Assembly: GCF_000703045.1 (NCBI RefSeq)
Contig: NZ_JNLJ01000001.1
Span: 835,501-899,500, forward strand
Length of the DNA: 64,000 nt
Direction of reading: 5' to 3'
Origin: Persephonella sp. IF05-L8
Lineage (GTDB): Bacteria; Aquificota; Aquificia; Aquificales; Hydrogenothermaceae
Below the pieces are notes generated by a model. That model was not told where the DNA came from. It made no database searches and saw only the letters and a program-made list of their open reading frames with translations. Numbering within the stretch: position 1 is the first letter of the stretch; every line of letters begins with the position of its first letter. Shown piece after piece: positions 1 through 64,000 of the stretch. Both the position numbers and the translations under genes were made by a program.

Positions 1-1046
1 AACTTCCTAAAGACCCTGAAACTGTAAGGAAACTAAAAAACATTACAATAAAGGTAAGTGGGTGTCCCAACGCATGTGCCCACCATCATGTTGCATCAAT
101 CGGACTTCACGGCATAGCTGTGAAAATTGAGGATACACTGATACCTGCTTATGTTATACATCTGGGAGGAAACGGAACCCTTCACAACCAGAAAATCGGA
201 TATACAGGGATAAAAATTCCTGCAAAGAATGTTCCTGATGCAGTAATAGAGCTTCTTAATTTTTATCTTGAAAACAGCTATCAGAACGAGAATTTTGAAG
301 ATTTTGTTGAGAGGATAACACCTGAGAAAATAAACAAACTTCTTGAAAAACACAAAGAGCTTTATAAAAAAGTGGAATACAATGTTGACTGGGGTTCAGA
401 TAAACAGTTCTCACTTGAAGACCTCGGCACTGGAGAGTGTGCAGGTATAATCGCAGACAGGGTTGAAGAAGCCTTAAAAGAAGGTGAAAGACTTATAAAA
501 CAGGCTGAAACACACATAAACAGGGGGCTTCCTGAAGATGCAGTCGTCCATATAGAAAAGGCTGTTGATATTATATCATCAGGTCTTCTTATTCCATTTG
601 GTGTAAAAGCAGAAGGAAAAGATGCCAGAGAAAAGTTTACAGAACAGATAATAGGCAGAAAACTTGTTGATGAAAAATTTATAAAGCTCCTTGACAGGCA
701 GATAAAAAATCCCCATGAACTGGTAAATACAGCAAAAGAGTTTTATACCGTATGTAAGGAAACATACCTGAAGCTCAGGAGGGAAACAGAAGAAAAAAGA
801 AAGGAGAAAAAAGAAGAGAAAGGAAGAAAAGAGTTTTTAGACCTGAGAGGAGTAGAATGCCCCTTCAACTTTGTTAAGGCTAAGTATAAACTGAAAGAGA
901 TGGATGTAGGCTCAATACTTGTTATAACTATTGATGGAGAAGAAGCGATTAGAAGCGTTCCACAGAGTTTAAGAGATGAAGGACATGAGATTATTGATAT
1001 ACAGGAGGAGAAAGATTATTATACTGTTGTGGTAAGAAAGAGGTAG
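1..1046 (+). CDS. Sulfite/nitrite reductase C-terminal half fused to a TusA domain (5' partial)
   Basis: The reading frame is open from base 3, so the gene starts before the window. Near the N-terminus of the visible part is SGCPNACAHHH, the second cysteine pair (Cx3C) of the siroheme/[4Fe-4S] site of assimilatory-type sulfite and nitrite reductases. It is followed by a typical C-terminal reductase segment. A helical, charged linker domain (about bases 430-820) follows, then a TusA/SirA-like domain with the motif LRGVECPFN, whose Cys is the usual persulfide carrier. The visible part is about 347 residues. The fusion suggests that reduced sulfur is passed directly to a carrier cysteine, which is inference. 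A nitrite reductase role is also possible; the decisive N-terminal half is outside the window. Confidence 0.85.
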   Translation, partial: LPKDPETVRKLKNITIKVSGCPNACAHHHVASIGLHGIAVKIEDTLIPAYVIHLGGNGTLHNQKIGYTGIKIPAKNVPDAVIELLNFYLENSYQNENFEDFVERITPEKINKLLEKHKELYKKVEYNVDWGSDKQFSLEDLGTGECAGIIADRVEEALKEGERLIKQAETHINRGLPEDAVVHIEKAVDIISSGLLIPFGVKAEGKDAREKFTEQIIGRKLVDEKFIKLLDRQIKNPHELVNTAKEFYTVCKETYLKLRRETEEKRKEKKEEKGRKEFLDLRGVECPFNFVKAKYKLKEMDVGSILVITIDGEEAIRSVPQSLRDEGHEIIDIQEEKDYYTVVVRKR

Positions 1047-1111
1047 AATTGAAAAAGTTTAAGTTATACTTTATATATAATAATTATCATTTAAAACTGG
1101 AAGTTAAAATT

Positions 1112-1426
1112 ATGAGAAAAATATTCCTTTTACTTTTTGCTTTTTATTCAAGTACTTTTGCCTTTCCTTTTGACCATATGAGTGGAGGGCAAAATCAACA
1201 AATGTTAGGCTGCATAGGAGATTGTGCAGCCTGTCATTCATTAACCCCCATAGAAGCTCAGGCAATCTTAGGGCAAAAGTTTGACGTTAAAAAAATACTT
1301 AAAATAGATATAAAAGATGGTTTCTTTGAAATAGAATATGAGACTTCCAAAGGAAAAAAGGAGAAGATAAATTTATTTTTTAGCAAGGATAAAGCCTGCA
1401 AAGAAATTATAAATCTTAATGAGTAG
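1112..1426 (+). CDS. Small exported CxxCH protein, possibly DsbC-like N-terminal domain
   Basis: The ATG at 1112 gives a 104-residue protein with a clear signal peptide (MRKIFLLLFAFYSSTFA). A longer TTG start at 1049 would put a non-signal-like stretch in front and is less likely. The mature protein carries GDCAACHSLT, which could be a c-type heme site (CxxCH) or a redox-active thiol pair. It is followed by a beta-rich segment like the small dimerisation domain of periplasmic disulfide isomerases. There is no catalytic thioredoxin domain. It lies 65 bp after the reductase gene and overlaps the next gene by 8 bp, so co-expression is likely. Function is not assigned. Confidence 0.6.
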   Translation: MRKIFLLLFAFYSSTFAFPFDHMSGGQNQQMLGCIGDCAACHSLTPIEAQAILGQKFDVKKILKIDIKDGFFEIEYETSKGKKEKINLFFSKDKACKEIINLNE

Positions 1427-1877
1427 GGTAAGAGGCATGATGGATATTCTCTCTTTTATTAAAAAATCTATAATTAACAGAATTCTTTTTATCACTATTT
1501 CTGGTGCAGTTGTTGTTTCTGTATTGTCTTTTTTTATTTTTTACTTTATTTTTGCGAAAGAGGGAACTTATCACTTTCTTGAAAGTATCCTGAACTATGC
1601 AAAAACTCACCCGTTTACATTTGCGTTGTTCTTAGGCTTTCTAACATTTCAGGCAGCTCTAATTCCTATAATTATGACATACTTCCTTCTGAAAAAAGAA
1701 GTGATAGACCCATTACAGGATATATCTGAAAGAATGGAAAAGATATCTATGGGTGAGCTTGAACAGGAAATTCCTGTTGAAAGGGAAGATGAGATAGGAC
1801 AACTTCAAGAAGCATTTGATAGGATGAGAATGAGCCTAAAAGTTATAATTGAAAAACTGGAAAATGAGGAACTATGA
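1419..1877 (+). CDS. Two-TM HAMP-domain protein without an output domain
   Basis: Up to 152 residues. Two hydrophobic segments (about residues 19-46 and 66-91) flank a short periplasmic loop. A HAMP domain follows (about 92-145), with the typical VIDPLQDISERMEKIS helix and DEIGQLQEAFDRM second helix. The protein ends right after HAMP, so no kinase, cyclase or methyl-accepting domain is attached. ATGs at 1437 and 1440 are alternative starts and have a better purine-rich stretch (aagagg) upstream. It overlaps the previous gene by 8 bp. It may be a scaffold or a truncated sensor; no partner is encoded next to it. Confidence 0.75.
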   Translation: MSRVRGMMDILSFIKKSIINRILFITISGAVVVSVLSFFIFYFIFAKEGTYHFLESILNYAKTHPFTFALFLGFLTFQAALIPIIMTYFLLKKEVIDPLQDISERMEKISMGELEQEIPVEREDEIGQLQEAFDRMRMSLKVIIEKLENEEL

Positions 1878-1914
1878 TAAAAATTTAATCATTATGCTGG
1901 TTAAAATTTAACCA
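1875..1914. promoter_or_regulatory. Tandem 17-bp palindromes, candidate activator (UAS) sites
   Basis: TGGTTAAA-A-TTTAACCA (1898-1914) is a perfect 8+1+8 palindrome. TGATAAAAATTTAATCA (1875-1891) is a degenerate copy that matches it at 14 of 17 positions. Their centres are 23 bp apart, about two helical turns. They lie roughly 75-115 bp before the predicted start from the sigma-54-like promoter at 1965-1981. This is the normal arrangement for dimer sites of an NtrC-family activator, and one is encoded at 2520-3911. Confidence 0.5.
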
Positions 1915-1964
1915 CTTAAAATTTTTAGAGTTGTTATTTTACTTATTTTTCAACAACTTATAGA

Positions 1965-1981
1965 TTGGCACACCTTTTGAA
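1965..1981 (+). promoter_or_regulatory. Candidate sigma-54 (-24/-12) promoter
   Basis: TTGGCACACCTTTTGAA matches the sigma-54 consensus with an invariant GG at 1967-1968, exactly 10 bp of spacing, then GA at 1979-1980 where the consensus has GC. The predicted transcription start is about 1991. It would drive the exported protein at 2022 and probably the NtrC-family activator at 2520. Confidence 0.55.
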
Positions 1982-1982
1982 T

Positions 1983-2017
1983 ATAACCTCCTGAAAAATT
2001 ATTTTTCAGGAGGTTAT
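1983..2017 (+). promoter_or_regulatory. 16-bp perfect inverted repeat enclosing the Shine-Dalgarno sequence
   Basis: Arms 1983-1998 and 2002-2017 are perfectly complementary with a 3-nt loop. The right arm holds the strong ribosome-binding site (aggaggt, 2008-2014) of the gene starting at 2022. In an RNA begun upstream the site would be buried. In an RNA begun at the predicted sigma-54 start (about 1991) half of the left arm is missing. It is not followed by a T-run, so it is not a simple terminator. Confidence 0.6.
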
Positions 2018-2021
2018 TCAG

Positions 2022-2471
2022 ATGAAGAAAATACTTTTTACCATTTTAATTTTAATCTTTGGGGCTGTCCCATCTTTTGCGGAAGAAAAACTTCTTATTA
2101 TCTATCTTTACAACAAAAACAGTCCTTATCTTAAAGAAATTGAAAACAAGATAATAAAAAATAAGTATCTTGCAAAAAGAATTCAAAAAAATTTTAACTT
2201 CAAAAAAATTCAAATCGGAACACAGCAGGCTGAGGATTTTGTTAAAAAGTTTAAGATTAAAGAAAAAGAAGGGGTATACTTTATAGATTTTTCAGCTGGA
2301 GAAGTTCTTTATAGCTTAACAGACCTTTCAAAACCATGCAGATGTGCAAATCTTATAAATTATTTTTCCCGTAAACTCCATAAAAAGAATATTGACCCAG
2401 ATAGATATTTGTATTTAGCTGAAAAGTGGGGAGCTTATACCAGAAAAGTAGAAAAAGAGTATTTATTTTAA
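2022..2471 (+). CDS. Exported protein, possibly thioredoxin-fold
   Basis: 149 residues with a signal peptide (cleavage predicted after PSFA). The mature part begins LLIIYLYNKNSPYLKEIE, a beta-alpha start reminiscent of thioredoxin-fold proteins. It later has GVYFIDFSAGEVLYS and a CRC pair (SKPCRCANL), not the CxxC of a normal thioredoxin. It has its own sigma-54-like promoter and a sequestered ribosome-binding site, and it precedes an NtrC-family activator gene by 48 bp. This suggests tightly conditional expression. I do not recognise the family. Confidence 0.65.
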   Translation: MKKILFTILILIFGAVPSFAEEKLLIIYLYNKNSPYLKEIENKIIKNKYLAKRIQKNFNFKKIQIGTQQAEDFVKKFKIKEKEGVYFIDFSAGEVLYSLTDLSKPCRCANLINYFSRKLHKKNIDPDRYLYLAEKWGAYTRKVEKEYLF

Positions 2472-2491
2472 GGGGATTGTAAAATCCCCTT
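2470..2491 (+). terminator. Weak terminator/attenuator hairpin
   Basis: AAGGGGAT (2470-2477) pairs with ATCCCCTT (2484-2491) around a 6-nt loop. It is followed by tagatatatattttt, not a clean T-run. It lies between the exported protein gene and the activator gene and could reduce but not block read-through. Confidence 0.5.
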
Positions 2492-2519
2492 TAGATATAT
2501 ATTTTTAGAATAAAATTTT

Positions 2520-3911
2520 ATGAGGGTAGTACTTTTGCCAGAAAAAGTTTATATCCTTTCAAAAAATGCAAATACGATAGAAAGAATAAGTAAACACTTT
2601 CAAAATATAACCAGACTAAAAAACCCAAAAGATATAGAAAAAGTAAAAAACGGAGTAATTTTTGTAGATATAAGAGATTTTGGTATTGTTCCTGTCCCTG
2701 TTCAAAAAGGAATATTTCCGATAGCTCTTATTGATAAAAATCTATCCCGCACTAACCTGGCAGCTTTTATTATGAGAGTTATGAGTAAAAATTATTTTGA
2801 ATACATAGAATATCCCTTCTCAGAAACAGAGATAAGAAATTTAAAAGAGAAACTGACAATAAAAGAAAAGAATGAAGAGAAAATTATTAGCTTTAAAAGC
2901 TCTTCTGCATCAAATGGATTGATATGCCAGTATCTGTGCTCAATAATAGGCTCATCCCCACAACTAAAAGAAATATGTAAGTTGGCAGGTGAGGTTGCCC
3001 CTACAGATATTCCTGTTCTTATCACAGGAGAGACAGGAACAGGGAAAGAGCTTCTTGCAAAGGGAATATGGAAGCTGAGCAAAAGGGCTGATAAACCTTT
3101 TATAGCAATAAACTGTGCAGCAATCCCTGAAAACCTTATTGAATCCGAACTTTTCGGCTATGAAAAGGGGGCTTTCACAGGAGCTGATAAAGCAAAGCCC
3201 GGAAAATTTGAGATTGCCGATGGGGGAACAATATTCTTAGATGAGGTGGGAGAACTTCCCCTCTCTGCACAATCAAAACTCCTCAGATTTCTTCAGGAAG
3301 GAACATTTTACAGGTTAGGTGGAACAAAAGAGATAAAGGTTGATGTCAGGATTATGGCAGCAACAAACAGAAACCTTGAGAAAATGGTAAAAGAAGGTAA
3401 ATTCAGGGAAGACCTTTATTACCGTTTAAATTTCGTTCATATAAAACTGCCTCCTCTGAGGGAAAGGAAGGAAGATATCCCGTATATAGTTGAATGTATA
3501 GTGAATAAATACAATAAAAAACTCAATAAGAGTATTACAGGTGCATCGGTTGAGTATATAAGGAAATTACAAAATCAAAGATGGGAAGGAAATATAAGGG
3601 AACTGGAAAATGTGGTTGTTCGTTCTATGATACTTTGTAGAAACAATATTTTAAGTTTACCTGATATTGATTTTCTTGATACTAAATCAGATGAAACTAT
3701 AGAAGAATTACCTGAAGTTGAAGAGTTTATAAAAAAACAGGTTGTTTCTGCTATAGAAAACAATAGATTGAAGGAGTTAGAAGAAGTTATAGAAAAATCT
3801 ATATTAAAAGCTGTCCTTGAATATACAGGAAATAATCAGGTAAAAACGGCAAATCTTTTGGGTATAAACAGAGCAACACTCAGAAAGAAAATAAAAAAAT
3901 ATTCTCTATAG
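2520..3911 (+). CDS. NtrC-family sigma-54-dependent transcriptional activator
   Basis: 463 residues. Residues 1-140 are a divergent N-terminal sensory domain with no clear phospho-acceptor Asp pocket, resembling degenerate receiver domains such as that of FleQ. The AAA+ domain (about 145-375) carries the Walker A motif GETGTGKE near residue 170 and the sigma-54-contacting loop GAFTGA near 217. The C-terminus is a Fis-type helix-turn-helix ([20 protein letters not shown]). It is therefore a true activator, probably controlled by something other than phosphorylation. Its position behind a sigma-54-like promoter with tandem palindromes suggests it regulates its own operon, which is inference. 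Confidence 0.9.
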
Positions 3912-3931
3912 ACAGCAAAATTATGTATTTT

Positions 3932-5287
3932 TCAAGTTGCAGTTATAATTCGGTATCCAAAATCCAGTTCCAGAGTGCTGTCTGGTTGGAGAGTAAATTC
4001 CCAGATAATTTTGCCATTTGCTTCTAATTTTTTCCATTTTTTTGAAGAAATTGGCTGAATTTCTTCTTTCTCTGTTCTCTGGACAGGAACTCTATCAACA
4101 AGAACAATCTTCATAGCCATTTTGTGTTTATTTTTTATTGTGTAATGCCATATCTTTGTGGTTACTACTTTTCCTAAAAATGTTTTTTCAATTTTGTTTT
4201 CTTTTAGATATTTATTTACCTTTACGAAAACATCTTCACCTAAATAAAGTTTATTTTTTTCACCTTCAGATATAGGATTTAGTCTGCCTTTTCCTATAAA
4301 AACTCCATCCACATAAAAAGCAGCCATTGAAGGTGGAAAATTCTGGTCAGATTTAAACACAGCTATTAAAAATGGTGTGGCTGTAGCATACCCATCAATA
4401 AAAATACTGAAATCTGCCGGATACTCCTTTTTCTGAACGCTTACTTTTACTGAACTTTTTGCCGGGATATTTACATTTTTCACCGTATAGAAAAATTTAG
4501 TTTCTGTTTCTGTTATCTGGGTTTGGGGTAGGCTTTCTGCCTGTTTCATATAAAGTTTTGGTGTTCTGAAAACAGGTCTGTCAAATGATGGTGGCTGGAT
4601 TGCCGATGTTTTCATATATGGATAGTATTCAACAGATACATTTCTAAACTCAAAATCTGTCTGATTTTTTATAGAAAGATTGTTCCATATCTTAATTTTT
4701 TTATTAAATGTTGACGCATAAATGCTGTATTGCTGTTGGCCTGTGATTTTCTCAGGTATTTTTAGTTTCAGCTGGGGTGTCTGGCAGTCTGTTTTTAGTT
4801 TTATTGCTGTCTGGTATTTTTTTCTGATTTTTTCTAATTTTTTCTGTAATTGGGAAATCTGTTTTTTTATTTTTTCTCTTTTTGCCAATTTTTCTTCATA
4901 AATATTTCCAATTTTGCTTATATTTTCATCTAATCCTTTTGGGTCTAACTGGATTTTTTCAAGTGCTTTTAGCTGGCTGTCTATGGTCTGCAGTTTCTGG
5001 CTTAATAGCTCTATTTGGTTCTGAAGATTTTTGTATTCCTGAGGATATTTCGGTTTTGTCTGTGTAATCTGGAGAATATTACATGTATCCGGTTGAAGAG
5101 AGATATTTAAGCGGTTTATATCAATATTGTGTGGAAGAATTATTATGGCGTTGCTAATTGCTGATACTTTTTCTTTAATAAAGGCGGTGTTTCTGTAGAT
5201 TTCCAGTCCTGTTATTTGTGGAAAAATTGTTTGTGCAAAGGACTGGCTGACAATTAATACAGCCAGCCCGGTTAAGATTTTTCTCAT
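3932..5287 (-). CDS. DUF4139 (MuiA-like) exported protein
   Basis: 451 residues with a signal peptide (cleavage after SQSFA). It has an N-terminal DUF4140-like beta domain (GLEIYRNTAFIKEKV) and a long central coiled coil rich in K, Q and L (about 85-165). The C-terminal DUF4139 domain ends in WEFTLQPDSTLELDFGYRI. This order is the one seen in mucoidy-inhibitor MuiA-family proteins, whose biochemical role is not established. It lies 8 bp downstream of purB on the same strand and ends 20 bp from the convergent activator gene. Confidence 0.75.
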   Translation of the reverse strand: MRKILTGLAVLIVSQSFAQTIFPQITGLEIYRNTAFIKEKVSAISNAIIILPHNIDINRLNISLQPDTCNILQITQTKPKYPQEYKNLQNQIELLSQKLQTIDSQLKALEKIQLDPKGLDENISKIGNIYEEKLAKREKIKKQISQLQKKLEKIRKKYQTAIKLKTDCQTPQLKLKIPEKITGQQQYSIYASTFNKKIKIWNNLSIKNQTDFEFRNVSVEYYPYMKTSAIQPPSFDRPVFRTPKLYMKQAESLPQTQITETETKFFYTVKNVNIPAKSSVKVSVQKKEYPADFSIFIDGYATATPFLIAVFKSDQNFPPSMAAFYVDGVFIGKGRLNPISEGEKNKLYLGEDVFVKVNKYLKENKIEKTFLGKVVTTKIWHYTIKNKHKMAMKIVLVDRVPVQRTEKEEIQPISSKKWKKLEANGKIIWEFTLQPDSTLELDFGYRIITAT

Positions 5288-5295
5288 GGCTCCCC

Positions 5296-6606
5296 CTAAT
5301 ATTTTCCAAATACCCTTTCATAAATATAAGGGACATTTTTTAAAAATGCATTAACATCAAAGATTTTGTCTAATTCTTCAGGTGAAAGCCTTGATGCCAC
5401 TTCAGGGTCTTGTAAAAGGGCATCTTTAAACATTAATCCCGGTGTGTCCCATGCTTTCATGGCATTTCTCTGGACTATATCGTAAGCCTCATCTCTGGAT
5501 AGCCCTTTTTCAACAAGTGCCACAAGCACTTTTGATGAAAAATATAGTCCTTTAGATAAATCCATATTTCTTTTCATATTTTCTGGGTATACAACAAGAC
5601 CTTCCAGAACTTTCTTTGTGAGATAAAGGATATAATCCAGAGCTATTGCACTATCAGGCATAACAACCCTTTCAACTGAGGAGTGGGAGATATCCCTCTC
5701 ATGCCAGAGGGCTATATCTTCCATTGCAGGAATTGCATTAGCCCTGATTACTCTGGCAAGTCCTGTTATTCTTTCACAGGTTATTGGGTTTTTCTTGTGG
5801 GGCATTGCAGAGGAGCCTCTTTGACCTTTTTTGAATGGCTCCTGTGCCTCAAGAACCTCAGTTCTCTGGAGATGTCTTATCTCAACTGCTATTTTTTCAA
5901 GGGATGATGCTGTTATAGCCATTGCAGTCATAAATTCTGCATGCCTGTCCCTTTGAACAACCTGATTTGATACAGGTTCAGGTTTCAGTCCAAGCTCTTC
6001 AAGGGCGTATTTTTCTACTTCAGGAGGAATATTTGAGTAAGTTCCAACAGCTCCGGAGATTGCCCCTACAGAAACAACCTCTCTGGCATGCTCCAGTCTT
6101 TTTCTGTTTCTTTTCATCTCTTCATACCAGAGGGCAAATTTTAGCCCGAACACCATTGGTTCTGCATGAACACCATGGGTTCTTCCCATCATAACTGTCT
6201 TCTTATATTTAAATGCATTTTCCATAAGAACCGGCAGCAGTGCATCTATATCCTGAATAAGAATATCAATTGCTTCTCTCATTAGTAGTCCAAGGGCAGT
6301 ATCTATAACATCTGAGGATGTAACACCCAGATGGATATATCTACCGTTTTCTCCAACCTGTTCTGCTATTGCTGTTACAAAAGCCAGAACATCATGGTTG
6401 TAAATCTTATCAAGCTGGTGAATTCTTTCAACAACGCTTTCATCAATGTATGTTTTTTCTTCTATTTCTCTCAGGGCATCATCTGGAATTTTTCCAAGTT
6501 TATTCCACGCTCTACAAATGGCAATCTCAACATCAAGCCATTTTTGAAATTTGTTAACCTCACTCCATACATTTCCCATTCTTTCAAGGGTGTATCTTTT
6601 TATCAT
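5296..6606 (-). CDS. purB: Adenylosuccinate lyase
   Basis: 436 residues, normal length. Catalyses two fumarate-releasing steps in purine synthesis (SAICAR to AICAR and adenylosuccinate to AMP). The fumarase/aspartase superfamily signature GQRGSSAMPHKKNP is present. TSSDVIDTA and GRTHGVHAEP supply further substrate-binding and catalytic residues. The start ATG is followed by IKRYTLERMG, typical of the family. Cytosolic. It precedes the DUF4139 gene, with no obvious functional link. Confidence 0.97.
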   Translation of the reverse strand: MIKRYTLERMGNVWSEVNKFQKWLDVEIAICRAWNKLGKIPDDALREIEEKTYIDESVVERIHQLDKIYNHDVLAFVTAIAEQVGENGRYIHLGVTSSDVIDTALGLLMREAIDILIQDIDALLPVLMENAFKYKKTVMMGRTHGVHAEPMVFGLKFALWYEEMKRNRKRLEHAREVVSVGAISGAVGTYSNIPPEVEKYALEELGLKPEPVSNQVVQRDRHAEFMTAMAITASSLEKIAVEIRHLQRTEVLEAQEPFKKGQRGSSAMPHKKNPITCERITGLARVIRANAIPAMEDIALWHERDISHSSVERVVMPDSAIALDYILYLTKKVLEGLVVYPENMKRNMDLSKGLYFSSKVLVALVEKGLSRDEAYDIVQRNAMKAWDTPGLMFKDALLQDPEVASRLSPEELDKIFDVNAFLKNVPYIYERVFGKY

Positions 6607-6668
6607 CTGCTACTCCTCAAAAATATTTTTGAAAACTATTATATCAGCTTGCTGGTATAATCATTTTT

Positions 6669-7013
6669 ATGAGTAGCTCTGATATCGGGAAAATAGCAGA
6701 AGAAAAAGCTGTAAATTTTTTGAAGCAAAAAGGTTATACCATTCTGGACAGAAATTTTAGAACCAGATATGGTGAAATTGATATTATAGCCAACAAAGAT
6801 AAAACCCTTGTGTTTATAGAGGTTAGATTTAGAAGTGGCAGTTTTATCTCCCCTGAGGAAAGTATAGACCACCGAAAAATCCAGAGAATAATAAAAACTG
6901 CAAATGCTTATCTAATAAGAACGACAACCACTTATGAAAATATCCGATTTGATGTAATAGCCATTGACAAAAACCAGATAAGACATATAGAAAATGCCTT
7001 TGATATTATGTGA
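6669..7013 (+). CDS. yraN: YraN/UPF0102 family endonuclease-like protein
   Basis: 114 residues. The restriction-endonuclease-like core is plain: GKIAEEKAVNFLKQKGYTIL, then RTRYGEIDIIA with the acidic GEID, then LVFIEVRFRS giving the ExK-like position (here EVR). The fold predicts nucleic-acid cleavage or binding, but the cellular role of this widespread family is not settled. It starts the rightward ispA-queF gene run and is divergent from purB, with about 60 bp between them. Confidence 0.88.
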   Translation: MSSSDIGKIAEEKAVNFLKQKGYTILDRNFRTRYGEIDIIANKDKTLVFIEVRFRSGSFISPEESIDHRKIQRIIKTANAYLIRTTTTYENIRFDVIAIDKNQIRHIENAFDIM

Positions 7014-7058
7014 AAATATTTTATATTTTTGAAGTTAATACAAAATTTGAGAGGATAT

Positions 7059-7931
7059 ATGGATATAAAGGCTTATCTTAAGCAGCAGGCAGAATTTATC
7101 AATAAGAAGATACAGGAATATATCCCGTTGGGAACCCCTGAAAAACTTTTTGAAGCAATGGCTTACTCCCTGAATGCAGGAGGTAAAAGACTGAGACCTG
7201 TTTTGATACTGGAAAGTGCAAAGGCAGCAGGTAAAGAAGATATAAATGACATAGCTGATATTGCTGTTGCTGCAGAGTTTGTCCATACATACTCCCTGAT
7301 ACATGATGACCTTCCTGCTATGGATGATGATGACCTTCGGAGAGGAAAGCCGACCTGCCATAAGGTTTTTGGGGAGGCAATTGCCATTCTTGCAGGTGAT
7401 GGTCTCCAGTCTTATGCCTTTGAACTGATATCCCAGAATAAAAGTGTTCCACCTGAAAAGCTTGTAAAGGTCATTAATCTTCTTGCCCACGGCACAGGAA
7501 TATACGGAATGGTAGGTGGTCAGGCAGCTGATATACTCCATGAAAAAGAGAATGCCTTTGATGATATCCAGTTTATACATACCCATAAAACAGCAAAGTT
7601 TATCCAGTCCTGCTGTCAGATAGGTGCCGTCCTTGCAGATGCAACTGCTAAAGAAGAAGAGGCATTGAAAAATTATGGCCTTTATATAGGACTGGCATTT
7701 CAGATATGGGATGATGTGCTTGATGAGATAGGAGATGAGAAAAAATTAGGTAAGAAAACAAGAAAAGACAGAGAGAAAAATAAACTTACATATCCAGCTC
7801 TGTATGGTATTGAAAAATCTAAAAAAATAGCAAAAGATTATATTGAAAAAGCAATAGAGGAGATTAAAATATTAAAATCTCCTGAAATCTTGCAGGAAAT
7901 TGCAAAATACATAATAAGCAGAGAGGTGTAA
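7059..7931 (+). CDS. ispA: Farnesyl/geranylgeranyl diphosphate synthase
   Basis: Polyprenyl synthase that extends allylic diphosphates with IPP. Both aspartate-rich motifs are present: DDLPAMDDDDLRRGKPTCHK and IWDDVLDEIGDE, plus GGKRLRP near the N-terminus. I choose ATG 7059 (290 residues), preceded by gagagga, over the TTG at 7029, which would add ten non-conserved residues. Chain-length specificity cannot be read with certainty. It is immediately followed by queF (stop and start codons abut). Confidence 0.93.
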   Translation: MDIKAYLKQQAEFINKKIQEYIPLGTPEKLFEAMAYSLNAGGKRLRPVLILESAKAAGKEDINDIADIAVAAEFVHTYSLIHDDLPAMDDDDLRRGKPTCHKVFGEAIAILAGDGLQSYAFELISQNKSVPPEKLVKVINLLAHGTGIYGMVGGQAADILHEKENAFDDIQFIHTHKTAKFIQSCCQIGAVLADATAKEEEALKNYGLYIGLAFQIWDDVLDEIGDEKKLGKKTRKDREKNKLTYPALYGIEKSKKIAKDYIEKAIEEIKILKSPEILQEIAKYIISREV

Positions 7932-8312
7932 ATGAGCCAGTTAAAATATGGAGAAAAGGAAATACAGGAAGCAAAATTGGAAAGATGGCCTAACCCAAAT
8001 CCAGAAAAAAATTACACAATTGATATAACCTTTCCTGAGTTTACCTGTTTATGTCCCCGTTCAGGATACCCGGATTTTGCAACAATAAAAATTAGATATA
8101 TCCCTGACCAGTATATTGTTGAGCTGAAATCCCTTAAACTTTACCTGAATAAATACAGAAATCAGTATATCTCACATGAGGAAGCCACAAACAAGATATA
8201 TGATGACCTGTATAATTTGCTTCAACCAAGATTTTTAGAAGTTATAGGGGACTGGAACCCAAGGGGAAATGTCAAAACAATAATAACCGTATCTTCTGAA
8301 GACAATAAATAA
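7932..8312 (+). CDS. queF: 7-cyano-7-deazaguanine (preQ0) reductase
   Basis: 126 residues, the short (type I) form. NADPH-dependent reduction of preQ0 to preQ1 in queuosine synthesis. Seen: [14 protein letters not shown] with the nucleophilic Cys, the [21 protein letters not shown] block that binds substrate and NADPH, and the terminal GDWNPRGNV. The ATG directly follows the ispA stop. A PTPS/QueD-family gene lies at 14338-14685. Confidence 0.95.
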
Positions 8313-8322
8313 GGGGGGAGTA

Positions 8323-8862
8323 ATGAGAAAGATATTTTTTCTATTTTTTATATTAGCCTTAGCCATAACTGGTTGTGTCCAGACAGGAAATCAGGGAGGA
8401 ACGCCAGGATTAACACTTACCCTTTCCACAAAAGAACTTAATGATTTTCTAAAAAGAGAATTCCCCATTAAGAAAAAATATAAATTTGCCTCTGTAAAAC
8501 TGGATAATCCTGATGTGCTAAATATCCAAAAAGATAGAATTAAAATAGGTTCAGAAGTGATTTATTCTGTTGAGATGCTTCCTGAGGTAAAAGGAAAAGT
8601 TCTTATATCAGGTGGTATCAAATACGACCCGGAAAAAAGAGCTATATATCTAAAAGACCCTGTTATTGAAAAACTGGAATTTTTCAAAAAAAATCTTGTT
8701 TCTTTTATACCTGAAAACCACAGAAAAACTCTGTTTGGATTTATTGGTGAGGTATTCAGCACAGTTCCCGTTTATAAATTTGATAACAAAAAGCTAATGT
8801 ATCGCTTTCTAAAAGATATAAAGGCAGAGGACGGGAAGCTTGTCCTGAGATTTGGACTTTAG
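8323..8862 (+). CDS. DUF1439 (YceB-like) lipoprotein
   Basis: 179 residues. The signal peptide ends in a lipobox (ALAITGC), so the mature protein should be lipidated at Cys. The body (LTLSTKELNDFLKREFPIKK, later GGIKYDPEKRAIYLKDPVIE) looks like the YceB/DUF1439 family, a small tubular lipid-binding-like beta fold. Ten bases after queF, behind a strong ggggggag ribosome site. It overlaps the convergent thiS by 4 bp. Confidence 0.7.
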   Translation: MRKIFFLFFILALAITGCVQTGNQGGTPGLTLTLSTKELNDFLKREFPIKKKYKFASVKLDNPDVLNIQKDRIKIGSEVIYSVEMLPEVKGKVLISGGIKYDPEKRAIYLKDPVIEKLEFFKKNLVSFIPENHRKTLFGFIGEVFSTVPVYKFDNKKLMYRFLKDIKAEDGKLVLRFGL

Positions 8863-9062
8863 CCTCCGCCTACAAATGTAACTATTTCAACAACGTCCCC
8901 GTCTTTTAGCTGATATGTTTCATACTCACTTTTGGGAACAACTTCCATTCCCACAGCAACGGCATAGTTTGGTGCTTTTATACCAAGCTCCTGAACAAGC
9001 TCTTTTATTGTAAGCTGGTCTTTATCAAATTCCCTGTATTCTCCGTTTATCTTCAGCTTCAT
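8859..9062 (-). CDS. thiS: Sulfur carrier protein ThiS
   Basis: 67 residues, a ubiquitin-fold protein that carries thiocarboxylate sulfur for thiazole synthesis. It ends in VTFVGGG, with the diglycine tail required for adenylation plus one extra Gly. The family motif AVGMEVVPKSEY and the DGDVVEIVTFVGG end are clear. No thiG/thiF lies next to it, and I see no TPP riboswitch upstream (9063-9128). Confidence 0.92.
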   Translation of the reverse strand: MKLKINGEYREFDKDQLTIKELVQELGIKAPNYAVAVGMEVVPKSEYETYQLKDGDVVEIVTFVGGG

Positions 9063-9128
9063 CTTTCTACCTGCTGCCTTTAATTTTTATAAAATTCTAT
9101 ATCCAATTTAGGTAGAAAAATATGATTT

Positions 9129-12100
9129 TCATTCTTCATAGGCATACCTTCCAAGTTCCACCTTGAAGAACAGCTTTTTCTCTTTTAGTTCATTAAACAG
9201 CTTTTCCAGTTCTTCCTGATAATCTGCTTCTCCCTTTTCTACTTTGTCCATAATTTCTTCAAGCTGTTTTGTGTAGTTTTCATTGACAAATTTGTAAATA
9301 TCTTCCCTCTTTTTAATCAGAGCCATTACTGTTCTTCCCAGTTTGGTTGGGAAAAGGTATCCTCTTCTTTCTACTATGTAATGTCTGTCTAAAAGCTTTT
9401 GAACCGTTACTGCATAGGTTGAAGGTCGTCCTATTCCTTTTTCTTTCATATCTTGAATAAGTGTTGCAAATGTATAGTAAGGGACTTTAGGCTTTAGATG
9501 ATATGATTTTTTATCTTTTACATCTATCTTTCCTTCAGGAATTGAATAAACCTTAACAGGCAGTATCAGGTCATATCCATGTTCAATTATTCTTGTTAAA
9601 ACTCCTTCCTGTAATTCCTCATCAAAAGCTCTTATATCATAGGTTGTTTTTTCAACTACTGTTTCCCTCATCTGTGAAGCCATAAATCTTCTGAATATCA
9701 GGTCATAAAGGCGAATATGTTTATTGGTTATTCCTTGCAGGTTCATTGTGTAAATCATTGACCTTAAATCATCAGCATCCATAGGCCTTGTAGGTCTGAT
9801 ACATTCATGGGCTCCGCCGGCTGTAGAGAAAGTTCTTGGTTTAAAGTATTCCTCACCAAAGTTTTCGGTAATGTATTCTTTTGCAACGAATACCCCTGCT
9901 TCAGAAACCCTTATACTATCTGTTCTGTGGTATGTGATAAGTCCTGCCTCAAATAAGTCCTGTGCCAGCTGCATTGTTTCCTGAGGGGAAAATCTAAGCT
10001 CCCGTGCAGCTTCAGACAGCATAACATCTGTGGTGAATGGTTTAACAAACAGGTGTTCCTCTTCTTTTTCAAGGGCTTTGACTATTACGAATTCAAGATG
10101 GTCATAGAACCATTTGGCCTTTTTCCTGTCTTCAAATTGAAACTCAAATGGATATCCGTTTATTTCAACTCTTACTATTGCAATTTTTTGTTTTGCTTCG
10201 TCTGTTCTATTAATTACCCATTCTAAAACAGGTGTCTGAACTCTCCCTGCTGATAGCCAGTGTCTATGGAGTTTTTTCTGGATATATTGGGAAATGGTAA
10301 ATCCAATCCATCTATCTGCAACCCTTCTAACAAGCTGGGCTTTTACAAGATTTACATCAAAATCTCTGTAATTTTTAATTGCCTCTAAAAACGCCCTTTT
10401 TGTAACTTCGTGGAACTCAGCCCTTTTTACATTGTAGTTATATGGCAGAGAGTTTAAAAACAGGTCATAACTAATTTTTTCCCCTTCTGTGTCAGGGTCT
10501 GTGGCAATGAATATCTCATTAACTTCAAGGTCAAGTTCCCTTATACTCTGGATAATATTGTTTTTGCTTTCATCTATTGGCTCAAATATTGGAACAAGCT
10601 CCCCATTTTTCTTAACGCCAAAGTAATATTCCTCTTTATTCAGGTCATAAACATGTCCTTTACTTGCAACGATGGTCAGAAATCTTTCACCGATGGCAAT
10701 TTCATAGGCATCCAGATTTTTTAGTTTTCTTCTAAGTGGTTTTCCAAAAAAGTTGGCTATTGTTCTTGCTTTATTGGGAGATTCAACAATAACAACAGTT
10801 GTAAGGAATGATTGTCTTTCTTCTTTTATGAATTCTCCAGACAAGACTTTTTTGACTTTTTCTCTGTCTTCATCAATTTGCTTTAAAATTTCCTCAAGAT
10901 TAACCTCTTCAACAGGCTTGAACTCTATATCCTCACTGAACCATCTTACTTTTTTTTGCAGAGAATAAAATGCTTTATCATCATCCACAAGTAGATATGC
11001 CAGTCCTTTTGTTAAACCTCCTGCATATAATCTGGAAGTTCTTCCTGAAGCCTGAATATAACCTGTTACGTCAGCGGTGGTCAGGATAAATGTATCTCCT
11101 TCTTTTCTAAGGGTGATTTCCGGAGATTGCTGGACAGCTGAGAAAATCTCAGGTTTTTCTATCAGTTTTTTGACGTATTGCTGTATCTGACGCATTTTAT
11201 TCAGTTTTTCAGGCTCAAGCTTTTCAGGAGGGATAAAGGCGTATATCTTCAGGTAGTTTATGTAATCATAGAGCTGTTTTACTTCCAGAGGGTCTAACAG
11301 CTTTTTCCTTGCAAGGAATGGTGTTAGGGACAACATAAAGTAATAAAGATGAATAAATTCTTCTTCAAATCGGATATTAAACTGGAGTTTTGGAACACCG
11401 ACAAAAACTGCATATCTAATCACATCAGGCAGGTCAATTCCCCTTGCCAGAGGGTTTCTGTAGCTGGCAAATCCAACGGCAACCTGAATTTTACCTTCTT
11501 TGTATTCATCAAGCCTGTCCATAAGTTCTTCATAGGATACTGCTGAAATGCCGTTCTGGTTTAGAAATTCCACATATTTTTCCAGTGTTTCCCTGGTTTC
11601 TGATGAAGATAAAAATGCCAATCCACCTTTTCCAAGTTTTTTAATTACATCAATACTTTTTTCCCATACTTTTTCAGGTTTTTCATATATATCTTCAATA
11701 TTCCTTAGGGTTAAAGATGGTCTTCCAACTTCAAAACCAAGTAGTTCTCTAAACAGATTTACCCTTTTTGACCTTGGGTTTGAAGTGGCTGAGGAAACTA
11801 TAAGAACACCTTTTCTTTTTTCTGCTATTTTCTGGATTTTTGCCTGCCAGTGCTGGAATAATTCAAAATCTTCCTCTGTTGGTTGTCCTTTTTTGAATAG
11901 ATTTTGTTTAAATGTTATGAATTTTAATGTGTAATCAATGTCTTCCTGTGTAAAACCAAGAAGCATAAGAACTTTATCTATATTTTTTGCAGATTTCAGG
12001 ATGCTATCAACGTCATCAACAAAGACTAAGGCATATTCTCCTTTGGGAATAATGTCTATATTTTTGTATAAAAACATTGTTGTGGTCAGGAGAATTTTAA

Positions 12101-12632
12101 AATCATTATTCTTTATTCTTTCTTTGTATTCTTCCTGTTTTTTCTTTGTTTTTGCAAATTTTGAAGTGTATGCGAGGATATCCTCTTCAGGAACGCCAAA
12201 GGATACCAGTCTTTCATGTGCTTGATTTACAAGCATCTGGGTAGGGAAAATTAGATATGCTTTTTTATTTTCTTTGTCTTTCAGGTATTTTGATAAAACA
12301 AGTCCAAATGTGGTTTTTCCTATTCCTGTTGGGGCAAGTAATGCATAAGATATGTTCAGGAAAAATCTTGTTGCCCATGTTTCCTGTATAGACCATAAAT
12401 CATTTTTTATGATTTGTCTGAAAAACTCCTTAAAGTCCCTGACTTTGCTCCATAGCTGGCAAACATCAAGGAACTTTCCGTAGCCTAAGAAATCACATAA
12501 ATCCTCCCGTGGAACCTCATCAGGAAGGCAATTTTCACACACAAGACCTTTAAAGAGCCTTTCAGAAGTAATATCTCCTCCGCAGTTTGGACACATATTT
12601 TTGTATATAAGGGGTATTACTTTGCTTTCCAT
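9129..12632 (-). CDS. rgy: Reverse gyrase
   Basis: 1167 residues. Introduces positive supercoils with ATP and is the hallmark enzyme of hyperthermophiles and some thermophiles. Order of domains: N-terminal zinc finger (C14, C17, C32, C35); helicase part with APTGIGKTT and VFVDDVDS; then the type IA topoisomerase part starting at VVIVESPNKARTIANFFGKP, with the active-site region GLITYHRTDSIRVS. The second zinc finger often found early in the topoisomerase half is absent: GELVPIFEPIDES runs straight on without cysteines. It appears intact, with a ribosome site (agagga) just before the ATG. Confidence 0.98.
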   Translation of the reverse strand: MESKVIPLIYKNMCPNCGGDITSERLFKGLVCENCLPDEVPREDLCDFLGYGKFLDVCQLWSKVRDFKEFFRQIIKNDLWSIQETWATRFFLNISYALLAPTGIGKTTFGLVLSKYLKDKENKKAYLIFPTQMLVNQAHERLVSFGVPEEDILAYTSKFAKTKKKQEEYKERIKNNDFKILLTTTMFLYKNIDIIPKGEYALVFVDDVDSILKSAKNIDKVLMLLGFTQEDIDYTLKFITFKQNLFKKGQPTEEDFELFQHWQAKIQKIAEKRKGVLIVSSATSNPRSKRVNLFRELLGFEVGRPSLTLRNIEDIYEKPEKVWEKSIDVIKKLGKGGLAFLSSSETRETLEKYVEFLNQNGISAVSYEELMDRLDEYKEGKIQVAVGFASYRNPLARGIDLPDVIRYAVFVGVPKLQFNIRFEEEFIHLYYFMLSLTPFLARKKLLDPLEVKQLYDYINYLKIYAFIPPEKLEPEKLNKMRQIQQYVKKLIEKPEIFSAVQQSPEITLRKEGDTFILTTADVTGYIQASGRTSRLYAGGLTKGLAYLLVDDDKAFYSLQKKVRWFSEDIEFKPVEEVNLEEILKQIDEDREKVKKVLSGEFIKEERQSFLTTVVIVESPNKARTIANFFGKPLRRKLKNLDAYEIAIGERFLTIVASKGHVYDLNKEEYYFGVKKNGELVPIFEPIDESKNNIIQSIRELDLEVNEIFIATDPDTEGEKISYDLFLNSLPYNYNVKRAEFHEVTKRAFLEAIKNYRDFDVNLVKAQLVRRVADRWIGFTISQYIQKKLHRHWLSAGRVQTPVLEWVINRTDEAKQKIAIVRVEINGYPFEFQFEDRKKAKWFYDHLEFVIVKALEKEEEHLFVKPFTTDVMLSEAARELRFSPQETMQLAQDLFEAGLITYHRTDSIRVSEAGVFVAKEYITENFGEEYFKPRTFSTAGGAHECIRPTRPMDADDLRSMIYTMNLQGITNKHIRLYDLIFRRFMASQMRETVVEKTTYDIRAFDEELQEGVLTRIIEHGYDLILPVKVYSIPEGKIDVKDKKSYHLKPKVPYYTFATLIQDMKEKGIGRPSTYAVTVQKLLDRHYIVERRGYLFPTKLGRTVMALIKKREDIYKFVNENYTKQLEEIMDKVEKGEADYQEELEKLFNELKEKKLFFKVELGRYAYEE

Positions 12633-12654
12633 TTTCCTCTCCTGTGCTTTGAAA

Positions 12655-12680
12655 TAAAAAAAGCGGGCTTAAGCCCGCCT
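12655..12680 (-). terminator. Rho-independent terminator
   Basis: GCGGGCTT/AAGCCCGC (12663-12678) is a perfect GC-rich hairpin. Read leftwards it is followed by TTTTTTTAT, so it ends the operon whose last gene is the HTH protein at 12688. Confidence 0.9.
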
Positions 12681-12687
12681 TGATTTT

Positions 12688-13344
12688 TTATTCTATACCT
12701 TTCATTTGTAAGAATTCTTTTATTTCATGGAGAAGTTGTGCTGGGTTTTTGATTGGATAAGATAAGCCATCAGCTACTTCTGAAGCTGAAAGGCCTTTTA
12801 TGGTTATTCCATCTAACTTTTCTTTTAATGCTTCTGGGCTTTCTACTGGATATTTGAGACCTTTGCTGTGCTTAAGCACTGTGTAAGCCCAGGGTGCTTC
12901 ACATACCTGAACAGCTTTAGCAGACATCTCTCTGCAAAACTCAAGTAATGTTTGAGCTTCTTCACCCTCTTTAACCAGTTTATAAGCCAGTTTTGCAACT
13001 CCACCGGCAGTATGAACTCTCAGTTCTTTTTTCTCTTCTTTTGTAAGCTCATCCATATGCTCAATTTTAAACATTGCAGCGTTTGGGTCAGCTCTGAGAA
13101 TGTTTCTTACTGTGTTTCTTGTGAGACCTACAATTTCTGCTATTTCTTCTTCTGTTTTTAGATATTCTTCACGGAGAACAATTGCAAATGCTGCCCTGGC
13201 CAGTGATGGCAGCCATGTTAATGTTCTGTATTCAGCAAGTTTATGTAGTCCTCCCAGTAAGTCTATTGCTTTGAAAAATACTCTTCCAACTAAATTTTCA
13301 AGGTCATGCTCATCTACCGGTTTTGAAGTGATTAATACTACCAT
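12688..13344 (-). CDS. HTH regulatory protein linked to the KaiC-like gene
   Basis: 218 residues. A helix-turn-helix is visible around residues 60-85 (KTEEEIAEIVGLTRNTVRNI), followed by a largely helical region rich in E, K and A. The N-terminus (MVVLITSKPVDEHDLENLVG) is conserved-looking but unassigned. It resembles archaeal-type regulatory proteins more than common bacterial families; this is an impression, not a search result. It follows the KaiC-like gene by 28 bp with a strong aaggagg ribosome site, so they are probably co-transcribed. It is the last gene before the terminator at 12655-12680. Confidence 0.6.
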   Translation of the reverse strand: MVVLITSKPVDEHDLENLVGRVFFKAIDLLGGLHKLAEYRTLTWLPSLARAAFAIVLREEYLKTEEEIAEIVGLTRNTVRNILRADPNAAMFKIEHMDELTKEEKKELRVHTAGGVAKLAYKLVKEGEEAQTLLEFCREMSAKAVQVCEAPWAYTVLKHSKGLKYPVESPEALKEKLDGITIKGLSASEVADGLSYPIKNPAQLLHEIKEFLQMKGIE

Positions 13345-13372
13345 TTTCAGCCCTCCTTTTTATTTAATTTTT

Positions 13373-14272
13373 TTATTTTCCAACTGGTCCCAGTATTCTA
13401 ACCAGTCCTGTTTCTGTGATTTCAAGATAATGTGTTCTTGTGTCGTGGCCAGACATTCTACAGCCGTCAATTCTAAATAGTCTTACTATTTCACCAATTT
13501 CTTTTTTATATAGCTTTGCTTTAAATGAGCTGTCTATAAGCTCTTTTGCCAGAACCATTGTTCCATCAACTATATGCCCAACAGCATATCCACCGGCTGC
13601 TTCAGCTGTTAGCTCCTCATGTCCGCTTCTTTTCTGGGATACAAAGAGTGCTGTCTGATACCATTTTTTCATAAAGTTGAATAGCCTTCTAACAATTCCC
13701 CTTGCCATCATTTCCCTGTTTTCAAACAGCCCTGTTATAGAATCAATTACTGTGAACTTGATATGATAGGTTTTTATTGCGTAGGCAAGGGTTGCCAGCA
13801 GGTCTGGGATATTCTCTCTAAGTGTGGAGTGTGATGCAGCGTCTATGAGAATAACATTGTCCTCAAATTCATCAAAGTTATATCCCATAGCAGCTGCTCT
13901 CATTTTGATTGAAGCAATCACAAAATTTGCAGGTGATTCAACTGTGATAAAGGCTACTTTGTGGCCTTTTCTTGCCTGTTCTACAGTGAATTGTTCAACC
14001 ATAAGGGATTTACCGGTATCATTAACACCGGTGATGTTGAAAACTGAGTAAGCTGGAATTCCGCCTAAAGATTTTTTGACAATTTTTCCGTTTTCACTTT
14101 CTACGATAAAGAATAAATCATCTAATCCTTCAATTCCTGTGGGAATTCCGTAGATTTTTGGAGCTTTTTCAAGTGCTTTACTACCTGTGAAGATACTTTC
14201 TTTGACTACTTTGGGTTCTCGATATTCGTGAACTCTTTCTCCCTCTTCATGAAATTTTGGGTCTTCAGCCAT
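13373..14272 (-). CDS. KaiC/RadA-type RecA-fold ATPase
   Basis: 299 residues from ATG 14272, which follows a strong aaggaggg site. The longer start at 14308 adds 12 residues and lacks one. The RecA-like core begins GIPTGIEGLDDLFF and has a Walker A-like GVNDTGKS and a hydrophobic Walker B strand ending in Asp (FTVIDSITG). VSQKRSGHEELTAEAAGGYA matches the single-KaiC-domain proteins common in archaea. These bind ATP and often partner with regulators, which fits the HTH protein next to it. It is not the two-domain cyanobacterial clock protein. Confidence 0.82.
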   Translation of the reverse strand: MAEDPKFHEEGERVHEYREPKVVKESIFTGSKALEKAPKIYGIPTGIEGLDDLFFIVESENGKIVKKSLGGIPAYSVFNITGVNDTGKSLMVEQFTVEQARKGHKVAFITVESPANFVIASIKMRAAAMGYNFDEFEDNVILIDAASHSTLRENIPDLLATLAYAIKTYHIKFTVIDSITGLFENREMMARGIVRRLFNFMKKWYQTALFVSQKRSGHEELTAEAAGGYAVGHIVDGTMVLAKELIDSSFKAKLYKKEIGEIVRLFRIDGCRMSGHDTRTHYLEITETGLVRILGPVGK

Positions 14273-14337
14273 TCCACCCTCCTTTTGTCTTATTCCTACA
14301 TAAATCAATATATTACTGGGATAACCCCTGTCAATAT

Positions 14338-14685
14338 TTATTCTTCAAAGTATTCAGCGCCGCCGTGTTTTGTCTCCCATACAACAACTTTCTGGAGGGT
14401 GGGGTATTTTTCTTTTACTTTGTCGTATATATATCTGGCAACATTTTCAGCACTTGGGGAAAAATCATAGATATCATTCATACATTGATAATCTGGGAGT
14501 ATTTTATCTAAAAATTTATGAATTTCTACAAAATCAAATCCCATTCCACCTTTATCTAATTTATCTGCACGGATAAAAAGTTCTACTTCCCATGTATGTC
14601 CATGAAGGGGTTCAGGTTTTCCATGATAATCGGTTAGATAATGGGCGGCCTGAAATTCTCTACGGACACGAACTATATATGGCAT
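14338..14685 (-). CDS. PTPS/QueD-family protein lacking the usual catalytic Cys
   Basis: 115 residues of the 6-pyruvoyl-tetrahydropterin synthase fold. The zinc ligands are present: H15 (QAAHYL) and H28/H30 (LHGHTW). FDFVEIHKFLD and the C-terminal WETKHGGAEY complete the family pattern. The Cys found shortly before HGH in QueD is absent; the segment reads GKPEPLHGH, with Glu25 nearby. Enzymes of the PTPS-III type use Glu and serve folate synthesis in place of FolB, so this may not be a queuosine enzyme. Overlaps the upstream gene by 1 bp. Confidence 0.85.
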   Translation of the reverse strand: MPYIVRVRREFQAAHYLTDYHGKPEPLHGHTWEVELFIRADKLDKGGMGFDFVEIHKFLDKILPDYQCMNDIYDFSPSAENVARYIYDKVKEKYPTLQKVVVWETKHGGAEYFEE

Positions 14686-15176
14686 TATTTAAGTAGCTCC
14701 TGCTCTTTTTTGTAATCCCAGTAGATACTATCAAGTATATCAGAAAGTTCATTGGCATAATCTTCAGCTATTTCATCTATTTTGGGACTATCAATAACTA
14801 TATCCCATACGTAAGGGTTGTTTCCTACTATTCCTGTGCCATCTCCAAGGTCATATATCACAAGATTTACAATTGCAAGTGGTGCAACCTGCGGAGCTAT
14901 TGTTAGAACTTCATCAAGTTTTTTTTCATTTATCATCTGAATAAGGAAGTATCCTCTATCTGAACGAAGTTGTATGATTTTCAGATTGTTTGCTTTTGCT
15001 TTTCTTTGCAGTAGGTTTATGTATTCTTGAGGTTTCACGTGGGGATAGGCTTTTTCCAGTAAAACGGAAGATTTAACTGTTCGGGTAGCAAGGCCATAAA
15101 CAAAAATATATAGGAAAATTAGTGTGGAAAATATTCCAACCCCTGTGATAATTATAAAAGGCCAGTTTTTTTTCAT
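14685..15176 (-). CDS. Membrane-anchored protein of unknown function
   Basis: 163 residues. One N-terminal membrane anchor (about 8-30), then a soluble domain with KVKPQEYINLLQRKA-like helices and the strand-rich stretch APLAIVNLVIYDLGDGTGIVG. It then runs VIDSPKIDEIAEDYANELSDIL to a charged end. It may resemble DUF302-type domains, but I am not certain. Its ATG overlaps the stop of the 51-residue gene upstream (ATGA) and its end touches the PTPS gene, so the three are translationally coupled. Confidence 0.55.
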   Translation of the reverse strand: MKKNWPFIIITGVGIFSTLIFLYIFVYGLATRTVKSSVLLEKAYPHVKPQEYINLLQRKAKANNLKIIQLRSDRGYFLIQMINEKKLDEVLTIAPQVAPLAIVNLVIYDLGDGTGIVGNNPYVWDIVIDSPKIDEIAEDYANELSDILDSIYWDYKKEQELLK

Positions 15177-15328
15177 TGATTTTCCCTTTCCTGTGCCTGT
15201 TGCTGTTTTTGTTTTTGTTTTTCTTCATTGTAACTGGCTTTTATAGCGAGACCCCAGATTAGTCCAACTGTAATAACCATAAATGTAAAGAATATTATTC
15301 CTGCTAATTCCCACCAGGTATTTTCCAT
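15173..15328 (-). CDS. Small single-TM protein (51 aa)
   Basis: Starts at ATG 15328 behind a strong aaggaggt site and ends in an ATGA overlap with the next gene. Sequence: MENTWWELAG, then a hydrophobic segment to about residue 30, then a highly polar Gln/Lys/Glu tail. The coupling and ribosome site make it a convincing gene despite its size. It resembles in size the small CcoS/CcoQ-type accessory peptides of respiratory oxidases, but no oxidase is nearby. Function unknown. Confidence 0.7.
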   Translation of the reverse strand: MENTWWELAGIIFFTFMVITVGLIWGLAIKASYNEEKQKQKQQQAQERENQ

Positions 15329-15373
15329 TTTTGAAACCTCCTTATAATTAATATAAATTTTAACATAATAAGC

Positions 15374-15399
15374 TATACTATGGTTAGTAACTATTAACC
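15374..15399 (+). promoter_or_regulatory. Candidate -10 and operator before the 25-aa gene
   Basis: TATACT (15374-15379) could be a -10 box for rightward transcription, though no good -35 is seen. GGTTAGT (15382-15388) and ATTAACC (15393-15399) form a near-perfect inverted repeat around the expected start, as an operator would. Confidence 0.3.
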
Positions 15400-15412
15400 C
15401 CAGGAGGTAAGG

Positions 15413-15490
15413 ATGCTAAAACTTGTGGCAATAATGGTTATTTTTCTGCTTCTTGTTGTTGCCAGTATAATAATTGGTATGAAAAAGTAA
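15413..15490 (+). CDS. Micro-protein, single TM (25 aa)
   Basis: ATG 15413 is preceded by caggaggtaagg, an almost ideal ribosome-binding site. The peptide is MLKLVAIMVIFLLLVVASII-like to the end: one Lys near the start, about 19 hydrophobic residues, then GMKK. This is the pattern of CydX/YnhF-type membrane micro-proteins that stabilise larger complexes. It is divergent from the 51-residue membrane-protein gene, and the two may share regulation. No similarity claim is possible at this length. Confidence 0.55.
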   Translation: MLKLVAIMVIFLLLVVASIIIGMKK

Positions 15491-15655
15491 TGAATATTCA
15501 AAAATTTATGATAAATTATTTGTTCAATAAGTGGCTATATGTAAAAAGAATAGGGCTTAATAGACACAAGTTACTAAACTGTCTATGGTAAAAATTAATA
15601 ATAATTATCATTAAATTTTGTATTTTGAATAGAAAATATATTTTTGTGTAAATAG

Positions 15656-15796
15656 GCTTTTTACAGGGGTTGGCGAGAATATAACGGAAAATATATTCGC
15701 ATTAATGGAGGTCTGATGCAACTTGATGCCTCCAGCAAAGATTTGAAAAAATTTTTTAAACCTCCGCTAATCCTTGAACCACACTTGCTAAATTAA
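15656..15796 (+). pseudogene. Possible C-terminal gene remnant left of the CRISPR array
   Basis: The stretch 15491-15821 (331 bp) has no clear gene and should contain the array's leader just before 15822. Inside it an open frame 15656-15796 reads like coding sequence (FYRGWREYNGKYIRINGG, later KFFKPPLILEPHLLN) and ends in TAA, but it has no start codon with a suitable ribosome site. I take it as the tail of a lost gene. An internal ATG at 15716 is only 3 nt from a ggaggt, too close for a normal start. Confidence 0.25.
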
Positions 15797-15821
15797 TTTT
15801 TTTACTTAACATAATTAACGG

Positions 15822-16174
15822 GTTTTATCTGAACTATATGGGATAGAAAGAAAGAAACACCATACTCCATAAGAACACCCCTATCTAGTTTTATCTGAAC
15901 TATATGGGATAGAAAGTCAAAAACACACGACGCTATATCATCAGCAGTTATACGTTTTATCTGAACTATATGGGATAGAAAGGCTCTTTTATATCAACTA
16001 CGCAATAAGGCAACTTATCGTTTTATCTGAACTATATGGGATAGAAAGTGCTACTTCTTTTAAAGAATTTGCAATAATAGCAAAGTTTTATCTGAACTAT
16101 ATGGGATAGAAAGCCAGCAACAACAGCTCCCGCATTTTTTAACCTATTATGGTTTTATCTGAACTATATGGGAT
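15822..16174 (+). CRISPR. CRISPR array: five 29-nt repeats plus a truncated sixth, five spacers
   Basis: Repeats at 15822-15850, 15888-15916, 15954-15982, 16020-16048 and 16085-16113 are identical. They begin GTTTTATCTGAACTA and end GGGATAGAAAG. A sixth (16152-16174) keeps the first 23 bases and then diverges (ttccac for agaaag). Spacers are 37, 37, 37, 36 and 38 nt and all differ. The decayed end marks the distal side, so the leader is on the left. The last 8 bases, ATAGAAAG, resemble the ATTGAAAC/G crRNA 5' handle of type I and III systems, which sets rightward transcription. No cas genes lie within the window. Confidence 0.97.
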
Positions 16175-16283
16175 TTCCACGTAAGGAACTTTCGGCATTT
16201 TGTCTTAATTTTATGGATTTCATAAGTTCTTGCCAGTCTGAACTCAAAATCTCAATAGCAGATATATTAACACTTTCTACCAT
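16164..16283 (-). pseudogene. Possible N-terminal gene remnant at the array's distal end
   Basis: A 39-codon leftward frame starts MVESVNISAIEILSSDWQEL and stops inside the truncated last CRISPR repeat. Its composition looks protein-like, but no ribosome site precedes the ATG. It may be the stub of a gene interrupted when the array was placed or rearranged. Otherwise the stretch 16175-16316 shows nothing. Confidence 0.2.
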
Positions 16284-16336
16284 ATTCAATATATAATAAT
16301 ATTTCATAACTTTCTCAAAGGAGGAATTTGTTTAAA

Positions 16337-17926
16337 ATGTTCAAAGTTCTTGTAACTGACCATTTATCCAGTAAAGGATTAGATATCCTCAATAATGACC
16401 CTGACATAGACCTTGATTATCAGCCTGAAATCAGATGGGAAGAACTTCTGGAAATAATCAAAGATTATGATGCAATAATCACAAGAAGTAGAACCCCCGT
16501 AAATGAAGAACTCCTTGAAAGAGCAGAAAAACTGAAGGTTGTCGGTAGAGCCGGTGTCGGTGTAGATAATGTTGACCTTGATGCATGTTCAAAACGAGGA
16601 ATATTAGTAGTAAACACTCCTGGGGCAAACACTGTTGGAGCTGCTGAGCTTACAATGGCTCATCTTTACGCAGTTCTTAGAAAGCTCCATCTTGCCCATG
16701 AATCTATGATGAGAGGTGAATGGGACAGAAAAAGATTTATGGGTGAAGAATTAGATGGCAAAGTTGTTGGAATTGTTGGGCTTGGTAATGTTGGTTCTCA
16801 GGTAGCAATCAGATGTAAAGCATCTGGAGCCACAGTAATAGCCTATGACCCATATATTCCAAGAGAAAAAGGAGACAGATTAGGGGTAGAACTTGTTGAC
16901 ACCCTTCATGAGCTCATAAAAAGGTCAGACATTATCTCACTTCACTGCCCCCTCACAGAAGAAACCAAAGGAATGATAGGAGAAAAAGAATTTGAGCTTA
17001 TGAAAGATGGTGTTTATTTTATCAACTGTGCAAGAGGTGGCATAGTTGATGAAGATGCTATGTATGAATATATGAAAAAAGGTAAATTTGCCGGAATTGG
17101 ACTTGATGTTTTTGGAAAAGAACCACCTGATGATAGGATTAGAAGACTTTTTGAATTTCCAAATATAAGCCTGTCTCCACATATTGGAGCAAACACTTAT
17201 GAGTCTCAGGATAAAGTTGCAATAAAAATAGCACAGCAGGTAATAGCTGCCCTTAAAGGTCAGTTTGTTGAAGCTGCTGTAAATGCACCATTTACCATAA
17301 CAGAAGGCTTTGAAAATATAAAAGCATTCCTGCAACTTGCCGAAAAATTAGGCAGTTTCCTTACCCAGTATGCAGGCGGAAACTTTAAGGAGCTTAATAT
17401 AGAAGTTAGAGGTTCTATCTCTGAACATATTAAACCTATTGCTGCTTATGTTTTAAAAGGATTTTTAGAACCTATATTAGATAGACCTGTAAATATTATT
17501 AATGCTCCATTTTTAGCTAAAGAAAGGGGAATAAATGTTGTTGAAAGCTCCAGAGAAGAAGGCCTTGTATTTAAGGACTTCATAAAAATAACAGCTGTAG
17601 AAAATGGAAAAGAGCATGTAGTTGGGGGAACAGCATTTTATAATCAGATACCAAAAATAATGCTGGTTGATGGATACTGGATAGATATAGACCCTGAAGG
17701 TGTAATCTTGATGTTTGAAAATAAAGATGTTCCCGGAGTGATAGCAAAAATAGGAGAAATCCTTGCAAGACATAACATAAATATTGCAGGATTTAGACTT
17801 GGAAGACTTGAAAAAGGTAAAGTTGCCCTTGGAGCTCTTCAGCTTGATGAAAAAATCACAGATGTAATTCTGGAAGAAATCCTGGATATACCAGAAATTT
17901 TAAAAGCAAAACAGATAATACTTTAG
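16337..17926 (+). CDS. serA: D-3-phosphoglycerate dehydrogenase
   Basis: 529 residues from ATG 16337 ([10 protein letters not shown]). A TTG at 16328 is possible but sits only 3 nt from the aaaggagg site. Oxidises 3-phosphoglycerate to 3-phosphohydroxypyruvate, the first step of serine synthesis. NAD-binding [21 protein letters not shown] and the catalytic-domain signature around [15 protein letters not shown] are seen. The long form is present: an intervening ASB-type domain, then a C-terminal ACT domain ([20 protein letters not shown]), which usually mediates serine feedback. Later pathway steps are likely encoded at 27412-29205. Confidence 0.96.
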
Positions 17927-17936
17927 GAGGAAAGAG

Positions 17937-19046
17937 GTGCCAGACAAAAAAATAAAAATAGCAATCGCTGGCGTAGGAAACTGTGCCAGTGCATTAATTC
18001 AGGGAATTTATTACTACAAGGAAAAACAAAATATTGAAGCCAGTGGCTTAATGCATGAAGACATAGGGGGATATAAGCCCTGGGATATAGAAGTTGTTGC
18101 AGCCTGGGATATTGATGAAAGAAAAGTTGGGTATGATGTATCAGAGGCTATATTTAATCCTCCAAACTGCACAGCAATTTTTCAAAGGGATATCCCAAAA
18201 ACAGGTGTAAAGGTTAGAAAAGGAAAAGTTTTAGATGGTTATCCTGAACATATGAAAAACTATCCCCCTGAAAATGCATTTGTTTTATCTGATGCTAAAG
18301 AGGATAGTGTAGATACAGTTGCAAAAGTTCTTATAGAAAGTGGAGCAGATATCCTTATAAATTATGTGCCTGTTGGAGCAGAACAGGCAGCAAGGTATTA
18401 TGCAGAAGCCTGCTTAAAGGCAGGAGTGGCATTTATAAATTGTATGCCAACTTTTATTGTTTCAGATGATGAATGGGCAAAGAGATTTGAGGCAGAAGGT
18501 ATTCCTGCTGTTGGAGACGATATAAAATCACAGGTTGGTGCCACAATAACCCACAGAGTTTTAACACAGCTTCTTTTAGACAGAGGAGTGAAGATAGATA
18601 GAACCTATCAGCTTAACGTCGGTGGAAATACTGACTTTTTAAACATGCTTGAAAGAAGCAGACTTGCCACAAAGAAAAAATCAAAAACAGAAGCAGTTTC
18701 ATCTCTTATTCCTTACGGGATGGACCCAAGGAACATACATATTGGACCATCAGATTATGTCCCATGGCTAAAAGATAGAAAAGTTGCATTTATCAGACTG
18801 GAAGGAAGATTATTCGGAGATGTTCCTATGCATATAGAACTTAGGCTGGACGTTGAAGATTCTCCAAACAGTGCAGGTGTTGCTATAGATGCGATTAGAT
18901 GTGCAAAACTTGCTCAGGATAGAGGGATAGGGGGACCTTTATATTCTATTTCTGCATACACAATGAAACATCCACCAATCCAGTACAAAGACTGGCAGGC
19001 CAGGGAAATGGTGGAGGAGTTTATAGCAGGTATAAGAGAAAGATAA
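17937..19046 (+). CDS. ino1: myo-Inositol-1-phosphate synthase
   Basis: 369 residues from GTG 17937, just after serA with an aggaaagagg site. NAD-dependent conversion of glucose-6-phosphate to inositol-1-phosphate. The Rossmann start [28 protein letters not shown] and the lysine-rich catalytic region ([26 protein letters not shown]) match the short prokaryotic form. In thermophiles the product can go to di-myo-inositol phosphate, a heat-protecting solute, or to inositol lipids. The next enzymes of those routes are not in this window. Confidence 0.93.
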
Positions 19047-19057
19047 GGAGGGTTATT

Positions 19058-19825
19058 ATGAAAAAATTATTTTTTATTGCATTATCCTCTATTTTTACAG
19101 TCTCTTCAGCTATAGCTGTCCCAGGGGTAGATGGAGAAATTTCTGCCGGTTATATTAAGCAGAGTATAGACGGCTCAGGAAGATATAAAGGGAATGATAT
19201 TAGTGTGGACGAGCTGGGACTTAGTGATGAAAACTCATTTTTCCTGAAGGCAAAAATAGAACATCCCATTCCTATCCTCCCAAACATTAAGCTTATGTAT
19301 GAGAGAATGAGATTTGAAGGAGTAGGAACAGTAAAAAACAACTATACATTTGGTAATATTACGATTACTGTAAATGATAGAGTTTATTCAAAACTTCGCT
19401 TAGACCATTATGATGCAGTTCTTTTTTATAATCTTCCATTTATAAATCTGACACAGATTTTAGATGCTGAATTTGGACTTAATATCCGAGTTATTGATTT
19501 TTATGCAAAGGTTAAAGACTTAACCACAGGAGATGAGGACTCTACATCCCTTACAATTCCTATCCCAATGATACATGGTGCTATTGAGTTCAAACCTGTT
19601 GGTTATTTCTCTATTCTTGTGGAAGGAAATGGGATAGCTTATGGAGGACATCATTTCTACGATATAACAGGTGAACTTAGAATAAAACCTGTTCAAACCC
19701 TGATGGCAAAACCATTTATTGGTATTGGATATAAATATGAAAAACTAAAAATAGATGATATTGACGATGTTTCAGCTAATATTAAGATAAAACAGCCTTT
19801 TGTAGAGGCAGGAATTTTATTCTAA
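19058..19825 (+). CDS. Outer-membrane beta-barrel protein (TIGR04219-like)
   Basis: 255 residues with a signal peptide (cleavage after SAIA). Alternating hydrophobic and polar residues throughout indicate a small beta-barrel, ending in the aromatic C-terminus FVEAGILF expected for outer-membrane insertion. The start VPGVDGEISAGYIKQSI and NIKLMYERMRFEG resemble the TIGR04219 outer-membrane family. It is 12 bp after ino1 and ends the serA-ino1 operon at the terminator 19831-19853. Function unknown. Confidence 0.72.
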   Translation: MKKLFFIALSSIFTVSSAIAVPGVDGEISAGYIKQSIDGSGRYKGNDISVDELGLSDENSFFLKAKIEHPIPILPNIKLMYERMRFEGVGTVKNNYTFGNITITVNDRVYSKLRLDHYDAVLFYNLPFINLTQILDAEFGLNIRVIDFYAKVKDLTTGDEDSTSLTIPIPMIHGAIEFKPVGYFSILVEGNGIAYGGHHFYDITGELRIKPVQTLMAKPFIGIGYKYEKLKIDDIDDVSANIKIKQPFVEAGILF

Positions 19826-19830
19826 ATATC

Positions 19831-19853
19831 AAAGGCGGCTAAGCCGCCTTTTT
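19831..19853. terminator. Bidirectional terminator
   Basis: AAAGGCGGCT/AAGCCGCCTTTTT is a GC-rich hairpin followed by a T-run to the right and an A-run on the left. It can end both the serA-ino1-OMP operon and the leftward tautomerase operon. Confidence 0.9.
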
Positions 19854-19854
19854 A

Positions 19855-20040
19855 TCATTTGTCTGATAACAGTTTTCCACCTTTTCCCCAATTATCTCTA
19901 TCAACTTCTTCAATAACCACGTAGGTTGCAGATGGAGGTTTGTTTGCAACTTCTTCCAAAACTTTTGTAATACCTTCAACAATCTTTTGTTTTTGCTCCC
20001 TTGTTAGCTCTCCGGCTACTTTTACATTGACATAAGGCAT
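19855..20040 (-). CDS. 4-oxalocrotonate tautomerase family protein
   Basis: 61 residues from ATG 20040, so that the mature N-terminus is the catalytic Pro (MPYVNVKVAG). A GTG two codons earlier would bury that proline and is rejected. The family body ELTREQKQKIVEGITKVLEE and the later ATYVVIEEVDRDNWGKGG are typical. Such enzymes catalyse keto-enol tautomerisation through the N-terminal Pro; the substrate cannot be predicted. It follows the response-regulator gene directly, its ribosome site overlapping that gene's stop. Confidence 0.9.
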   Translation of the reverse strand: MPYVNVKVAGELTREQKQKIVEGITKVLEEVANKPPSATYVVIEEVDRDNWGKGGKLLSDK

Positions 20041-20042
20041 TT

Positions 20043-21404
20043 TCACTCCTCCAGATTATACTGTTTTAGTTTTCTATAAAGTGAGGAAAGGTCTATCTCA
20101 AGGGCTTTTGCTACTTCTTTAAGATTACGGTTATACTTCTCAAGGGCAAGTTTTATAACCTCTTTTTCTGCCTCTTCCCTTACTTTTTTGAGGGGTTTTA
20201 TTTCTATTTTTTTCTTTCCAACAGGAGATTTTCCTTTGAAGATATACGGTGGTAAATCCTCAAGGGTAATTTCTTCTCCTGAGGCAAAAATACATAACCT
20301 TTCCATCAGATTTTTAAGCTCTCTAACATTTCCCGGCCAGTCATATTTGAGGAGAACTTTTTTGACTTCTTCAGAGAGTTTTACAGTGGGAATTTTATTT
20401 TCTATACATGATTTTTTAAGGAAATGTTCTGCCAGGAGAATTATATCTTCTCCCCTTTCCCTTAAAGGTGGAACGTGGATTGGAACAACAGCAAGCCTGA
20501 ATGCTAAATCCTGACGAAACCTTCCTTCTTCAATCTCTTTTTCAAGGTCTTTATTTGTGGCTGAGATAACCCGAATATCCACTTTTATTTTCTGATTACT
20601 ACCAAGTCTTGTAAATTCCTTTTCTTCCAGAACTCTTAATAGCTTTGCCTGTGCCGCAAGGCTCATATCTGTGACTTCATCTAAGAATAGTGTTCCCCCG
20701 TCTGCAATTTCCAGTTTTCCCGGTTTCCTTGTCATTGCCCCGGTAAATGCTCCTTTTTCATATCCAAAAAGCTCTGCTTCTATCAGGTCATCTGGCAAAG
20801 CAGCACAGTTAATATCAACAAATGGTTTGTTTGCCCTGTCACTTAGAAAATGAATGGAACGGGCTACAAGCTCTTTACCTGTTCCATTTTCCCCGAAAAT
20901 CATTACCCATGCATTTGTTTTTGCTACTTTTTCAATCTGTTTTTTTAATTTCTGGATAGGTGGGCTGTTTCCTATGATTTCTATATCTTTGGTTAGTTTC
21001 TGTTTTAAGAATGTGTATTCTAAATCCTTTTTGATTTCCTTTATGGCTTTTTCTAAAACTGCAAGGATTGTGTCTGTTGAAATGGGCTTTTCAAGAAAAT
21101 CAAATGCTCCTTCTTTCAGGGCTTTTACGGCAATAGGGATATTTGCATGGCCAGAAATCATAATAATTTTGGTTATAGGATTTATTTCTTTTATGAAATG
21201 TATAAGGTCTGTTCCTTCACCATCAGGAAGCCAGACATCAAGAAAAACAATATCATAATCCTTTTCTCTTAGTTTTTCCTTTGCAGAATGAAGGGAGTAG
21301 GCAACATCAACATTAAACCCTTCGTCTTCCAGTATGTCTTTTAACAGACTTGTTATGTTTTCCTCATCATCAACAACAAGTATGGAAAAGTTTTGATGTT
21401 CCAT
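20043..21404 (-). CDS. NtrC-family response regulator
   Basis: 453 residues. Receiver domain (1-120) with VVDDEEN and the phosphorylation site in YDIVFLDVWLP. The AAA+ sigma-54 activator domain has GENGTGKE and GAFTGA, and a Fis-type helix-turn-helix closes the protein (NLKEVAKALEIDLSSLYRKL). This is the second sigma-54 activator in the window. No histidine kinase gene is adjacent: upstream is alr and downstream a tautomerase. Its start touches the alr stop, so it may be co-expressed with alr. Confidence 0.94.
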   Translation of the reverse strand: MEHQNFSILVVDDEENITSLLKDILEDEGFNVDVAYSLHSAKEKLREKDYDIVFLDVWLPDGEGTDLIHFIKEINPITKIIMISGHANIPIAVKALKEGAFDFLEKPISTDTILAVLEKAIKEIKKDLEYTFLKQKLTKDIEIIGNSPPIQKLKKQIEKVAKTNAWVMIFGENGTGKELVARSIHFLSDRANKPFVDINCAALPDDLIEAELFGYEKGAFTGAMTRKPGKLEIADGGTLFLDEVTDMSLAAQAKLLRVLEEKEFTRLGSNQKIKVDIRVISATNKDLEKEIEEGRFRQDLAFRLAVVPIHVPPLRERGEDIILLAEHFLKKSCIENKIPTVKLSEEVKKVLLKYDWPGNVRELKNLMERLCIFASGEEITLEDLPPYIFKGKSPVGKKKIEIKPLKKVREEAEKEVIKLALEKYNRNLKEVAKALEIDLSSLYRKLKQYNLEE

Positions 21405-22480
21405 TAGATAACAACCCTTTTAACCCTTTTTGATATTCTGCACATTATCTCATAAGGTATTGTGCCACACAACCTTGCTATATCCTCAAAATATATTTCA
21501 TTTCCGTTGTCTTTGCCAACAACTGTTACTGTGTCCCCGATTTTTATATCTGGTATATGGGAGACATCAACTATAGTCATATCCATCGTTACATTACCTA
21601 CTATATTTGCCTTCTGGTGATTAATCAGGAAGTATCCTTTATTGGATAAATCCCTTGGTAATCCATCTGCATATCCGAAGGAAACAACTGCTATTTTCAT
21701 ATCTTTTGGAGCTGTAAAAGTGCCTGCGTAAGATACTGTTTCACCTTTTTTAAGGTCTTTAATAGCAATTACCTTTGATTTGACTGACATAACTGTTTTA
21801 ACAGGAATTGGAAAATCAGGGGCAGGTTTCTCTCCATATATGGAAATGCCTATCCTTACGGCATTGCAATAATCACACTTATACATAAGTCCTGCACTGT
21901 TTTGCAGATGTATATATTGGGGGTCTATTCCGACTTTTTTTACCGTCTCAACTATTTTTTGAAACTGTTTTATCTGTTTTTGCGTAAGTTCAGGGTCAAT
22001 ATCTGCAGAGGGAAAATGGGATAAAATTCCTTCTACACTTAAACCGTTCAGGTTATTTAATACTTTACTTATTTCTTCCGGTAAGAACCCAAGTCTATGC
22101 ATTCCTGTATCAAATTTTATATGGATACGGGATAGGTTATGTTCCTGGACTATTTTAAGCTGGTCAAAATCGGAGATTACAGGGACAAGGTCATAATCCT
22201 TAAAGCATCTGATTTCGTCAGGAAGAATTCCACCTAAAACAAGAATATCTTTTTTTATGCCTGCCTGCCTTAGCTCTTTTCCCTCTTCTGCTGTTGCAAC
22301 ACATAGATATTTTACAAATGGATAATGATGGAGAATTTTTGATATATTTTCTGCACCGTGCCCATAGGCATCTGCCTTTACAACGGCGAATATATCTTTT
22401 TTCACATAGTTATGTATTGTTTTTAGATTATATTCAACTCGGTCTTTGCTGATTTCTGCCCAGCTTCTATATCCTTTCAG
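21404..22480 (-). CDS. alr: Alanine racemase, apparent CTG start
   Basis: PLP enzyme interconverting L- and D-alanine for peptidoglycan. The PLP lysine lies in AVVKADAYGHG. The catalytic tyrosine region (VSYAGTF) and C-terminal GTIPYEIMCRISKR are present. An in-frame GTG at 22405 would cut off the conserved beginning (SWAEISKDRVEYNLKTI). The frame stays open back to a TAA, and the only plausible initiator is CTG at 22478-22480, 8 nt after an excellent GGGAGGT (22489-22495). That gives 358 residues, normal for the family. Confidence 0.9.
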   Translation of the reverse strand: MKGYRSWAEISKDRVEYNLKTIHNYVKKDIFAVVKADAYGHGAENISKILHHYPFVKYLCVATAEEGKELRQAGIKKDILVLGGILPDEIRCFKDYDLVPVISDFDQLKIVQEHNLSRIHIKFDTGMHRLGFLPEEISKVLNNLNGLSVEGILSHFPSADIDPELTQKQIKQFQKIVETVKKVGIDPQYIHLQNSAGLMYKCDYCNAVRIGISIYGEKPAPDFPIPVKTVMSVKSKVIAIKDLKKGETVSYAGTFTAPKDMKIAVVSFGYADGLPRDLSNKGYFLINHQKANIVGNVTMDMTIVDVSHIPDIKIGDTVTVVGKDNGNEIYFEDIARLCGTIPYEIMCRISKRVKRVVI

Positions 22481-22596
22481 GTATGTTTACCTCCCGAGCT
22501 TTTTAATATTTTCGGCCTAAACATTTTATAATAAAAGAGTTCACTTTTCGCATAGTTTGGAATAAATTATTCTGTATCATATTTAGGAGGTAAGGA

Positions 22597-22944
22597 TTGG
22601 ATAAATTCGCTGTTCTATCAGTGTCTGCGTTAATGATAGGAGGAATTAGCTGGTTTTTCTTTGGCAGTAAGGATAAAAAAAATGAAAATAGAGAAGTTTC
22701 CGGGAAAACAGAAACAATAGAACTTAATATATCAGGAATGCATTGTGCCGGTTGTGTTGCTGGTATAGAGGCTACCTTAAGAGCCACCGATGGAGTAATT
22801 TCTGCCTCAGTAAATCTTGCCACCTCAAAGGGTGTTTTTGAATATGACCCTGCAAAAATCTCCAAAGAACAGATAATAGCAAAGATAAAAGAGCTTGGTT
22901 ATGATGCCTCAGAAGATTTAGAAAATTTTGAAAAAAAAAGTTAG
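22597..22944 (+). CDS. Zero-frame product: membrane-tethered metal-binding (HMA) protein
   Basis: Without frameshifting, translation from TTG 22597 ends at TAG 22942-22944 and yields 115 residues. This is one membrane segment (about 3-22), a basic linker (KDKKNENR) that should face the cytoplasm, and a complete HMA domain (TETIELNISGMHCAGC to ELGYDASEDL). It would be a membrane-anchored copper chaperone analogous to the CopA(Z) product made from E. coli copA. Whether it accumulates is unknown. Confidence 0.6.
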   Translation: MDKFAVLSVSALMIGGISWFFFGSKDKKNENREVSGKTETIELNISGMHCAGCVAGIEATLRATDGVISASVNLATSKGVFEYDPAKISKEQIIAKIKELGYDASEDLENFEKKS

Positions 22945-24878
22945 AGGAAGAAAAAAGCCTTAAAAAAAGATTTTTTATAGCTCTTATCTTTACACTCCTG
23001 GTATTTTTATTTGAATTTTTAAAACTACCATTTTTGGAAAAGCCTCTAATCCAGTCTAATGAATTTTTAAACCTGAAAAATATACTTTCTCTGATATTTG
23101 CCTCTATTGTTCAATTCGGGGCAGGCTGGGAGTTTTACAGGTTTGCAATAGGTGGTCTGAAAAACAGAATTGCCGATATGAACCTGCTTGTCGTTATAGG
23201 GACTTCTGCCGCTTATTTTTATTCGGTTTTTGTTATATTTTTTCCTTTCCTTTTTCCTGAGAATATGAGGTCTACCTATTTTGGCGGTGCAGCTGCTATT
23301 ATCACATTTGTCTTACTTGGCAGATATCTGGAAAGCAGTTCCAGAAATAAGGCAACAGGATTTTTGAGAAAACTTCTTAAGCTAAAACCCCAGAAAGCAT
23401 TAATAATTGTGGACGGGAAAGAGGTAGAGGTGCCTGCTGATAGTATAGTAGTTGGGGATATTGTTGTGGTCAAGGCAGGTGAAAGAATTCCTGTAGATGG
23501 TGTAGTTATTGAAGGTTCAGGGGATATTGACCAGTCAATTCTTACAGGAGAAAGCCTGCCTGTTTTGAAAAAAACAGGTGATACTGTTTTAGGGGGAAGC
23601 CTTCTTGTTGATGGTTATATCTTAATTAAAGCCACAAAAACAGGAAAAGATGCATTTATATACCAACTAACAAAACTGGTATCGCAGGCACAGGAGAAAA
23701 AACCACCTGTTGGAAGACTTGCTGACAAAGTTGTTGCAGTTTTTGTCCCTGCTATTCTTATTATTTCTATTCTGACTTTTGATGTATGGTATTTGCTGGA
23801 TAAACTTGATATAGCATTTTTGTCCTCTGTTTCCGTTTTAATAATTGCCTGTCCATGTGCCCTTGGAATTGCCACACCGATTGCAATTGTTGTTGCAGTT
23901 AGTAAAGGAGCAAAAGAAAAAATACTGATTAAAAATCCGGAAATTATTGAAGGGATTAAGGATATTACCCTTGCTATTTTTGACAAAACTGGAACAATAA
24001 CAGAAGGAAAGCTCTCTGTTGTAGAGGAAAAAACATTTGATAAACAGTTTTTAAAATATGCTTATCCTGCTTTAAAAAACTCTAACCATCCTGTTGCAAA
24101 AGCTGTTTTGAAAAAAATCCCCGAATATGAAGCAAAACCCGAAAATTTTAAATCAATGGCTGGAAAAGGAATTATTGCTATAGTTGAAGGAAAAAGAGTT
24201 GTGGCAGGAAATAAAGTTTTATTGGAAGAACACGGATTTGTTATTGAAGAAAACTCTGAAGAAACAGAGCTTTTTATAGCTGTTGAGGATAAACTTGTTG
24301 CTGCTTTTTATCTTAGCGATAATCTCAAACCTGAAGCAAAGGCTGTTTTGGATAAATTAAAAGAAAAAGGGATAAAAACCATTTTATTGACAGGAGATAA
24401 AAAAGAAGTAGCAGAGAAAATATGTGCCGAGGCTGGTTTTGATGAATGCTTTGCCCAGCTAAAACCTGAGGATAAATACAGAATTGTAAAGGAACTGCAA
24501 CAAAAAGGTGAAAAGGTGATGTTTATCGGAGATGGAATAAATGATGCTCCTGCCATGGCATCTGCAAACGTTGGAATAGCAGTTGTCCAGGCAACAGATA
24601 TAACAAAAGAAACTGGGGATATTCTCCTTTTAAGAAATGATTTAAGTTTAGTTTTAAAGGCAATAAATCTTTCTGCATTTAGCATGAATGTTATAAAACA
24701 AAACCTGTTCTGGGCATTTATTTATAACATTATCGGGATACCTGTTGCAGCAGGGATTTTATATCCTGTTGCAGGAATACTGCTTAAGCCTGTTATTGCA
24801 GGAGTTGCAATGTCTTTTAGCTCGGTAAGTGTTGTTCTAAATGCCCTTAGAATAAATAATGCCAGATTAGGAGATTAA
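22597..24878 (+). CDS. copA: Copper-type P1B ATPase, joined by a -1 frameshift at an A9 run
   Basis: Read with a -1 shift in the A run 22931-22939 it gives about 760 residues. Order: TTG start behind aggaggtaagg; N-terminal membrane segment; HMA domain with GMHCAGC; frameshift; transmembrane segments beginning RFFIALIFTLLVFLFEFL; TGES (LTGESLPV); CPC metal site (IIACPCALG); DKTGT phosphorylation site; HP (NSNHPVAKAV); GDGINDAP. These make a Cu+-exporting ATPase likely. The ATPase frame opens only at 22932 and has no usable start codon until TTG 23034, inside the membrane region. The extra N-terminal membrane segment is unusual. Confidence 0.85.
22931..22944 (+). promoter_or_regulatory. Slippery A9 run and in-frame stop of copA
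   Basis: GAA AAA AAA AGT TAG in frame zero. The -1 frame has a stop (TGA) at 22929-22931, so the two frames overlap only across the A run. About 20 nt downstream TAAAAAA-AGA-TTTTTTA (22961-22977) can fold into a weak AU hairpin. Confidence 0.65.
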
Positions 24879-24879
24879 T

Positions 24880-25605
24880 ATGCTTATTCTAAAAAAGCTT
24901 TCTGTTAAGCCTTTTGCAATTATAGGACACAGAGGTGCCAAAGGGGTAAAACCTGAGAATACAATTGCTGCCATTGAATACGGGATAAAATCCGGAGCTG
25001 ATATTGTTGAGATAGATATTAGAAAAACAAAAGATGGACAGCTTATTTTATTACATGATAAAGATTTTAAAAGGCTAACAGGTAGAGCTATCCCACCTTC
25101 ACAGCTGGATTTTGAGTTTATAAGGGAAAATATAACCATTGATGGTGAGCCTGTAGCTACCCTTGATGAAGCGTTGCAAACAGTTAACGGTAAAGCAGGT
25201 TTATTCATAGAAATCAAAGAGCCTGAAACAACTCAGGATGTTGTAAATAAAGTTTTAGAACACTTTGCACAGGAATGGGTGGCTTTTATCTCTTTTTATG
25301 AGGAGGCACTTGAGCAGGTAAAACAGATAGATAGTTCCCTTATAACAGGATTAATCTATATGAAACCTCCCGGAAAAATCCTTGAGGCTAAAGATATAAA
25401 TTGTGAGTTTGTTTTGCCTTACTATAAACTTGCCACAGAAAAGGCAATAAGATTTGCCCACAGACTAAAGTTAAAGGTTGTATCCTGGGTCATAAATGAT
25501 AAAGAAACTGTTAGGATTTTTGCAGAAAGAGGTAGTGATGGAATAGCAACCGACTATCCTGACCTTATGGTTAAGTGGAGGGAAGAGATAAAAAGGGGCT
25601 TATAA
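24880..25605 (+). CDS. Glycerophosphodiester phosphodiesterase
   Basis: 241 residues. Hydrolyses glycerophosphodiesters to glycerol-3-phosphate and an alcohol. GDPD signature: IIGHRGAKGVKPENTIAA with catalytic His/Arg, then VEIDIRKTKDGQLILLHD with the metal-binding E-x-D and second His. The C-terminus VVSWVINDKETVRIFAERGSD is typical. No signal peptide, so cytosolic. One base after the copA stop, hence in the same operon. Confidence 0.9.
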   Translation: MLILKKLSVKPFAIIGHRGAKGVKPENTIAAIEYGIKSGADIVEIDIRKTKDGQLILLHDKDFKRLTGRAIPPSQLDFEFIRENITIDGEPVATLDEALQTVNGKAGLFIEIKEPETTQDVVNKVLEHFAQEWVAFISFYEEALEQVKQIDSSLITGLIYMKPPGKILEAKDINCEFVLPYYKLATEKAIRFAHRLKLKVVSWVINDKETVRIFAERGSDGIATDYPDLMVKWREEIKRGL

Positions 25606-25612
25606 GCCCCTT
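25591..25612 (-). terminator. Terminator for slyD
   Basis: AAGGGGCTTA/TAAGCCCCTT hairpin (25593-25612). Read leftwards it is followed by a short T-run (TTT ATC). It overlaps the 3' end of the convergent phosphodiesterase gene and may serve both directions. Confidence 0.75.
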
Positions 25613-25616
25613 GTAT

Positions 25617-26105
25617 TTAATGATGAACTCCGCCTTCGCCGTGTGCGTGTCCGTGTTGGATTTCTTCAAGGGAAGCATCTCTAACATTTACAACTTCTAC
25701 TTCAAAAACAAGGTCTTTCCCGGCTAATGGGTGGTTCATATCAACAGTAACTTCATTATCATCAAAATCAACAACAATCATGTTTATGATTTGTCCGTCT
25801 GGAGTTTGAGCCTGAAGAGGCATTCCTTTTTCCAGTTCAATTCCCTGGAAGTATTCCCTTGGAACTTTCTGAATTAATTCTGGATTTTTCTCTCCGTAAG
25901 CTTCTGCAGCAGGAACTTCAATAGTTCTTTTTTCCCCTGCTTCCATACCTTCCATTCTGTTTTCCAGTCCAGGAATGATGTTTTGAGCACCGAATAAAAC
26001 AGTTAAAGGTTGCCCATACTCCTGACTGCTGTCAAGAACTTCTCCTGTTTCTTTGTCCTTGAGTGTGTAGTGGAATGTTACCACTTTGTTGTTTGTAGCC
26101 TTCAT
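25617..26105 (-). CDS. slyD: SlyD-type FKBP peptidyl-prolyl isomerase
   Basis: 162 residues from ATG 26105 (MKATNNKVVTFHYTLKDK), behind aaaggag; an ATG 30 bp earlier lacks one. FKBP fold with the inserted IF chaperone domain (VPREYFQGIELEKGMPLQAQ) and VDMNHPLAGKDLVFEVEV. The C-terminus ends HGHAHGEGGVHH, a short version of the His-rich metal-binding tail that in E. coli SlyD delivers nickel to hydrogenase maturation. That is relevant because hypA and hypF lie in this window. Confidence 0.93.
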   Translation of the reverse strand: MKATNNKVVTFHYTLKDKETGEVLDSSQEYGQPLTVLFGAQNIIPGLENRMEGMEAGEKRTIEVPAAEAYGEKNPELIQKVPREYFQGIELEKGMPLQAQTPDGQIINMIVVDFDDNEVTVDMNHPLAGKDLVFEVEVVNVRDASLEEIQHGHAHGEGGVHH

Positions 26106-26143
26106 AAAAAAAACTCCTTTATGTGTATTTAGCACCTGTGGTG

Positions 26144-27403
26144 CTATATTTTTTCCAGTAAATCCTGTATTTTTATTTTTTCGTATTTTTCTGGGGTTGA
26201 ATAAATATATACAGTTTTTGGGTCTGTGTCCAGTCCAATAATTATTGCTTTTTTATATCTGTTGTTAAAGGCAAATTCCAAAGATTTCCTGTAGTCTCTA
26301 TCAATTATATCCCTTCCTACTATATATCCTTTTTCTCTTAATGCTTTTCCAAGCTGGTATGCAGTTTTTTTATCTGGGGTAAGGTCTATTATAAAAAAGT
26401 CTTTGAGCTTTTTTTCTTCCAGCAGTTTGTTTTCTTTTGCATACTGCCAGATATTCAGAATATAAAAAGCAAATCCTGTTGCAGGGACATCTCCGTTATA
26501 TCTTGAGATTAGATTATCGTATCTGCCCCCCTGTCCTACTGATTTTGGAAAATTTTTCAGGAAAATCTCAAAAACTATTCCTGTGTAGTAAGAAAACTCT
26601 TTAGGTTCCCCAAGGTCAAAAACGACTTTGTCTGCTACTCCGTATTCTGTGAGGATATTGTATATATTCTCAAGTTCTTCAAGTGGTTCTAAAAGCTGGG
26701 GATAATCAGCTACGAATTTTTTCAAATCCTGTATAAGCTCTAATCCACCCTGATATTTAGGGATATTTATAATAAACTCTTTTAATTCCTGCGGAATTTC
26801 ATACTGGGAAACAAATTTTTTCAGATTGAATATCTCCCTGTTTTTTATAAACTGCATAAATTGCTGGTATTCTTTCTCTGATAGCTGAAGGATATTTTTT
26901 AACCCTGTAAAAATTTTTATATTATTCAGGTCTATCTGGAAATCTTTAATTCCAATATTGCTTAGAGCATTACAGGCTATTGTTATAACCTCTGCATCTG
27001 CCTCAAGTCTGTCTGAACCAATCAGTTCAATGCCGGTCTGTAATATCTCCCATAAATCTCCTGTTTTCGGTGGAGAATAACGGAATATACTTCCTTTGTA
27101 GTAGTATCTTTTAGGTAGTTCTTTTCTTTTTAGGGAGGAAAAATATCTTGCAATCTGGGCTGTAAAGTCTGCTCTTAAAGAAAGGATATCCCCTGTTGTT
27201 CTATCAACAATTTTAAAACTTTTACCTGCTATATTTTCATCAAGGGCTTTTTTGTGGACATTGAGATACTCAAAAACCGGCAGTTTTATCTCTTCATAAG
27301 CCCATTTTTCAAAAGTGTTAGTTATTTTGTTTATTATAGTATTTAGCTGATAGGTTTCAGCCCGATTAAAAACCTTAACACCGGCAGGAATTTCTATATC
27401 CAT
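26144..27403 (-). CDS. hisZ: ATP phosphoribosyltransferase regulatory subunit HisZ
   Basis: 419 residues with a class II tRNA-synthetase fold like HisRS: LSLRADFTAQIARYFSS, YYKGSIFRYSPPKTGDLWEI, LQTGIELIGS, and the catalytic-core end YYTGIVFEIFL. VGQGGRYDNL is the remnant of the HisRS A motif. HisZ partners with the short form of HisG in histidine synthesis; hisG is not in the window. A true HisRS would have its tRNA-binding motifs intact and is less likely. Part of the leftward run from 29205 to 25617. Confidence 0.85.
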   Translation of the reverse strand: MDIEIPAGVKVFNRAETYQLNTIINKITNTFEKWAYEEIKLPVFEYLNVHKKALDENIAGKSFKIVDRTTGDILSLRADFTAQIARYFSSLKRKELPKRYYYKGSIFRYSPPKTGDLWEILQTGIELIGSDRLEADAEVITIACNALSNIGIKDFQIDLNNIKIFTGLKNILQLSEKEYQQFMQFIKNREIFNLKKFVSQYEIPQELKEFIINIPKYQGGLELIQDLKKFVADYPQLLEPLEELENIYNILTEYGVADKVVFDLGEPKEFSYYTGIVFEIFLKNFPKSVGQGGRYDNLISRYNGDVPATGFAFYILNIWQYAKENKLLEEKKLKDFFIIDLTPDKKTAYQLGKALREKGYIVGRDIIDRDYRKSLEFAFNNRYKKAIIIGLDTDPKTVYIYSTPEKYEKIKIQDLLEKI

Positions 27404-27411
27404 ATCTCACC

Positions 27412-28050
27412 TTATAGTGCATCTAATGCAGGTATAAATAAATCACCTAAAAAGTATGTATTATTCAGTTTATAAAGTATTGGTCTGACCTTATCATAAT
27501 CCAGTATAGAGTAAGATGCATTATCGCACCCAAAACTCCAGAATTTTGAAAGGGGTATATCAAGTCCTGCAACAAATGAGGCTCTAATTGGAACTGTATG
27601 GGATACAGCTATAACAGTTTCTCCATCATGTTTTTCCAGCATTTTTTCCTGAAATCTTTTTACCCTGTTATAAACATCAAGAAGGGTTTCCCCGTGGGGA
27701 AATTTTATTGTTTCAGGTTCATAAAGCCACTGGCGGAACATATCTGGGTATTTTTCTTTTACCTCGTCTACAAGCATTCCAGACCATTCCCCGTGGTCTA
27801 TTTCAATGATATCCTCATCAATATTTATTTCCAGTCCAAGCTCTTTTGCAATATACTCAGCTGTCATATATGTTCTTTTAAGTGGACTGGTATATAAAGC
27901 AGTAGGAGAGTATTTTTTCAGTGTTAAAGCAAGAAGCTGTGCCTGTTTGTGTCCCCTTTCTGATAGTTCAGGGTCTAATCTTCCCTGATATTTTCCAATT
28001 GGGTTCCATAAACTTTCTGCATGTCTAACATATATAATTCTTACTGCCAC
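27412..28050 (-). CDS. pspA: Metal-independent phosphoserine phosphatase (PspA type)
   Basis: 212 residues of the histidine-phosphatase (dPGM-like) fold. Catalytic RHAESLWN near the N-terminus and VSHTVPIRA with the second His. It closely resembles the Hydrogenobacter thermophilus PspA, a cofactor-independent phosphoserine phosphatase: shared blocks include EIDHGEWSGMLVDEV and LSKFWSFGCDNASYS. Recognition is from memory of that family. It would do the last step of serine synthesis, and its neighbour 12 bp upstream is a class V aminotransferase. Confidence 0.8.
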   Translation of the reverse strand: MAVRIIYVRHAESLWNPIGKYQGRLDPELSERGHKQAQLLALTLKKYSPTALYTSPLKRTYMTAEYIAKELGLEINIDEDIIEIDHGEWSGMLVDEVKEKYPDMFRQWLYEPETIKFPHGETLLDVYNRVKRFQEKMLEKHDGETVIAVSHTVPIRASFVAGLDIPLSKFWSFGCDNASYSILDYDKVRPILYKLNNTYFLGDLFIPALDAL

Positions 28051-28062
28051 TTTGACCGCTCC

Positions 28063-29205
28063 TTATATATTTTTGAGAATTATTTCCTGTGCTTTTTTAA
28101 CACCTTTGCCTAATTCAACAGGATAACCGACCTTTGATAAAGCAAGTTCAAGACCTGCTATAACCTGAATAACATCATTAAAATCAAAGTATCCCATGTG
28201 GGCAATTCTGAATATTTTGCCTTTTAGATGGTCTTGTCCACCTGCAACTCTAAATCCTATTTTAAGCAGCTGTTTTCTCAAATCATCTGCATTTATTCCT
28301 TCAGGAGCATAAACACCTGTTGCAGAGTTTGAAGGGCTTTCTGATAGAAGTTTAAGACCAAGTTCTTTTACAGCTTCCCTTGTGGCTTCTGCCATAATCT
28401 CATGTCTTTTTGCAAGCTGGGGAAGTCCTTCATCAAGTATAAGATTAAGGCTTTCATTTAAAGCAATAATCAGATTTATTGCTGGAGTATATGCTGTCTG
28501 ACCGTTTTTCTGTTTTTTGGCTTCCTTTGCAACATCAAAGTAGTATTTAGGAATATCACTTGTTGAAAGTCTTTTTTCTGCCTTTTCACTGAAGTATAAA
28601 ACAGCAAGTCCCGGAGGAAGCATTAAAGCCTTTTGTGAACCTGTTACAAGGACGTCTATTCCCAGTTCTTCAGGGTAAACCTCATAAACTCCAACAGATG
28701 TTATCCCATCAACCACAAGAAGACAATCATCAAGTTTTTTTGATATTTCTCCTAAAAATTTGACGTCATGGTATGTTGTTGTTGAGGTTTCTGATTGCTG
28801 GACAAAAATACCTTTTATGTCTGGATTTTCTTTTATAATTTCCTCAATTTTTTCTTTGCTGTATGTTTTTCCCCATTCTATCTGATAATCAATAACATTA
28901 AGCTCAAAAGTAGTTCCAAGTTCTTTCCATCTTTGACCAAATTTTCCGGCATTTATAACAAGAACTTTATCTTTTTTCTTAAAGAAGTTTAGAACTGAGG
29001 CTTCCATTGCTCCTGTGCCTGAGGAGGCAAACATAATAATGTCCCTTTCAGTTTTGAGTAATTTCTGGAGTTTCTGGCGAACATCATTAAAAATCTGGGT
29101 AAACTCTGGGGTTCTGTGGTGAATTATCTGCTGTCCAAGTGCTTTAATAACCTGTGGTGGTAATGGAACAGGTCCCGGTGTAAACAGTCTTTCTTTTATT
29201 AACAT
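28063..29205 (-). CDS. Class V aminotransferase (serine/phosphoserine type)
   Basis: 380 residues. PLP enzyme: FTPGPVPLPPQVIKALG at the start, the SGTGAMEAS substrate/PLP loop, and the PLP lysine in TGSQKALMLPPG. Family members act as serine-glyoxylate or alanine-glyoxylate aminotransferases, and some as phosphoserine aminotransferases in organisms without a normal serC. Being directly followed by pspA, the phosphoserine role is favoured here (inference). An older annotation for homologues, 'soluble hydrogenase small subunit', is misleading. Confidence 0.85.
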   Translation of the reverse strand: MLIKERLFTPGPVPLPPQVIKALGQQIIHHRTPEFTQIFNDVRQKLQKLLKTERDIIMFASSGTGAMEASVLNFFKKKDKVLVINAGKFGQRWKELGTTFELNVIDYQIEWGKTYSKEKIEEIIKENPDIKGIFVQQSETSTTTYHDVKFLGEISKKLDDCLLVVDGITSVGVYEVYPEELGIDVLVTGSQKALMLPPGLAVLYFSEKAEKRLSTSDIPKYYFDVAKEAKKQKNGQTAYTPAINLIIALNESLNLILDEGLPQLAKRHEIMAEATREAVKELGLKLLSESPSNSATGVYAPEGINADDLRKQLLKIGFRVAGGQDHLKGKIFRIAHMGYFDFNDVIQVIAGLELALSKVGYPVELGKGVKKAQEIILKNI

Positions 29206-29240
29206 ACATCCTCCAGAAATAGATTTTGAGCTTTTATCTA

Positions 29241-30365
29241 TTATATCAGATAAGATTTACTCACTTTTACTGTTTTTCCTTCATAATTTTTGAAAATTAT
29301 ATGATTTTCATCTTCCCCGACAATGTAGTCAGGAAGTAATGGAACTTTTCCCATTCCACCTGGCAGGTCTATTGCATAAGTTGGTATTCCAAGACCGGAA
29401 ACCCTTCCCCTTAGATACTCCATTATTCTTATGCCTTTTTTTAGAGATGTTTTAAAATGGAGAACTCCTTTTGTCGGGTCACAGAAAAATAGATAATAAG
29501 GTTTAATTTTTACTTTTAGAAGGCTTCTCATTAGTTTTTCCATTATTTTTTCATTATCATTAATTCCTTTAAGCAAAACCGTCTGGTTTAAAACAGGTGT
29601 TCCTGTGGAAAGGATATTTTTTACAGCCTGTTTTGTTTCCTGTGTAATCTCATCAGGATGGTTGAAATGGGTTACAAGCCAGATTTTTTCATATTTTTCA
29701 AAAAGTTCAAGGAGTTTTTCATCATAAAATCTAAATGGATTTACAACAAGCTCCCGACTTCCTATTCTGATTATGTCTATATGCTCAATCCTGTAAAGAT
29801 TTTCAAGGATATACCCAATTTTTTTGTTAGGTAGAGTTAAAGGGTCTCCCCCTGAGATAAGCACTTCTTTTATATTTTTGTTTTTTTTAATATACTCAAA
29901 CATACGGTCGTATTCCTGATAAGTCCTTGCCTTTTCTCCTTCAAGGAAAATTCTTTTTCTCATACAATGTCGGCAATAAACAGAACAAAAGTTCGTAGCT
30001 CTGAATAAAACCCTATCAGGATATCTATGGGTCAGTCCTTCAACTGGGCTTAAGGTTTCTTCATTAAAAGGGTCAAAACTGCCGTAAGACTGGAGCTTTT
30101 CATCTATTTCTGCAGTGTCAGGTATTATCTGTCTGAATATCGGGTCGTTTTTTGAAAAATCCTTTGCAAGGCTCAGATAGTAGGGGGTAGTCCCCACCTT
30201 AAAAACTTTTTCTGTTATTTTTTCTTTTGAAAAATCCTTTCCTGTGATTTTCTCAAGTTCTGAGAGGTTTTTTATTCTGTTTTTGACCTGCCAGTGCCAG
30301 TTTTTCCAGTCTTTTTCCTCAACATTCCATAACTTTTTCCAGTAGTTTTCAGGTAAAACCCTCAA
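29241..30365 (-). CDS. Lysine 2,3-aminomutase family radical SAM enzyme
   Basis: 374 residues. The radical SAM cluster motif is RATNFCSVYCRHCMRKR (Cx3Cx2C). Later come GGDPLTLPN, the PLP-binding region DLPGGMGKVPLLPDY, and the acidic substrate residues (CDPTKG, AIDLPGG). It could make beta-lysine for compatible solutes or act like EpmB on elongation factor P. Its length is between the two, and no acetyltransferase (ablB) or epmA is adjacent, so the choice is open. It overlaps the upstream membrane-protein gene by 4 bp. Confidence 0.88.
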   Translation of the reverse strand: MRVLPENYWKKLWNVEEKDWKNWHWQVKNRIKNLSELEKITGKDFSKEKITEKVFKVGTTPYYLSLAKDFSKNDPIFRQIIPDTAEIDEKLQSYGSFDPFNEETLSPVEGLTHRYPDRVLFRATNFCSVYCRHCMRKRIFLEGEKARTYQEYDRMFEYIKKNKNIKEVLISGGDPLTLPNKKIGYILENLYRIEHIDIIRIGSRELVVNPFRFYDEKLLELFEKYEKIWLVTHFNHPDEITQETKQAVKNILSTGTPVLNQTVLLKGINDNEKIMEKLMRSLLKVKIKPYYLFFCDPTKGVLHFKTSLKKGIRIMEYLRGRVSGLGIPTYAIDLPGGMGKVPLLPDYIVGEDENHIIFKNYEGKTVKVSKSYLI

Positions 30366-30775
30366 GTCAGATGCTCCCTTAAAGTGTGGACTACAACCTC
30401 ATTACTGAATAGGTTTGCTATAACAGTCAGCACGTAGATAATCATATAAACCACAAATAAAGCCTCTTTCTTCTTGAAAAACAAGGTTATTCTCATGATT
30501 AAAATTAACACAAATGAAAATGTTATCACTGAAGCTGCTACTGCATGCCATAAATAAACTGATGCCTCTGCTTCTTCCATCAGATAAAAATATTCCTGTG
30601 CACCTGTAAGCCCTGCTATTATTGCAAGAATACTCCCAAAAATAACTATTCCACCTGCAAGCCTAAAAACCAGTTCTTTTTGTGTTATTAAGGTTGCAAT
30701 TTCAAAGAACAATCCCAGCAGTGGAATAAGCACTGCAAACCTTCCAATCATTGCATGGACAAGATTGTATTCCAA
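30362..30775 (-). CDS. DUF2231-like four-helix membrane protein
   Basis: 137 residues with four predicted membrane helices. Conserved His residues sit near helix ends (LVHAMIGRF at the start, YLWHAVAAS in the middle), a pattern that in DUF2231-type proteins suggests heme binding. Stop and start overlap with the lysine aminomutase-like gene by 4 bp, indicating coupled translation, though no functional connection is known. Divergent from the PA2779-like gene at 30837. Confidence 0.7.
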   Translation of the reverse strand: MEYNLVHAMIGRFAVLIPLLGLFFEIATLITQKELVFRLAGGIVIFGSILAIIAGLTGAQEYFYLMEEAEASVYLWHAVAASVITFSFVLILIMRITLFFKKKEALFVVYMIIYVLTVIANLFSNEVVVHTLREHLT

Positions 30776-30836
30776 TTAAACCTCCGCTATATTAAATACC
30801 GAAAGATATTATAAATAAAATCAAAAGGAGGGCAAT

Positions 30837-31235
30837 ATGATAAAGAAAGTAGCACATCCAGTTATAGTTCTTGCTGTTGCAGTTTATTTTATATTCTTGC
30901 AGACTTCTCCTGCTATCGCTGGTATGGTTGGTTCTGTAATGTCTGACGGAACAACTCAGGTTCAGTCCCTTAGAGAAATGGAAATTAACAAAATCCAGCG
31001 GGCTCTTGAAAACCAGCTTGTAAGGGAAAAGCTCAGAGCCTATGGGCTTACACCAGAAGAGGTTAACAGGGAATTGGCTAATATGTCAGATGAACAAATT
31101 CATATGCTTGCACAGGCTTCGGACAAGGTTCTTGCCGGCGGTGATATATTCGGTGCAATCATAGCTGTTTTAATAATTGTGCTTTTAATTGTTTTAATAC
31201 TTAAACTTCTTGGAAAAGAAATAATCATAGCTTGA
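30837..31235 (+). CDS. PA2779-like protein with Gly-Gly and hydrophobic C-terminal tail
   Basis: 132 residues. Signal peptide or anchor at the start (IVLAVAVYFIFLQTSPAIAG). A helical central part (QRALENQLVREKLRAYGL, then TPEEVNRELANMSDEQI) follows. Next are ASDKVLAGGDIFG and a very hydrophobic segment ending LKLLGKEIIIA. This matches the PA2779 family, always seen beside a C39-type peptidase. The GG just before the hydrophobic tail looks like a double-glycine cleavage site (inference). Behind aaaaggaggg; its TGA overlaps the TTG start of the peptidase gene. Confidence 0.8.
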   Translation: MIKKVAHPVIVLAVAVYFIFLQTSPAIAGMVGSVMSDGTTQVQSLREMEINKIQRALENQLVREKLRAYGLTPEEVNRELANMSDEQIHMLAQASDKVLAGGDIFGAIIAVLIIVLLIVLILKLLGKEIIIA

Positions 31236-31714
31236 TAAGAATATTACCTGTTTTACTTGTTGTATTTTTCGCATTTGGTAAGGTTTTAGATGTTCCATTT
31301 GTCAAGCAGCAGTCGGGTTTTTGTGGACCCGCTGCCCTTTCTTCTGTTTTTAAGTATTATGGAAAGAATATATCTCAGGAAGAAATCGGCAAGAAGGTTT
31401 ATATTCCCAAACTAAAAGGTGCTCTTATCACAAGTTTGCAAAACTATGCCAGAGAAAAAGGCTTTAAAACTATTTTGAAAAAGGGTAATCTTGAAGATAT
31501 AAAAAAATATATTGATAAAAATATTCCTGTTATTGTTCTTGTGGACTTAGGTTTTTGGGTGATATCAAAGCCTCATTATATCGTTGTGGTAGGGTATGAT
31601 AAGGATGGATTTATCGTCCATACAGGATATGAAAAATTTCAAAAAATAAATTACAGGAAGTTTAACAAGATATGGGAAAAGGCAGGAAATGTTTACTTGG
31701 TTGTATATCAATAG
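31232..31714 (+). CDS. C39-like cysteine peptidase (PA2778-type)
   Basis: 160 residues from TTG 31232, overlapping the previous stop. N-terminal signal sequence (ILPVLLVVFFAFG). Papain-like C39 fold with QSGFCGPAALSSVF (catalytic Cys) and SKPHYIVVVGYDKDGFIVHT (catalytic His and following Asp). C39 peptidases in bacteriocin exporters cut after Gly-Gly. In relatives such as PA2778 a TPR region is fused to the C-terminus; here it is a separate, overlapping gene. Likely periplasmic. Confidence 0.82.
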   Translation: MIRILPVLLVVFFAFGKVLDVPFVKQQSGFCGPAALSSVFKYYGKNISQEEIGKKVYIPKLKGALITSLQNYAREKGFKTILKKGNLEDIKKYIDKNIPVIVLVDLGFWVISKPHYIVVVGYDKDGFIVHTGYEKFQKINYRKFNKIWEKAGNVYLVVYQ

Positions 31715-32133
31715 GATTAATATTTTTTACCTCTTGCAGTATGCCCAGAATTATAGTTTATGATGACCCTCTTTCTGCAAAAGAGCATAATGACCTTGCT
31801 GTTGCTTACCAGAAAAAAGGGAATTTAGACCTTGCAGAAAAGGAATATAAAAAAGCTATAGCCAGAAATAGGAACTGGGATATTCCTTATTTTAATCTGG
31901 GAAATCTTTATTATCAAAAGAAGGAGTATAAAAAGGCAGAGGAGTATTACAAAAAAGCAATATCAATAAATCCTAAAAACTCAGATGCATTAAATAATCT
32001 GGCTTATTTACTTTATTTTGAGGGTAGATACAAAGAGGCATGGGAGTATATCCAGAAAGCCCTTAAAATAAAACAAAAACCTGAGTATATAGATACATAC
32101 AACAAAATTAAGGAAAAAATTGGACAGAATTAA
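31672..32133 (+). CDS. TPR lipoprotein partner of the C39 peptidase
   Basis: 153 residues. MGKGRK then a hydrophobic segment ending in the lipobox LIFFTSC, so a lipoprotein. Three TPR units follow (KEHNDLAVAYQKKGNLDLAE; IPYFNLGNLYYQKKEYKKAE; ALNNLAYLLYFEGRYKEAW). It overlaps the peptidase gene by 43 bp in the -1 frame, an unusually long overlap. It corresponds to the C-terminal half of fused PA2778-type proteins, suggesting gene fission. TPRs probably hold the peptidase or its substrate at the membrane. Confidence 0.82.
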   Translation: MGKGRKCLLGCISIGLIFFTSCSMPRIIVYDDPLSAKEHNDLAVAYQKKGNLDLAEKEYKKAIARNRNWDIPYFNLGNLYYQKKEYKKAEEYYKKAISINPKNSDALNNLAYLLYFEGRYKEAWEYIQKALKIKQKPEYIDTYNKIKEKIGQN

Positions 32134-32572
32134 TTCTGGTTCCTTGCTTATTGCTGGTTTTATAGCCGGTTATGTGATGTATGTTATTGACCTTGCATTA
32201 GAAGGCTGGTTTGGTCTGTTTGGCTCTTACAAGATTTACAAGGAATGGCTTGTTCAGGAAAACCTATTTAAAGGATATGAGGATATAGCACTTTTTATTG
32301 GCCATCAGTTAAATAGTATTCTGTTTGGATTTGTGTTTGCTTATATTTATCAATACATTCCCGGTTTTAAGCTATTGAAAGGAGTTTTATTTTCTATTGG
32401 CTGGCATATTTTGGTATTAATTGTTGCTTTTATTTTCGGACTTGGCGGGGCAAAATGGCTTTCAGGAATAATCAATATGGATATTAATCAGCATATAACA
32501 CTTTTTTTACTTCATCTATTTTGGGGAACAACACTTGCATTTTTTTACAAACCAATGGAGGAGAAGAATTGA
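32120..32572 (+). CDS. Four-TM membrane protein, unknown
   Basis: 150 residues from TTG 32120, overlapping the TPR gene by 14 bp. Four hydrophobic segments: LLIAGFIAGYVMYVIDLALE, LFIGHQLNSILFGFVFAYIY, the LFSIGWHILVLIVAFIFGLG region, and LFLLHLFWGTTLAFFY. GH and WH pairs near membrane ends could bind a metal or heme, but this is only suggestive. It is translationally coupled to the peptidase cassette upstream and to the nucleotide-binding gene downstream. I do not recognise the family. Confidence 0.65.
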   Translation: MDRINSGSLLIAGFIAGYVMYVIDLALEGWFGLFGSYKIYKEWLVQENLFKGYEDIALFIGHQLNSILFGFVFAYIYQYIPGFKLLKGVLFSIGWHILVLIVAFIFGLGGAKWLSGIINMDINQHITLFLLHLFWGTTLAFFYKPMEEKN

Positions 32573-33009
32573 GGCTTATATCTGTAATTGGCAGTTCAAC
32601 AGCTACACCTGACAGTGATGAATATCAGTTTGCCTATAGATTAGGGCAGCTGATAGCAGAAAAAGGTTTTGGTGTTGTTTGTGGTGGTAGAACCGGCATA
32701 ATGAAAGCAGTATGTAAAGGTGCCAAAGAAAAAGGAGGATTAACAATAGGGATAATGCCTTCTCTTGATGGAAGCGATGCTAACAGATATGTGGATATAA
32801 AAATAAACACAGGTATAGGTTTTGCCAGAAATCCTATTGTAGTAGCTTCAGGGGAACTGGTAATTGCCGTAGGTGGAAATTATGGAACTCTGTCAGAGAT
32901 AGCATACAGCCTTGTTTATGGGAAAACGGTTCTGGGATATAAAACCCATAAAGTAGATGGTGTTATTGAGATAGAAAAGGTGGAAGATGTTTTAGAGTAT
33001 TTAAAATAA
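32569..33009 (+). CDS. TIGR00725 / LOG-like Rossmann protein
   Basis: 146 residues from TTG 32569 (MRLISVIGSS), which follows ggaggagaag; longer starts extend into the previous gene. The fold is that of lysine-decarboxylase-like LOG proteins: VVCGGRTGIMKAVCKGAKEKG and the GGNYGTLSEIAYSL motif. The TIGR00725 subgroup is related to molybdenum-cofactor carrier proteins and lacks a proven role here. Overlaps the preceding stop by 4 bp. Confidence 0.85.
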   Translation: MRLISVIGSSTATPDSDEYQFAYRLGQLIAEKGFGVVCGGRTGIMKAVCKGAKEKGGLTIGIMPSLDGSDANRYVDIKINTGIGFARNPIVVASGELVIAVGGNYGTLSEIAYSLVYGKTVLGYKTHKVDGVIEIEKVEDVLEYLK

Positions 33010-33012
33010 AAA

Positions 33013-33087
<75 letters not shown>

Positions 33088-33091
33088 GTCA

Positions 33092-33167
33092 TGGTGAGCC
33101 GCCTGGGGGTCGAACCCAGGACCACCGGTTTAAAAGACCGGTGCTCTACCGACTGAGCTAGCGGCTC
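33092..33167 (-). tRNA. tRNA-Lys (TTT)
   Basis: Minus-strand cloverleaf: acceptor GAGCCGC/GCGGCTC, anticodon stem CCGGT/ACCGG with loop CTTTTAA giving anticodon TTT, and T-loop GTTCGAC. The 3' CCA is encoded, unlike in the neighbouring tRNA-Glu. First gene of the two-tRNA transcript. Confidence 0.97.
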
Positions 33168-33182
33168 AACTAACAAGAGAAT

Positions 33183-33211
33183 ATTATATGTATATTGAAA
33201 ACTTTTGTCAA
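33183..33211 (-). promoter_or_regulatory. Consensus sigma-70 promoter of the tRNA pair
   Basis: On the minus strand TTGACA (33206-33211), exactly 17 bp, then TATAAT (33183-33188). Both hexamers are perfect, as expected for a strong stable-RNA promoter. The start falls about 10 bp before tRNA-Lys. Confidence 0.95.
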
Positions 33212-33273
33212 CAGTTTGTGTCGGTTCGGCAGTCCTATCCGAAAATAACTAAAAGTATTGTGGAATAAGAATT

Positions 33274-33599
33274 ATGAGAAAGAGAGGAAGACCAAGGAAG
33301 TATCAGGAAAATATAAAATCTCCAGAATGTGGTTCAAACTGGTGTAAGAAGTTTGGAAAAAACATAGGAAAATAAAGATACAAATGTAATGAGTGTGGAA
33401 AACTTTTTATCAAGGAGCAAAATACCATAAACACCCAGAAAAGATAAAACTACTGGCTTTAAAGATGTATAGCGAAGGAATGAGTATCTCAGCCATAGCA
33501 AGGGTTTTAAATCTATCTGATGGAATAGTAGTCAGATAGATATATGAGGTTAGGAAGTATTTAGACCGCTATTTAGGTTGGCATCCAAATCCTTTCTAA
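33274..33599 (+). pseudogene. Degenerate transposase (IS1/InsA-like)
   Basis: ATG 33274 opens MRKRGRPRKYQENIKSPECG, with a Cys zinc-finger pattern continuing as YKCNECGKLF after an in-frame TAA (about 33373). The frame then shifts and continues KHPEKIKLLALKMYSEGMSI, a helix-turn-helix, interrupted by a TAG, and ends YLDRYLGWHPNPF. Two stops and one frameshift make it inactive. It fills the stretch between the tRNA promoter and rpmF; I found no terminal inverted repeats. Confidence 0.75.
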
Positions 33600-33658
33600 A
33601 ATAAAGCTTTTCTGATATAATATTTGTTTCCTATTTCGAGTTTTAAGGAGGTTTAAAT

Positions 33659-33841
33659 ATGGCAGCACCTAAGAGAAAAAAGTCAAAAGCTAAAACAGCT
33701 ATGAGAAAAGCACACTGGCTTAAAAAAGTAAATATACCAGGACTTTCACTCTGTCCTGAATGTGGACAGCCAAAGGCACCACACAGAGTATGCCCACATT
33801 GTGGATATTACAAAGACAAAGAGGTTATAGAGGTAGTATAA
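33659..33841 (+). CDS. rpmF: 50S ribosomal protein L32
   Basis: 60 residues. Starts MAAPKRKKSKAKTAMRKAHW, with the four-Cys zinc knuckle LCPECGQPKA and VCPHCGYYKD, so the zinc-binding form. Strong aaggagg ribosome site; a TATAAT-like box lies at 33616-33621. It heads the classic rpmF-plsX-fabH operon linking ribosome and lipid synthesis. Confidence 0.97.
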   Translation: MAAPKRKKSKAKTAMRKAHWLKKVNIPGLSLCPECGQPKAPHRVCPHCGYYKDKEVIEVV

Positions 33842-33842
33842 C

Positions 33843-34868
33843 TTGTATATAGCTCTTGATGCTATGGGGGGTGATTATGCCCCTCAGAGCAATGTAAAAG
33901 GTGCCGTATTATTCGCAAAAGAATATAATATTGGCGTTTATTTAGTAGGTAATAAGGAAATATTAGAAAAGGAACTTGAGAAAGCAGGAGGAAAAGGCCT
34001 TCCTATTGAGATAATCCATGCTGAAGAAGTTATAAGTATGGATGAACCGCCATCCGTTGCTGTCCGTAAAAAAAGAAAATCCTCAATGTATATTGCCGGG
34101 AAGCTTGTAAGAGAAGGAAAAGCTCAGGCCTTCGTTTCAGCAGGTAATACCGGTGCAGCCATGGCAATTTCCAAATTTGTCGTTGGTGCAGCAGAAGGTA
34201 TAGAAAGACCAGGTATTGCTGTTGCCTTTCCTACAAAAAAAGGCAAACCAACAGTTCTCATAGATGTTGGGGCAAATGTTGACTGCCGTCCAAAGCATCT
34301 TCTTTATTTTGCAGTGATGGGACATACTTATGTAAAAGAAATTCTAAAAAGTTCAGATAACCCGAAAGTAGGTATATTGAGCATTGGAGAAGAAGAAGGA
34401 AAAGGGAATGACCTTGTTAAAGATACGTATCCCCTGCTAAAAATGGCAAAAATGACAGGATTGAACTTCGTTGGAAATGCTGAAGGCAGAGACATTTTTA
34501 CTGGTGATTTTGATGTTATTATCTGTGATGGCTTTGTTGGAAATATAGTATTAAAAACCAGTGAAAGCCTCGGAACAATAATACTGGAAATGATAAAACA
34601 GGAAGTTGAAAAAAGTTTTATATCAAAAATTGGTGCTGCTTTAATGTTGCCAGCTCTTAAAAGATTTAAGAAAAAAGCTGATTTTGCAGAGTATGGGGGA
34701 GCTCCACTTCTTGGGACAAAGGGAACATGCATCATAACCCATGGAAGAGCAGATGCAAAAGCTATTAAAAATGCTCTTAAAGTAGCTTCCCAGTTTGAAG
34801 AAACTCATTTTAATGATAAACTAAAGGAAAATCTGATGAACTTATTACCTGAGGAGCTAAGGGAGTAG
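33843..34868 (+). CDS. plsX: Phosphate acyltransferase PlsX
   Basis: 341 residues from TTG 33843, one base after the rpmF stop, with gaggt in the end of rpmF as ribosome site. Makes acyl-phosphate from acyl-ACP for phospholipid synthesis. Family features: YIALDAMGGDYAPQSNVKGA, EVISMDEPPSVAVRKKR, SAGNTGAAMA, and the C-terminal APLLGTKGTCIITHGRADAK. Peripheral membrane enzyme. Its stop abuts the fabH ATG. Confidence 0.96.
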   Translation: MYIALDAMGGDYAPQSNVKGAVLFAKEYNIGVYLVGNKEILEKELEKAGGKGLPIEIIHAEEVISMDEPPSVAVRKKRKSSMYIAGKLVREGKAQAFVSAGNTGAAMAISKFVVGAAEGIERPGIAVAFPTKKGKPTVLIDVGANVDCRPKHLLYFAVMGHTYVKEILKSSDNPKVGILSIGEEEGKGNDLVKDTYPLLKMAKMTGLNFVGNAEGRDIFTGDFDVIICDGFVGNIVLKTSESLGTIILEMIKQEVEKSFISKIGAALMLPALKRFKKKADFAEYGGAPLLGTKGTCIITHGRADAKAIKNALKVASQFEETHFNDKLKENLMNLLPEELRE

Positions 34869-35807
34869 ATGGCTGTAAAGGCTGAAATCACAGGGATTGG
34901 GATGTATGTCCCTCCTCGCATTCTCACAAATCATGATTTGGAAAAAATTCTTGATACTTCAGATGAATGGATTACTACCAGAACGGGAATAAAGGAAAGA
35001 CATATCGCAGAGGAATGGGAAAAAGCCAGTGATTTGGCACTTCCAGCCTGCAAAGAAGCTTTAGAAAATGCAGGAATGTCTCCAAGGGATATTGATGCTG
35101 TAATAGTAGCAACATCTACCCCTGATATGACATTTCCATCGACTGCATGCTTTCTTGCTGACAAGTTAGGTTGTTCTAAACCAATGGCATTTGATATATC
35201 AGCAGCCTGTAGTGGATTTATTTATGGTCTTACAATAGGAAACTCTTTTATCACTTCAGGCCAGTTTAAAAATGTTCTGGTTGTTGGTGCTGAAGTTTTT
35301 TCCCATATAATAGACTGGTCGGATAGGTCAACAGCTGTTATCTTTGGAGATGGCGCTGGGGCTGTAGTGTTATCGGCTACCGAAAATGGAAGTGGTATTT
35401 TATCTGCAGTTATGAAATCAGATGGTTCCCACTGGGGTTCACTTTATTGTCCTGTTGGAGAAAAACTTAGAATGAGGGGAAGGGAAACATTTAAACTGGC
35501 TATTAAATCAATGGAAAATGCTTCGTTAAAAGCACTTCACGAGGCAGGAATTACTTTAGATAATATATCTCTTGTTATACCGCATCAGGCAAATATCAGA
35601 ATTATAAATGCTCTTGCTGAAAAATTAGAACTGCCAGAAGATAAGGTTTTCAGTAATATTCATAAATACGGAAATACAAGTGCAGCCTCAATCCCAATAG
35701 CAATGTATGAGGCCTGGAAAGAAGGAAAAATCAAGAAGGGAGATTATATCCTCCTCACAGCATTTGGAGGAGGACTTACATGGGGAGCAATTGTTCTCCA
35801 GTTTTAA
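34869..35807 (+). CDS. fabH: 3-Oxoacyl-ACP synthase III
   Basis: 312 residues. Starts fatty-acid synthesis by condensing an acyl-CoA with malonyl-ACP. The catalytic Cys lies in [13 protein letters not shown], His in [10 protein letters not shown], Asn in [25 protein letters not shown] is the CoA-binding start. Last gene of the operon; it overlaps the convergent DUF151 gene by 4 bp. Confidence 0.97.
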
Positions 35808-36280
35808 AGGGAAGACTCAAAATCTTCAGGTTTTATAGATTCAAGCCATTCTTTAATTTCTTCTTCAGAGGCATCTAATTTACTTTCGTCTGATTGTGAT
35901 TTTTGAAGAACTTCTTCTGAAACAAATATAGGTGCACCACTTCTAAGAGCAATATTAATGGCATCACTTGGTCTTGCATCAATTTTTAAAGGAGTGCTTT
36001 CTGTTTTAATAGAAATTTCTGCGTAGTATGTATTATCTCTTAAATCATGGATATAAATATATTCAACAACCCCGTTTAAAGAGTTGATAATACTGTTAAT
36101 CAGGTCATGGGTCATTGGTCGTGGTCTTGTAATACCTTCAAGTTGCATTGCAATTGCATTTGCTTCAAAAATCCCAATCCATATAGGAAGGACATGGTCG
36201 GTTTCTTTTCCTCTAAGAATGACTATAGGCATATTTGTTACAGGGTCTAAAGTTATACCCTGTACATTCATCTCAATCAT
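35804..36280 (-). CDS. Bifunctional nuclease (DUF151) family protein
   Basis: 158 residues. BFN domain: [43 protein letters not shown], and [20 protein letters not shown]. Family members have been reported as DNase/RNase, but the bacterial role is unclear. The C-terminal acidic helix ([19 protein letters not shown]) is common in the family. It lies 18 bp downstream of miaB and is probably co-transcribed with it. Confidence 0.92.
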
Positions 36281-36298
36281 GATATTGGCCTCCTCAGT

Positions 36299-37615
36299 TT
36301 ATACTAATTCCTCTGCTAATTCTCCTTCAAGACTAAATCTGTTGGCTTTGCTTATTTTGAGGTTAATTATTTCTCCTAATAAGTTATGCCTGCTTTCAAA
36401 ATGAACAAGTTTATTTGTTCTGGTTCTTCCTACAAATTTTCCGTCTTTTTCTTCTTCAACCAGAACTTCCACTATTTTGTTTTCATATTCTCTATTTTTC
36501 TTAAAACTAATGTCTTTTTGGAGATTTATCAAGTCATTTAGCCATTTGCTTACGGTTTCTGGTTTTTCGGTCATTCGCATTTCTGCTGCTGGAGTTCCTG
36601 GTCTTGGTGAGTATTTAAAAGCAAAAACCTGGTCATATTCTACTTCTTTCAGAACTTTTATTGTTTCAAGGTAGTCTTCATAGGTTTCTCCAGGAAATCC
36701 AACTATTATGTCTGTGGAAAGGGCTATATTTGGAATATATTTTTTTAGAAGTTCTATTTTATGAAGATATTCCTTCTGGGTATACCCTCTATCCATAGCT
36801 TTTAAAATTTTATCTGAACCTGCCTGTATTGGAAGGTGGAGATATTCACAAACCTGAGGGATTTCTGCCATTGCCTTTATGGTATCTTCATCTAAATCCC
36901 TTGGGTGTCCTGTTGTAAATCTAATTCTTTCTACACCATCTATATTAGCAACTGCGTAAAGCAATTCATAAAACTTAACATCTCCAAGGTCTTTACCGTA
37001 TGCAGTTACGTTTTGGCCTATCAGGTGTATTTCTTTAACACCATCTTCAACAAGCCACTGAACTTCCTGTAGTATTTCCCCAATTCTTCTGCTTCTTTCT
37101 TTTCCTCTGGTGTAAGGGACTATACAGTATGTGCATTTTTTATCACAGCCTCTTATTATGGTTACGTAAGCGGTGTATTTGTTATCTCTGACAGTTGGGT
37201 ATTTGTCTAATTCTGTTTCATTTGCATCTATATCTTCTATGATTTCAACTGCTTTGTTTCCTGCTTCTGCCTCTTTTAGAAGCTGTGGAAGGTGATGAAT
37301 ATTGGTTGTCCCAAATACCATATCAATAAATGGTGCTTTCTGGAGAATTTCATAACCTGCTCTTTGTGCCAGACAACCACACACACCGATTATTGCGTCT
37401 GGATTTTTATTTTTTATTTTTTTGAATTCTCCCAGTGCTGATAAAACCTTTTGGTCTGGTTTTTCACGGACAGAACATGTATTGACCAGAATAACGTCAG
37501 CTTCTTCCCAGTCTCTTGCTGGTTCATATCCTAAACTTTTTAGAATTCCTGCCATTTTTTGACTGTCGTTAACATTCATCTGACAGCCAAAAGTTCTTAT
37601 GTAATATTTTTTCAA
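36299..37615 (-). CDS. miaB: tRNA-2-methylthio-N6-isopentenyladenosine synthase
   Basis: 438 residues. N-terminal MTTase domain with cluster cysteines (FGCQMN, NTCSVREK, GVCGCLAQ), radical SAM motif RGCDKKCTYCIVPYTRG, and C-terminal TRAM domain (GRTRTNKLVHF). It adds the methylthio group at A37 of tRNAs reading UNN codons. The pattern distinguishes it from RimO and MtaB by the CIVPYTRG motif. Confidence 0.96.
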   Translation of the reverse strand: MKKYYIRTFGCQMNVNDSQKMAGILKSLGYEPARDWEEADVILVNTCSVREKPDQKVLSALGEFKKIKNKNPDAIIGVCGCLAQRAGYEILQKAPFIDMVFGTTNIHHLPQLLKEAEAGNKAVEIIEDIDANETELDKYPTVRDNKYTAYVTIIRGCDKKCTYCIVPYTRGKERSRRIGEILQEVQWLVEDGVKEIHLIGQNVTAYGKDLGDVKFYELLYAVANIDGVERIRFTTGHPRDLDEDTIKAMAEIPQVCEYLHLPIQAGSDKILKAMDRGYTQKEYLHKIELLKKYIPNIALSTDIIVGFPGETYEDYLETIKVLKEVEYDQVFAFKYSPRPGTPAAEMRMTEKPETVSKWLNDLINLQKDISFKKNREYENKIVEVLVEEEKDGKFVGRTRTNKLVHFESRHNLLGEIINLKISKANRFSLEGELAEELV

Positions 37616-37661
37616 TTTTTCACCTCTTAAAATAAGGTTTATACAAGTTATACAATTTATA

Positions 37662-37790
37662 TTATTTTTTTATTTTCTTCAATCTTTTAGATGCCGTCCT
37701 GAGATTTATTAAATAAGCTCTTTTAGAAGCCTCTTTACTACAAAATTGTGAATAATAGTAATCAAAACACTCAAGTGGAAAACTCGGCTA
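37662..37790 (-). pseudogene. Possible gene remnant in the miaB-porin gap
   Basis: The gap 37616-37954 holds no intact gene. A leftward frame without a start codon reads ECFDYYYSQFCSKEASKRAY and ends KRLKKIKK-stop at 37662, closed upstream by a TAG near 37790. It looks like the tail of a lost gene, but composition alone could mislead. The rest is AT-rich and probably contains the porin promoter. Confidence 0.2.
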
Positions 37791-37954
37791 CCCACTAATG
37801 AAAAATCAAACATTGTTTGGTTTGTAAGTTATTTATATTCTTATATTTTTAAGTGTATATATGCTTGATTTTTTTGGATATGTATTTTTTAATTTGTATA
37901 GTTTTTTTGCCAAAGTTTTTATAAAGAAAATGATTGATGGGAAGGAGGGGTATT

Positions 37955-39145
37955 ATGAAAAATTTTGTGCGAAAAGCTGTAATTCCATCGGTAGTGGCAA
38001 CATCATTTTTATTTCCAGCATCGGCAAATGCACTGGCAGAATTTAAGATTAATGAAGAAAGCAATGTATGGATAAGCCTTCTTTTGCAATTAAGGGGCGA
38101 ATGGATAGAGAACGGACAGGCTGATGGTTCAGGATGGAGAAGTGATTTTTATATCAGGAGAGCCAGGATTTTATTTGGTGGAACAATAAACAGATATGTT
38201 GACTTCTTTGTTGAAACAGATAATCCCAATATGGGAAAGGATGTCCCTATAAAAGATAATGATGGAAATATTATTGGATATAAATCAAACAACGACACAA
38301 AAACTTTCATACAGGATGCCTGGATAAGACTAAAGTTTGCTAAAGAGTTTAATATTGTAATGGGTCAGATATTACTTCCATTTTCACATAATAATGCAAC
38401 TGGAGCCACCTCTTTATTAGGGGTTGAATATAACCTTACAGTTGTAAAATTTCCACCTACCAGTAATTTTGTCTGGAGGGATTATGGTGTTGAGATTATG
38501 GGGCTGATACCTCTACCTAAAGGGAGTTTAGATTATAGGATGGGTATTTTTGATGGGGTAGAAACTTTAAAAAATCCCGATAATGGTGTATGGATAAATA
38601 AGGATGATAATTATAGATTTACAGGGAGAGTTCAATATAACCTGTTTGATGCGGAAGGTTTTTATTATAAAGGGACTTATTTAGGTAAGAAAAAGATTGT
38701 ATCTTTCGGAGCAGGCTTTGACTATCAAAAAGATGCTGCAGCGGATGATTATGAAGCACCTACAAAAGTAGATGATTATAAAGCATGGACTGTGGATATG
38801 TTTATAGACTATCCTTTATCACAGGGGGATGTTGCCACATTCCAGATAGGCTATATTAATTATGATTACGGTAATACAGGTAATCCTAATGATGGGGATG
38901 CGATATATATGGAAACAGGATATTTGTTTAATAAGAAAGTTGGTATTGGTAAAATAGAACCTCTTTTACGGTATCAATCGTTTAACTCAAGTTCTTCAAC
39001 AGGTATAGATGATACAGGTTTATATGTGGGAGTTGCTTACTGGATAGATGGTATTAGGGCAAATATAAAAGCTGAATATGAGTTTGATGGAGGAGATGGA
39101 AAAGACCAGGATGTATTTACATTACAGGCACAGATATTATTCTAA
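37955..39145 (+). CDS. Porin, phosphate-selective O/P-like
   Basis: 396 residues from ATG 37955 behind aaggagg; an ATG at 37934 adds seven residues without a site. Signal peptide to about SANA. Barrel-type composition with RSDFYIRRARILFGGTINRY, FIQDAWIRLKFAKEF and VMGQILLPFS, typical of OprO/OprP-like porins, and a C-terminal Phe (TLQAQILF). Substrate could be phosphate or another anion. Monocistronic by position, convergent with hypF. Confidence 0.82.
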   Translation: MKNFVRKAVIPSVVATSFLFPASANALAEFKINEESNVWISLLLQLRGEWIENGQADGSGWRSDFYIRRARILFGGTINRYVDFFVETDNPNMGKDVPIKDNDGNIIGYKSNNDTKTFIQDAWIRLKFAKEFNIVMGQILLPFSHNNATGATSLLGVEYNLTVVKFPPTSNFVWRDYGVEIMGLIPLPKGSLDYRMGIFDGVETLKNPDNGVWINKDDNYRFTGRVQYNLFDAEGFYYKGTYLGKKKIVSFGAGFDYQKDAAADDYEAPTKVDDYKAWTVDMFIDYPLSQGDVATFQIGYINYDYGNTGNPNDGDAIYMETGYLFNKKVGIGKIEPLLRYQSFNSSSSTGIDDTGLYVGVAYWIDGIRANIKAEYEFDGGDGKDQDVFTLQAQILF

Positions 39146-39149
39146 AAAT

Positions 39150-41384
39150 TTATTTATAAACAAGCTGACCTAAAGAAAGTCCTCCATCATTTGGGGGGAC
39201 TTTCTGATGGATAATTACTTCAATTTTTTCTTCTTCAGATAACTGAGTAATTTTTTCTGTTAGAGGTTTATTTTGGAATACACCTCCTGATAAACCAAGT
39301 TTCAGACCTTTTCCATTTTTTTTATAAACTTCTATGACGATATGGGCTAATGTGTTTATAAATCTGGATATTTTTACTGGAGTATCTGATTTATCCTGTA
39401 TAATTTCTTGAAAAATCGGTTTCCAGTTAACAGTTTCTTTTATCTCAAACGGATAAAAATCTTTTACGTTCCAGTCATAAAAATTTTCCATTATCATTCC
39501 TGATTGTCCTTCATAAGATAAAATCTGTCTTATATCCAAAATAGAAGCTACTGCATCAAAAAGTCTTCCTATGGAGGAAGATAAGGGGGAGTTCAAACCT
39601 TTTTCCCATGTTTTATATAATAGTTCTAACTCTTTTTCTTTAAAAGCCCTTGTGGTTGCGATATCTGGTAAATCTTTCCCAAAAATTTCAAATAAAAGTG
39701 ATAGGGCAACCCGACGAGGCTCTTTTACTGCTTTTTCTCCACCTATAAGCCTAAAATAATCAAAATGACAGACCCTCTTATATCCTTTGTAATCAGCAAT
39801 CAAAAACTCACCACCCCATAGATTTCCATCCTCTCCATATCCTGTTCCATCCCAACAAACAGCAAATATAGGTTCGTATTCTATCTGATTTTCTACCATT
39901 AAGGAAAGTGCATGGGCATAATGGTGCTGGATTTGGACTAATGGAATATTATTTTTTTGGGAAAATTCTTTTGCCCATTGGGTAGAGTGGTATCTGGGAT
40001 GCAAATCTGCAATCACAACCTCAGGCTGAAAATCATAAAGCTCAAAAAATGAATAAATTATCTCCTCAAAATTCCTGCATGCATCAACTGTCTCCAAATC
40101 TCCTATATGCTGGCTTAAAAATGCTTTGTCATCAAATCCAATGGCTATTGTATTTTTTTGATGTCCTCCAACAGCAAGAACTTTTTTATTTAGATTAAAC
40201 GGCAGGCTTACTGGTAAAGGGGCATATCCCCTTGAACGTCTGATAAAGGAAATTTTTTTGTTAATTATCCGAACTACGCTATCATCAACACGATTTTTGA
40301 TATCTCTGTTATGGGTTAGTATGTAATCTGTGAAAATTGATAGTTTTTCAAATGCTTCTTCATTGTCTTTGACTATAGGTTCGTCTGAGAGGTTTGCAGA
40401 AGTCATAACAAGTGGCTTTCCAAAGTCATTTAATAAAAGATGGTGAAGGGGAGAGTAAGGCAGAAAAACACCAATTCTATCCAAATAAGGTGCTACTTCT
40501 TTGCTTAAATCTGTATTTTCTTTTGATTTAACAACTACTATTGGTTTTTCAGGGGATAGTATAATGGCTTCTTCAAAGGGAGTAATTTCTGCATACTCTT
40601 TTATCTGATTAATATCCCTAAACATTATTGCAAATGGCTTTTCCCCTCTTTTTTTTCTTTCTCTAAGGATTTTTATAGCTTTATCATTTGTTGCGTCGCA
40701 AACTAAATGAAATCCTCCTATTCCTTTAATTGCAAGGATTTTTCCTTGTTTAAGAAGCTCTATCGTATCTTTCAAAGCCTGCTCTTTTTCGCTTACAAAC
40801 TGTTTATCTGATGTATAAAGGGTTATGTGGGGTCCACAAACAGGGCAGGCGTTAGGTTGGGCGTGAAATCTTCTGTTTGATGGGTCTTTATACTCTTTTT
40901 CACATTCAGGACACATTTTGAACTTTTTCATAGTGGTATTAGGTCTGTCATAAGGCAGTTTCTCAATTATGGTGAAACGGGGACCACAATTTGTGCAGTT
41001 AATAAATGGATATCTGTATCGCCTGTCTTTTGGGTCATTTAGTTCCTTTAAACATTCATCACAGGTTGATATATCAGGGAGAATAAAAACTTCTTTTCTC
41101 CCTTTTGTGTCTGATTTTCTGATTTCAAAATCTTTAAAATTTGATAAGGGTAGCTCTTCTATTTCCTGAGAAAATATATGGGCAAGTGGAGGTTTTTCTG
41201 TTTGAAGGGATATTAAGAATTGGTTAATGTTTTTTTCTTCTCCTTCTATTTCTATTATAACTCCATGTGTGTCATTTATTACATAGCCGTGAAGGTTATA
41301 TCTCCTTGCAAGATTATAAACAAAAGGTCTAAATCCTACTCCTTGAACAGCACCTGTAAGATGGATTTTAATATGTTTTACCAT
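39150..41384 (-). CDS. hypF: Carbamoyltransferase HypF
   Basis: 744 residues. Makes the carbamoyl group that becomes CN on the [NiFe]-hydrogenase iron. Domains in order: acylphosphatase (GAVQGVGFRPFVYNLARRY), two zinc-finger pairs (CDECLKEL, CTNCGPRF, CPECEKEY, CPVCGP), YrdC-like (KPFAIMFRDI, SANLSDEPIV), and a Kae1-like ATPase part with QHHYAHALSLM and GVFQNKPL. Last gene of the long leftward operon from 48157. Confidence 0.97.
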   Translation of the reverse strand: MVKHIKIHLTGAVQGVGFRPFVYNLARRYNLHGYVINDTHGVIIEIEGEEKNINQFLISLQTEKPPLAHIFSQEIEELPLSNFKDFEIRKSDTKGRKEVFILPDISTCDECLKELNDPKDRRYRYPFINCTNCGPRFTIIEKLPYDRPNTTMKKFKMCPECEKEYKDPSNRRFHAQPNACPVCGPHITLYTSDKQFVSEKEQALKDTIELLKQGKILAIKGIGGFHLVCDATNDKAIKILRERKKRGEKPFAIMFRDINQIKEYAEITPFEEAIILSPEKPIVVVKSKENTDLSKEVAPYLDRIGVFLPYSPLHHLLLNDFGKPLVMTSANLSDEPIVKDNEEAFEKLSIFTDYILTHNRDIKNRVDDSVVRIINKKISFIRRSRGYAPLPVSLPFNLNKKVLAVGGHQKNTIAIGFDDKAFLSQHIGDLETVDACRNFEEIIYSFFELYDFQPEVVIADLHPRYHSTQWAKEFSQKNNIPLVQIQHHYAHALSLMVENQIEYEPIFAVCWDGTGYGEDGNLWGGEFLIADYKGYKRVCHFDYFRLIGGEKAVKEPRRVALSLLFEIFGKDLPDIATTRAFKEKELELLYKTWEKGLNSPLSSSIGRLFDAVASILDIRQILSYEGQSGMIMENFYDWNVKDFYPFEIKETVNWKPIFQEIIQDKSDTPVKISRFINTLAHIVIEVYKKNGKGLKLGLSGGVFQNKPLTEKITQLSEEEKIEVIIHQKVPPNDGGLSLGQLVYK

Positions 41385-41387
41385 TCC

Positions 41388-41996
41388 TTACTTTTTTCGG
41401 GTTTCGTAGCATAAACAGTTCATTATTTTATAATAATCCTTCCACAAACCTTTCCTTTTTTTCTTGGCTTCGGCAAGTAAGTTTTCCAGATATTTAGGAT
41501 ATTTCTTTTTTGTATATATACAGGCATATCCGTCTTTAATTACTTCTTCGTTATAAAGTTCTCCCTTTTTATTCCATATAAGAGCCAGATATCTTTTGAA
41601 ATTCCCTTGTCCTTCAATTTTTACTTTTACCTGGTCTTTTACATGGAAATTTCTTTTAGCGTAAGCTGTAGCTTTTTGACCTAACTCTCTCATTTTTCGT
41701 TTGGAAACATTGCACTTATCGGCATCATTCAAAAGTTTGTATCCTTCGCTTTTTTCTGGAGTGTCTATCCATAAAAGTCTTAGCTTTGCTTTTTGACCAT
41801 TTATGTTGACAGTTATAGTATCGCCATCAGATACTTTTGTTATACGTGCAATATATTCACCGGGTGTTAATTTTGCTGATTTTTCAGAAAGATTTTTTTG
41901 GGATTTGTCTGTATCTGGAAATTTTTTTTCTATTAAGTAGCCTGCAATAGCAATAACAACTGCGACTATTATAGAAAGAGTGCTTTTTTTCTTCAT
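41388..41996 (-). CDS. Thermonuclease (SNase)-like protein, membrane-anchored
   Basis: 202 residues from ATG 41996 (MKKKSTLSIIVAVVIAIAGY), which follows ggggggaaag; the start at 42029 is less likely. One N-terminal membrane segment or uncleaved signal. SNase domain: ARITKVSDGDTITV, LRLLWIDTPE (metal and catalytic Asp/Arg/Glu region), then QGNFKRYLALIWNKKG with a catalytic Arg. A secreted nuclease between hypA and hypF is an odd neighbour. Spacing of a few bases on both sides shows it is in the operon. Confidence 0.88.
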   Translation of the reverse strand: MKKKSTLSIIVAVVIAIAGYLIEKKFPDTDKSQKNLSEKSAKLTPGEYIARITKVSDGDTITVNINGQKAKLRLLWIDTPEKSEGYKLLNDADKCNVSKRKMRELGQKATAYAKRNFHVKDQVKVKIEGQGNFKRYLALIWNKKGELYNEEVIKDGYACIYTKKKYPKYLENLLAEAKKKRKGLWKDYYKIMNCLCYETRKK

Positions 41997-42030
41997 CTTT
42001 CCCCCCAAATTCTGTAATATAAAATACAAA

Positions 42031-42375
42031 TCATACTTCCATTTCCAGACTTAGTAAATACATATCCTCCCCATCTATGATATGTAAGTTATAACTATTA
42101 CAGAAAGGACATATAAATTTATTGTTTTCTATAGTAAATTCCTTTTTACAATCTTCACATTTTGCTATTATATCCTGAATAATCATTTCAAGCTCTGCGT
42201 TATTACAGATTGTTTTTTCCTTAAATGTATCAAATGCAACTTTTAAAAGATGAGGTTCAATTCCTGATAGTTTTCCAATTTTTACAACTACTTTGGAAAC
42301 AGAAGTTGCATTATTCTGTCTTGCGTTCCTTTCTACTATTTCTATTAAACTTTGGACTACAGAAAACTCGTGCAT
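42031..42375 (-). CDS. hypA: Hydrogenase nickel-insertion protein HypA
   Basis: 114 residues. MHEFSVVQSLIEIVE provides the nickel-binding N-terminal Met-His-Glu. A zinc site follows (AKCEDCKKEF and FICPFCNSYN). VKIGKLSGIEPHLLKVAFD is typical. Delivers nickel to [NiFe] hydrogenase with HypB, which is not in the window. Located between metal-uptake-like genes upstream and hypF downstream. Confidence 0.96.
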   Translation of the reverse strand: MHEFSVVQSLIEIVERNARQNNATSVSKVVVKIGKLSGIEPHLLKVAFDTFKEKTICNNAELEMIIQDIIAKCEDCKKEFTIENNKFICPFCNSYNLHIIDGEDMYLLSLEMEV

Positions 42376-42393
42376 TTCTCTAACCTGATACTA

Positions 42394-43386
42394 TTAAAAT
42401 AATGTTGAAAAGGTAAATATAATTCTGTACTTTTCCTTTCCTTCGGCTCCTTGTTGTAAATTTTCTTCGTTTAGGTCTGTCCATGATGGTATTTTAACAC
42501 CAAAACCTACACTTATAGTTCTATAGTAGGCTCTAATTCCGTAGAGGGTATATATTATTTTTCCTCCTGTTCCTTTTAGTCCTACTCCATTTTCTTTATC
42601 TCTTCCAAGATTTAAGTAATTGATTTCAAAATCAGTATCTAACCTAAATTGTTTTTTCTCTAAAGTTAAAATACGATATGTTAGAGCAGTGTTTATCCTA
42701 AATTCATCGCCAAATTTGTACTTTGTTCCGTCGTCATATGTGTATTCAAAGAATTTAAGGTAATTTGTGTCAAATATAAATGTTAAATTTTCTGTAAACT
42801 GTTTAGTTGCGGTGTATCCTAATGTTATGGTGGGTTTTCCAAAACCCAGAGACATGCCAGGGTCTATATTGCCATTCACATCTCTAATATTCGGGTCGCC
42901 GGTGGGGACGGTAAAGCCTCCATAAATTGTGAAATGCCAGTCCATCAGGTCATCAAGACTTTCTGTTTCTGGTATGAGCAGAAAGCCATCATCATATTTG
43001 AAGCCTAAAACAGCCATCAGGGAGATATCTGCAAAGCCACTTGTGTTAAAAGAATTGTCCTCAAGCTTTTTTATGTAGTAAGGAACGAAAAGATATAAAG
43101 AAAGGTAAGATTTTACTCCATATCCCAGTCCATACATCCAGAAGGTATAACTTTCTGTTTCGTCATCTCTTTGGGGAGTGTATTTTTTAAATTTTGCGTA
43201 ATCTAACTTCAGATATCCTAAGAATTTATCCTCTGGTAAAGTTAAAGAGGAAGATGTTTCAAGAGGTGAACCGGGACCTTCAAGACCAGCAGCTCCTAAG
43301 GATGCAACACCATGATGGGCATTTGAGTTTTTAGGTAAAAAAAGTAGAAGTAGGAAGAAAAATAATAAACTAATCTGCCTTTTCAA
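42394..43386 (-). CDS. Outer-membrane channel-like protein with N-terminal His
   Basis: 330 residues. Signal peptide ends LPKNSNA, so the mature protein would start HHGVASLGAAGLEGPGSPLE. The rest alternates in barrel fashion (YTFWMYGLGYGVKSYLSLYL, FTIYGGFTVPTGDPN) and ends with Phe (IIFTFSTLF). It looks like the MetA-pathway/transporter-type beta-barrels found near metal genes. It overlaps the upstream gene by 17 bp. Likely an outer-membrane pore or metal-related barrel of the hydrogenase-linked operon; substrate unproven. Confidence 0.72.
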   Translation of the reverse strand: MKRQISLLFFFLLLLFLPKNSNAHHGVASLGAAGLEGPGSPLETSSSLTLPEDKFLGYLKLDYAKFKKYTPQRDDETESYTFWMYGLGYGVKSYLSLYLFVPYYIKKLEDNSFNTSGFADISLMAVLGFKYDDGFLLIPETESLDDLMDWHFTIYGGFTVPTGDPNIRDVNGNIDPGMSLGFGKPTITLGYTATKQFTENLTFIFDTNYLKFFEYTYDDGTKYKFGDEFRINTALTYRILTLEKKQFRLDTDFEINYLNLGRDKENGVGLKGTGGKIIYTLYGIRAYYRTISVGFGVKIPSWTDLNEENLQQGAEGKEKYRIIFTFSTLF

Positions 43387-43804
43387 TCTTTTCCCTCCTG
43401 ATTGAAAGATAAAAAAGTAAGTACACAGAAAGGATTATTAAAACTCCGATAAAAATTTTTAATAAATAGCTAAATTGTTGTGGGTTTTCATGGATAGTGG
43501 AAATATTGTTTATATGTATCTTTTTTATTATTCCGTGTCCATCTTCTGAGAATGCTTTTATCGTCCAGTTACCAGTTCTGTCTGGTATAAAAATTACTCT
43601 CCCATACTGGTCTGTTCTTCCTACTTGATAGGGGACTTTAATGTTGTCAGGAGAATAAATCTCATATTTTTCATAAGAAAATGGAGTTCCATCAGCAAAA
43701 AAGATTTTGATTACTATTGCTTTTTGATTATTAACGGAATATTGGACGCTATGGGCAAAGGAAAAATTTAATACCAGTAAAAATGCAAGTATAAAGTTCA
43801 CCAT
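43370..43804 (-). CDS. NikL-like exported protein with C-terminal membrane anchor
   Basis: 144 residues. Signal peptide cleaved after NFSFA would expose HSVQYSVNNQ. Then comes an Ig-like carboxypeptidase-regulatory fold (VGRTDQYGRVIFIPDRTGNW) and one C-terminal membrane helix (LLKIFIGVLIILSVYLLFYL) with a basic tail. This is the layout of NikL, an accessory part of ECF-type nickel transporters, but no nikMQO genes are here. Assignment rests on architecture and neighbours. Confidence 0.65.
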   Translation of the reverse strand: MVNFILAFLLVLNFSFAHSVQYSVNNQKAIVIKIFFADGTPFSYEKYEIYSPDNIKVPYQVGRTDQYGRVIFIPDRTGNWTIKAFSEDGHGIIKKIHINNISTIHENPQQFSYLLKIFIGVLIILSVYLLFYLSIRREKIEKAD

Positions 43805-43808
43805 GGTA

Positions 43809-44495
43809 TTACTTCACCTCAAAGTTTAAAGTGGTGGTATATATGATTTCATCTGTTTCTTCAGAATTTGTTTTCTTTTTCAGAGTTGCTTCTATTAATT
43901 GTAAGCCTTTATGTTTTATTCTTATGTTTATTCTTCCGTTTTTATCTGTTAATCCTCTGAACTTTCCATCATAGGCTACAGAAACATTTTTTATGGGTTT
44001 ACCTTTAAATGTTATAAGTAATCTTAATTTATCTCCTTCCTTTACATTGAAAGGATTGTTAATTGGGATTATATCTAATTTTTGAGAAAAGGGTTTTTGT
44101 AGATTGTTATTCCACAGATTTATTCTTTTTACACTTTCATAAGAAAGCCAGCTTTTTATTGGAGTTGCTACCTGATTTTTAGGTTTATTTACAGTTCCAT
44201 AGGGTGTTTTAGTCCAGTATCCTGTGGAGATATGAACATATATTAGGGCACAGTTATCTTTTATCTTTAGAGGATATTCTTTTCTAAGGTTAATCTTGAT
44301 TTCATTTCCATCTTTATTTATGCACTGTACGGATATAATATTGTCAGGATTATATTCTATAATTTTTTCCCCTTTGTGAGAGGAAAGCTTATGCCCATAA
44401 TAGAGAATATAATTGTTTTCTGACTTTTCTATCCATAAATCGTGTGCCTGTATCTTTAGAGATAGTAATAGCAAAAGAATTAATACCTTTTTCAC
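43809..44495 (-). CDS. DUF4198 (NikK-like) exported protein
   Basis: 228 residues from GTG 44495 (MKKVLILLLLLSLKIQA), placed 8 nt after aggag; a start at 44552 would put 19 extra residues before the signal peptide. Cleavage after QA would expose HDLWIEKSENNYILYYGHK, the hallmark beginning of DUF4198. The C-terminal half is Ig-like (GRINIRIKHKGLQLIEATL). DUF4198/NikK-type proteins accompany nickel and cobalt uptake systems. Soluble periplasmic. Four bases upstream of the NikL-like gene. Confidence 0.75.
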   Translation of the reverse strand: MKKVLILLLLLSLKIQAHDLWIEKSENNYILYYGHKLSSHKGEKIIEYNPDNIISVQCINKDGNEIKINLRKEYPLKIKDNCALIYVHISTGYWTKTPYGTVNKPKNQVATPIKSWLSYESVKRINLWNNNLQKPFSQKLDIIPINNPFNVKEGDKLRLLITFKGKPIKNVSVAYDGKFRGLTDKNGRINIRIKHKGLQLIEATLKKKTNSEETDEIIYTTTLNFEVK

Positions 44496-44634
44496 CGTAT
44501 TAACTCCTGTAAAGATTTCTATACTATATTTTAATAATAACTGAATATTCATTCAATATTTTAGGATAAAAACAGAAAAAGTTCAGCATTCTCATTGAAA
44601 TTGTATCTATCCTGATATTATCCTTTTCTTTCTT

Positions 44635-46032
44635 TTAATGATGTGAACCACCATACCTTATATAAAGCTGGAAAATCGTTAAACCCAGATAGAAAATTAT
44701 TATAAGAGATGAAAATATATATACCACTAATTTCTTTGAACCTTTTATTTCAAAAAAGTCTAACCTCTTCCACATTATGAAACCACTCCAAAATGCTGCT
44801 ATAAACGGAAATATATAAAATATTCTGAGCCAAGTGTCTTTTCGGCTGGCAAGAGGTTCAACTTTTATATCCAGGAAAAAAGCCTGGGAAAATCCGTTAA
44901 TAACTTCATGGTAGTAATGGGTAAAGAAGAAATGGGTTACATGGGATAAACTTCCTATTATCATAAGAGGTGCAAGAGCATAACCTAAGTTTAGGAATAC
45001 TTCTTTGAAAGGTTTTTTAATTAGTCTGGAAGCAATATAAAAACCTCCTAATACCAGTGTAAGAGTAATAGATACAGCCATTACAAGTGCTACTAAACCT
45101 GTCCAGTCAAAAGGTTTTCCGATACCTGTTGTTGTTTCAAGCCATTTTCCTATATTTATCCATGGAAGTTCATCTCTTATAGGAGAATGTCCCAATCCGT
45201 GATGAAATCTCATTGTTATAGTAATAACGGCAAGAAGAATTATATAAATCCATATTTCCCAGCTGTTTGGTTTTTTCATTTTTGAGAATAAGGAGTGGGA
45301 CCATTTTCTTATAGAGTATTTAACCCCTTCGCAACTTCCTGCACATTCCATACAGAGCGTACAGCTTTCCATAGAATTGTTTTTATCAAATTTGTAGGGG
45401 CTTAATTTATATGGGCAGGAAAATGCACAATCAGGTTTATCACATTTAGGGTCACAGAGGATTTTATTGTAAGATGAAAGCCACATAAATCCTACTCTGG
45501 CAAAGGCAGGTGCTACTCTTCCTATAGGGCAGAAGTATCTACAAAAAGCTCCATTGGCATAAACATAAGATACCAAGACAGCAAGTAAGAAAAATGTTAA
45601 GAAAAATAAGGCTGTAATAAAGGAATTCCTGAATAGTCCAGGAAAAACATACAGAGGTATCCAGTAGAAAGTAATAAGTAATGAAAATCCAATGTAAGGG
45701 TTTTTTAAAAATTTAGGTATTTTTTTCTTAAGTCCATATTTTGTTATTGTTCTGGACAAGAAACCGAAGGGACATACCATACAAAAGACATTTCCTAAAA
45801 ATGGCAGAGTTATTACCATAAAGAAGGGCCAGAAAAGGCCCCAGAATAAACCTGTAGTGAAGGCATTTTTTGGGGAGAACAAACCCCATAATATAGCATA
45901 TATCACTAATAGCAATAAAAGACTTCTAAAAAAGTTTAGGAATTTGGGATTTCCAATAGTTTCATGTATAGAGTTGAACCTAAAAATATCATTTTTATCC
46001 CGCTCTAAAGTTAGTTCATGAAACTTTCTCAT
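44635..46032 (-). CDS. Membrane-bound [4Fe-4S] protein (NosR/FtrD-like)
   Basis: 465 residues with several membrane helices. Four cysteine clusters: GNVFCMVCPFGF, GAFCRYFCPIGR (both CxxxCP-type, as in NosR and CcoG-like proteins), LCDPKCDKPDCAFSCPYKL, and MESCTLCMECAGSC. It should carry electrons across or along the inner membrane. In iron and copper import systems such proteins may reduce the metal or power a periplasmic partner. Between the TonB receptor and the NikK-like gene, it is likely part of the same uptake system. Confidence 0.8.
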   Translation of the reverse strand: MRKFHELTLERDKNDIFRFNSIHETIGNPKFLNFFRSLLLLLVIYAILWGLFSPKNAFTTGLFWGLFWPFFMVITLPFLGNVFCMVCPFGFLSRTITKYGLKKKIPKFLKNPYIGFSLLITFYWIPLYVFPGLFRNSFITALFFLTFFLLAVLVSYVYANGAFCRYFCPIGRVAPAFARVGFMWLSSYNKILCDPKCDKPDCAFSCPYKLSPYKFDKNNSMESCTLCMECAGSCEGVKYSIRKWSHSLFSKMKKPNSWEIWIYIILLAVITITMRFHHGLGHSPIRDELPWINIGKWLETTTGIGKPFDWTGLVALVMAVSITLTLVLGGFYIASRLIKKPFKEVFLNLGYALAPLMIIGSLSHVTHFFFTHYYHEVINGFSQAFFLDIKVEPLASRKDTWLRIFYIFPFIAAFWSGFIMWKRLDFFEIKGSKKLVVYIFSSLIIIFYLGLTIFQLYIRYGGSHH

Positions 46033-46045
46033 TTTTTAAACCTCT

Positions 46046-48157
46046 TTAAAATTTGTAAGATGCTCTAACCATGTATGTTCTTGGTGGAGCTGGATAGATA
46101 TAGTAGCTATCGGTTGTATCACTTTTTACGTATTGGGAAGCATACTTTTTATCAAATACATTTCTAACATCAAAAGAGACTTCAAATTTTTTGCCTCTTT
46201 CATAACCAACCATGAGGTTTGTTATATTTTTATAATCACTGTATTTCTCGGTATTTGCATTATCAACATAATAAGGTCCCCATGTATTGACTTCAACCCT
46301 GAATTTAAATCCTGACCTGAATTTTCCATTCATATACACGCTATACATATATTTTGGAATGTAATAAAGCCTTTTTCCACTGAAGTTATAGATATTTCCA
46401 TTTCTATCCTGGAAGATAAAAGTATCATACTTGAAATCGTAGTAAGTATAAGAACCTCCTAAGAATACTCTATCAAGTATTCTAAATTTCCCTTCAAGTT
46501 CAAATCCTTTTTTAGTTGTTTTTCCAGCATTAACATAAATTCTTTCTCCATTTGAATCATAGGTCTGAACTATTTCTTTGTCTGTTTTCATCATAAATAA
46601 ACTTGAGCTTATATAAACTCTGTTGTTTACGAACCTTGAACCTACTTCGTAGTTAACGGTTGTGGAAGCATCAAGGTTTGGATTTGCAAGGAGTTCACTG
46701 TCCTGAGGTGTTTGGAAACCTGTGGAAATAGTTCCATACATAGACCAGTTTGGTATGAATTTATAGACCACACCTATACGTGGACTTACCATATTCCATG
46801 TTTTTGATGCTTCGGTATGTTGTGGTGTGTCAAGTTTGCTATAGTAATATCCAGGATAGTATTTTAATTCATAATAAGCATCATTTTTAATATCAAACTT
46901 TACAGTATCAAACCTTATACCTAAGTCTACTATGGTTTTTTCTGTTGGATAAATAGTTTCCTGGAAAAATATACCTGCAGTGTAGTTTCTATTCTTTTGT
47001 TTGTCATAAAGTTGGTCTGTTGTATCTGTAAGAACATAATCTATAGGATTTCTAAAAGAAGCATTTCTACAGTAATCTACAGAACCGTCCTGTAAAACAC
47101 AGACCTGATAGAGATACCTCTGTGTATCATAGTGGTCATATCTACCTTGAATACCAGTTAAGAGCAGGGCTTTTTTTCCAAATAGATGATGTTTTATCTC
47201 AAGTTGCGAGTCTATACCGCCAACATAGGAACCACCATCATTAATTCTTCCAAAAACAGGATGGTAATGTGTCCATCTTTGTAGATATACTGTTGATTTC
47301 CATGTTAAGTTGTTTGATATTTCTTTTGTATATTTATTGCTCCAGAAGAAAATCCTTGAATATCTTCCTGATTTTCTCCATGCACTTGAGGTTGCTTGAG
47401 TTGGGTCTTGCTCAAACTCTTCTTTGGTTAGACTTCCGGGAAGTTGTAAATCAGATTTTGTAAAACTTATCATTGTTTCTAAAGAAGAACTTTCATCTAT
47501 TAACCATCCAAGTTTAACGGCAGTTTGAAAAGACTCAAATCTATTCCATTTTCTCCAGGAATCTGATTTTCTATAAGAAAAACTGGCGTTATAAAATAGT
47601 CCTTCTCCATTGTTCCCACCATATAAGAGCCTTGACATGTAAGTTCCATAGTTACCATATCCAGCTCTAACTTTGAAACCTTGGAACTTGAAAGGACTTA
47701 TTGTTATAAAGTTGACTACTCCACCAGCTGAGTTTGCTCCGTACAAAGTTGAGTTTGGACCTTTTACAATATCTATTTCCTCTAAAAGCTGAGGGTCTAC
47801 AAAATCAAGTCTTGTAAAACCATCAGGGTCAGTTATTGGAACACCATCAAGGAGTATGTTTATCTCCCTCACTGCATAGGGAGCTTTTAGCCCTCCACCT
47901 CTAATGATTAATCTAACGTCGTATCCACCATTTTTTGTGGTTGCTTGAACACCTGGGAGACTTTCTAAAAATTCAGAAACGTTGTACTGTCTTTCCATTT
48001 CTATTTCGTCTTTGGTTACAGTTTCAACACCTGCAGGAATGTCAAGTTCCGGTCTTTCTACCCTTGTTGCTGTTATCTGGGTTTTCTCTAACTTGATAAC
48101 CTCCTCTGCAAAGACTGTGGCAGAAATTAGACAAGAAATCAGTAAATGTTTTTTCAT
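46046..48157 (-). CDS. TonB-dependent outer-membrane receptor
   Basis: 703 residues. Signal peptide ends ATVFA. Plug domain: TATRVERPELDIPAGVETVT, VSEFLESLPGVQ, LLDGVPITDPDG, GPNSTLYGANSAGGVVNF. The 22-strand barrel runs to a terminal Phe (RTYMVRASYKF) after FDVRNVFDKKYASQYV. It takes up a metal chelate or similar ligand using TonB energy. First gene of the operon that ends in hypA and hypF, so nickel is the favoured substrate, though copper or iron cannot be excluded. Confidence 0.93.
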   Translation of the reverse strand: MKKHLLISCLISATVFAEEVIKLEKTQITATRVERPELDIPAGVETVTKDEIEMERQYNVSEFLESLPGVQATTKNGGYDVRLIIRGGGLKAPYAVREINILLDGVPITDPDGFTRLDFVDPQLLEEIDIVKGPNSTLYGANSAGGVVNFITISPFKFQGFKVRAGYGNYGTYMSRLLYGGNNGEGLFYNASFSYRKSDSWRKWNRFESFQTAVKLGWLIDESSSLETMISFTKSDLQLPGSLTKEEFEQDPTQATSSAWRKSGRYSRIFFWSNKYTKEISNNLTWKSTVYLQRWTHYHPVFGRINDGGSYVGGIDSQLEIKHHLFGKKALLLTGIQGRYDHYDTQRYLYQVCVLQDGSVDYCRNASFRNPIDYVLTDTTDQLYDKQKNRNYTAGIFFQETIYPTEKTIVDLGIRFDTVKFDIKNDAYYELKYYPGYYYSKLDTPQHTEASKTWNMVSPRIGVVYKFIPNWSMYGTISTGFQTPQDSELLANPNLDASTTVNYEVGSRFVNNRVYISSSLFMMKTDKEIVQTYDSNGERIYVNAGKTTKKGFELEGKFRILDRVFLGGSYTYYDFKYDTFIFQDRNGNIYNFSGKRLYYIPKYMYSVYMNGKFRSGFKFRVEVNTWGPYYVDNANTEKYSDYKNITNLMVGYERGKKFEVSFDVRNVFDKKYASQYVKSDTTDSYYIYPAPPRTYMVRASYKF

Positions 48158-48193
48158 GACCCTGCCTCCATAAATATTAATTAAATATTAAAT

Positions 48194-48241
48194 TTTAACA
48201 TATAATTTTATGTTAAATTCACATAAAAATAAAACTTATGT
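48194..48241. promoter_or_regulatory. Two inverted repeats upstream of the TonB-receptor operon
   Basis: TTTAACATA (48194-48202), 6 bp, TATGTTAAA (48209-48217) is a perfect 9-bp inverted repeat. ACATAA (48221-48226) and TTATGT (48236-48241) form a second one with the same ACATA core. They lie 37-84 bp before the receptor gene, where a repressor such as Fur or NikR would act. The remainder of 48158-48489 is AT-rich without genes. Confidence 0.45.
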
Positions 48242-48430
48242 TATAAAATAAAATTTGTATTAACCCATATTACATTTAATTAATTATAAAAAGCACTTTG
48301 AAAGTAATTCTTGAGAAGATTTTTTTATTATGCATTGACATAGGACAAGAATTTTTACTTTAAATTAATGAAAAATTCCTTTTAATTTTAAAAAGACCCA
48401 AAACCACAAAATTCAAATTACAAAAAAGTC

Positions 48431-48457
48431 TTGACTTTTATGTAAAAAAATTATATT
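48431..48457 (+). promoter_or_regulatory. Candidate promoter of the dksA-like gene
   Basis: TTGACT (48431-48436) as -35, and TATATT (48452-48457) as -10 with a short 15-bp spacer. Alternatives one or two bases further right fit the spacing better but the hexamer worse. Confidence 0.35.
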
Positions 48458-48489
48458 TAGTATCCTCATTTAAGAATGGGAGGATTGTT

Positions 48490-48915
48490 ATGGATATTGA
48501 AAAAATCAGAGAAGAACTTCTGAAAAAAAGAGCAGAAATCCTTGAATCACTGGCAAATAACAACAGTGAAGACCTTAACGAGAAAAGTGGTGTTGAAGAT
48601 GCTGCTGATGTTGTTACTTCTGAACTGAGTAGAGAAACTATTTATAAACTTTCACAGGCAGAAAGAGAAACATTATTTCAGATTGATATAGCCCTCAAAA
48701 AAATAGAAAACGGAACCTATGGCGTTTGTGAAGAATGTGGTGCTCAGATTGGAGAAAAAAGGCTACAGGCAATACCATGGGTTAGATTATGTATAGATTG
48801 TAGCCAGAATGAAGAGGTTATGAAATCCTTCTCCAACAGGTCTGATGACCTTGGATTTTATCATATTATTCCAGGAACTATAGAAGACGAGGACACAGGG
48901 AAAATACCTGAGTAA
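48490..48915 (+). CDS. DksA/TraR-family zinc-finger protein
   Basis: 141 residues. Coiled-coil start (MDIEKIREELLKKRAEILES), the acidic tip region (VEDAADVVTSEL), and a four-Cys zinc finger CEECGAQIGEKRLQAIPWVR followed by LCIDC. This is the DksA fold, which binds the RNA-polymerase secondary channel, often with ppGpp. The C-terminal extension (FYHIIPGTIEDEDTGKIPE) is longer than in E. coli DksA. Overlaps lspA by one base. Confidence 0.9.
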   Translation: MDIEKIREELLKKRAEILESLANNNSEDLNEKSGVEDAADVVTSELSRETIYKLSQAERETLFQIDIALKKIENGTYGVCEECGAQIGEKRLQAIPWVRLCIDCSQNEEVMKSFSNRSDDLGFYHIIPGTIEDEDTGKIPE

Positions 48916-49400
48916 TGAACAAAAGACTTATTTTATTTTTTGGAATAGTAATTGGTGTAATAGGTTTAGACCTTTTCACCAAAGAATTAGCAGTAAGATA
49001 TTTGTCAAAGATTGAAAGAGTTATTATTATTCCTAATTTCTTTGACCTCACCCTTGTTTGGAACAGGGGTGCTGCTTTTGGAATACTGGGACAGGCACCT
49101 GAATTTATTAGAAAACTAATTCTTATCGGTGCCTCTTCTATAGCCGCTATTTTGACAATTGTCTATGCATATTTTAAAAATACCAGATTGTCCACATTTG
49201 AACTTGTTGCTCTTGCTTTAATAGCAGGGGGAGCTATCGGAAATCTTTACGACAGGATTTTTATTGGTAAAGTAAGGGATTTTATTGATGTTCATATTTA
49301 TTCTTACCACTGGCCTGCGTTTAATATTGCCGATAGTGCGATTACAATAGGTATTGTATTATTTGTTGTCTATGAATTGTTTTTCCGAAAAAGGTCATAA
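48915..49400 (+). CDS. lspA: Lipoprotein signal peptidase
   Basis: 161 residues, four membrane helices. Catalytic aspartates in GNLYDRIFIGKVRDFIDVH and PAFNIADSAITIG; WNRGAAFGIL is also conserved. Cleaves prolipoprotein signal peptides after lipidation, needed for the several lipoproteins in this window. Start overlaps the dksA-like stop. Confidence 0.97.
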   Translation: MNKRLILFFGIVIGVIGLDLFTKELAVRYLSKIERVIIIPNFFDLTLVWNRGAAFGILGQAPEFIRKLILIGASSIAAILTIVYAYFKNTRLSTFELVALALIAGGAIGNLYDRIFIGKVRDFIDVHIYSYHWPAFNIADSAITIGIVLFVVYELFFRKRS

Positions 49401-49461
49401 ATTTTCATATCTACAAACCTGATATAATTAATCTGTTAATAACGGAGGAAAAGGGAATAAG

Positions 49462-52284
49462 ATGATAGGTTATGTATTTAAAAAGATTTTTGGAACAAAA
49501 AACGAAAGGGAAATTAAAAAATTAAAACCAATTGTTCAGAAAATAAATCAGATAGAAAAAGAGTTAGACCAGCTTTCCAACAAAGAAATCAGAGAAAAAA
49601 GCCTACAGCTTATAGAAAAAGTCCGCTCTGATAAAGAGCTTAGCGATGCAATCACCAGAGGAGAAATAGTAGATATACTCCCTGAAGCATTTGCCCTTGT
49701 AAAAGAAGCAGCCAAAAGAACACTTGGTCTAAGACCTTTTGATGTTCAGCTTATAGGTGCTTTAGCCCTTCATAAAGGTAATGTTGCTGAGATGAAAACA
49801 GGGGAAGGAAAAACCCTTGTTGCCTCTATAGCTATATACCTGAATGCCCTTACCGGAAAAGGTGTCCATCTGGTAACAGTTAACGATTATCTGGCAAAAA
49901 GGGACGCCGTATGGATGGGCTCTATTTATAAGTTTCTTGGTCTTGATGTTGGAGTGATTAATACAAATCATCAATCCTTTAAGGTTGAGTGGGTAGATGA
50001 GGACAAGTTTAATGAAGCTATTGAAAAAGATATGAGGGTCTGGCCTAAAGGCTTTGAGGGAGAACTTCTTCCATCGGAAAAATATAACATAGAAGCAAGG
50101 AAAAACTTCTTTACCCATGCTGTTGAAGCAGAAAGAAGAGAAGCCTATGAAGCAGATATAACCTATGGAACAAATAATGAGTTTGGATTTGATTATCTAA
50201 GGGATAATATGGTCTTTTCAATAGACCAGGTTGTTCAGGTAAAAGGACATCACTTTGCAATTGTTGACGAGGTTGACTCAATTCTGATTGATGAAGCAAG
50301 GACACCTCTTATTATCTCGGGACCCTCCGGTGAAGATGTTTCCATTTACTATATGGCAGATGCCTTTGTGAAAACTCTTGTTCCTGAAGAAGATTATATG
50401 GTTGATGAAAAAAATAAAACTGCAGTTTTAACAGAGAAAGGAGCAGAAAAAGCAGAAAAATATTTTAATCTGGAAAACCTGTATGACCCTAAAAATATAG
50501 ACATACTCCATGCTATAACCCAGTCCCTCAGGGCAAACACACTATTCCACAGGGACGTTGATTATGTTGTAAAAGATGGACAGGTAATCATTGTTGATGA
50601 ATTTACAGGTCGTCTTATGCCTGGTAGAAGATGGTCTGATGGTCTACATCAGGCAATAGAGGCAAAAGAAGGGGTAAAAATAGAGGCAGAAAACCAGACC
50701 TTAGCCTCAATTACATTCCAGAACTACTTCCGTATGTATGACAAACTTGCAGGTATGACAGGAACAGCAGAAACTGAGGCTGAGGAGTTCAAAGAGATTT
50801 ATGGCCTTGATGTTCTGGTTATACCAACAAACAAACCTGTTATTAGAAAAGACTATCCAGACCTTGTTTATAAAACCAAAAAAGAAAAATTTGAAGCAGC
50901 TCTAAAAGAAATAGAAGAGCTTCACAAACAGGGAAGGCCTATACTGGTAGGAACAGCATCAATTGAGACCTCTGAGCAGCTTTCAGCCTTACTTAAGAAA
51001 AGGGGAATAAAACACCATGTTCTTAACGCAAAACATCACGAAAAAGAGGCTGAAATCATAGCACAGGCAGGAAGAATAGGTGCCGTAACAATAGCCACAA
51101 ATATGGCAGGTAGGGGAACAGATATCCTCCTTGGTGGAAACCCTGAATTTCTTGCAAAAGAAATCCTCAGGAAAAAGGGACTAACTCCGGAAGAAGCTAC
51201 AGAAGAACAGTTCAAGGAAGCATTAAAAGAGGCACAAAAAATAACAGCAGAAGAAAAGAAAAAAGTTATAGAACTTGGTGGACTTGCTGTAATAGGAACA
51301 GAAAGACATGAAAGTAGAAGGATTGATAATCAGCTGAGAGGTAGAGCAGGAAGGCAGGGAGACCCAGGTTCTTCAAGATTTTATCTCTCACTGGAAGATG
51401 ACCTTTTAAGGCTGTTTGGTGGGGAAAAGCTTAAAAATCTTATGGACAGACTTAAAATTCCTGAAGGAGAGCCTATAGAAAGTTCAATGGTAACAAAGGC
51501 CATTGAAAATGCCCAGAAAAGAATAGAAGCCCAGAACTTCCAAATCAGAAAGAGACTTCTTGAATTTGATGATGTAATGAACAGACAAAGACAGGTTATT
51601 TACTCCCTCAGGAGAGACATTCTTGCTGGGGCAAACCTTAAAGATGAGCTTAAACAGTGGTTCTACGATGTTGCCCTTTACTATATAGACAAATACGCAC
51701 CTGCAGAGGAATATCAGGAAAAATGGGATTTTGACGAACTGGAAAAAACATTTAAAGAGTGGCTTAACGTTGATATAAAAATTCCAAGGGATAAAGAGTG
51801 GGACAGGAAAGAACTGGAGGAGTTTATTTTCTCTGAGGTTGAAAAAGTTTACAACAGGAAAGAGGAATATTACGGTTCTGGCTTGATGAGGGAATTTGAA
51901 AGATATATCACTCTACAGGTATTGGACAACCTGTGGAAAGAGCACCTTCACCTATTAGATAGACTAAGGGAAAGTGTATATCTCAGAGGATATGCACAAA
52001 GAGACCCTCTTGTTGAATACAAAAAAGAAGCATTCAATCTGTTTGAGGATATGTTATTTAGACTAAAACAACATTCTCTTGAGTATCTATTTAAAACAGA
52101 TATAACCTCTCAAGAAGAAGTTGAAGAAGAAAAAAGAAAATTAGAAGAAGAAACACAGAAACTTCTGGAAGAAGCTGAGCTTTCTACACAAGAGGAAAAA
52201 GAAAAAGCTAAAAAGAAAAAGAAGAAAAAAGTTATAAAATACAAAAACAGAATAGAAAGAAGGAAAAAGAAAAAGTCCAAGTAA
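49462..52284 (+). CDS. secA: Protein translocase ATPase SecA
   Basis: 940 residues. Walker A MKTGEGKTLVA, Walker B IVDEVDSILIDEARTPLIIS, VDEFTGRLMPGRRWSDGLHQ, motif ATNMAGRGTDI and GRAGRQGDPGSSRFYLS are all present. The N-terminal third contains the usual preprotein-crosslinking region (TYGTNNEFGFDYLRDNM). The C-terminal SecB/lipid-binding zinc finger is missing; the protein ends in a Lys-rich tail. TATAAT-like box at 49423-49428 and ggaggaaaagg ribosome site. Confidence 0.97.
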   Translation: MIGYVFKKIFGTKNEREIKKLKPIVQKINQIEKELDQLSNKEIREKSLQLIEKVRSDKELSDAITRGEIVDILPEAFALVKEAAKRTLGLRPFDVQLIGALALHKGNVAEMKTGEGKTLVASIAIYLNALTGKGVHLVTVNDYLAKRDAVWMGSIYKFLGLDVGVINTNHQSFKVEWVDEDKFNEAIEKDMRVWPKGFEGELLPSEKYNIEARKNFFTHAVEAERREAYEADITYGTNNEFGFDYLRDNMVFSIDQVVQVKGHHFAIVDEVDSILIDEARTPLIISGPSGEDVSIYYMADAFVKTLVPEEDYMVDEKNKTAVLTEKGAEKAEKYFNLENLYDPKNIDILHAITQSLRANTLFHRDVDYVVKDGQVIIVDEFTGRLMPGRRWSDGLHQAIEAKEGVKIEAENQTLASITFQNYFRMYDKLAGMTGTAETEAEEFKEIYGLDVLVIPTNKPVIRKDYPDLVYKTKKEKFEAALKEIEELHKQGRPILVGTASIETSEQLSALLKKRGIKHHVLNAKHHEKEAEIIAQAGRIGAVTIATNMAGRGTDILLGGNPEFLAKEILRKKGLTPEEATEEQFKEALKEAQKITAEEKKKVIELGGLAVIGTERHESRRIDNQLRGRAGRQGDPGSSRFYLSLEDDLLRLFGGEKLKNLMDRLKIPEGEPIESSMVTKAIENAQKRIEAQNFQIRKRLLEFDDVMNRQRQVIYSLRRDILAGANLKDELKQWFYDVALYYIDKYAPAEEYQEKWDFDELEKTFKEWLNVDIKIPRDKEWDRKELEEFIFSEVEKVYNRKEEYYGSGLMREFERYITLQVLDNLWKEHLHLLDRLRESVYLRGYAQRDPLVEYKKEAFNLFEDMLFRLKQHSLEYLFKTDITSQEEVEEEKRKLEEETQKLLEEAELSTQEEKEKAKKKKKKKVIKYKNRIERRKKKKSK

Positions 52285-52310
52285 GTTGCAGGAGAAAATC
52301 CTGCAACCTT
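52285..52310. terminator. Hairpin between secA and the zinc-finger gene
   Basis: GTTGCAGGA (52285-52293) pairs with TCCTGCAAC (52299-52307), loop GAAAA. It starts right after the secA stop and is followed by CTTTTA. It probably terminates secA and may serve the convergent gene. Confidence 0.65.
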
Positions 52311-52514
52311 TTATTCATAGGGGATTTCTTCATCAAATCCCCAGTCTTCTATCTCTTCTGTTTTAAATCTTTCTTCCCAGCATTTTTCACAGAAATACAT
52401 ATCTTCTATATTGGGGTCTTCATAAACAGGAACACCTTTTGCACCGCATTTATAACATTCTGTATCTTTTCCCTCTAATTTTTTTAAATTTTTTAAGCTT
52501 TTAATTCTGTCCAT
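52311..52514 (-). CDS. Small zinc-finger-like protein
   Basis: 67 residues from ATG 52514 (MDRIKSLKNLKKLEGKDTEC), 9 nt after tgagg; the ATG at 52529 has no site. Two CxxC pairs (ECYKCGAKG and YFCEKCWEE) should bind one zinc. The tail is strongly acidic (EEIEDWGFDEEIPYE). Function unknown; it might bind nucleic acid or a protein partner. Confidence 0.65.
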   Translation of the reverse strand: MDRIKSLKNLKKLEGKDTECYKCGAKGVPVYEDPNIEDMYFCEKCWEERFKTEEIEDWGFDEEIPYE

Positions 52515-52599
52515 TGCATAAAACCTCATTTTTTCTATAAATTAATGTATGAAAATATTTAATGTTATAAAGAAAATCATAATTTTGGAGTTAATTTAA

Positions 52600-52778
52600 A
52601 TGAAGGAAATAAATTTAGATAAGCTTCCAGAAGAAGCAAAAAAAGAATTAATGGATTTTTATGAATTTTTACTTCAAAAATATGCTAAAAAAGGATTAAA
52701 AAAACAGTTGATGAAATTATTCCTAAAAAAGTAAAACCTTTCAAACCCCTTAAAAGAGAATATATATATGATAGATAA
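52600..52778 (+). pseudogene. DUF2281-like antitoxin, frameshifted at an A7 run
   Basis: From ATG 52600 (behind ttggag) frame zero gives a 44-residue peptide ending at 52734: MKEINLDKLPEEAKKELMDF, then YEFLLQKYAKKGLKK and an unrelated tail. Shifting -1 inside A7 (52698-52704) continues as TVDEIIPKKVKPFKPLKREY to 52778. That is the normal end of DUF2281-type antitoxins and overlaps the toxin start by 11 bp, as in intact pairs. It is either a recent mutation, a sequencing undercall or real frameshifting. Confidence 0.65.
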
Positions 52779-53190
52779 AATATTTGTTGATACGAATATT
52801 TGGTTGTATGCTTTTATGGAGCAAGATATAGAAAAATCACAAATAACCAGGAAAATAATAAACAGCAATAGTGAATATATATGTTTAAGTGTGCAAGTCA
52901 TAAATGAAATCTGCGTTAATCTCATAAAAAAAGCATTTTATACGGAAGAAGAAATCCAACAATTAATTAAAAATTTAAACGATGTATTTGAAATATATTC
53001 TTTAAAACTTGAAAATATTCTACTGGTTTCTCAATTAAGAATAAGATATTCCTTTTCATATTGGGATAGCCTTATCGTTTCCTCTGCTTTAAATAATGAA
53101 TGCAATGTTTTATATTCAGAGAATATGCATCATAATCTTATGGTAGAAGGCAAACTTAAAATAATCAATCCTTTCATTAATGATTATTAA
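52768..53190 (+). CDS. vapC: PIN-domain toxin (VapC-type)
   Basis: 140 residues. PIN RNase fold with the acidic sites FVDTNIWLYAF (Asp), INEICVNLI (Glu), SYWDSLIVSSAL (Asp), and a fourth acidic position near LYSENMHHN. VapC toxins cut tRNA or rRNA when the antitoxin is lost. The start overlaps the end of the upstream antitoxin frame. If the antitoxin is truly broken, the toxin must be weak, silent, or still neutralised. Confidence 0.88.
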   Translation: MIDKIFVDTNIWLYAFMEQDIEKSQITRKIINSNSEYICLSVQVINEICVNLIKKAFYTEEEIQQLIKNLNDVFEIYSLKLENILLVSQLRIRYSFSYWDSLIVSSALNNECNVLYSENMHHNLMVEGKLKIINPFINDY

Positions 53191-53208
53191 AAGACTTGAG
53201 GAGCTAAA

Positions 53209-54099
53209 ATGGAAAGTTTTGAGCAGATTAAAAAAGATTTTGATTTTACAGAAGAAGATGTCAGAAATATTTTGTATCTAAAACCTGTTATGGAAAAATA
53301 TAAAGACGAATTTATAGATAGATTTTATAAATTTATATCCAGATTTCCAGAAACATCTCGTTATCTTAAATCAGAGGAAATTATTGCCCGTCATCAAGAA
53401 AAACTTAAAGAGTGGTATGATGACCTTCTTTCTGGGAAGTATGATTATCGCTATTTCCAAAAACTCTATAGAATTGGCGAGAAACATGTTGAGATAGGTC
53501 TTCCAACCCATTATGTTAATGCCTCATTTAACTTTATAAGAAGGTTCTTTATTGAGAAGATTAATCAGGAATTTGGACTATCAGAAAAAAGAAACCAGTT
53601 AGTAGTCTCAATAGGAAAATTACTTGATATAAATCTTGATGTTCTAACAGCAGCATATAGAGAACAGGAGCTAAGCCGTTATCAAGTGATGTCAAGGTTT
53701 GAAAAAGTCCTTTATTCAACTGCCAAAAGATTTTCAGATATGCTGGATTTTGCTCTGGTAGGAGCATTAATATTGGTTGCTCTATTTGTTGTTGGTTTAT
53801 TCTTTTATGACGTTTATCAACTGATATTTGGCATTGTTCCAATAGATAAAGGAATTTTAATGGCACTTGGAACACTTCTGGTGTTGTGGGCTGTTTCTGA
53901 GCTTATGCAAGAAGAGATAAAACATCTAAAGGGCGGTGGCTTTGCAATAGGTGCTTTTATAGGAGTTGCTCTTGCAGCATTAATTAGAAAAATTTTGATT
54001 GTTTCTCTTTCTGAGGAAAAAGCCATACAACTTCTTAGTTATGGGGCTATAGTATTATCTCTTGGTATAGTCTACTGGTTATTATCCAAGAAAAAATAA
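53209..54099 (+). CDS. Protoglobin domain fused to a PsiE-like membrane domain
   Basis: 296 residues. Residues 1-155 are a globin-coupled-sensor/protoglobin domain: FDFTEEDVRNILYLKPVMEK, KLYRIGEKHVEIGLPTHYVN with the proximal heme His (KHVEIGL), and FNFIRRFF. Residues 175-296 contain four membrane helices (DFALVGALILVALFVVGLFF; the MALGTLLVLWAVSELMQEEI helix; GGFAIGAFIGVALAALIRKI; YGAIVLSLGIVYWLL). They resemble the phosphate-starvation protein PsiE. The protein could sense O2, NO or CO at the membrane. First of three closely spaced genes. Confidence 0.78.
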   Translation: MESFEQIKKDFDFTEEDVRNILYLKPVMEKYKDEFIDRFYKFISRFPETSRYLKSEEIIARHQEKLKEWYDDLLSGKYDYRYFQKLYRIGEKHVEIGLPTHYVNASFNFIRRFFIEKINQEFGLSEKRNQLVVSIGKLLDINLDVLTAAYREQELSRYQVMSRFEKVLYSTAKRFSDMLDFALVGALILVALFVVGLFFYDVYQLIFGIVPIDKGILMALGTLLVLWAVSELMQEEIKHLKGGGFAIGAFIGVALAALIRKILIVSLSEEKAIQLLSYGAIVLSLGIVYWLLSKKK

Positions 54100-54112
54100 T
54101 AAAGGAGAAAAA

Positions 54113-56074
54113 TTGAAACTTAAATTTAAAAACAGAACAGAGTATAGGCACTATTGGGAACATCTTGTTGAGCTGGAGCGGGATGCAGAGAAGGAATTTC
54201 ACCTGAATGAAATAATTTCTTTATCAGGAAAAGAAAGGGAGAAAAAAGGTAGGGCAATCTTAGGACTAAAAGCGTCTTTTTTAGGAACGATTATTGGAGA
54301 TTTCCTTGTTTACAGATTTTACAGGGATGATATGCCTGACCATCAGATAAATGTTGGTGATGTTGTTCTGGTCAGTAGAAAACATCCATTAAAAGATGGA
54401 ATAGAAGGAACAGTTTTTGAAAAAGGAAAATATTTCCTTACAGTTGTTTTTTCCCAGAGATTACCAGCAGGAAAAAAATGGCGTATAGACCTGTTTGTAA
54501 ATGATATAACCTTTAAAAGAATGCTCGGAAGTCTGGAATTTTTTGAGAAAGGATACTCCCTTTATGATGAAAAAATTATTCTGGGACATAAAAAACCAGA
54601 AATATGTGAAGAGGATTTAGAGTTTGTAAATGAAAATCTAAACCAGTTTCAAAAAGAGGCTGTAAAAAAGGCAGTCTGTTCACCACAACTATTTTTGATA
54701 CATGGTCCCCCAGGGACAGGAAAAACCACGACGCTGATAGAAGTAATACTTCAACATACCAGAAAAGAGAAAAAAATCCTTGCTACAGCAGATAGCAATA
54801 CGGCAGTTGATAATATAGTTGAGGGACTATTGAGATATGATGTAAATGTTGTCAGAATTGGACATCCTGCAAGGCTAAAAAAAGAACTGCTTTCTGTTTC
54901 GTTAGATGCAAAAGTGGAAACACACCCTAAATATGCAGAAATTAAAAGTATTGAAAAAAAGATAAACAAGTTGAAATCTTTGCAAGAAAACTATTTAAAA
55001 CCTATTCCCCAGAGAAGAAGAGGTCTTTCCTATGATGAAATTCTGAAATACGCAAAAGTCGGTAAAAAGGTTAGAGGGCACAAATTAGAAACCCTGAAAA
55101 AAATGGCAGAATGGATAAGACTTCAAAAGGATATCCAGAAACTTGTAAACCAGAAGAAAAATCTGGAAGAACAGATTATTGAAGACATCCTTGAAGAAGC
55201 TGATGTGGTTTGTGCTACTAACTCAGGAGCAGGCTCAGATTTCCTATTTGAGGATATATTTGATGTGATTTTTATAGATGAAGCCTCTCAGGCAACAGAA
55301 CCTTCCTGTTTAATACCACTGATAAAAGGCAAAAAGGCAGTTCTCGCCGGTGACCATAAACAGCTTCCACCAACGGTTTTACACCCTGAAGCCAAAGGCT
55401 TATCTTTTACAATGTTTGAGAGATTTATAAAAATCTATCCTGAAAGTGCCTACATGCTGAAAATTCAATACAGGATGAATGACCTTATAAAAGAATTCCC
55501 TTCCAGAGAGTTTTATAACGGCGAACTGGTATCTGCAGAAGAAGTAAAAGACAGAAAACTATCTGATATTACAGGGAAAACAGGGAAAGACCCTATAACA
55601 AATGACACACCTGTTGTTTTCATTGATACCCATGGCAGATTTATGGAAAAACAGAAAAAAGGCAGCCGTTCAAAATATAATCCAGAAGAGGCAAAAATTG
55701 TCCAGTTTATTATAAATAAACTAAAGGAATTAGGCATTCCATCTGAAGATATTGGGGTAATAACACCATACAAAGACCATGAAGAGTATCTGAAAAAACT
55801 TGTGCCAGATGTTGAGGTGAAAACTGTTGATGGATTTCAGGGCAGGGAAAAAGAGGTAATCATAATATCGCTGGTTCGTTCTAATCCAGATGAGGAAATA
55901 GGATTTTTAGATGACCTGAGAAGATTAAATGTTGCTTTAACCCGTGCCAAAAGAAAACTAATTGTAATAGGAGATGCAAATACCCTATCCTCAAATGAAA
56001 CATACAGAAAATTCCTTCAATTTGTTAAAGAAAAAAATGGATTTTTTCCTGTGGAAAAGATATTAGAGGAATGA
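54113..56074 (+). CDS. IGHMBP2/Upf1-type superfamily 1 helicase
   Basis: 653 residues from TTG 54113, behind aaggag. N-terminal beta-barrel domain (VGDVVLVSRKHPLKDGIEGT), then helicase motifs: Walker A HGPPGTGKTTTLIEV, ADSNTAVDNIVEGL, DEASQATEPSCLIPL, GDHKQLPPTV, QYRMNDLI, VDGFQGREKEVIIISLVRSN, LNVALTRAKRKLIVIGD. This is the IGHMBP2/Upf1 (TIGR00376) group, common in archaea and eukaryotes and patchy in bacteria. It acts on DNA or RNA. Confidence 0.92.
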   Translation: MKLKFKNRTEYRHYWEHLVELERDAEKEFHLNEIISLSGKEREKKGRAILGLKASFLGTIIGDFLVYRFYRDDMPDHQINVGDVVLVSRKHPLKDGIEGTVFEKGKYFLTVVFSQRLPAGKKWRIDLFVNDITFKRMLGSLEFFEKGYSLYDEKIILGHKKPEICEEDLEFVNENLNQFQKEAVKKAVCSPQLFLIHGPPGTGKTTTLIEVILQHTRKEKKILATADSNTAVDNIVEGLLRYDVNVVRIGHPARLKKELLSVSLDAKVETHPKYAEIKSIEKKINKLKSLQENYLKPIPQRRRGLSYDEILKYAKVGKKVRGHKLETLKKMAEWIRLQKDIQKLVNQKKNLEEQIIEDILEEADVVCATNSGAGSDFLFEDIFDVIFIDEASQATEPSCLIPLIKGKKAVLAGDHKQLPPTVLHPEAKGLSFTMFERFIKIYPESAYMLKIQYRMNDLIKEFPSREFYNGELVSAEEVKDRKLSDITGKTGKDPITNDTPVVFIDTHGRFMEKQKKGSRSKYNPEEAKIVQFIINKLKELGIPSEDIGVITPYKDHEEYLKKLVPDVEVKTVDGFQGREKEVIIISLVRSNPDEEIGFLDDLRRLNVALTRAKRKLIVIGDANTLSSNETYRKFLQFVKEKNGFFPVEKILEE

Positions 56075-56601
56075 TGTTTATATTTAAGCTAATTTTTAAA
56101 CCTTCAGAATACTGGCCAGAATTTGAAAAGGATAAAAATAGCTGGCAGGAGTATTTTTTTAAATATGCCTTAACTTTCGGCCTGATTGGGCCTGTTCTGT
56201 CTTTTATTAGCCTTAAAGATATTTCTTTCCAGAAAGCTATTATTTATGCACCTGCAACTTATATAGCAGATATGACCGTTTTGTTTGTTTTTTCTTTTTT
56301 AACTGCAAAACTGCTGAGGATGGATTTTTCCACTATTATGAAGTTTTATATTCTGGTTAATATTCCAATATGGCTGTCTGATGTTTTTGATATATACCAG
56401 CCATTACGGGTTTTAAGCAATATAGGATTTTTGTATAGTTTTTACCTTTTGTACACAGGTTTAAAATTTTTCAAAAAAGAGAAATATATCTTGCCTGTTT
56501 TTGTTATTCATTTAGTTTTGTATGTATTAAATGCTGTTTTATCTGAAGTAATAGCCACAAATCCAATTCTAAAAAAAATGATAAAAATCTTAACCTTTTA
56601 A
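56071..56601 (+). CDS. Yip1-like membrane protein
   Basis: 176 residues. Short cytosolic start (FKLIFKPSEYWPEFEKDKNS), typical of Yip1-domain proteins, then about five membrane helices (FGLIGPVLSFISL; YIADMTVLFVFSFLTAKLL; FYILVNIPIWLSDVFDIYQ; FLYSFYLLYTGLKFF; LPVFVIHLVLYVLNAVLSEV). Overlaps the helicase stop by 4 bp. Bacterial role unknown. It overlaps the convergent gene at 56590 by 12 bp. Confidence 0.7.
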   Translation: MMFIFKLIFKPSEYWPEFEKDKNSWQEYFFKYALTFGLIGPVLSFISLKDISFQKAIIYAPATYIADMTVLFVFSFLTAKLLRMDFSTIMKFYILVNIPIWLSDVFDIYQPLRVLSNIGFLYSFYLLYTGLKFFKKEKYILPVFVIHLVLYVLNAVLSEVIATNPILKKMIKILTF

Positions 56602-56925
56602 ACTTTCTCTAAGTTTTAACAGATTTTCTTTAGTTAAAGGAATTTTTTCATTTTCATAACTTAGATAAATATTTCCACTACATTTCAGGTTGAAAGGTTC
56701 TTTTATATATTCCTCAAATAAAAAATCATCACCAACTTTAAATGCCAGAGCAGCAATAATTAATGGACTTTCTGGGCATTCAGAAAGCTGAAACCATTTT
56801 ATTGCCTCTGTGTAATGCCTTTCTTTAATATGCCTTATACCCTTTAAAAAATTTTCGTCAGCCTGTTTTATACTATTTTCGTCTACTAAAAACTTAAGCT
56901 TTTTTAGTTTTTGAGGGTCTATCAT
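56590..56925 (-). CDS. Hypothetical protein with one TPR-like repeat
   Basis: 111 residues. Helical, with NFLKGIRHIKERHYTEAIKW resembling a single TPR, then FQLSECPESPLIIAALAFK. The end is charged (PLTKENLLKLRESLKG). No signal peptide. Start overlaps the stop of the phosphatase gene upstream by 4 bp, so translation is coupled. I do not recognise the family. Confidence 0.55.
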   Translation of the reverse strand: MIDPQKLKKLKFLVDENSIKQADENFLKGIRHIKERHYTEAIKWFQLSECPESPLIIAALAFKVGDDFLFEEYIKEPFNLKCSGNIYLSYENEKIPLTKENLLKLRESLKG

Positions 56926-57350
56926 TTTCTCTTTGCAAGATTTTGTAGAAAGTTAATCTGATGAAAAGTTGAAGGCTGAAATCCTTTTGCCATTACTGTG
57001 TTTAAAGCTTCTTCATAGCTTTTGCCGGAGTGTATAAGATAACCTGCCAGAAATGTTCCGCTTCTTGCCTGTCCGTATTTGCAGTGGACAACCACTTTTT
57101 TATTGTCTTTTATCTCATCAATATACTGATAAACAGCCAGGAAATCTTCTTCTGGAATAATCTGATACATATCAAAAGGAATTCTTATAACCTCAAATCC
57201 CATTTCTTTTTGTTTTTGGGCAATAAAATCGCCGTAATCTCCTTTCAGCAGGTTTATAATTATATCAACCCCTTCTTCTTTCCAGGTTTTTAGCTCTTCT
57301 AACTCAGGGGCTCTGCTGCCCCCAAGATAATCTGTAATCCAGCGTATCAT
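56922..57350 (-). CDS. Dual-specificity protein phosphatase-like
   Basis: 142 residues. Cysteine-phosphatase signature HCKYGQARSGT (HCx5R) with an Asp upstream as general acid candidate. Start IRWITDYLGGSRAPELEELK resembles archaeal and small bacterial dual-specificity phosphatases. Substrate unknown. It overlaps gltX by 4 bp, an association likely due to compaction. Confidence 0.88.
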   Translation of the reverse strand: MIRWITDYLGGSRAPELEELKTWKEEGVDIIINLLKGDYGDFIAQKQKEMGFEVIRIPFDMYQIIPEEDFLAVYQYIDEIKDNKKVVVHCKYGQARSGTFLAGYLIHSGKSYEEALNTVMAKGFQPSTFHQINFLQNLAKRK

Positions 57351-58783
57351 CCAAAATACTCCAAAGCTCTTTGTAGTCTGTGTTTTACCCTTTCTATACC
57401 TATAACTTCCACCAATGTTGCAATATCTACACCTGAGGTTTCCCCTGTAAGTGCCACTCTAATTGGCATAAATAATCCTTTTCCTTTTACTCCAAGCTCT
57501 TTTTGAATTTCCTTTGTGATTTTTTTGAAATCCTCTTTGGTTATTTGATTTCTATCCTTTATTTTTTCATAAAATAACTGGACTACCTTATATCCACTTT
57601 CATCCTCAAGGAATTTTTTGCCTTCTTCTGAGTAATGGAAATCATCAACAAAGAATGGTTTTGCCCTTTCTTCTATATCCATTAATGTTTCAAGACTATC
57701 TCTGATAGCTTCCATTACCTTTTTGTAATACTCAAAATCTGCCTTATAGCCAAATCCCTCAAAAAATGGAATAGCTCTTCTGGTAAGGTCTTCAAGGTCT
57801 AATTTTTCCCTGATATAAACACCATTAAGCCATTTTAGTTTTGCCCTATCAAAAACAGCAGGGGCATTATGAACATCTTCTATGTCAAATTCAGCAATTA
57901 TTTCTTCTTTTGATAAAACCTCATTATCTCCTTTTGGATGCCAGCCAAGGAGGGCAAGCCCATTGAACATTGCTTCTGAAACATATCCGTCATCTCTAAA
58001 TGCTCGGACTGAAACAGCACCATGTCTTTTGGATAACTTACTTCTATCTTCTCCTAAAATAATCGGCAGATGGGCAAATTTAGGCTCTGTAAATCCCAGA
58101 GCCCTGTAAATAAGGATTTGTTTTGGGGTATTGGATAAATGGTCTTCTCCCCTTATCACATGGGTAATTTCCATCAGAGCATCATCAACAACAACTACAA
58201 AATTGTAAACAGGTGAGCCATCAGACCTGACTATCACAAAATCACCAAACTCATCAACATTTATCTCAACTGTTCCTTTTATTAAATCTTCAAAGACAAT
58301 ATATTCCCCATCAGGCACCCTAAATCTCCATACGTAAGGTTTGCCTTCCTCTTCGTATTTTTTTATTTCCTCAGGTGTAAGGTTTCTACATTTTCCTGAG
58401 TATCTTGGAGGTCTTCCTTCTGCAAGTGCTTTTTTTCTTTCTTCCTCAAGTTCTTCAGGGGTACAGAAGCATTTATATATATGTCCACTTTCTTTTAACT
58501 TTTCAACATACTCGTTATAAATTTCTGTTCTTTCAGATTGTCTGTAAGGTCCGTAATCTCCACCTACATCTGGGCCCTCGTCCCATTCAATTCCAAGCCA
58601 TTTAAGGTCATCTATTAGCATCTCTTCGTATTCTTTTTTTGACCTTTCTTTGTCAGTATCCTCAATTCTTAGAACAAGTTTTCCCCCTGTATGTCTGGCA
58701 TATATGTAATTAAACAGGGCTGTTCTGGCATTCCCCAGATGTAAATATCCTGTTGGGCTTGGTGCAAACCTTACTCTTACCAC
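57347..58783 (-). CDS. gltX: Glutamyl-tRNA synthetase
   Basis: 478 residues from GTG 58783, 4 nt after ggaggt; a GTG at 58795 would add MEVK without a ribosome site. HIGH-equivalent FAPSPTGYLHLGNARTALFN and KMSKS-equivalent RSKLSKRHGAVS mark class I GluRS. Typical anticodon-binding C-terminus. Charges tRNA-Glu; one such gene is at 33013-33087. Whether it also charges tRNA-Gln cannot be told. Confidence 0.96.
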   Translation of the reverse strand: MVRVRFAPSPTGYLHLGNARTALFNYIYARHTGGKLVLRIEDTDKERSKKEYEEMLIDDLKWLGIEWDEGPDVGGDYGPYRQSERTEIYNEYVEKLKESGHIYKCFCTPEELEEERKKALAEGRPPRYSGKCRNLTPEEIKKYEEEGKPYVWRFRVPDGEYIVFEDLIKGTVEINVDEFGDFVIVRSDGSPVYNFVVVVDDALMEITHVIRGEDHLSNTPKQILIYRALGFTEPKFAHLPIILGEDRSKLSKRHGAVSVRAFRDDGYVSEAMFNGLALLGWHPKGDNEVLSKEEIIAEFDIEDVHNAPAVFDRAKLKWLNGVYIREKLDLEDLTRRAIPFFEGFGYKADFEYYKKVMEAIRDSLETLMDIEERAKPFFVDDFHYSEEGKKFLEDESGYKVVQLFYEKIKDRNQITKEDFKKITKEIQKELGVKGKGLFMPIRVALTGETSGVDIATLVEVIGIERVKHRLQRALEYFG

Positions 58784-58984
58784 TTTGACCTCCACTTCTA
58801 AGTAATTAACCTATAAACTTTCTTTGAAATAATACGAAATATCTTAGAAAACAAATATTTTACTACATCTGGGGGAATAATAGAAATTCAAAAATTTTAG
58901 AGGTATAATATGCCAGGCCAACAAGTTATATATTTATTAATAAAAGGTAATAAATATTATTAATTTAAAGAAGGGGGGTATAAC

Positions 58985-61732
58985 ATGAAGTTAAAACAAG
59001 CATTATTTACGGGAAAGTTCCTTGCCTTAACAATGGCAGGAACTGTGATGTTTAGTTGTAGTGATGGAGGTGGAGGAGGTACGGCTGGAAGTACAGATGT
59101 TACAGTGCAATCTGAAGGAAGCGTTAGACTTGGAGTTGTAGAAGGTGCTACAGTTGAAATTTATGAAATTGGAGATGATGGAAAACCTGTTTTAAAATGG
59201 ACAGAACAATCTTCTGGTGGTAATTCCCTCGGTGAAATAGGAAAATTCAATCTACATGCAGATGAATTAGACCCTAATAAAGTGTATTTATATGTAGCCA
59301 ATGGAGGACAGGACTGGGATGTGAATAATGACGGTATAAAAGATAGTAATCCAACTCCTAATAAAGGTAAAATCAGAGCTTTAGCTACAGGTGAAGAGAT
59401 TAAAATGTTAGGTAATGATTTTACATTATCACCTCTTAGTGAACTAATTGCAGAAAAGACCTTACCTGATTTAACCGAAAGTTCTTTAAAAGGAACTTAT
59501 AATCCTACAGATTTTGCAGAAAAGTTGGATAACACAGCCAAAGAATTAGTTGATGATATTAATAATGATGGAGTAGTAGATAATATTGATGCTCTGGTAT
59601 TTGACCCTGCAAACGAAGAAGCTAAGAATAAAGTAAAGGCACCTTTTAAAGGACATGTTGATGATATTGCCAATGATATAAGAGATGGTAAATTACCTCT
59701 TCTTTCTGCAAATCCTGTTCTTGATGAAAAAGATACAGGTGGAAATGCAAAAAATGCAGCAGCATCTCCAGATGGAAAATATGCTTATGTCATTAATGAT
59801 GATGGAAAAATGAATGTATTTGATATTTCTAACCCTGAAAATATGGAGCAAAAAAATTCATCTCCTGTAGATACTGGAGTTGCTACACCTGAAGATTTAA
59901 AACCTTCAACAGATGGTGAATATGCTTACCTGGCAGGTGGAAATGATGGAGTTGCAATGCTTGACCTTGATGATAATAATGATGGAGAGAAAATTGACCC
60001 TAAAAACCTAATTACAATAGACCCAGATGGAGATACTACAAAAGGTTCAGCAAAAGCCCTTGATGTTGTTAATGATGGAACAAATGATTATGTTGTGGTT
60101 GCTGATGGAGATGAAGGAATTGCACTTCTTAAAGCCGACCCAGCAAATACAGGAAATGAATTAACAAGTATAGAAACAAAACCAACAGGTACAACTTCAG
60201 ATGCAAATGATGTTGCTACATCTAAAGATGGTAAATATGCTTACGTTGCAGATGGAGAAAATGGTCTTGTAACATTCAAAATTGACTCTAATGATGAAAA
60301 TGGAGACGGGAATAAACTTGAAAATCTAAACACAGATGACACCTTAGAATACGGGAAAGCACAGGCAGTGGCAGTTTCTCCAGATGGAAAATATGTCTAT
60401 GTAACGGTTCAGGAAGACAACCCTGACCCAGCTCAAGCAAAAGCTTATCTTTTAACCTATGGCCTATGTAATCCTGAAGACCCTGTTCTGTTAAATGTTG
60501 AAGACCTTCCAAAAGGAAGCACTCCATCAGATATTGTAGTTTCTCCAGAAAAAGAAAAATTATTTATACCTGATGGAGATAATGGGTTAATCTCTGCAGA
60601 TATATCTGACCCATCAAAACCAGAAGTTGATGGTTTTGTAAATACAGATGGTTCTGTAAATGGAGTTGCTTTAAAGGATAATGGAACCTATGCAATAGTT
60701 ACGGATAATGACAAAGGGGTAAAATCTATAGCGACAGACCTTATTCCACCTATCGTTCTTGGATATGCAAGCACTTATGCAGCTATTGACCTTACTGAAA
60801 CAAAAGACAAACTTTATTCATTGATAGCTGATGCTTATTGTGGTCTTAGAATTGCCGATGTAAGTGACCCGTCAAATCCAGAAATACTTAATGATTGTGT
60901 ATGGGACACAGGTAAATATGCAAATAGCGTTGCTGTAAGTAATGACGGGAATACAGCTTATGTGGCAACTTCAGCAGGTGGTGTGGATATATATGATGTA
61001 TCAGATAAAAAAGCACCTAATAATGTGGGTAATATTCCTGTTAAAAGTGCCGGAGATGCATGTATAAATGAGGCAATAAATTGTGATGCTGCACATGATG
61101 TTTATTTAGATGAAAACAGAGGGCTTATTTTTGTTGCTGAGGGAACAGCAGGATTGAGAATTTTCAGTATTTCTGATAATTCTGAAGTGGGAAGTCTTGA
61201 TGATGGAGATACTTCTGCTGCAAGTGGAAATGACATAAGAACTGTTGAACTCACACCTGATGGACAAAAAGCTATTCTTGGAGATATTAAGAGAGGAATT
61301 ATCATAGTTGATGTTTCTGACCCAGCTAATCCACGAGAGGAACAGGTAATTCCTACCGGAATAGGACTTCAGGACAGTGTAGCAATAAATGGGAACTATA
61401 TATATGTTGCTGCAGGAGAGAATGGAGTTAGAGTGTTTGACGCAACTTCTTATAATGAAGTAAGTAATCTTTCTTATAAGGAAAATGATATGGAAGTTAT
61501 ATTTGCAAATGCCGTTAAGATTTCTTCAGATGGAAAAGTGGCTTTTGTATCTGATGTTGAAAAAGGTCTTGTAATCCTAAACATATCAGACCCAGCCAAT
61601 CCTGTGGTTCTGGGAATGCTTGATACACCAGGAGAGTCTTATTCTTCTGTTATTGATGGGGATAAATCTATTGGATTTGTGGCTGATGGCTCAAAAGGTC
61701 TACTACTTCTTGATGTATCTTCATTTAAATAA
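58985..61732 (+). CDS. Large LVIVD/beta-propeller-repeat surface lipoprotein
   Basis: 915 residues. Lipobox GTVMFSC, then a Gly-rich linker. Two Ca-binding-like loops, DVNNDGIKDSN and DINNDGVVDNID, lie in the N-terminal third. The rest is about a dozen repeats of the type SPDGKYAYV...LVTFDIS.. (for example ASPDGKYAYVINDDGK, ISDPANPVVLGML), the LVIVD pattern of beta-propellers. Strong aaggggggt ribosome site. Likely an outer-surface, calcium-dependent binding or adhesion protein; partner unknown. Own operon, ended by the hairpin at 61739. Confidence 0.85.
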   Translation: MKLKQALFTGKFLALTMAGTVMFSCSDGGGGGTAGSTDVTVQSEGSVRLGVVEGATVEIYEIGDDGKPVLKWTEQSSGGNSLGEIGKFNLHADELDPNKVYLYVANGGQDWDVNNDGIKDSNPTPNKGKIRALATGEEIKMLGNDFTLSPLSELIAEKTLPDLTESSLKGTYNPTDFAEKLDNTAKELVDDINNDGVVDNIDALVFDPANEEAKNKVKAPFKGHVDDIANDIRDGKLPLLSANPVLDEKDTGGNAKNAAASPDGKYAYVINDDGKMNVFDISNPENMEQKNSSPVDTGVATPEDLKPSTDGEYAYLAGGNDGVAMLDLDDNNDGEKIDPKNLITIDPDGDTTKGSAKALDVVNDGTNDYVVVADGDEGIALLKADPANTGNELTSIETKPTGTTSDANDVATSKDGKYAYVADGENGLVTFKIDSNDENGDGNKLENLNTDDTLEYGKAQAVAVSPDGKYVYVTVQEDNPDPAQAKAYLLTYGLCNPEDPVLLNVEDLPKGSTPSDIVVSPEKEKLFIPDGDNGLISADISDPSKPEVDGFVNTDGSVNGVALKDNGTYAIVTDNDKGVKSIATDLIPPIVLGYASTYAAIDLTETKDKLYSLIADAYCGLRIADVSDPSNPEILNDCVWDTGKYANSVAVSNDGNTAYVATSAGGVDIYDVSDKKAPNNVGNIPVKSAGDACINEAINCDAAHDVYLDENRGLIFVAEGTAGLRIFSISDNSEVGSLDDGDTSAASGNDIRTVELTPDGQKAILGDIKRGIIIVDVSDPANPREEQVIPTGIGLQDSVAINGNYIYVAAGENGVRVFDATSYNEVSNLSYKENDMEVIFANAVKISSDGKVAFVSDVEKGLVILNISDPANPVVLGMLDTPGESYSSVIDGDKSIGFVADGSKGLLLLDVSSFK

Positions 61733-61738
61733 TCTTCT

Positions 61739-61762
61739 AAGGGGGCTTAAGCCCCCTTTTTT
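61739..61762 (+). terminator. Rho-independent terminator
   Basis: AAGGGGGCTT/AAGCCCCCTTTTTTC directly after the lipoprotein stop. Perfect stem and T6 run. Confidence 0.93.
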
Positions 61763-61858
61763 CTTTTCATCAAAGTTAGATTTTCGTAGAATTCTTTGTA
61801 AAATTTTCAATCCAGATTTCAAATTTTTAGTCTTAATTATAAAAGTAATATAAAATCA

Positions 61859-62257
61859 TCAGTTTATATTTAAAAAAATCAAAGCGACTACAGCACCTAT
61901 AATCAGGGAAAGTAGAGCAATTATTATATTTGCTGCCCTCTTAAGTTCATCTTCTGCGTTTTGAATAATGATACTATTTTCGTCGTATAATTCCTTCAAA
62001 AGCTTAGATTTTTCTATTTTGTTTAAAATCTGTTTTGTTTTTAGATTGAAGCAATAAATTTCCTGCCATTTCTGGTCTTTATGAAAGAACTGGAGAATTT
62101 TCAGCTTATCATTCTCAATTTCTATGGTTATTTTGTAGAAGGATATAAAATCCTGTATCTTTTCATACTCTTTATCTCCAAGTATTTCTTTATATATCTG
62201 TAAAACCTTTGTATCCAAATCTTCTCCTATAAAGGAGAGACTTTTAGCAGCCATCAT
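61859..62257 (-). CDS. Hypothetical protein with C-terminal membrane anchor
   Basis: 132 residues. A soluble alpha/beta part (VLQIYKEILGDKEYEKIQDF, then KITIEIENDKLKILQFFHKD) and one membrane helix at the very end (IIIALLSLIIGAVVALIFLN). Tail-anchored topology is rare in bacteria. Its start overlaps the polX stop by 4 bp, so it is coupled to polX. Family not recognised. Confidence 0.6.
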   Translation of the reverse strand: MMAAKSLSFIGEDLDTKVLQIYKEILGDKEYEKIQDFISFYKITIEIENDKLKILQFFHKDQKWQEIYCFNLKTKQILNKIEKSKLLKELYDENSIIIQNAEDELKRAANIIIALLSLIIGAVVALIFLNIN

Positions 62258-64000
62258 TTACTTACCAATTTTGCTCCAAATTTTTTTCTTTTTGCATTAA
62301 CAAATTTTTGAATTTGTTTCCAGCTTTTTGTATTGAGGATATCCTTTTTAGTTGCCCAGCCTCTTCTGGCAACAGCAACACCTATCTCCATGTATGCAAA
62401 ATTTCCAAAATTATGGGCGTCTGTTGATATTACCAGTTTTACACCCTCCTCAACAGCCTTTCTAACCCATATATCATCTATATCCATTCTTCTTGGTTGG
62501 GCATTGATTTCCAGTGCTGTTCCCGTTTCTTTTGCAGCTTTTATAACTGCATCCATATCAACAGGATATGGGTCTCTAAGTCCTATTAGTCTACCTGTGG
62601 GGTGTCCAATTACATTTACATAAGGATTTTCCATAGCTTTTATAATTCTATCTGTATTGTCTCTGTTAAAATGGCTGTGGACAGATGCAACAACCCAGTC
62701 AAGCTGGGATAAAACCTCGTCTGACAGGTCTAAGCTACCATCAAGTAAAATATCAACTTCTATTCCTTTTTTAACAAAATCCAGACCTGCCATTTTATTA
62801 ATCAGTTCTATTTCTTTTATTTCTTCAAGAAGTCTTTCTTCATCAAGACCATGGGCTACTCTCTGTGATTTTGAGTGGTCTGTTATTACTATATACTCGT
62901 ATTTATAGTTATTTCTTACAAACTCTACTATATCTTTTATTGATGCAACGCCATCAGACCATGTGGAGTGAACATGTAAATCTCCTTTTATGTCCTTAAG
63001 TTCCACTAATTTGGGAAGTTTATGTGCCATGGCAGCTTCTATTTCGCCTCTGTCTTCCCGTAGCTCTGGAGGTATCCAGTCCATTCCTACAGCTTTATAA
63101 ACGCTTTCTTCTGTTTCTCCGGCTATTTTTTCTTCTGTATCTACTTTAAAAACTCCATATTCATTGATTTTTAAACCTTTTTCTTTTGCTATTTCTCTCA
63201 AGTGGATATTATGCTGTTTTGAACCTGTAAAATACTGAAGGGCTGCTCCCCATTCCTCATCCTTAAATATTCTTAAATCAACCTGTCTTTCTTTATCTTC
63301 AAATTTCATGATTACAGATGATTTTTTGGGACCTTTTACTAAAACTTCTGAAACTTCTTCCAGAGACGTGAAAAAATCCATTATTTTAAGTCTGTCTTTA
63401 TCATCTGCTGTTACAAGGATATCCAGGTCTCCTATGGTTTCTTTTCTTCTTCGTGTGCTACCTACAACTTCTATTTTGTGTATTTCTTTTAAATTGGATT
63501 TTAGTTTTTCAATAAGGTATTTTGATATCTGGAGGGCTTCCCACAGGAGTATTCTCCTTTTGGATATCTCATACATCTGAAGGCCTTTTAGCATATTTTC
63601 TACTTTTTTGGGTCCAAATCCTTCAAGCTGTTCAATTCTGCCGTCTTTAAGGGCTTTAATCAGTTCTTCTTTTGTGGTTATCCCCAATTCTTCATAAATT
63701 CTTTTTAATGTTTTAGGGCCAAATCCGGGCAAATCTATAAGCTCAATAAAATCCTCTGGAACCTGCTTTTTTAACTCTTCGTATTTCTGTATCTTACCTG
63801 TCTGGACATATTCTTCTATTTTTGAGGCGATAGACGGACCTATTCCCCTGATAGTGTATAGTTTACCTGTGGCTATGTAGTTTCTGACATCATCTGGAAG
63901 GTCTTCTATTATGTGGGCTGCCCTCTGATATGCCATAGCCCTAAATCTATCATCTAAAAACTCATAAATCGCTGCCATTTTTTTGAAAATATTTGCAAGG
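62254..64000 (-). CDS. polX: DNA polymerase X with PHP domain (5' partial)
   Basis: The frame continues past the ATG at 63978 to the window edge (LANIFKK before MAAIYEF), so the true start lies outside. HhH motifs (IRGIGPSIASKI, LPGFGPKTLKRIYEE, EGFGPKKVENML) come first. The nucleotidyltransferase palm follows with VVGSTRRRKETIGDLDILVT (catalytic Asp pair). The C-terminal PHP domain has GDLHVHSTWSDG, ITDHSKS and VISTDAHN. A base-excision-repair-type polymerase with 3'-5' exonuclease and AP-endonuclease activities in studied bacterial relatives. At least 581 residues are visible. Confidence 0.95.
   Translation of the reverse strand, partial: LANIFKKMAAIYEFLDDRFRAMAYQRAAHIIEDLPDDVRNYIATGKLYTIRGIGPSIASKIEEYVQTGKIQKYEELKKQVPEDFIELIDLPGFGPKTLKRIYEELGITTKEELIKALKDGRIEQLEGFGPKKVENMLKGLQMYEISKRRILLWEALQISKYLIEKLKSNLKEIHKIEVVGSTRRRKETIGDLDILVTADDKDRLKIMDFFTSLEEVSEVLVKGPKKSSVIMKFEDKERQVDLRIFKDEEWGAALQYFTGSKQHNIHLREIAKEKGLKINEYGVFKVDTEEKIAGETEESVYKAVGMDWIPPELREDRGEIEAAMAHKLPKLVELKDIKGDLHVHSTWSDGVASIKDIVEFVRNNYKYEYIVITDHSKSQRVAHGLDEERLLEEIKEIELINKMAGLDFVKKGIEVDILLDGSLDLSDEVLSQLDWVVASVHSHFNRDNTDRIIKAMENPYVNVIGHPTGRLIGLRDPYPVDMDAVIKAAKETGTALEINAQPRRMDIDDIWVRKAVEEGVKLVISTDAHNFGNFAYMEIGVAVARRGWATKKDILNTKSWKQIQKFVNAKRKKFGAKLVSK

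What the first reader, a model, noticed from the sequence alone, without database searches (positions are those of the whole stretch)
1983..2017. Ribosome-binding site locked in a 16-bp hairpin that spans the predicted start site
The perfect inverted repeat encloses the strong aggaggt of the 2022 gene. If transcription starts at the sigma-54 start (about 1991), half of the left arm is not in the RNA and the ribosome site is free. If RNA comes from upstream read-through, the full hairpin forms and blocks it. Start-site choice would then decide translation. Alternatives are an RNA thermometer, or a DNA operator palindrome over the start.
Basis: partly seen in the sequence, partly recalled or inferred. 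Interest (0 to 1): 0.7.

Follow-up and report, generated by a model that had tools for sequence, protein, structure and literature searches.

The report
Start-site hairpin insulating a σ54 gene
In heat-loving Persephonella bacteria, a small gene next to the sulfate-assimilation operon has its ribosome-binding site locked in a hairpin that can form only if the RNA starts upstream of the gene's own predicted promoter start, so it is probably translated from its own promoter but not from neighbouring read-through, a trick known in phage T4.

Summary
In detail: 1983-2017 is a perfect 17-bp inverted repeat (16-bp RNA hairpin, 3-nt loop) around the SD GGAGG (2009-2013) of the gene at 2022. It is the only perfect repeat with arms of 11 or more in the window; shuffled windows reach 12 at most. 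A σ54 promoter (TGGCAC-N5-TTG, 1966-1979) puts the start at about 1991-1992, inside the left arm. Nine orthologous loci (eight Persephonella-genus genomes, one sister genus) keep the UAS pair, σ54 promoter, promoter-to-arm spacing, upstream co-directional genes and hairpin. The arms covary, drift through G·U wobbles, and have spacers of 12-17 nt, which fits selection on RNA pairing rather than a DNA operator. Twelve σ54 leaders from the divergent genes of the same apparent regulon lack the switch. Folding keeps the long RNA closed at 70-80 °C, against a thermometer. Best reading: an insulator that blocks translation from sat–sir–HAMP read-through and leaves it to the gene's own σ54 start. Phage T4 e/soc/49/I-TevI work this way; this is a chromosomal σ54 variant. 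Start sites and translation are unmeasured; a start 5 nt upstream would break the model.

The parts
1112..1426 (+). small protein with N-terminal signal-like segment, upstream co-directional gene (sat-sir operon)
   Evidence: ORF; conserved in synteny
1419..1877 (+). HAMP-domain membrane protein, last gene of the upstream co-directional run; source of presumed read-through
   Evidence: Pfam HAMP E 2.3e-13; upstream of the gene in all nine loci
1875..1891 (.). UAS-like site 1 (TGATAAAAATTTAATCA), overlaps the HAMP stop codon
   Evidence: 14/17 to consensus; tandem with site 2 in nine loci
1898..1914 (.). UAS-like site 2 (TGGTTAAAATTTAACCA), presumed activator site
   Evidence: top PWM hit in window, 25.2 bits; similar sites in the trpD2-sat intergenic region
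1966..1979 (+). sigma-54 promoter TGGCAC-N5-TTG; predicted start about 1991-1992
   Evidence: TGGCAC and TTG invariant in 9 loci; rpoN present
1983..2017 (+). RNA hairpin; left arm 1983-1999 mostly upstream of the predicted start, right arm 2001-2017 holds the SD
2009..2013 (+). Shine-Dalgarno GGAGG
   Evidence: sequence, 8 nt before ATG; invariant in 9 loci
2022..2471 (+). trxL: thioredoxin-like exported protein (149 aa), regulated gene; no CXXC at the usual place, conserved C-x-C near the C-terminus
   Evidence: weak Pfam Thioredoxin_2 E 0.03; profile match to 2lst thioredoxin E 1.5e-4; alignment
2520..3911 (+). sigma-54 activator (AAA+, Fis-type HTH), presumed activator of the regulon
   Evidence: Sigma54_activat E 2.7e-75, HTH_8 4.6e-14; next to trxL in all loci

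Best explanation
The palindrome is the DNA image of an RNA hairpin that insulates translation of trxL (2022) from upstream read-through. RNA that enters from the sat-sir-HAMP genes carries both arms; CCUCC pairs with GGAGG and the ribosome site is closed. RNA started at the gene's own sigma-54 promoter begins at the 3' end of CCTCC, lacks most of the left arm and leaves the SD mostly open. So the protein is made essentially from its own activator-driven promoter. Shown here by computation: hairpin, promoter motif, conservation, covariation, absence of the switch in same-regulon control leaders. Inferred: the exact start, the existence of read-through RNA, and the effect on translation.
For: Nine loci keep sigma-54 promoter, promoter-to-arm spacing and hairpin. 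Named arm pairs: 90.7% of cells pair versus 41-53% for partners slid by 1-3 columns; three pairs change on both sides; G-U changes at five other pair positions or cells; 0 of 500 shuffles reach the covariation score. In the leader alone at 60-70 C the SD is paired 0.99-1.0 in the long RNA and mostly open in the short one, in all nine; with 60 nt of coding sequence the contrast is smaller but present in all nine at 70 C (0.99-1.0 versus 0.35-0.69). No terminator-like site lies between the HAMP stop and the hairpin in eight of nine loci, and the ninth hit is the hairpin itself. HAMP translation stops about 105 nt before the hairpin, so ribosomes on HAMP would not melt it. Same-regulon divergent sat/sir and trpD2-like leaders have no switch, 0 of 12. 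The mechanism has an experimental precedent in T4 gene e (PMC3014915).
Against: No RNA or protein data. Start position is predicted from the motif; if RNA starts 5 nt upstream the SD is closed in the sigma-54 RNA too (0.90-0.99 paired). At 37 C with coding sequence included, the short RNA also hides the SD in most species. The upstream operon has matches to the same UAS, so its read-through would appear together with the gene's own RNA, which makes the benefit of insulation less obvious. The nine loci are related by descent, so the covariation rests on few independent events.
Confidence: 0.63

Rival explanations
1. RNA thermometer: the hairpin is in the main transcript and melts with heat to free the SD.
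For: SD-sequestering hairpin in a thermophile; if the start were a few nt upstream the hairpin would be in the sigma-54 RNA.
Against: Predicted SD pairing stays 0.96-1.0 up to 80 C in all nine (energies extrapolated). Left arm lies upstream of the predicted start at constant spacing from the promoter in eight of nine. Predicted stability varies widely (-2.9 to -6.3 kcal/mol at 80 C).
Confidence: 0.08
2. DNA operator palindrome over the start, bound by a dimeric repressor or activator.
For: Near-perfect DNA symmetry in the window's copy; overlaps the predicted start, where a repressor would act.
Against: Five loci have a G-T in the arms that breaks DNA symmetry but keeps RNA pairing; the spacer between CCTCC and GGAGG varies 12-17 nt by single steps, up to half a helical turn. 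The activator's presumed sites are a different palindrome far upstream.
Confidence: 0.1
3. The hairpin is in all RNAs and simply keeps trxL translation low, or is opened by another factor (RNA-binding protein, small RNA or metabolite).
For: True if the start is 5 nt or more upstream. Factor-opened SD hairpins are common in bacteria (general knowledge).
Against: Would not explain why the left arm sits at a fixed place just upstream of the predicted start; loop sequence and length are not conserved apart from an A-run.
Confidence: 0.15
4. The hairpin is a weak terminator or processing site for upstream RNA.
For: It is the first strong structure after the HAMP gene; some operons end in such stems.
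Against: No T-run follows in eight of nine loci; the ninth has 4 T in 8. The stem is shorter than typical RNase III substrates (general knowledge).
Confidence: 0.04

Closest known systems
Phage T4 late genes e, soc, 49 and I-TevI (PMC3014915)
   Same: Long upstream-started RNA folds a stem that hides the SD or AUG; RNA from a promoter next to the ribosome site lacks the 5' strand of the stem and is translated.
   Different: Phage genes with T4 late promoters, separating early from late expression; here a bacterial chromosomal gene with a sigma-54 promoter, in an apparent sulfate-assimilation regulon whose upstream operon has matches to the same activator site.
IS10 and IS50 transposase genes, protected from read-through (from memory, not checked in a paper)
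   Same: Terminal inverted repeat folds in read-through RNA and hides the transposase ribosome site; RNA from the element's own promoter lacks the left arm.
   Different: Mobile elements; here no transposase or element end was seen at the site and the arms serve no transposition role.
RNA thermometers of the SD-hairpin kind (general knowledge)
   Same: SD paired in a leader hairpin.
   Different: Here the pairing arm lies upstream of the predicted start and predicted pairing persists at 80 C.

Membership tests
T4-type start-site hairpin switch (works like) | SD is paired with a 5' arm in RNA that starts upstream | tested here: met
   Long leaders fold with SD paired 0.99-1.0 in all nine loci at 37-70 C.
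T4-type start-site hairpin switch (works like) | A promoter next to the gene starts RNA inside or after the 5' arm | tested here: inconclusive
   Conserved sigma-54 motif predicts a start at the 3' end of CCTCC; start not mapped.
T4-type start-site hairpin switch (works like) | Pairing is under selection | tested here: met
   90.7% paired versus 41-53% slid; covariation above all 500 shuffles.
T4-type start-site hairpin switch (works like) | Upstream-started RNA exists and is poorly translated; short RNA well translated | not testable with these tools
   Needs RNA mapping and reporters. No terminator found between the genes.
Sigma-54-dependent gene | TGGCAC-N5-TTGC promoter, RpoN, and activator with upstream sites | tested here: met
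   TGGCAC and TTG invariant in nine loci, -12 C replaced by A or T in most; RpoN; activator gene adjacent and tandem UAS-like sites.
RNA thermometer | Hairpin melts near the growth temperature | tested here: not met
   Predicted SD pairing 0.96-1.0 at 80 C; extrapolated energies, so a prediction only.
DNA operator palindrome | Symmetric half-sites at fixed spacing kept in relatives | tested here: not met
   Spacer 12-17 nt, G-T pairs in arms.
Intrinsic terminator | Stem followed by a T-run | tested here: not met
   Not called in the window; one weak case of nine.

The most novel reading that the evidence does not exclude
Start-site hairpins are a recurrent way in Aquificota to insulate sigma-54 genes that sit behind co-directional genes: independent cases at trxL in Persephonella, at fliA in two other genera, and at a lipoprotein gene behind an activator gene.
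Probability: 0.25. Interest if true: 0.65.

Novelty: new variant of a known kind. Interest (0 to 1): 0.5.

Why it matters
If true, a device described for phage T4 is used by a bacterial chromosome to make one gene depend only on its own sigma-54 promoter even though it sits behind an operon with no terminator. It would show that operon maps alone can mislead: read-through RNA covers the gene but does not express it. It also offers a compact, testable two-state leader that works at 70 C.

Tried and rejected
General sigma-54 feature: of 125 sigma-54 leaders pasted from the phylum list, 4.8% showed a long/short contrast above 0.5 and 0.8% above 0.8, the same as shuffles (6.2%, 0.8%); so it is not general. 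That list was cut by the tool, so it is a sample. Counting CCTCC..GGAGG pairs genome-wide gave no excess over the reversed pattern. The hairpin-selected cases in other genera were picked by the pattern, so they are leads only; glnB in G087, fccB-like in G107 and the oxidoreductase in G073 are weak or within chance. fliA in Persephonella has no sigma-54 leader, so it gives no help there. Same-species genome G061 and complete genomes G001 and G006 lack a close copy of the activator, so they add no leader. Paper searches found no sigma-54 precedent in the held library, which is weak evidence because many journals are missing.

Full report
What is there. The window comes from a Persephonella-like Aquificota genome (named relatives; window placed at G000:C1:835501-899500). 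Positions 1983-2017 are a perfect 17-bp inverted repeat with one base between the arms. As RNA it folds into 16 bp with a 3-nt loop, -20.4 kcal/mol, z -7.6. No other perfect repeat with arms of 11 or more and loop up to 12 exists in the window, and 60 dinucleotide-preserving shuffles of the window gave 12 at most. The right arm holds GGAGG (2009-2013), 8 nt before ATG 2022.

Surroundings. Upstream and co-directional are ATP sulfurylase (sat), a NirA/sulfite-reductase-like protein with a TusA domain, a small exported protein and a HAMP protein; divergent from sat are a TrpD-like protein, CysH and a TauE-like permease. Downstream is a sigma-54 activator (AAA+ plus Fis-type HTH). The gene itself encodes a 149-aa exported thioredoxin-like protein (weak Pfam, profile match to 2lst at E 1.5e-4), here called trxL. 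This looks like an assimilatory sulfate-reduction regulon. The order sir-small-HAMP-trxL-activator is kept in all loci that reach that far.

Promoter. TGGCAC (1966-1971) and TTG (1977-1979) fit a sigma-54 promoter, with A instead of C at -12. Counting from -12 places the start at about 1991-1992, at the end of CCTCC (1987-1991). Tandem 17-bp sites TGRTTAAAWTTTAACCA, 20-23 bp apart, lie about 120-155 nt before the start codon in the nine loci; in the window they are at 1875-1891 and 1898-1914, the two best scores of a PWM trained on the other loci. Similar sites lie between trpD2 and sat, so both transcripts probably answer to one activator. That is inference from motifs.

Conservation. Nine loci (L001-L008, L015) keep the promoter, the constant spacing from TTG to CCTCC (one locus has one extra base), and the hairpin. 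On the MAFFT alignment with 12 named pairs, 90.7% of cells pair; partners slid by 1-3 columns give 41-53%. Three pairs change on both sides (one is G-C, A-U and U-A in different loci; one is A-U, U-A and G-U; one is G-C and A-U). Covariation exceeded all 500 shuffles. Limits: the sequences are related, the structure was read from one of them, and the right arm is held by the SD, so most one-sided changes are in the left arm. They are nevertheless nearly all to G-U, not to mismatches. The spacer between arms runs from 12 to 17 nt. Together this favours RNA pairing over a DNA-bound dimer.

Two RNAs. With leader alone the SD is fully paired in the long RNA and mostly open in the short one from 60 to 80 C, in all nine. 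With 60 nt of coding sequence the contrast at 70 C is 0.99-1.0 versus 0.35-0.69, and at 37 C it is small for most species. These scripts took the base at -1 as the first of the short RNA; starting two bases later gives the same values. Starting 5 nt upstream closes the SD (0.90-0.99). So the model stands or falls with the start site. Energies above 37 C are extrapolations.

Control. In the same genomes, sigma-54 leaders of sat or sir and of the trpD2-like gene, which diverge from each other and so have no co-directional gene behind them, show no contrast (0 of 12, largest difference 0.21). No terminator-like site lies between HAMP and trxL apart from one weak call on the hairpin itself.

How it probably works. 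Read-through RNA carries the full hairpin and is closed; the gene's own RNA lacks the left arm and is open. T4 gene e is the tested precedent: the longer transcripts form the inhibitory structure, reducing lysozyme synthesis about 100-fold, and late transcripts lack the 5' part (PMC3014915). What the gene gains is not known. One guess is that the weak -12 element of trxL (TTGA) sets a low level that read-through from the stronger sat promoter would override.

Is it wider? Not as a general sigma-54 feature: a phylum sample behaved like shuffles. Some leads remain: fliA in G024, G030 and G013, and a lipoprotein gene in G023 that starts just after an activator gene, have strong hairpins at the same place relative to the sigma-54 start. 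They were found with a pattern that demanded CTCC and GGAG (except G030), so chance is not excluded.

Verdict. Real, conserved, most likely an RNA switch by start-site choice; a chromosomal sigma-54 variant of a known phage device.

Noticed in passing
window 1875-1914 and L049:6480-6520: Tandem palindromes TGRTTAAAWTTTAACCA before trxL and between trpD2 and sat suggest one sigma-54 activator (gene at 2520) for a sulfate-assimilation regulon in Persephonella; no paper on it was found.
   Followed up: partly
L129, L130, L134 (fliA in G024, G030, G013): fliA behind a sigma-54 promoter with a start-site hairpin over the SD; arms differ between genomes. In Persephonella fliA has no such promoter.
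   Followed up: partly
L089 (G023 lipoprotein): Sigma-54 promoter a few bases after an activator gene, with a stable hairpin (-12.3 kcal/mol at 60 C) over the SD of a lipoprotein gene.
   Followed up: partly
L170, L171, L172 upstream of position 1501: Related lipoprotein genes in another genus have AACCTCCT..AGGAGGTT over the SD but no sigma-54 motif; instead a shared TTAACAGTTAGGTAAC lies just before the left arm. Promoter type unknown.
   Followed up: no
window 2022-2471: Thioredoxin-like exported protein without CXXC at the usual place; an invariant PC[RK]CANLINYFSR segment near the C-terminus. Function unknown.
   Followed up: partly
window 2472-2493: Hairpin AAGGGGATTGTAAAATCCCCTT between trxL and the activator gene, with few T after it; may separate the two genes. 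Conservation not checked.
   Followed up: no
L049:938-3789: Three adjacent ankyrin-repeat proteins on the minus strand next to the TauE-CysH genes.
   Followed up: no

Follow-up and report, generated by a model that had tools for sequence, protein, structure and literature searches.

A nine-adenine run conserved in copA of the Hydrogenothermaceae as the very likely site of a programmed frame transition

Layout of the copA locus

Is the copper-pump gene copA of Persephonella sp. IF05-L8, which is divided between two reading frames, a damaged or misread gene, or is it a gene from which two products are obtained by a change of frame? The window, by which we mean the whole 64,000-nucleotide stretch of DNA that was analysed, contains a 0-frame ORF for a membrane-anchored HMA protein (TM-HMA) that ends directly past a run of nine adenines (A9), and the Cu+-ATPase body follows in the -1 frame (Table 1). 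The sequence-only reading of this locus had described a complete HMA domain with an N-terminal membrane segment, a TAG stop and a -1-frame continuation of the ATPase. This description proved correct to the base, with the HMA frame running from TTG 22597 to TAG 22942–22944 on the plus strand; the -1-frame stop that it had placed next to the A9 run was also confirmed. The ATPase frame is open from TGA 22929–22931 to TAA 24876–24878. As had also been claimed, it has no good early start: its earliest ATG, GTG, or TTG is TTG 23034, which comes only once the first membrane helix of the ATPase has begun, and initiation there would truncate this helix. Among the orthologues described below, no conserved start codon of the ATPase frame was found before the first membrane helix, and an SD-like purine tract precedes the aligned start (ATG, TTG, or GTG) of the HMA frame.

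Table 1. Features of the split copA gene in the window and of the other split genes compared with it
Feature	Position	Strand	Remarks
Shine-Dalgarno sequence AGGAGG	22585..22590	+	Strong ribosome-binding site serving the HMA reading frame
0-frame ORF, TM-HMA copper-binding protein	22597..22944	+	115 aa; TTG start, TAG stop
Predicted N-terminal membrane helix, residues 4–22	22606..22662	+	From hydropathy; followed by a charged, Lys-rich stretch
HMA domain with metal site GMHCAGC	22723..22905	+	Pfam PF00403, E 1.5e-18
TGA closing the -1 frame, just 5' of the A-run	22929..22931	+	Absent from some relatives
A9 slippery run	22931..22939	+	HMA frame at the junction GAA AAA AAA AGT TAG; the run ends with the first letter of AGT, and G follows
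HMA-frame stop directly past the A-run	22942..22944	+	In orthologues with A9, stop at most 1–3 codons away
-1-frame ORF, P1B-1 Cu+-ATPase body	22932..24878	+	648 aa; without a usable start codon of its own
Split tRNA nucleotidyltransferase	L149 (G000:C1:117209-121219), ORFs L149:1992-2993 and L149:1348-2028	-	Split at A9
Balneolaceae copA loci	L106, L111, L165, L166, L168-L172, L177, L186, L188, L194

The domain content of the two frames was consistent with a copper pump and its metal-binding N-terminal part. Pfam matches comprised the HMA domain, E1-E2_ATPase (E 2.7e-58), and Hydrolase (E 2.3e-36). The ATPase half scored 571.6 bits with TIGR01511 (cutoff, 397), and the TGES, CPC, DKTGT, YN, and MxxSS motifs were read in the translation; as judged by this model and these catalytic motifs, the pump half is a P1B-1 Cu+-transporting ATPase (CopA). 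In the HMA protein, the hydrophobic segment found from hydropathy coincides with an AlphaFold helix at residues 3–22, predicted with low confidence in a model of modest overall confidence (mean pLDDT, 68), and the membrane helix is kept in 26 aligned orthologues. The protein is CopZ-like in its HMA fold and CxxC metal site (PF00403, GMHCAGC), but it differs from a small soluble protein of that type in its predicted N-terminal membrane helix. The Pfam search of the genome gave no other HMA match, and the TM-HMA ORF is therefore the sole CopZ-type candidate found in this genome. A distant DNA search of plasmids returned only partial P-type ATPase matches. Downstream, the copA stop adjoins the start codon (ATG) of a glycerophosphodiester phosphodiesterase-like ORF (window positions 24876–24880), and the two may share a transcript. 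The listed ORFs flanking copA included no recognisable copper regulator.

This layout predicts two products from one start. By default, translation from TTG 22597 would halt at TAG 22944 and yield a 115-aa protein (12.4 kDa) consisting of a membrane helix and an HMA domain. If the mRNA carried one more A (A10), or if the ribosome slipped by -1 on A_AAA_AAA, translation would proceed into the ATPase and yield a 760-aa pump (82.9 kDa; ~83 kDa) whose N-terminal part is the tethered HMA domain.

Conservation of the junction in the Hydrogenothermaceae

We searched 41 genomes of the Hydrogenothermaceae, whose members live in hot springs and vents, and found the TM-HMA frame in 31 of them, representing eight genera and including both isolates (e.g., Sulfurihydrogenibium yellowstonense SS-5) and independent MAGs. 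In all 31 orthologues, the TM-HMA frame ends at an A-run and the Cu+ ATPase is read in a different frame. Thirty of the 31 have a run of exactly A9, in constant phase, which is followed by G and, one to three codons on, by the 0-frame stop; an in-frame A10 occurred in none of the 31 copA orthologues. The single A8 orthologue belongs to G003 (L063, G003:C196), a fragmented MAG with 7% contamination, in which error and real variation are indistinguishable. After the shift, the ATPase is open to its end in 28 orthologues; in G013 the contig stops before the ATPase end, and in G029, a 55%-complete MAG, the ATPase is full of stops. The sequence-only reading had proposed comparing the junction in related genomes, where a simple intact gene would have spoken against it; no such gene was found among the 31 orthologues, and the A9 split layout was present in 30 of them. 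The same 30 show the comparative signature described in PMC1088944, namely a conserved nine-A run together with ORFs that overlap in relatives. HMA matches in the sister family lay mostly inside long frames of ~670–820 aa and left out the membrane helix, which is what fused HMA-ATPases would show.

These comparisons reject three explanations of the split. The main alternative named by the sequence-only reading was that one A is missing through a sequencing or assembly error. Homopolymers are indeed error-prone, and one MAG carries A8, but the identical error would have had to occur in all 30 genomes, isolates and MAGs alike, with A10 in none, which makes an error extremely improbable. Phase variation through DNA replication slippage in the run is just as improbable: the length of an A-run can differ between cells, but no A10 (ON) state was seen in the 31 genomes and the length is constant over eight genera. 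Finally, the two frames might be separate genes, with the ATPase initiating independently or by translational coupling, and a purine-rich SD-like stretch does lie past the HMA stop. However, the window offers no start within ~30 codons, the first candidate start there cuts the first membrane helix, none is conserved in relatives, and the frozen A9 would be left unexplained, so that separate initiation is also very improbable.

The conservation of the run was assessed at the codon level in an alignment of 28 orthologues, whose nucleotide identity ranged down to 54% and among which 20 were mutually <85% identical and 17 mutually <75% identical. The four junction codons showed zero synonymous change across the 28 sequences, whereas synonymous variation occurred in all 10 of the remaining columns where Glu or Lys is invariant. 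Over these genes, GAG accounts for 31% of the Glu codons and AAG for 23% of the Lys codons. A random distribution of the variation among the 14 columns would leave precisely the four junction columns unchanged in 1 of 1001 cases. The layout exceeds chance because it is kept in 31 genomes and because the synonymous freeze is confined to the junction, and the alignment indicates that the A-run is kept at the nucleotide level, beyond protein constraint. The dN/dS values were 0.07–0.14 for the HMA half and 0.09–0.19 for the ATPase half; both halves are under purifying selection, and the gene is therefore not decaying. Taken as a whole, copA of the Hydrogenothermaceae very likely contains a family-wide programmed frame transition, and a membrane-tethered HMA protein together with the pump is its likely outcome, as predicted from the two frames.

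Probable slippage on the A-run and other split genes

How the frame is changed can be approached through the run itself and its surroundings. RNA polymerase slipping on A9 would produce a mixture of A8, A9, A10, and A11 transcripts, of which the A10 transcripts would encode the pump and the remaining lengths an HMA protein that ends in a short tail; the chaperone-to-pump ratio would then be set by how often slippage occurs. Tethered to the membrane, the short product would serve as a CopZ-like chaperone or metal buffer and pass Cu(I) to the pump, a delivery role that we infer only from its domains. An A9 run in Thermus dnaX gives ~50% transcriptional slippage (PMC5009743, PMC1088944). On the sequence evidence, polymerase slippage appears more likely than ribosomal slippage, because the run length is conserved, the phase differs between genes, and there is no conserved internal SD or RNA structure.

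Specifically, no conserved internal SD was found upstream of the run, and the anti-SD pairing there was mostly weaker than elsewhere in the ORF; a few members (e.g., L022) have an SD-like site before the run. No conserved nested RNA structure was found upstream or downstream of the run. The downstream folds were mostly no stabler than shuffled sequences, the consensus fold of 20 sequences was empty (nested folds), although individual members do have a structure (e.g., L014, with a z score of -3.8). Third-frame stops near the run, which slippage would lead one to expect, were no closer than those at control positions of the same gene, and because this proximity equals chance, we do not count them as evidence of slippage. 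Long A-runs are rare in the genome containing the window (1.83 Mb, both strands), which has 16 exact A9 runs and only one run of ten or more. Another six or so A9 runs occur within ORFs that are intact, and A9 alone therefore does not mark a frame transition. The dnaX gene of this genome was considered as a further A9 gene and rejected, since its position coincides with no A9 run.

Programmed ribosomal -1 frameshifting on A_AAA_AAA (AAA AAA after GAA) would give the same two products from an unchanged mRNA. This sequence is a valid -1 heptamer in the right phase, all seven of its A's are conserved, and the ribosomal mechanism is used by E. coli copA (PMC7558416). However, the weak anti-SD pairing and the lack of conserved nested downstream structure argue against it, the ninth A is superfluous for a heptamer mechanism, and a tRNA nucleotidyltransferase gene of the same family keeps A9 in another phase; we regard ribosomal slippage as rather unlikely.

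This tRNA nucleotidyltransferase/poly(A) polymerase with an HD domain is a second A9-split gene in the genome of the window, likewise with a -1 frame change: PF01743 and PF12627 are followed by the HD domain in the -1 frame. Of the family's genomes, 16 have the gene split at exactly A9, two have it in frame with A10, and another two have it fused and lacking such a run. Its run is in the phase TTA AAA AAA AAG, unlike that of copA. Outside the family, the copA reading frame of 11 genomes of Balneolaceae (Rhodohalobacter and others) is interrupted past the second HMA domain, and the ATPase follows in the -1 frame; the run is A10 in ten and A9 in one, in several codon phases. In ~19 examined relatives, close relatives included, copA is fused. 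The tree placed the split copA genes of Balneolaceae and Hydrogenothermaceae in separate well-supported groups, and, given its starred branches, the state must have changed at least twice, indicating from the sequences that the Balneolaceae layout arose separately. Both the second split gene and the Balneolaceae phases appear consistent with polymerase slippage.

These other genes also bear on a neutral origin, in which an ancestor lost one A, slippage restores the pump, and the short protein is functionless. Frameshifted genes rescued by slippage have been described (PMC1088944), the Balneolaceae alternate between fused and split copA, and the tRNA nucleotidyltransferase gene occurs in both A9 and A10 states. 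Nevertheless, no Hydrogenothermaceae copA gene in the eight genera has returned to A10, the HMA ORF is preceded by an SD of its own and encodes a conserved membrane helix, no second HMA domain was found in the genome, and in E. coli this part of copA is likewise the source of a chaperone. A purely neutral origin is thus distinctly unlikely.

We therefore return to a programmed transition in copA that proceeds by RNA-polymerase slippage and yields a tethered HMA protein and the pump, to which, taken as one explanation, we assign a probability of about 0.6. The suggestion made from the sequence alone, of an independent version of copA with a membrane anchor and transcript slippage on an A-run, is accordingly the best-supported reading, its products and mechanism being predicted. 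A broader proposition, to which we give somewhat less than an even chance, is that A9 polymerase slippage is a standing control of product ratios in several Hydrogenothermaceae genes (at least copA and tRNA nucleotidyltransferase) and that the same A-run switch has repeatedly evolved in the copper-pump genes of unrelated phyla.

Comparison with known systems

No relevant literature on frameshifting in Persephonella or Sulfurihydrogenibium, and no prior description of an A9-split copA, was found among open-licence PMC papers. Copper or P-type ATPases are absent from the main text of the GeneTack survey of frame transitions (PMC3711429), and in the 2005 slippage survey, conserved 9A layouts occurred almost only in IS elements (PMC1088944). 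Beyond the sequence-only reading, the comparison adds the family-wide conservation, the polarity reversed relative to E. coli, the second A9-split gene, and the separate origin in Balneolaceae. If the explanation given here is true, copA makes a metal-binding protein and a pump through a frame transition that has evolved at least three times (in enterobacteria, Hydrogenothermaceae, and Balneolaceae), and the three transitions differ in their sites and include opposite polarities. The locus would also be strong comparative evidence for an A9 run on which the long product of a chromosomal, non-mobile gene depends and which is conserved family-wide. Annotation pipelines are expected to call such genes frameshifted or to report two genes. 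An earlier claim of frameshifting in human ATP7B has since been contested as an artefact of the reporter (PMC9548414), which cautions that results of this kind should be controlled.

The closest known system is the programmed -1 frameshift of E. coli copA, which produces CopA(Z) (Meydan 2017, Drees 2017, as cited in PMC7558416); the details compared here were taken from that review and the RefSeq record. In both systems, the gene of a P1B-1 Cu+ pump gives a short metal-binding product and the pump from one start, as deduced here from the ORF layout, and the shift falls directly past an HMA domain. However, the polarity is opposite: E. coli reads its pump without a change of frame and must shift to make the soluble chaperone, whereas here the short protein is the default product and is predicted to carry a membrane helix. 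The sites also differ, since the E. coli site reads CACCCAAAGGCTAAA, without an A-run, and a pseudoknot together with the nascent chain promotes its shift (PMC7558416), whereas the site here is A9. A nine-A coding run is also found in dnaX of Thermus thermophilus, likewise a thermophile, where two products are expected from one gene (PMC5009743, PMC1088944). In Thermus dnaX the long product is in frame, whereas here it would need the slip, as in Shigella mxiE (PMC1088944). With regard to function, the predicted short protein would resemble CupA of Streptococcus pneumoniae, a membrane-anchored Cu chaperone that serves CopA; CupA is encoded by a separate gene and has a cupredoxin domain, whereas here the candidate chaperone would take its HMA domain from the pump's own gene (PMC7558416).
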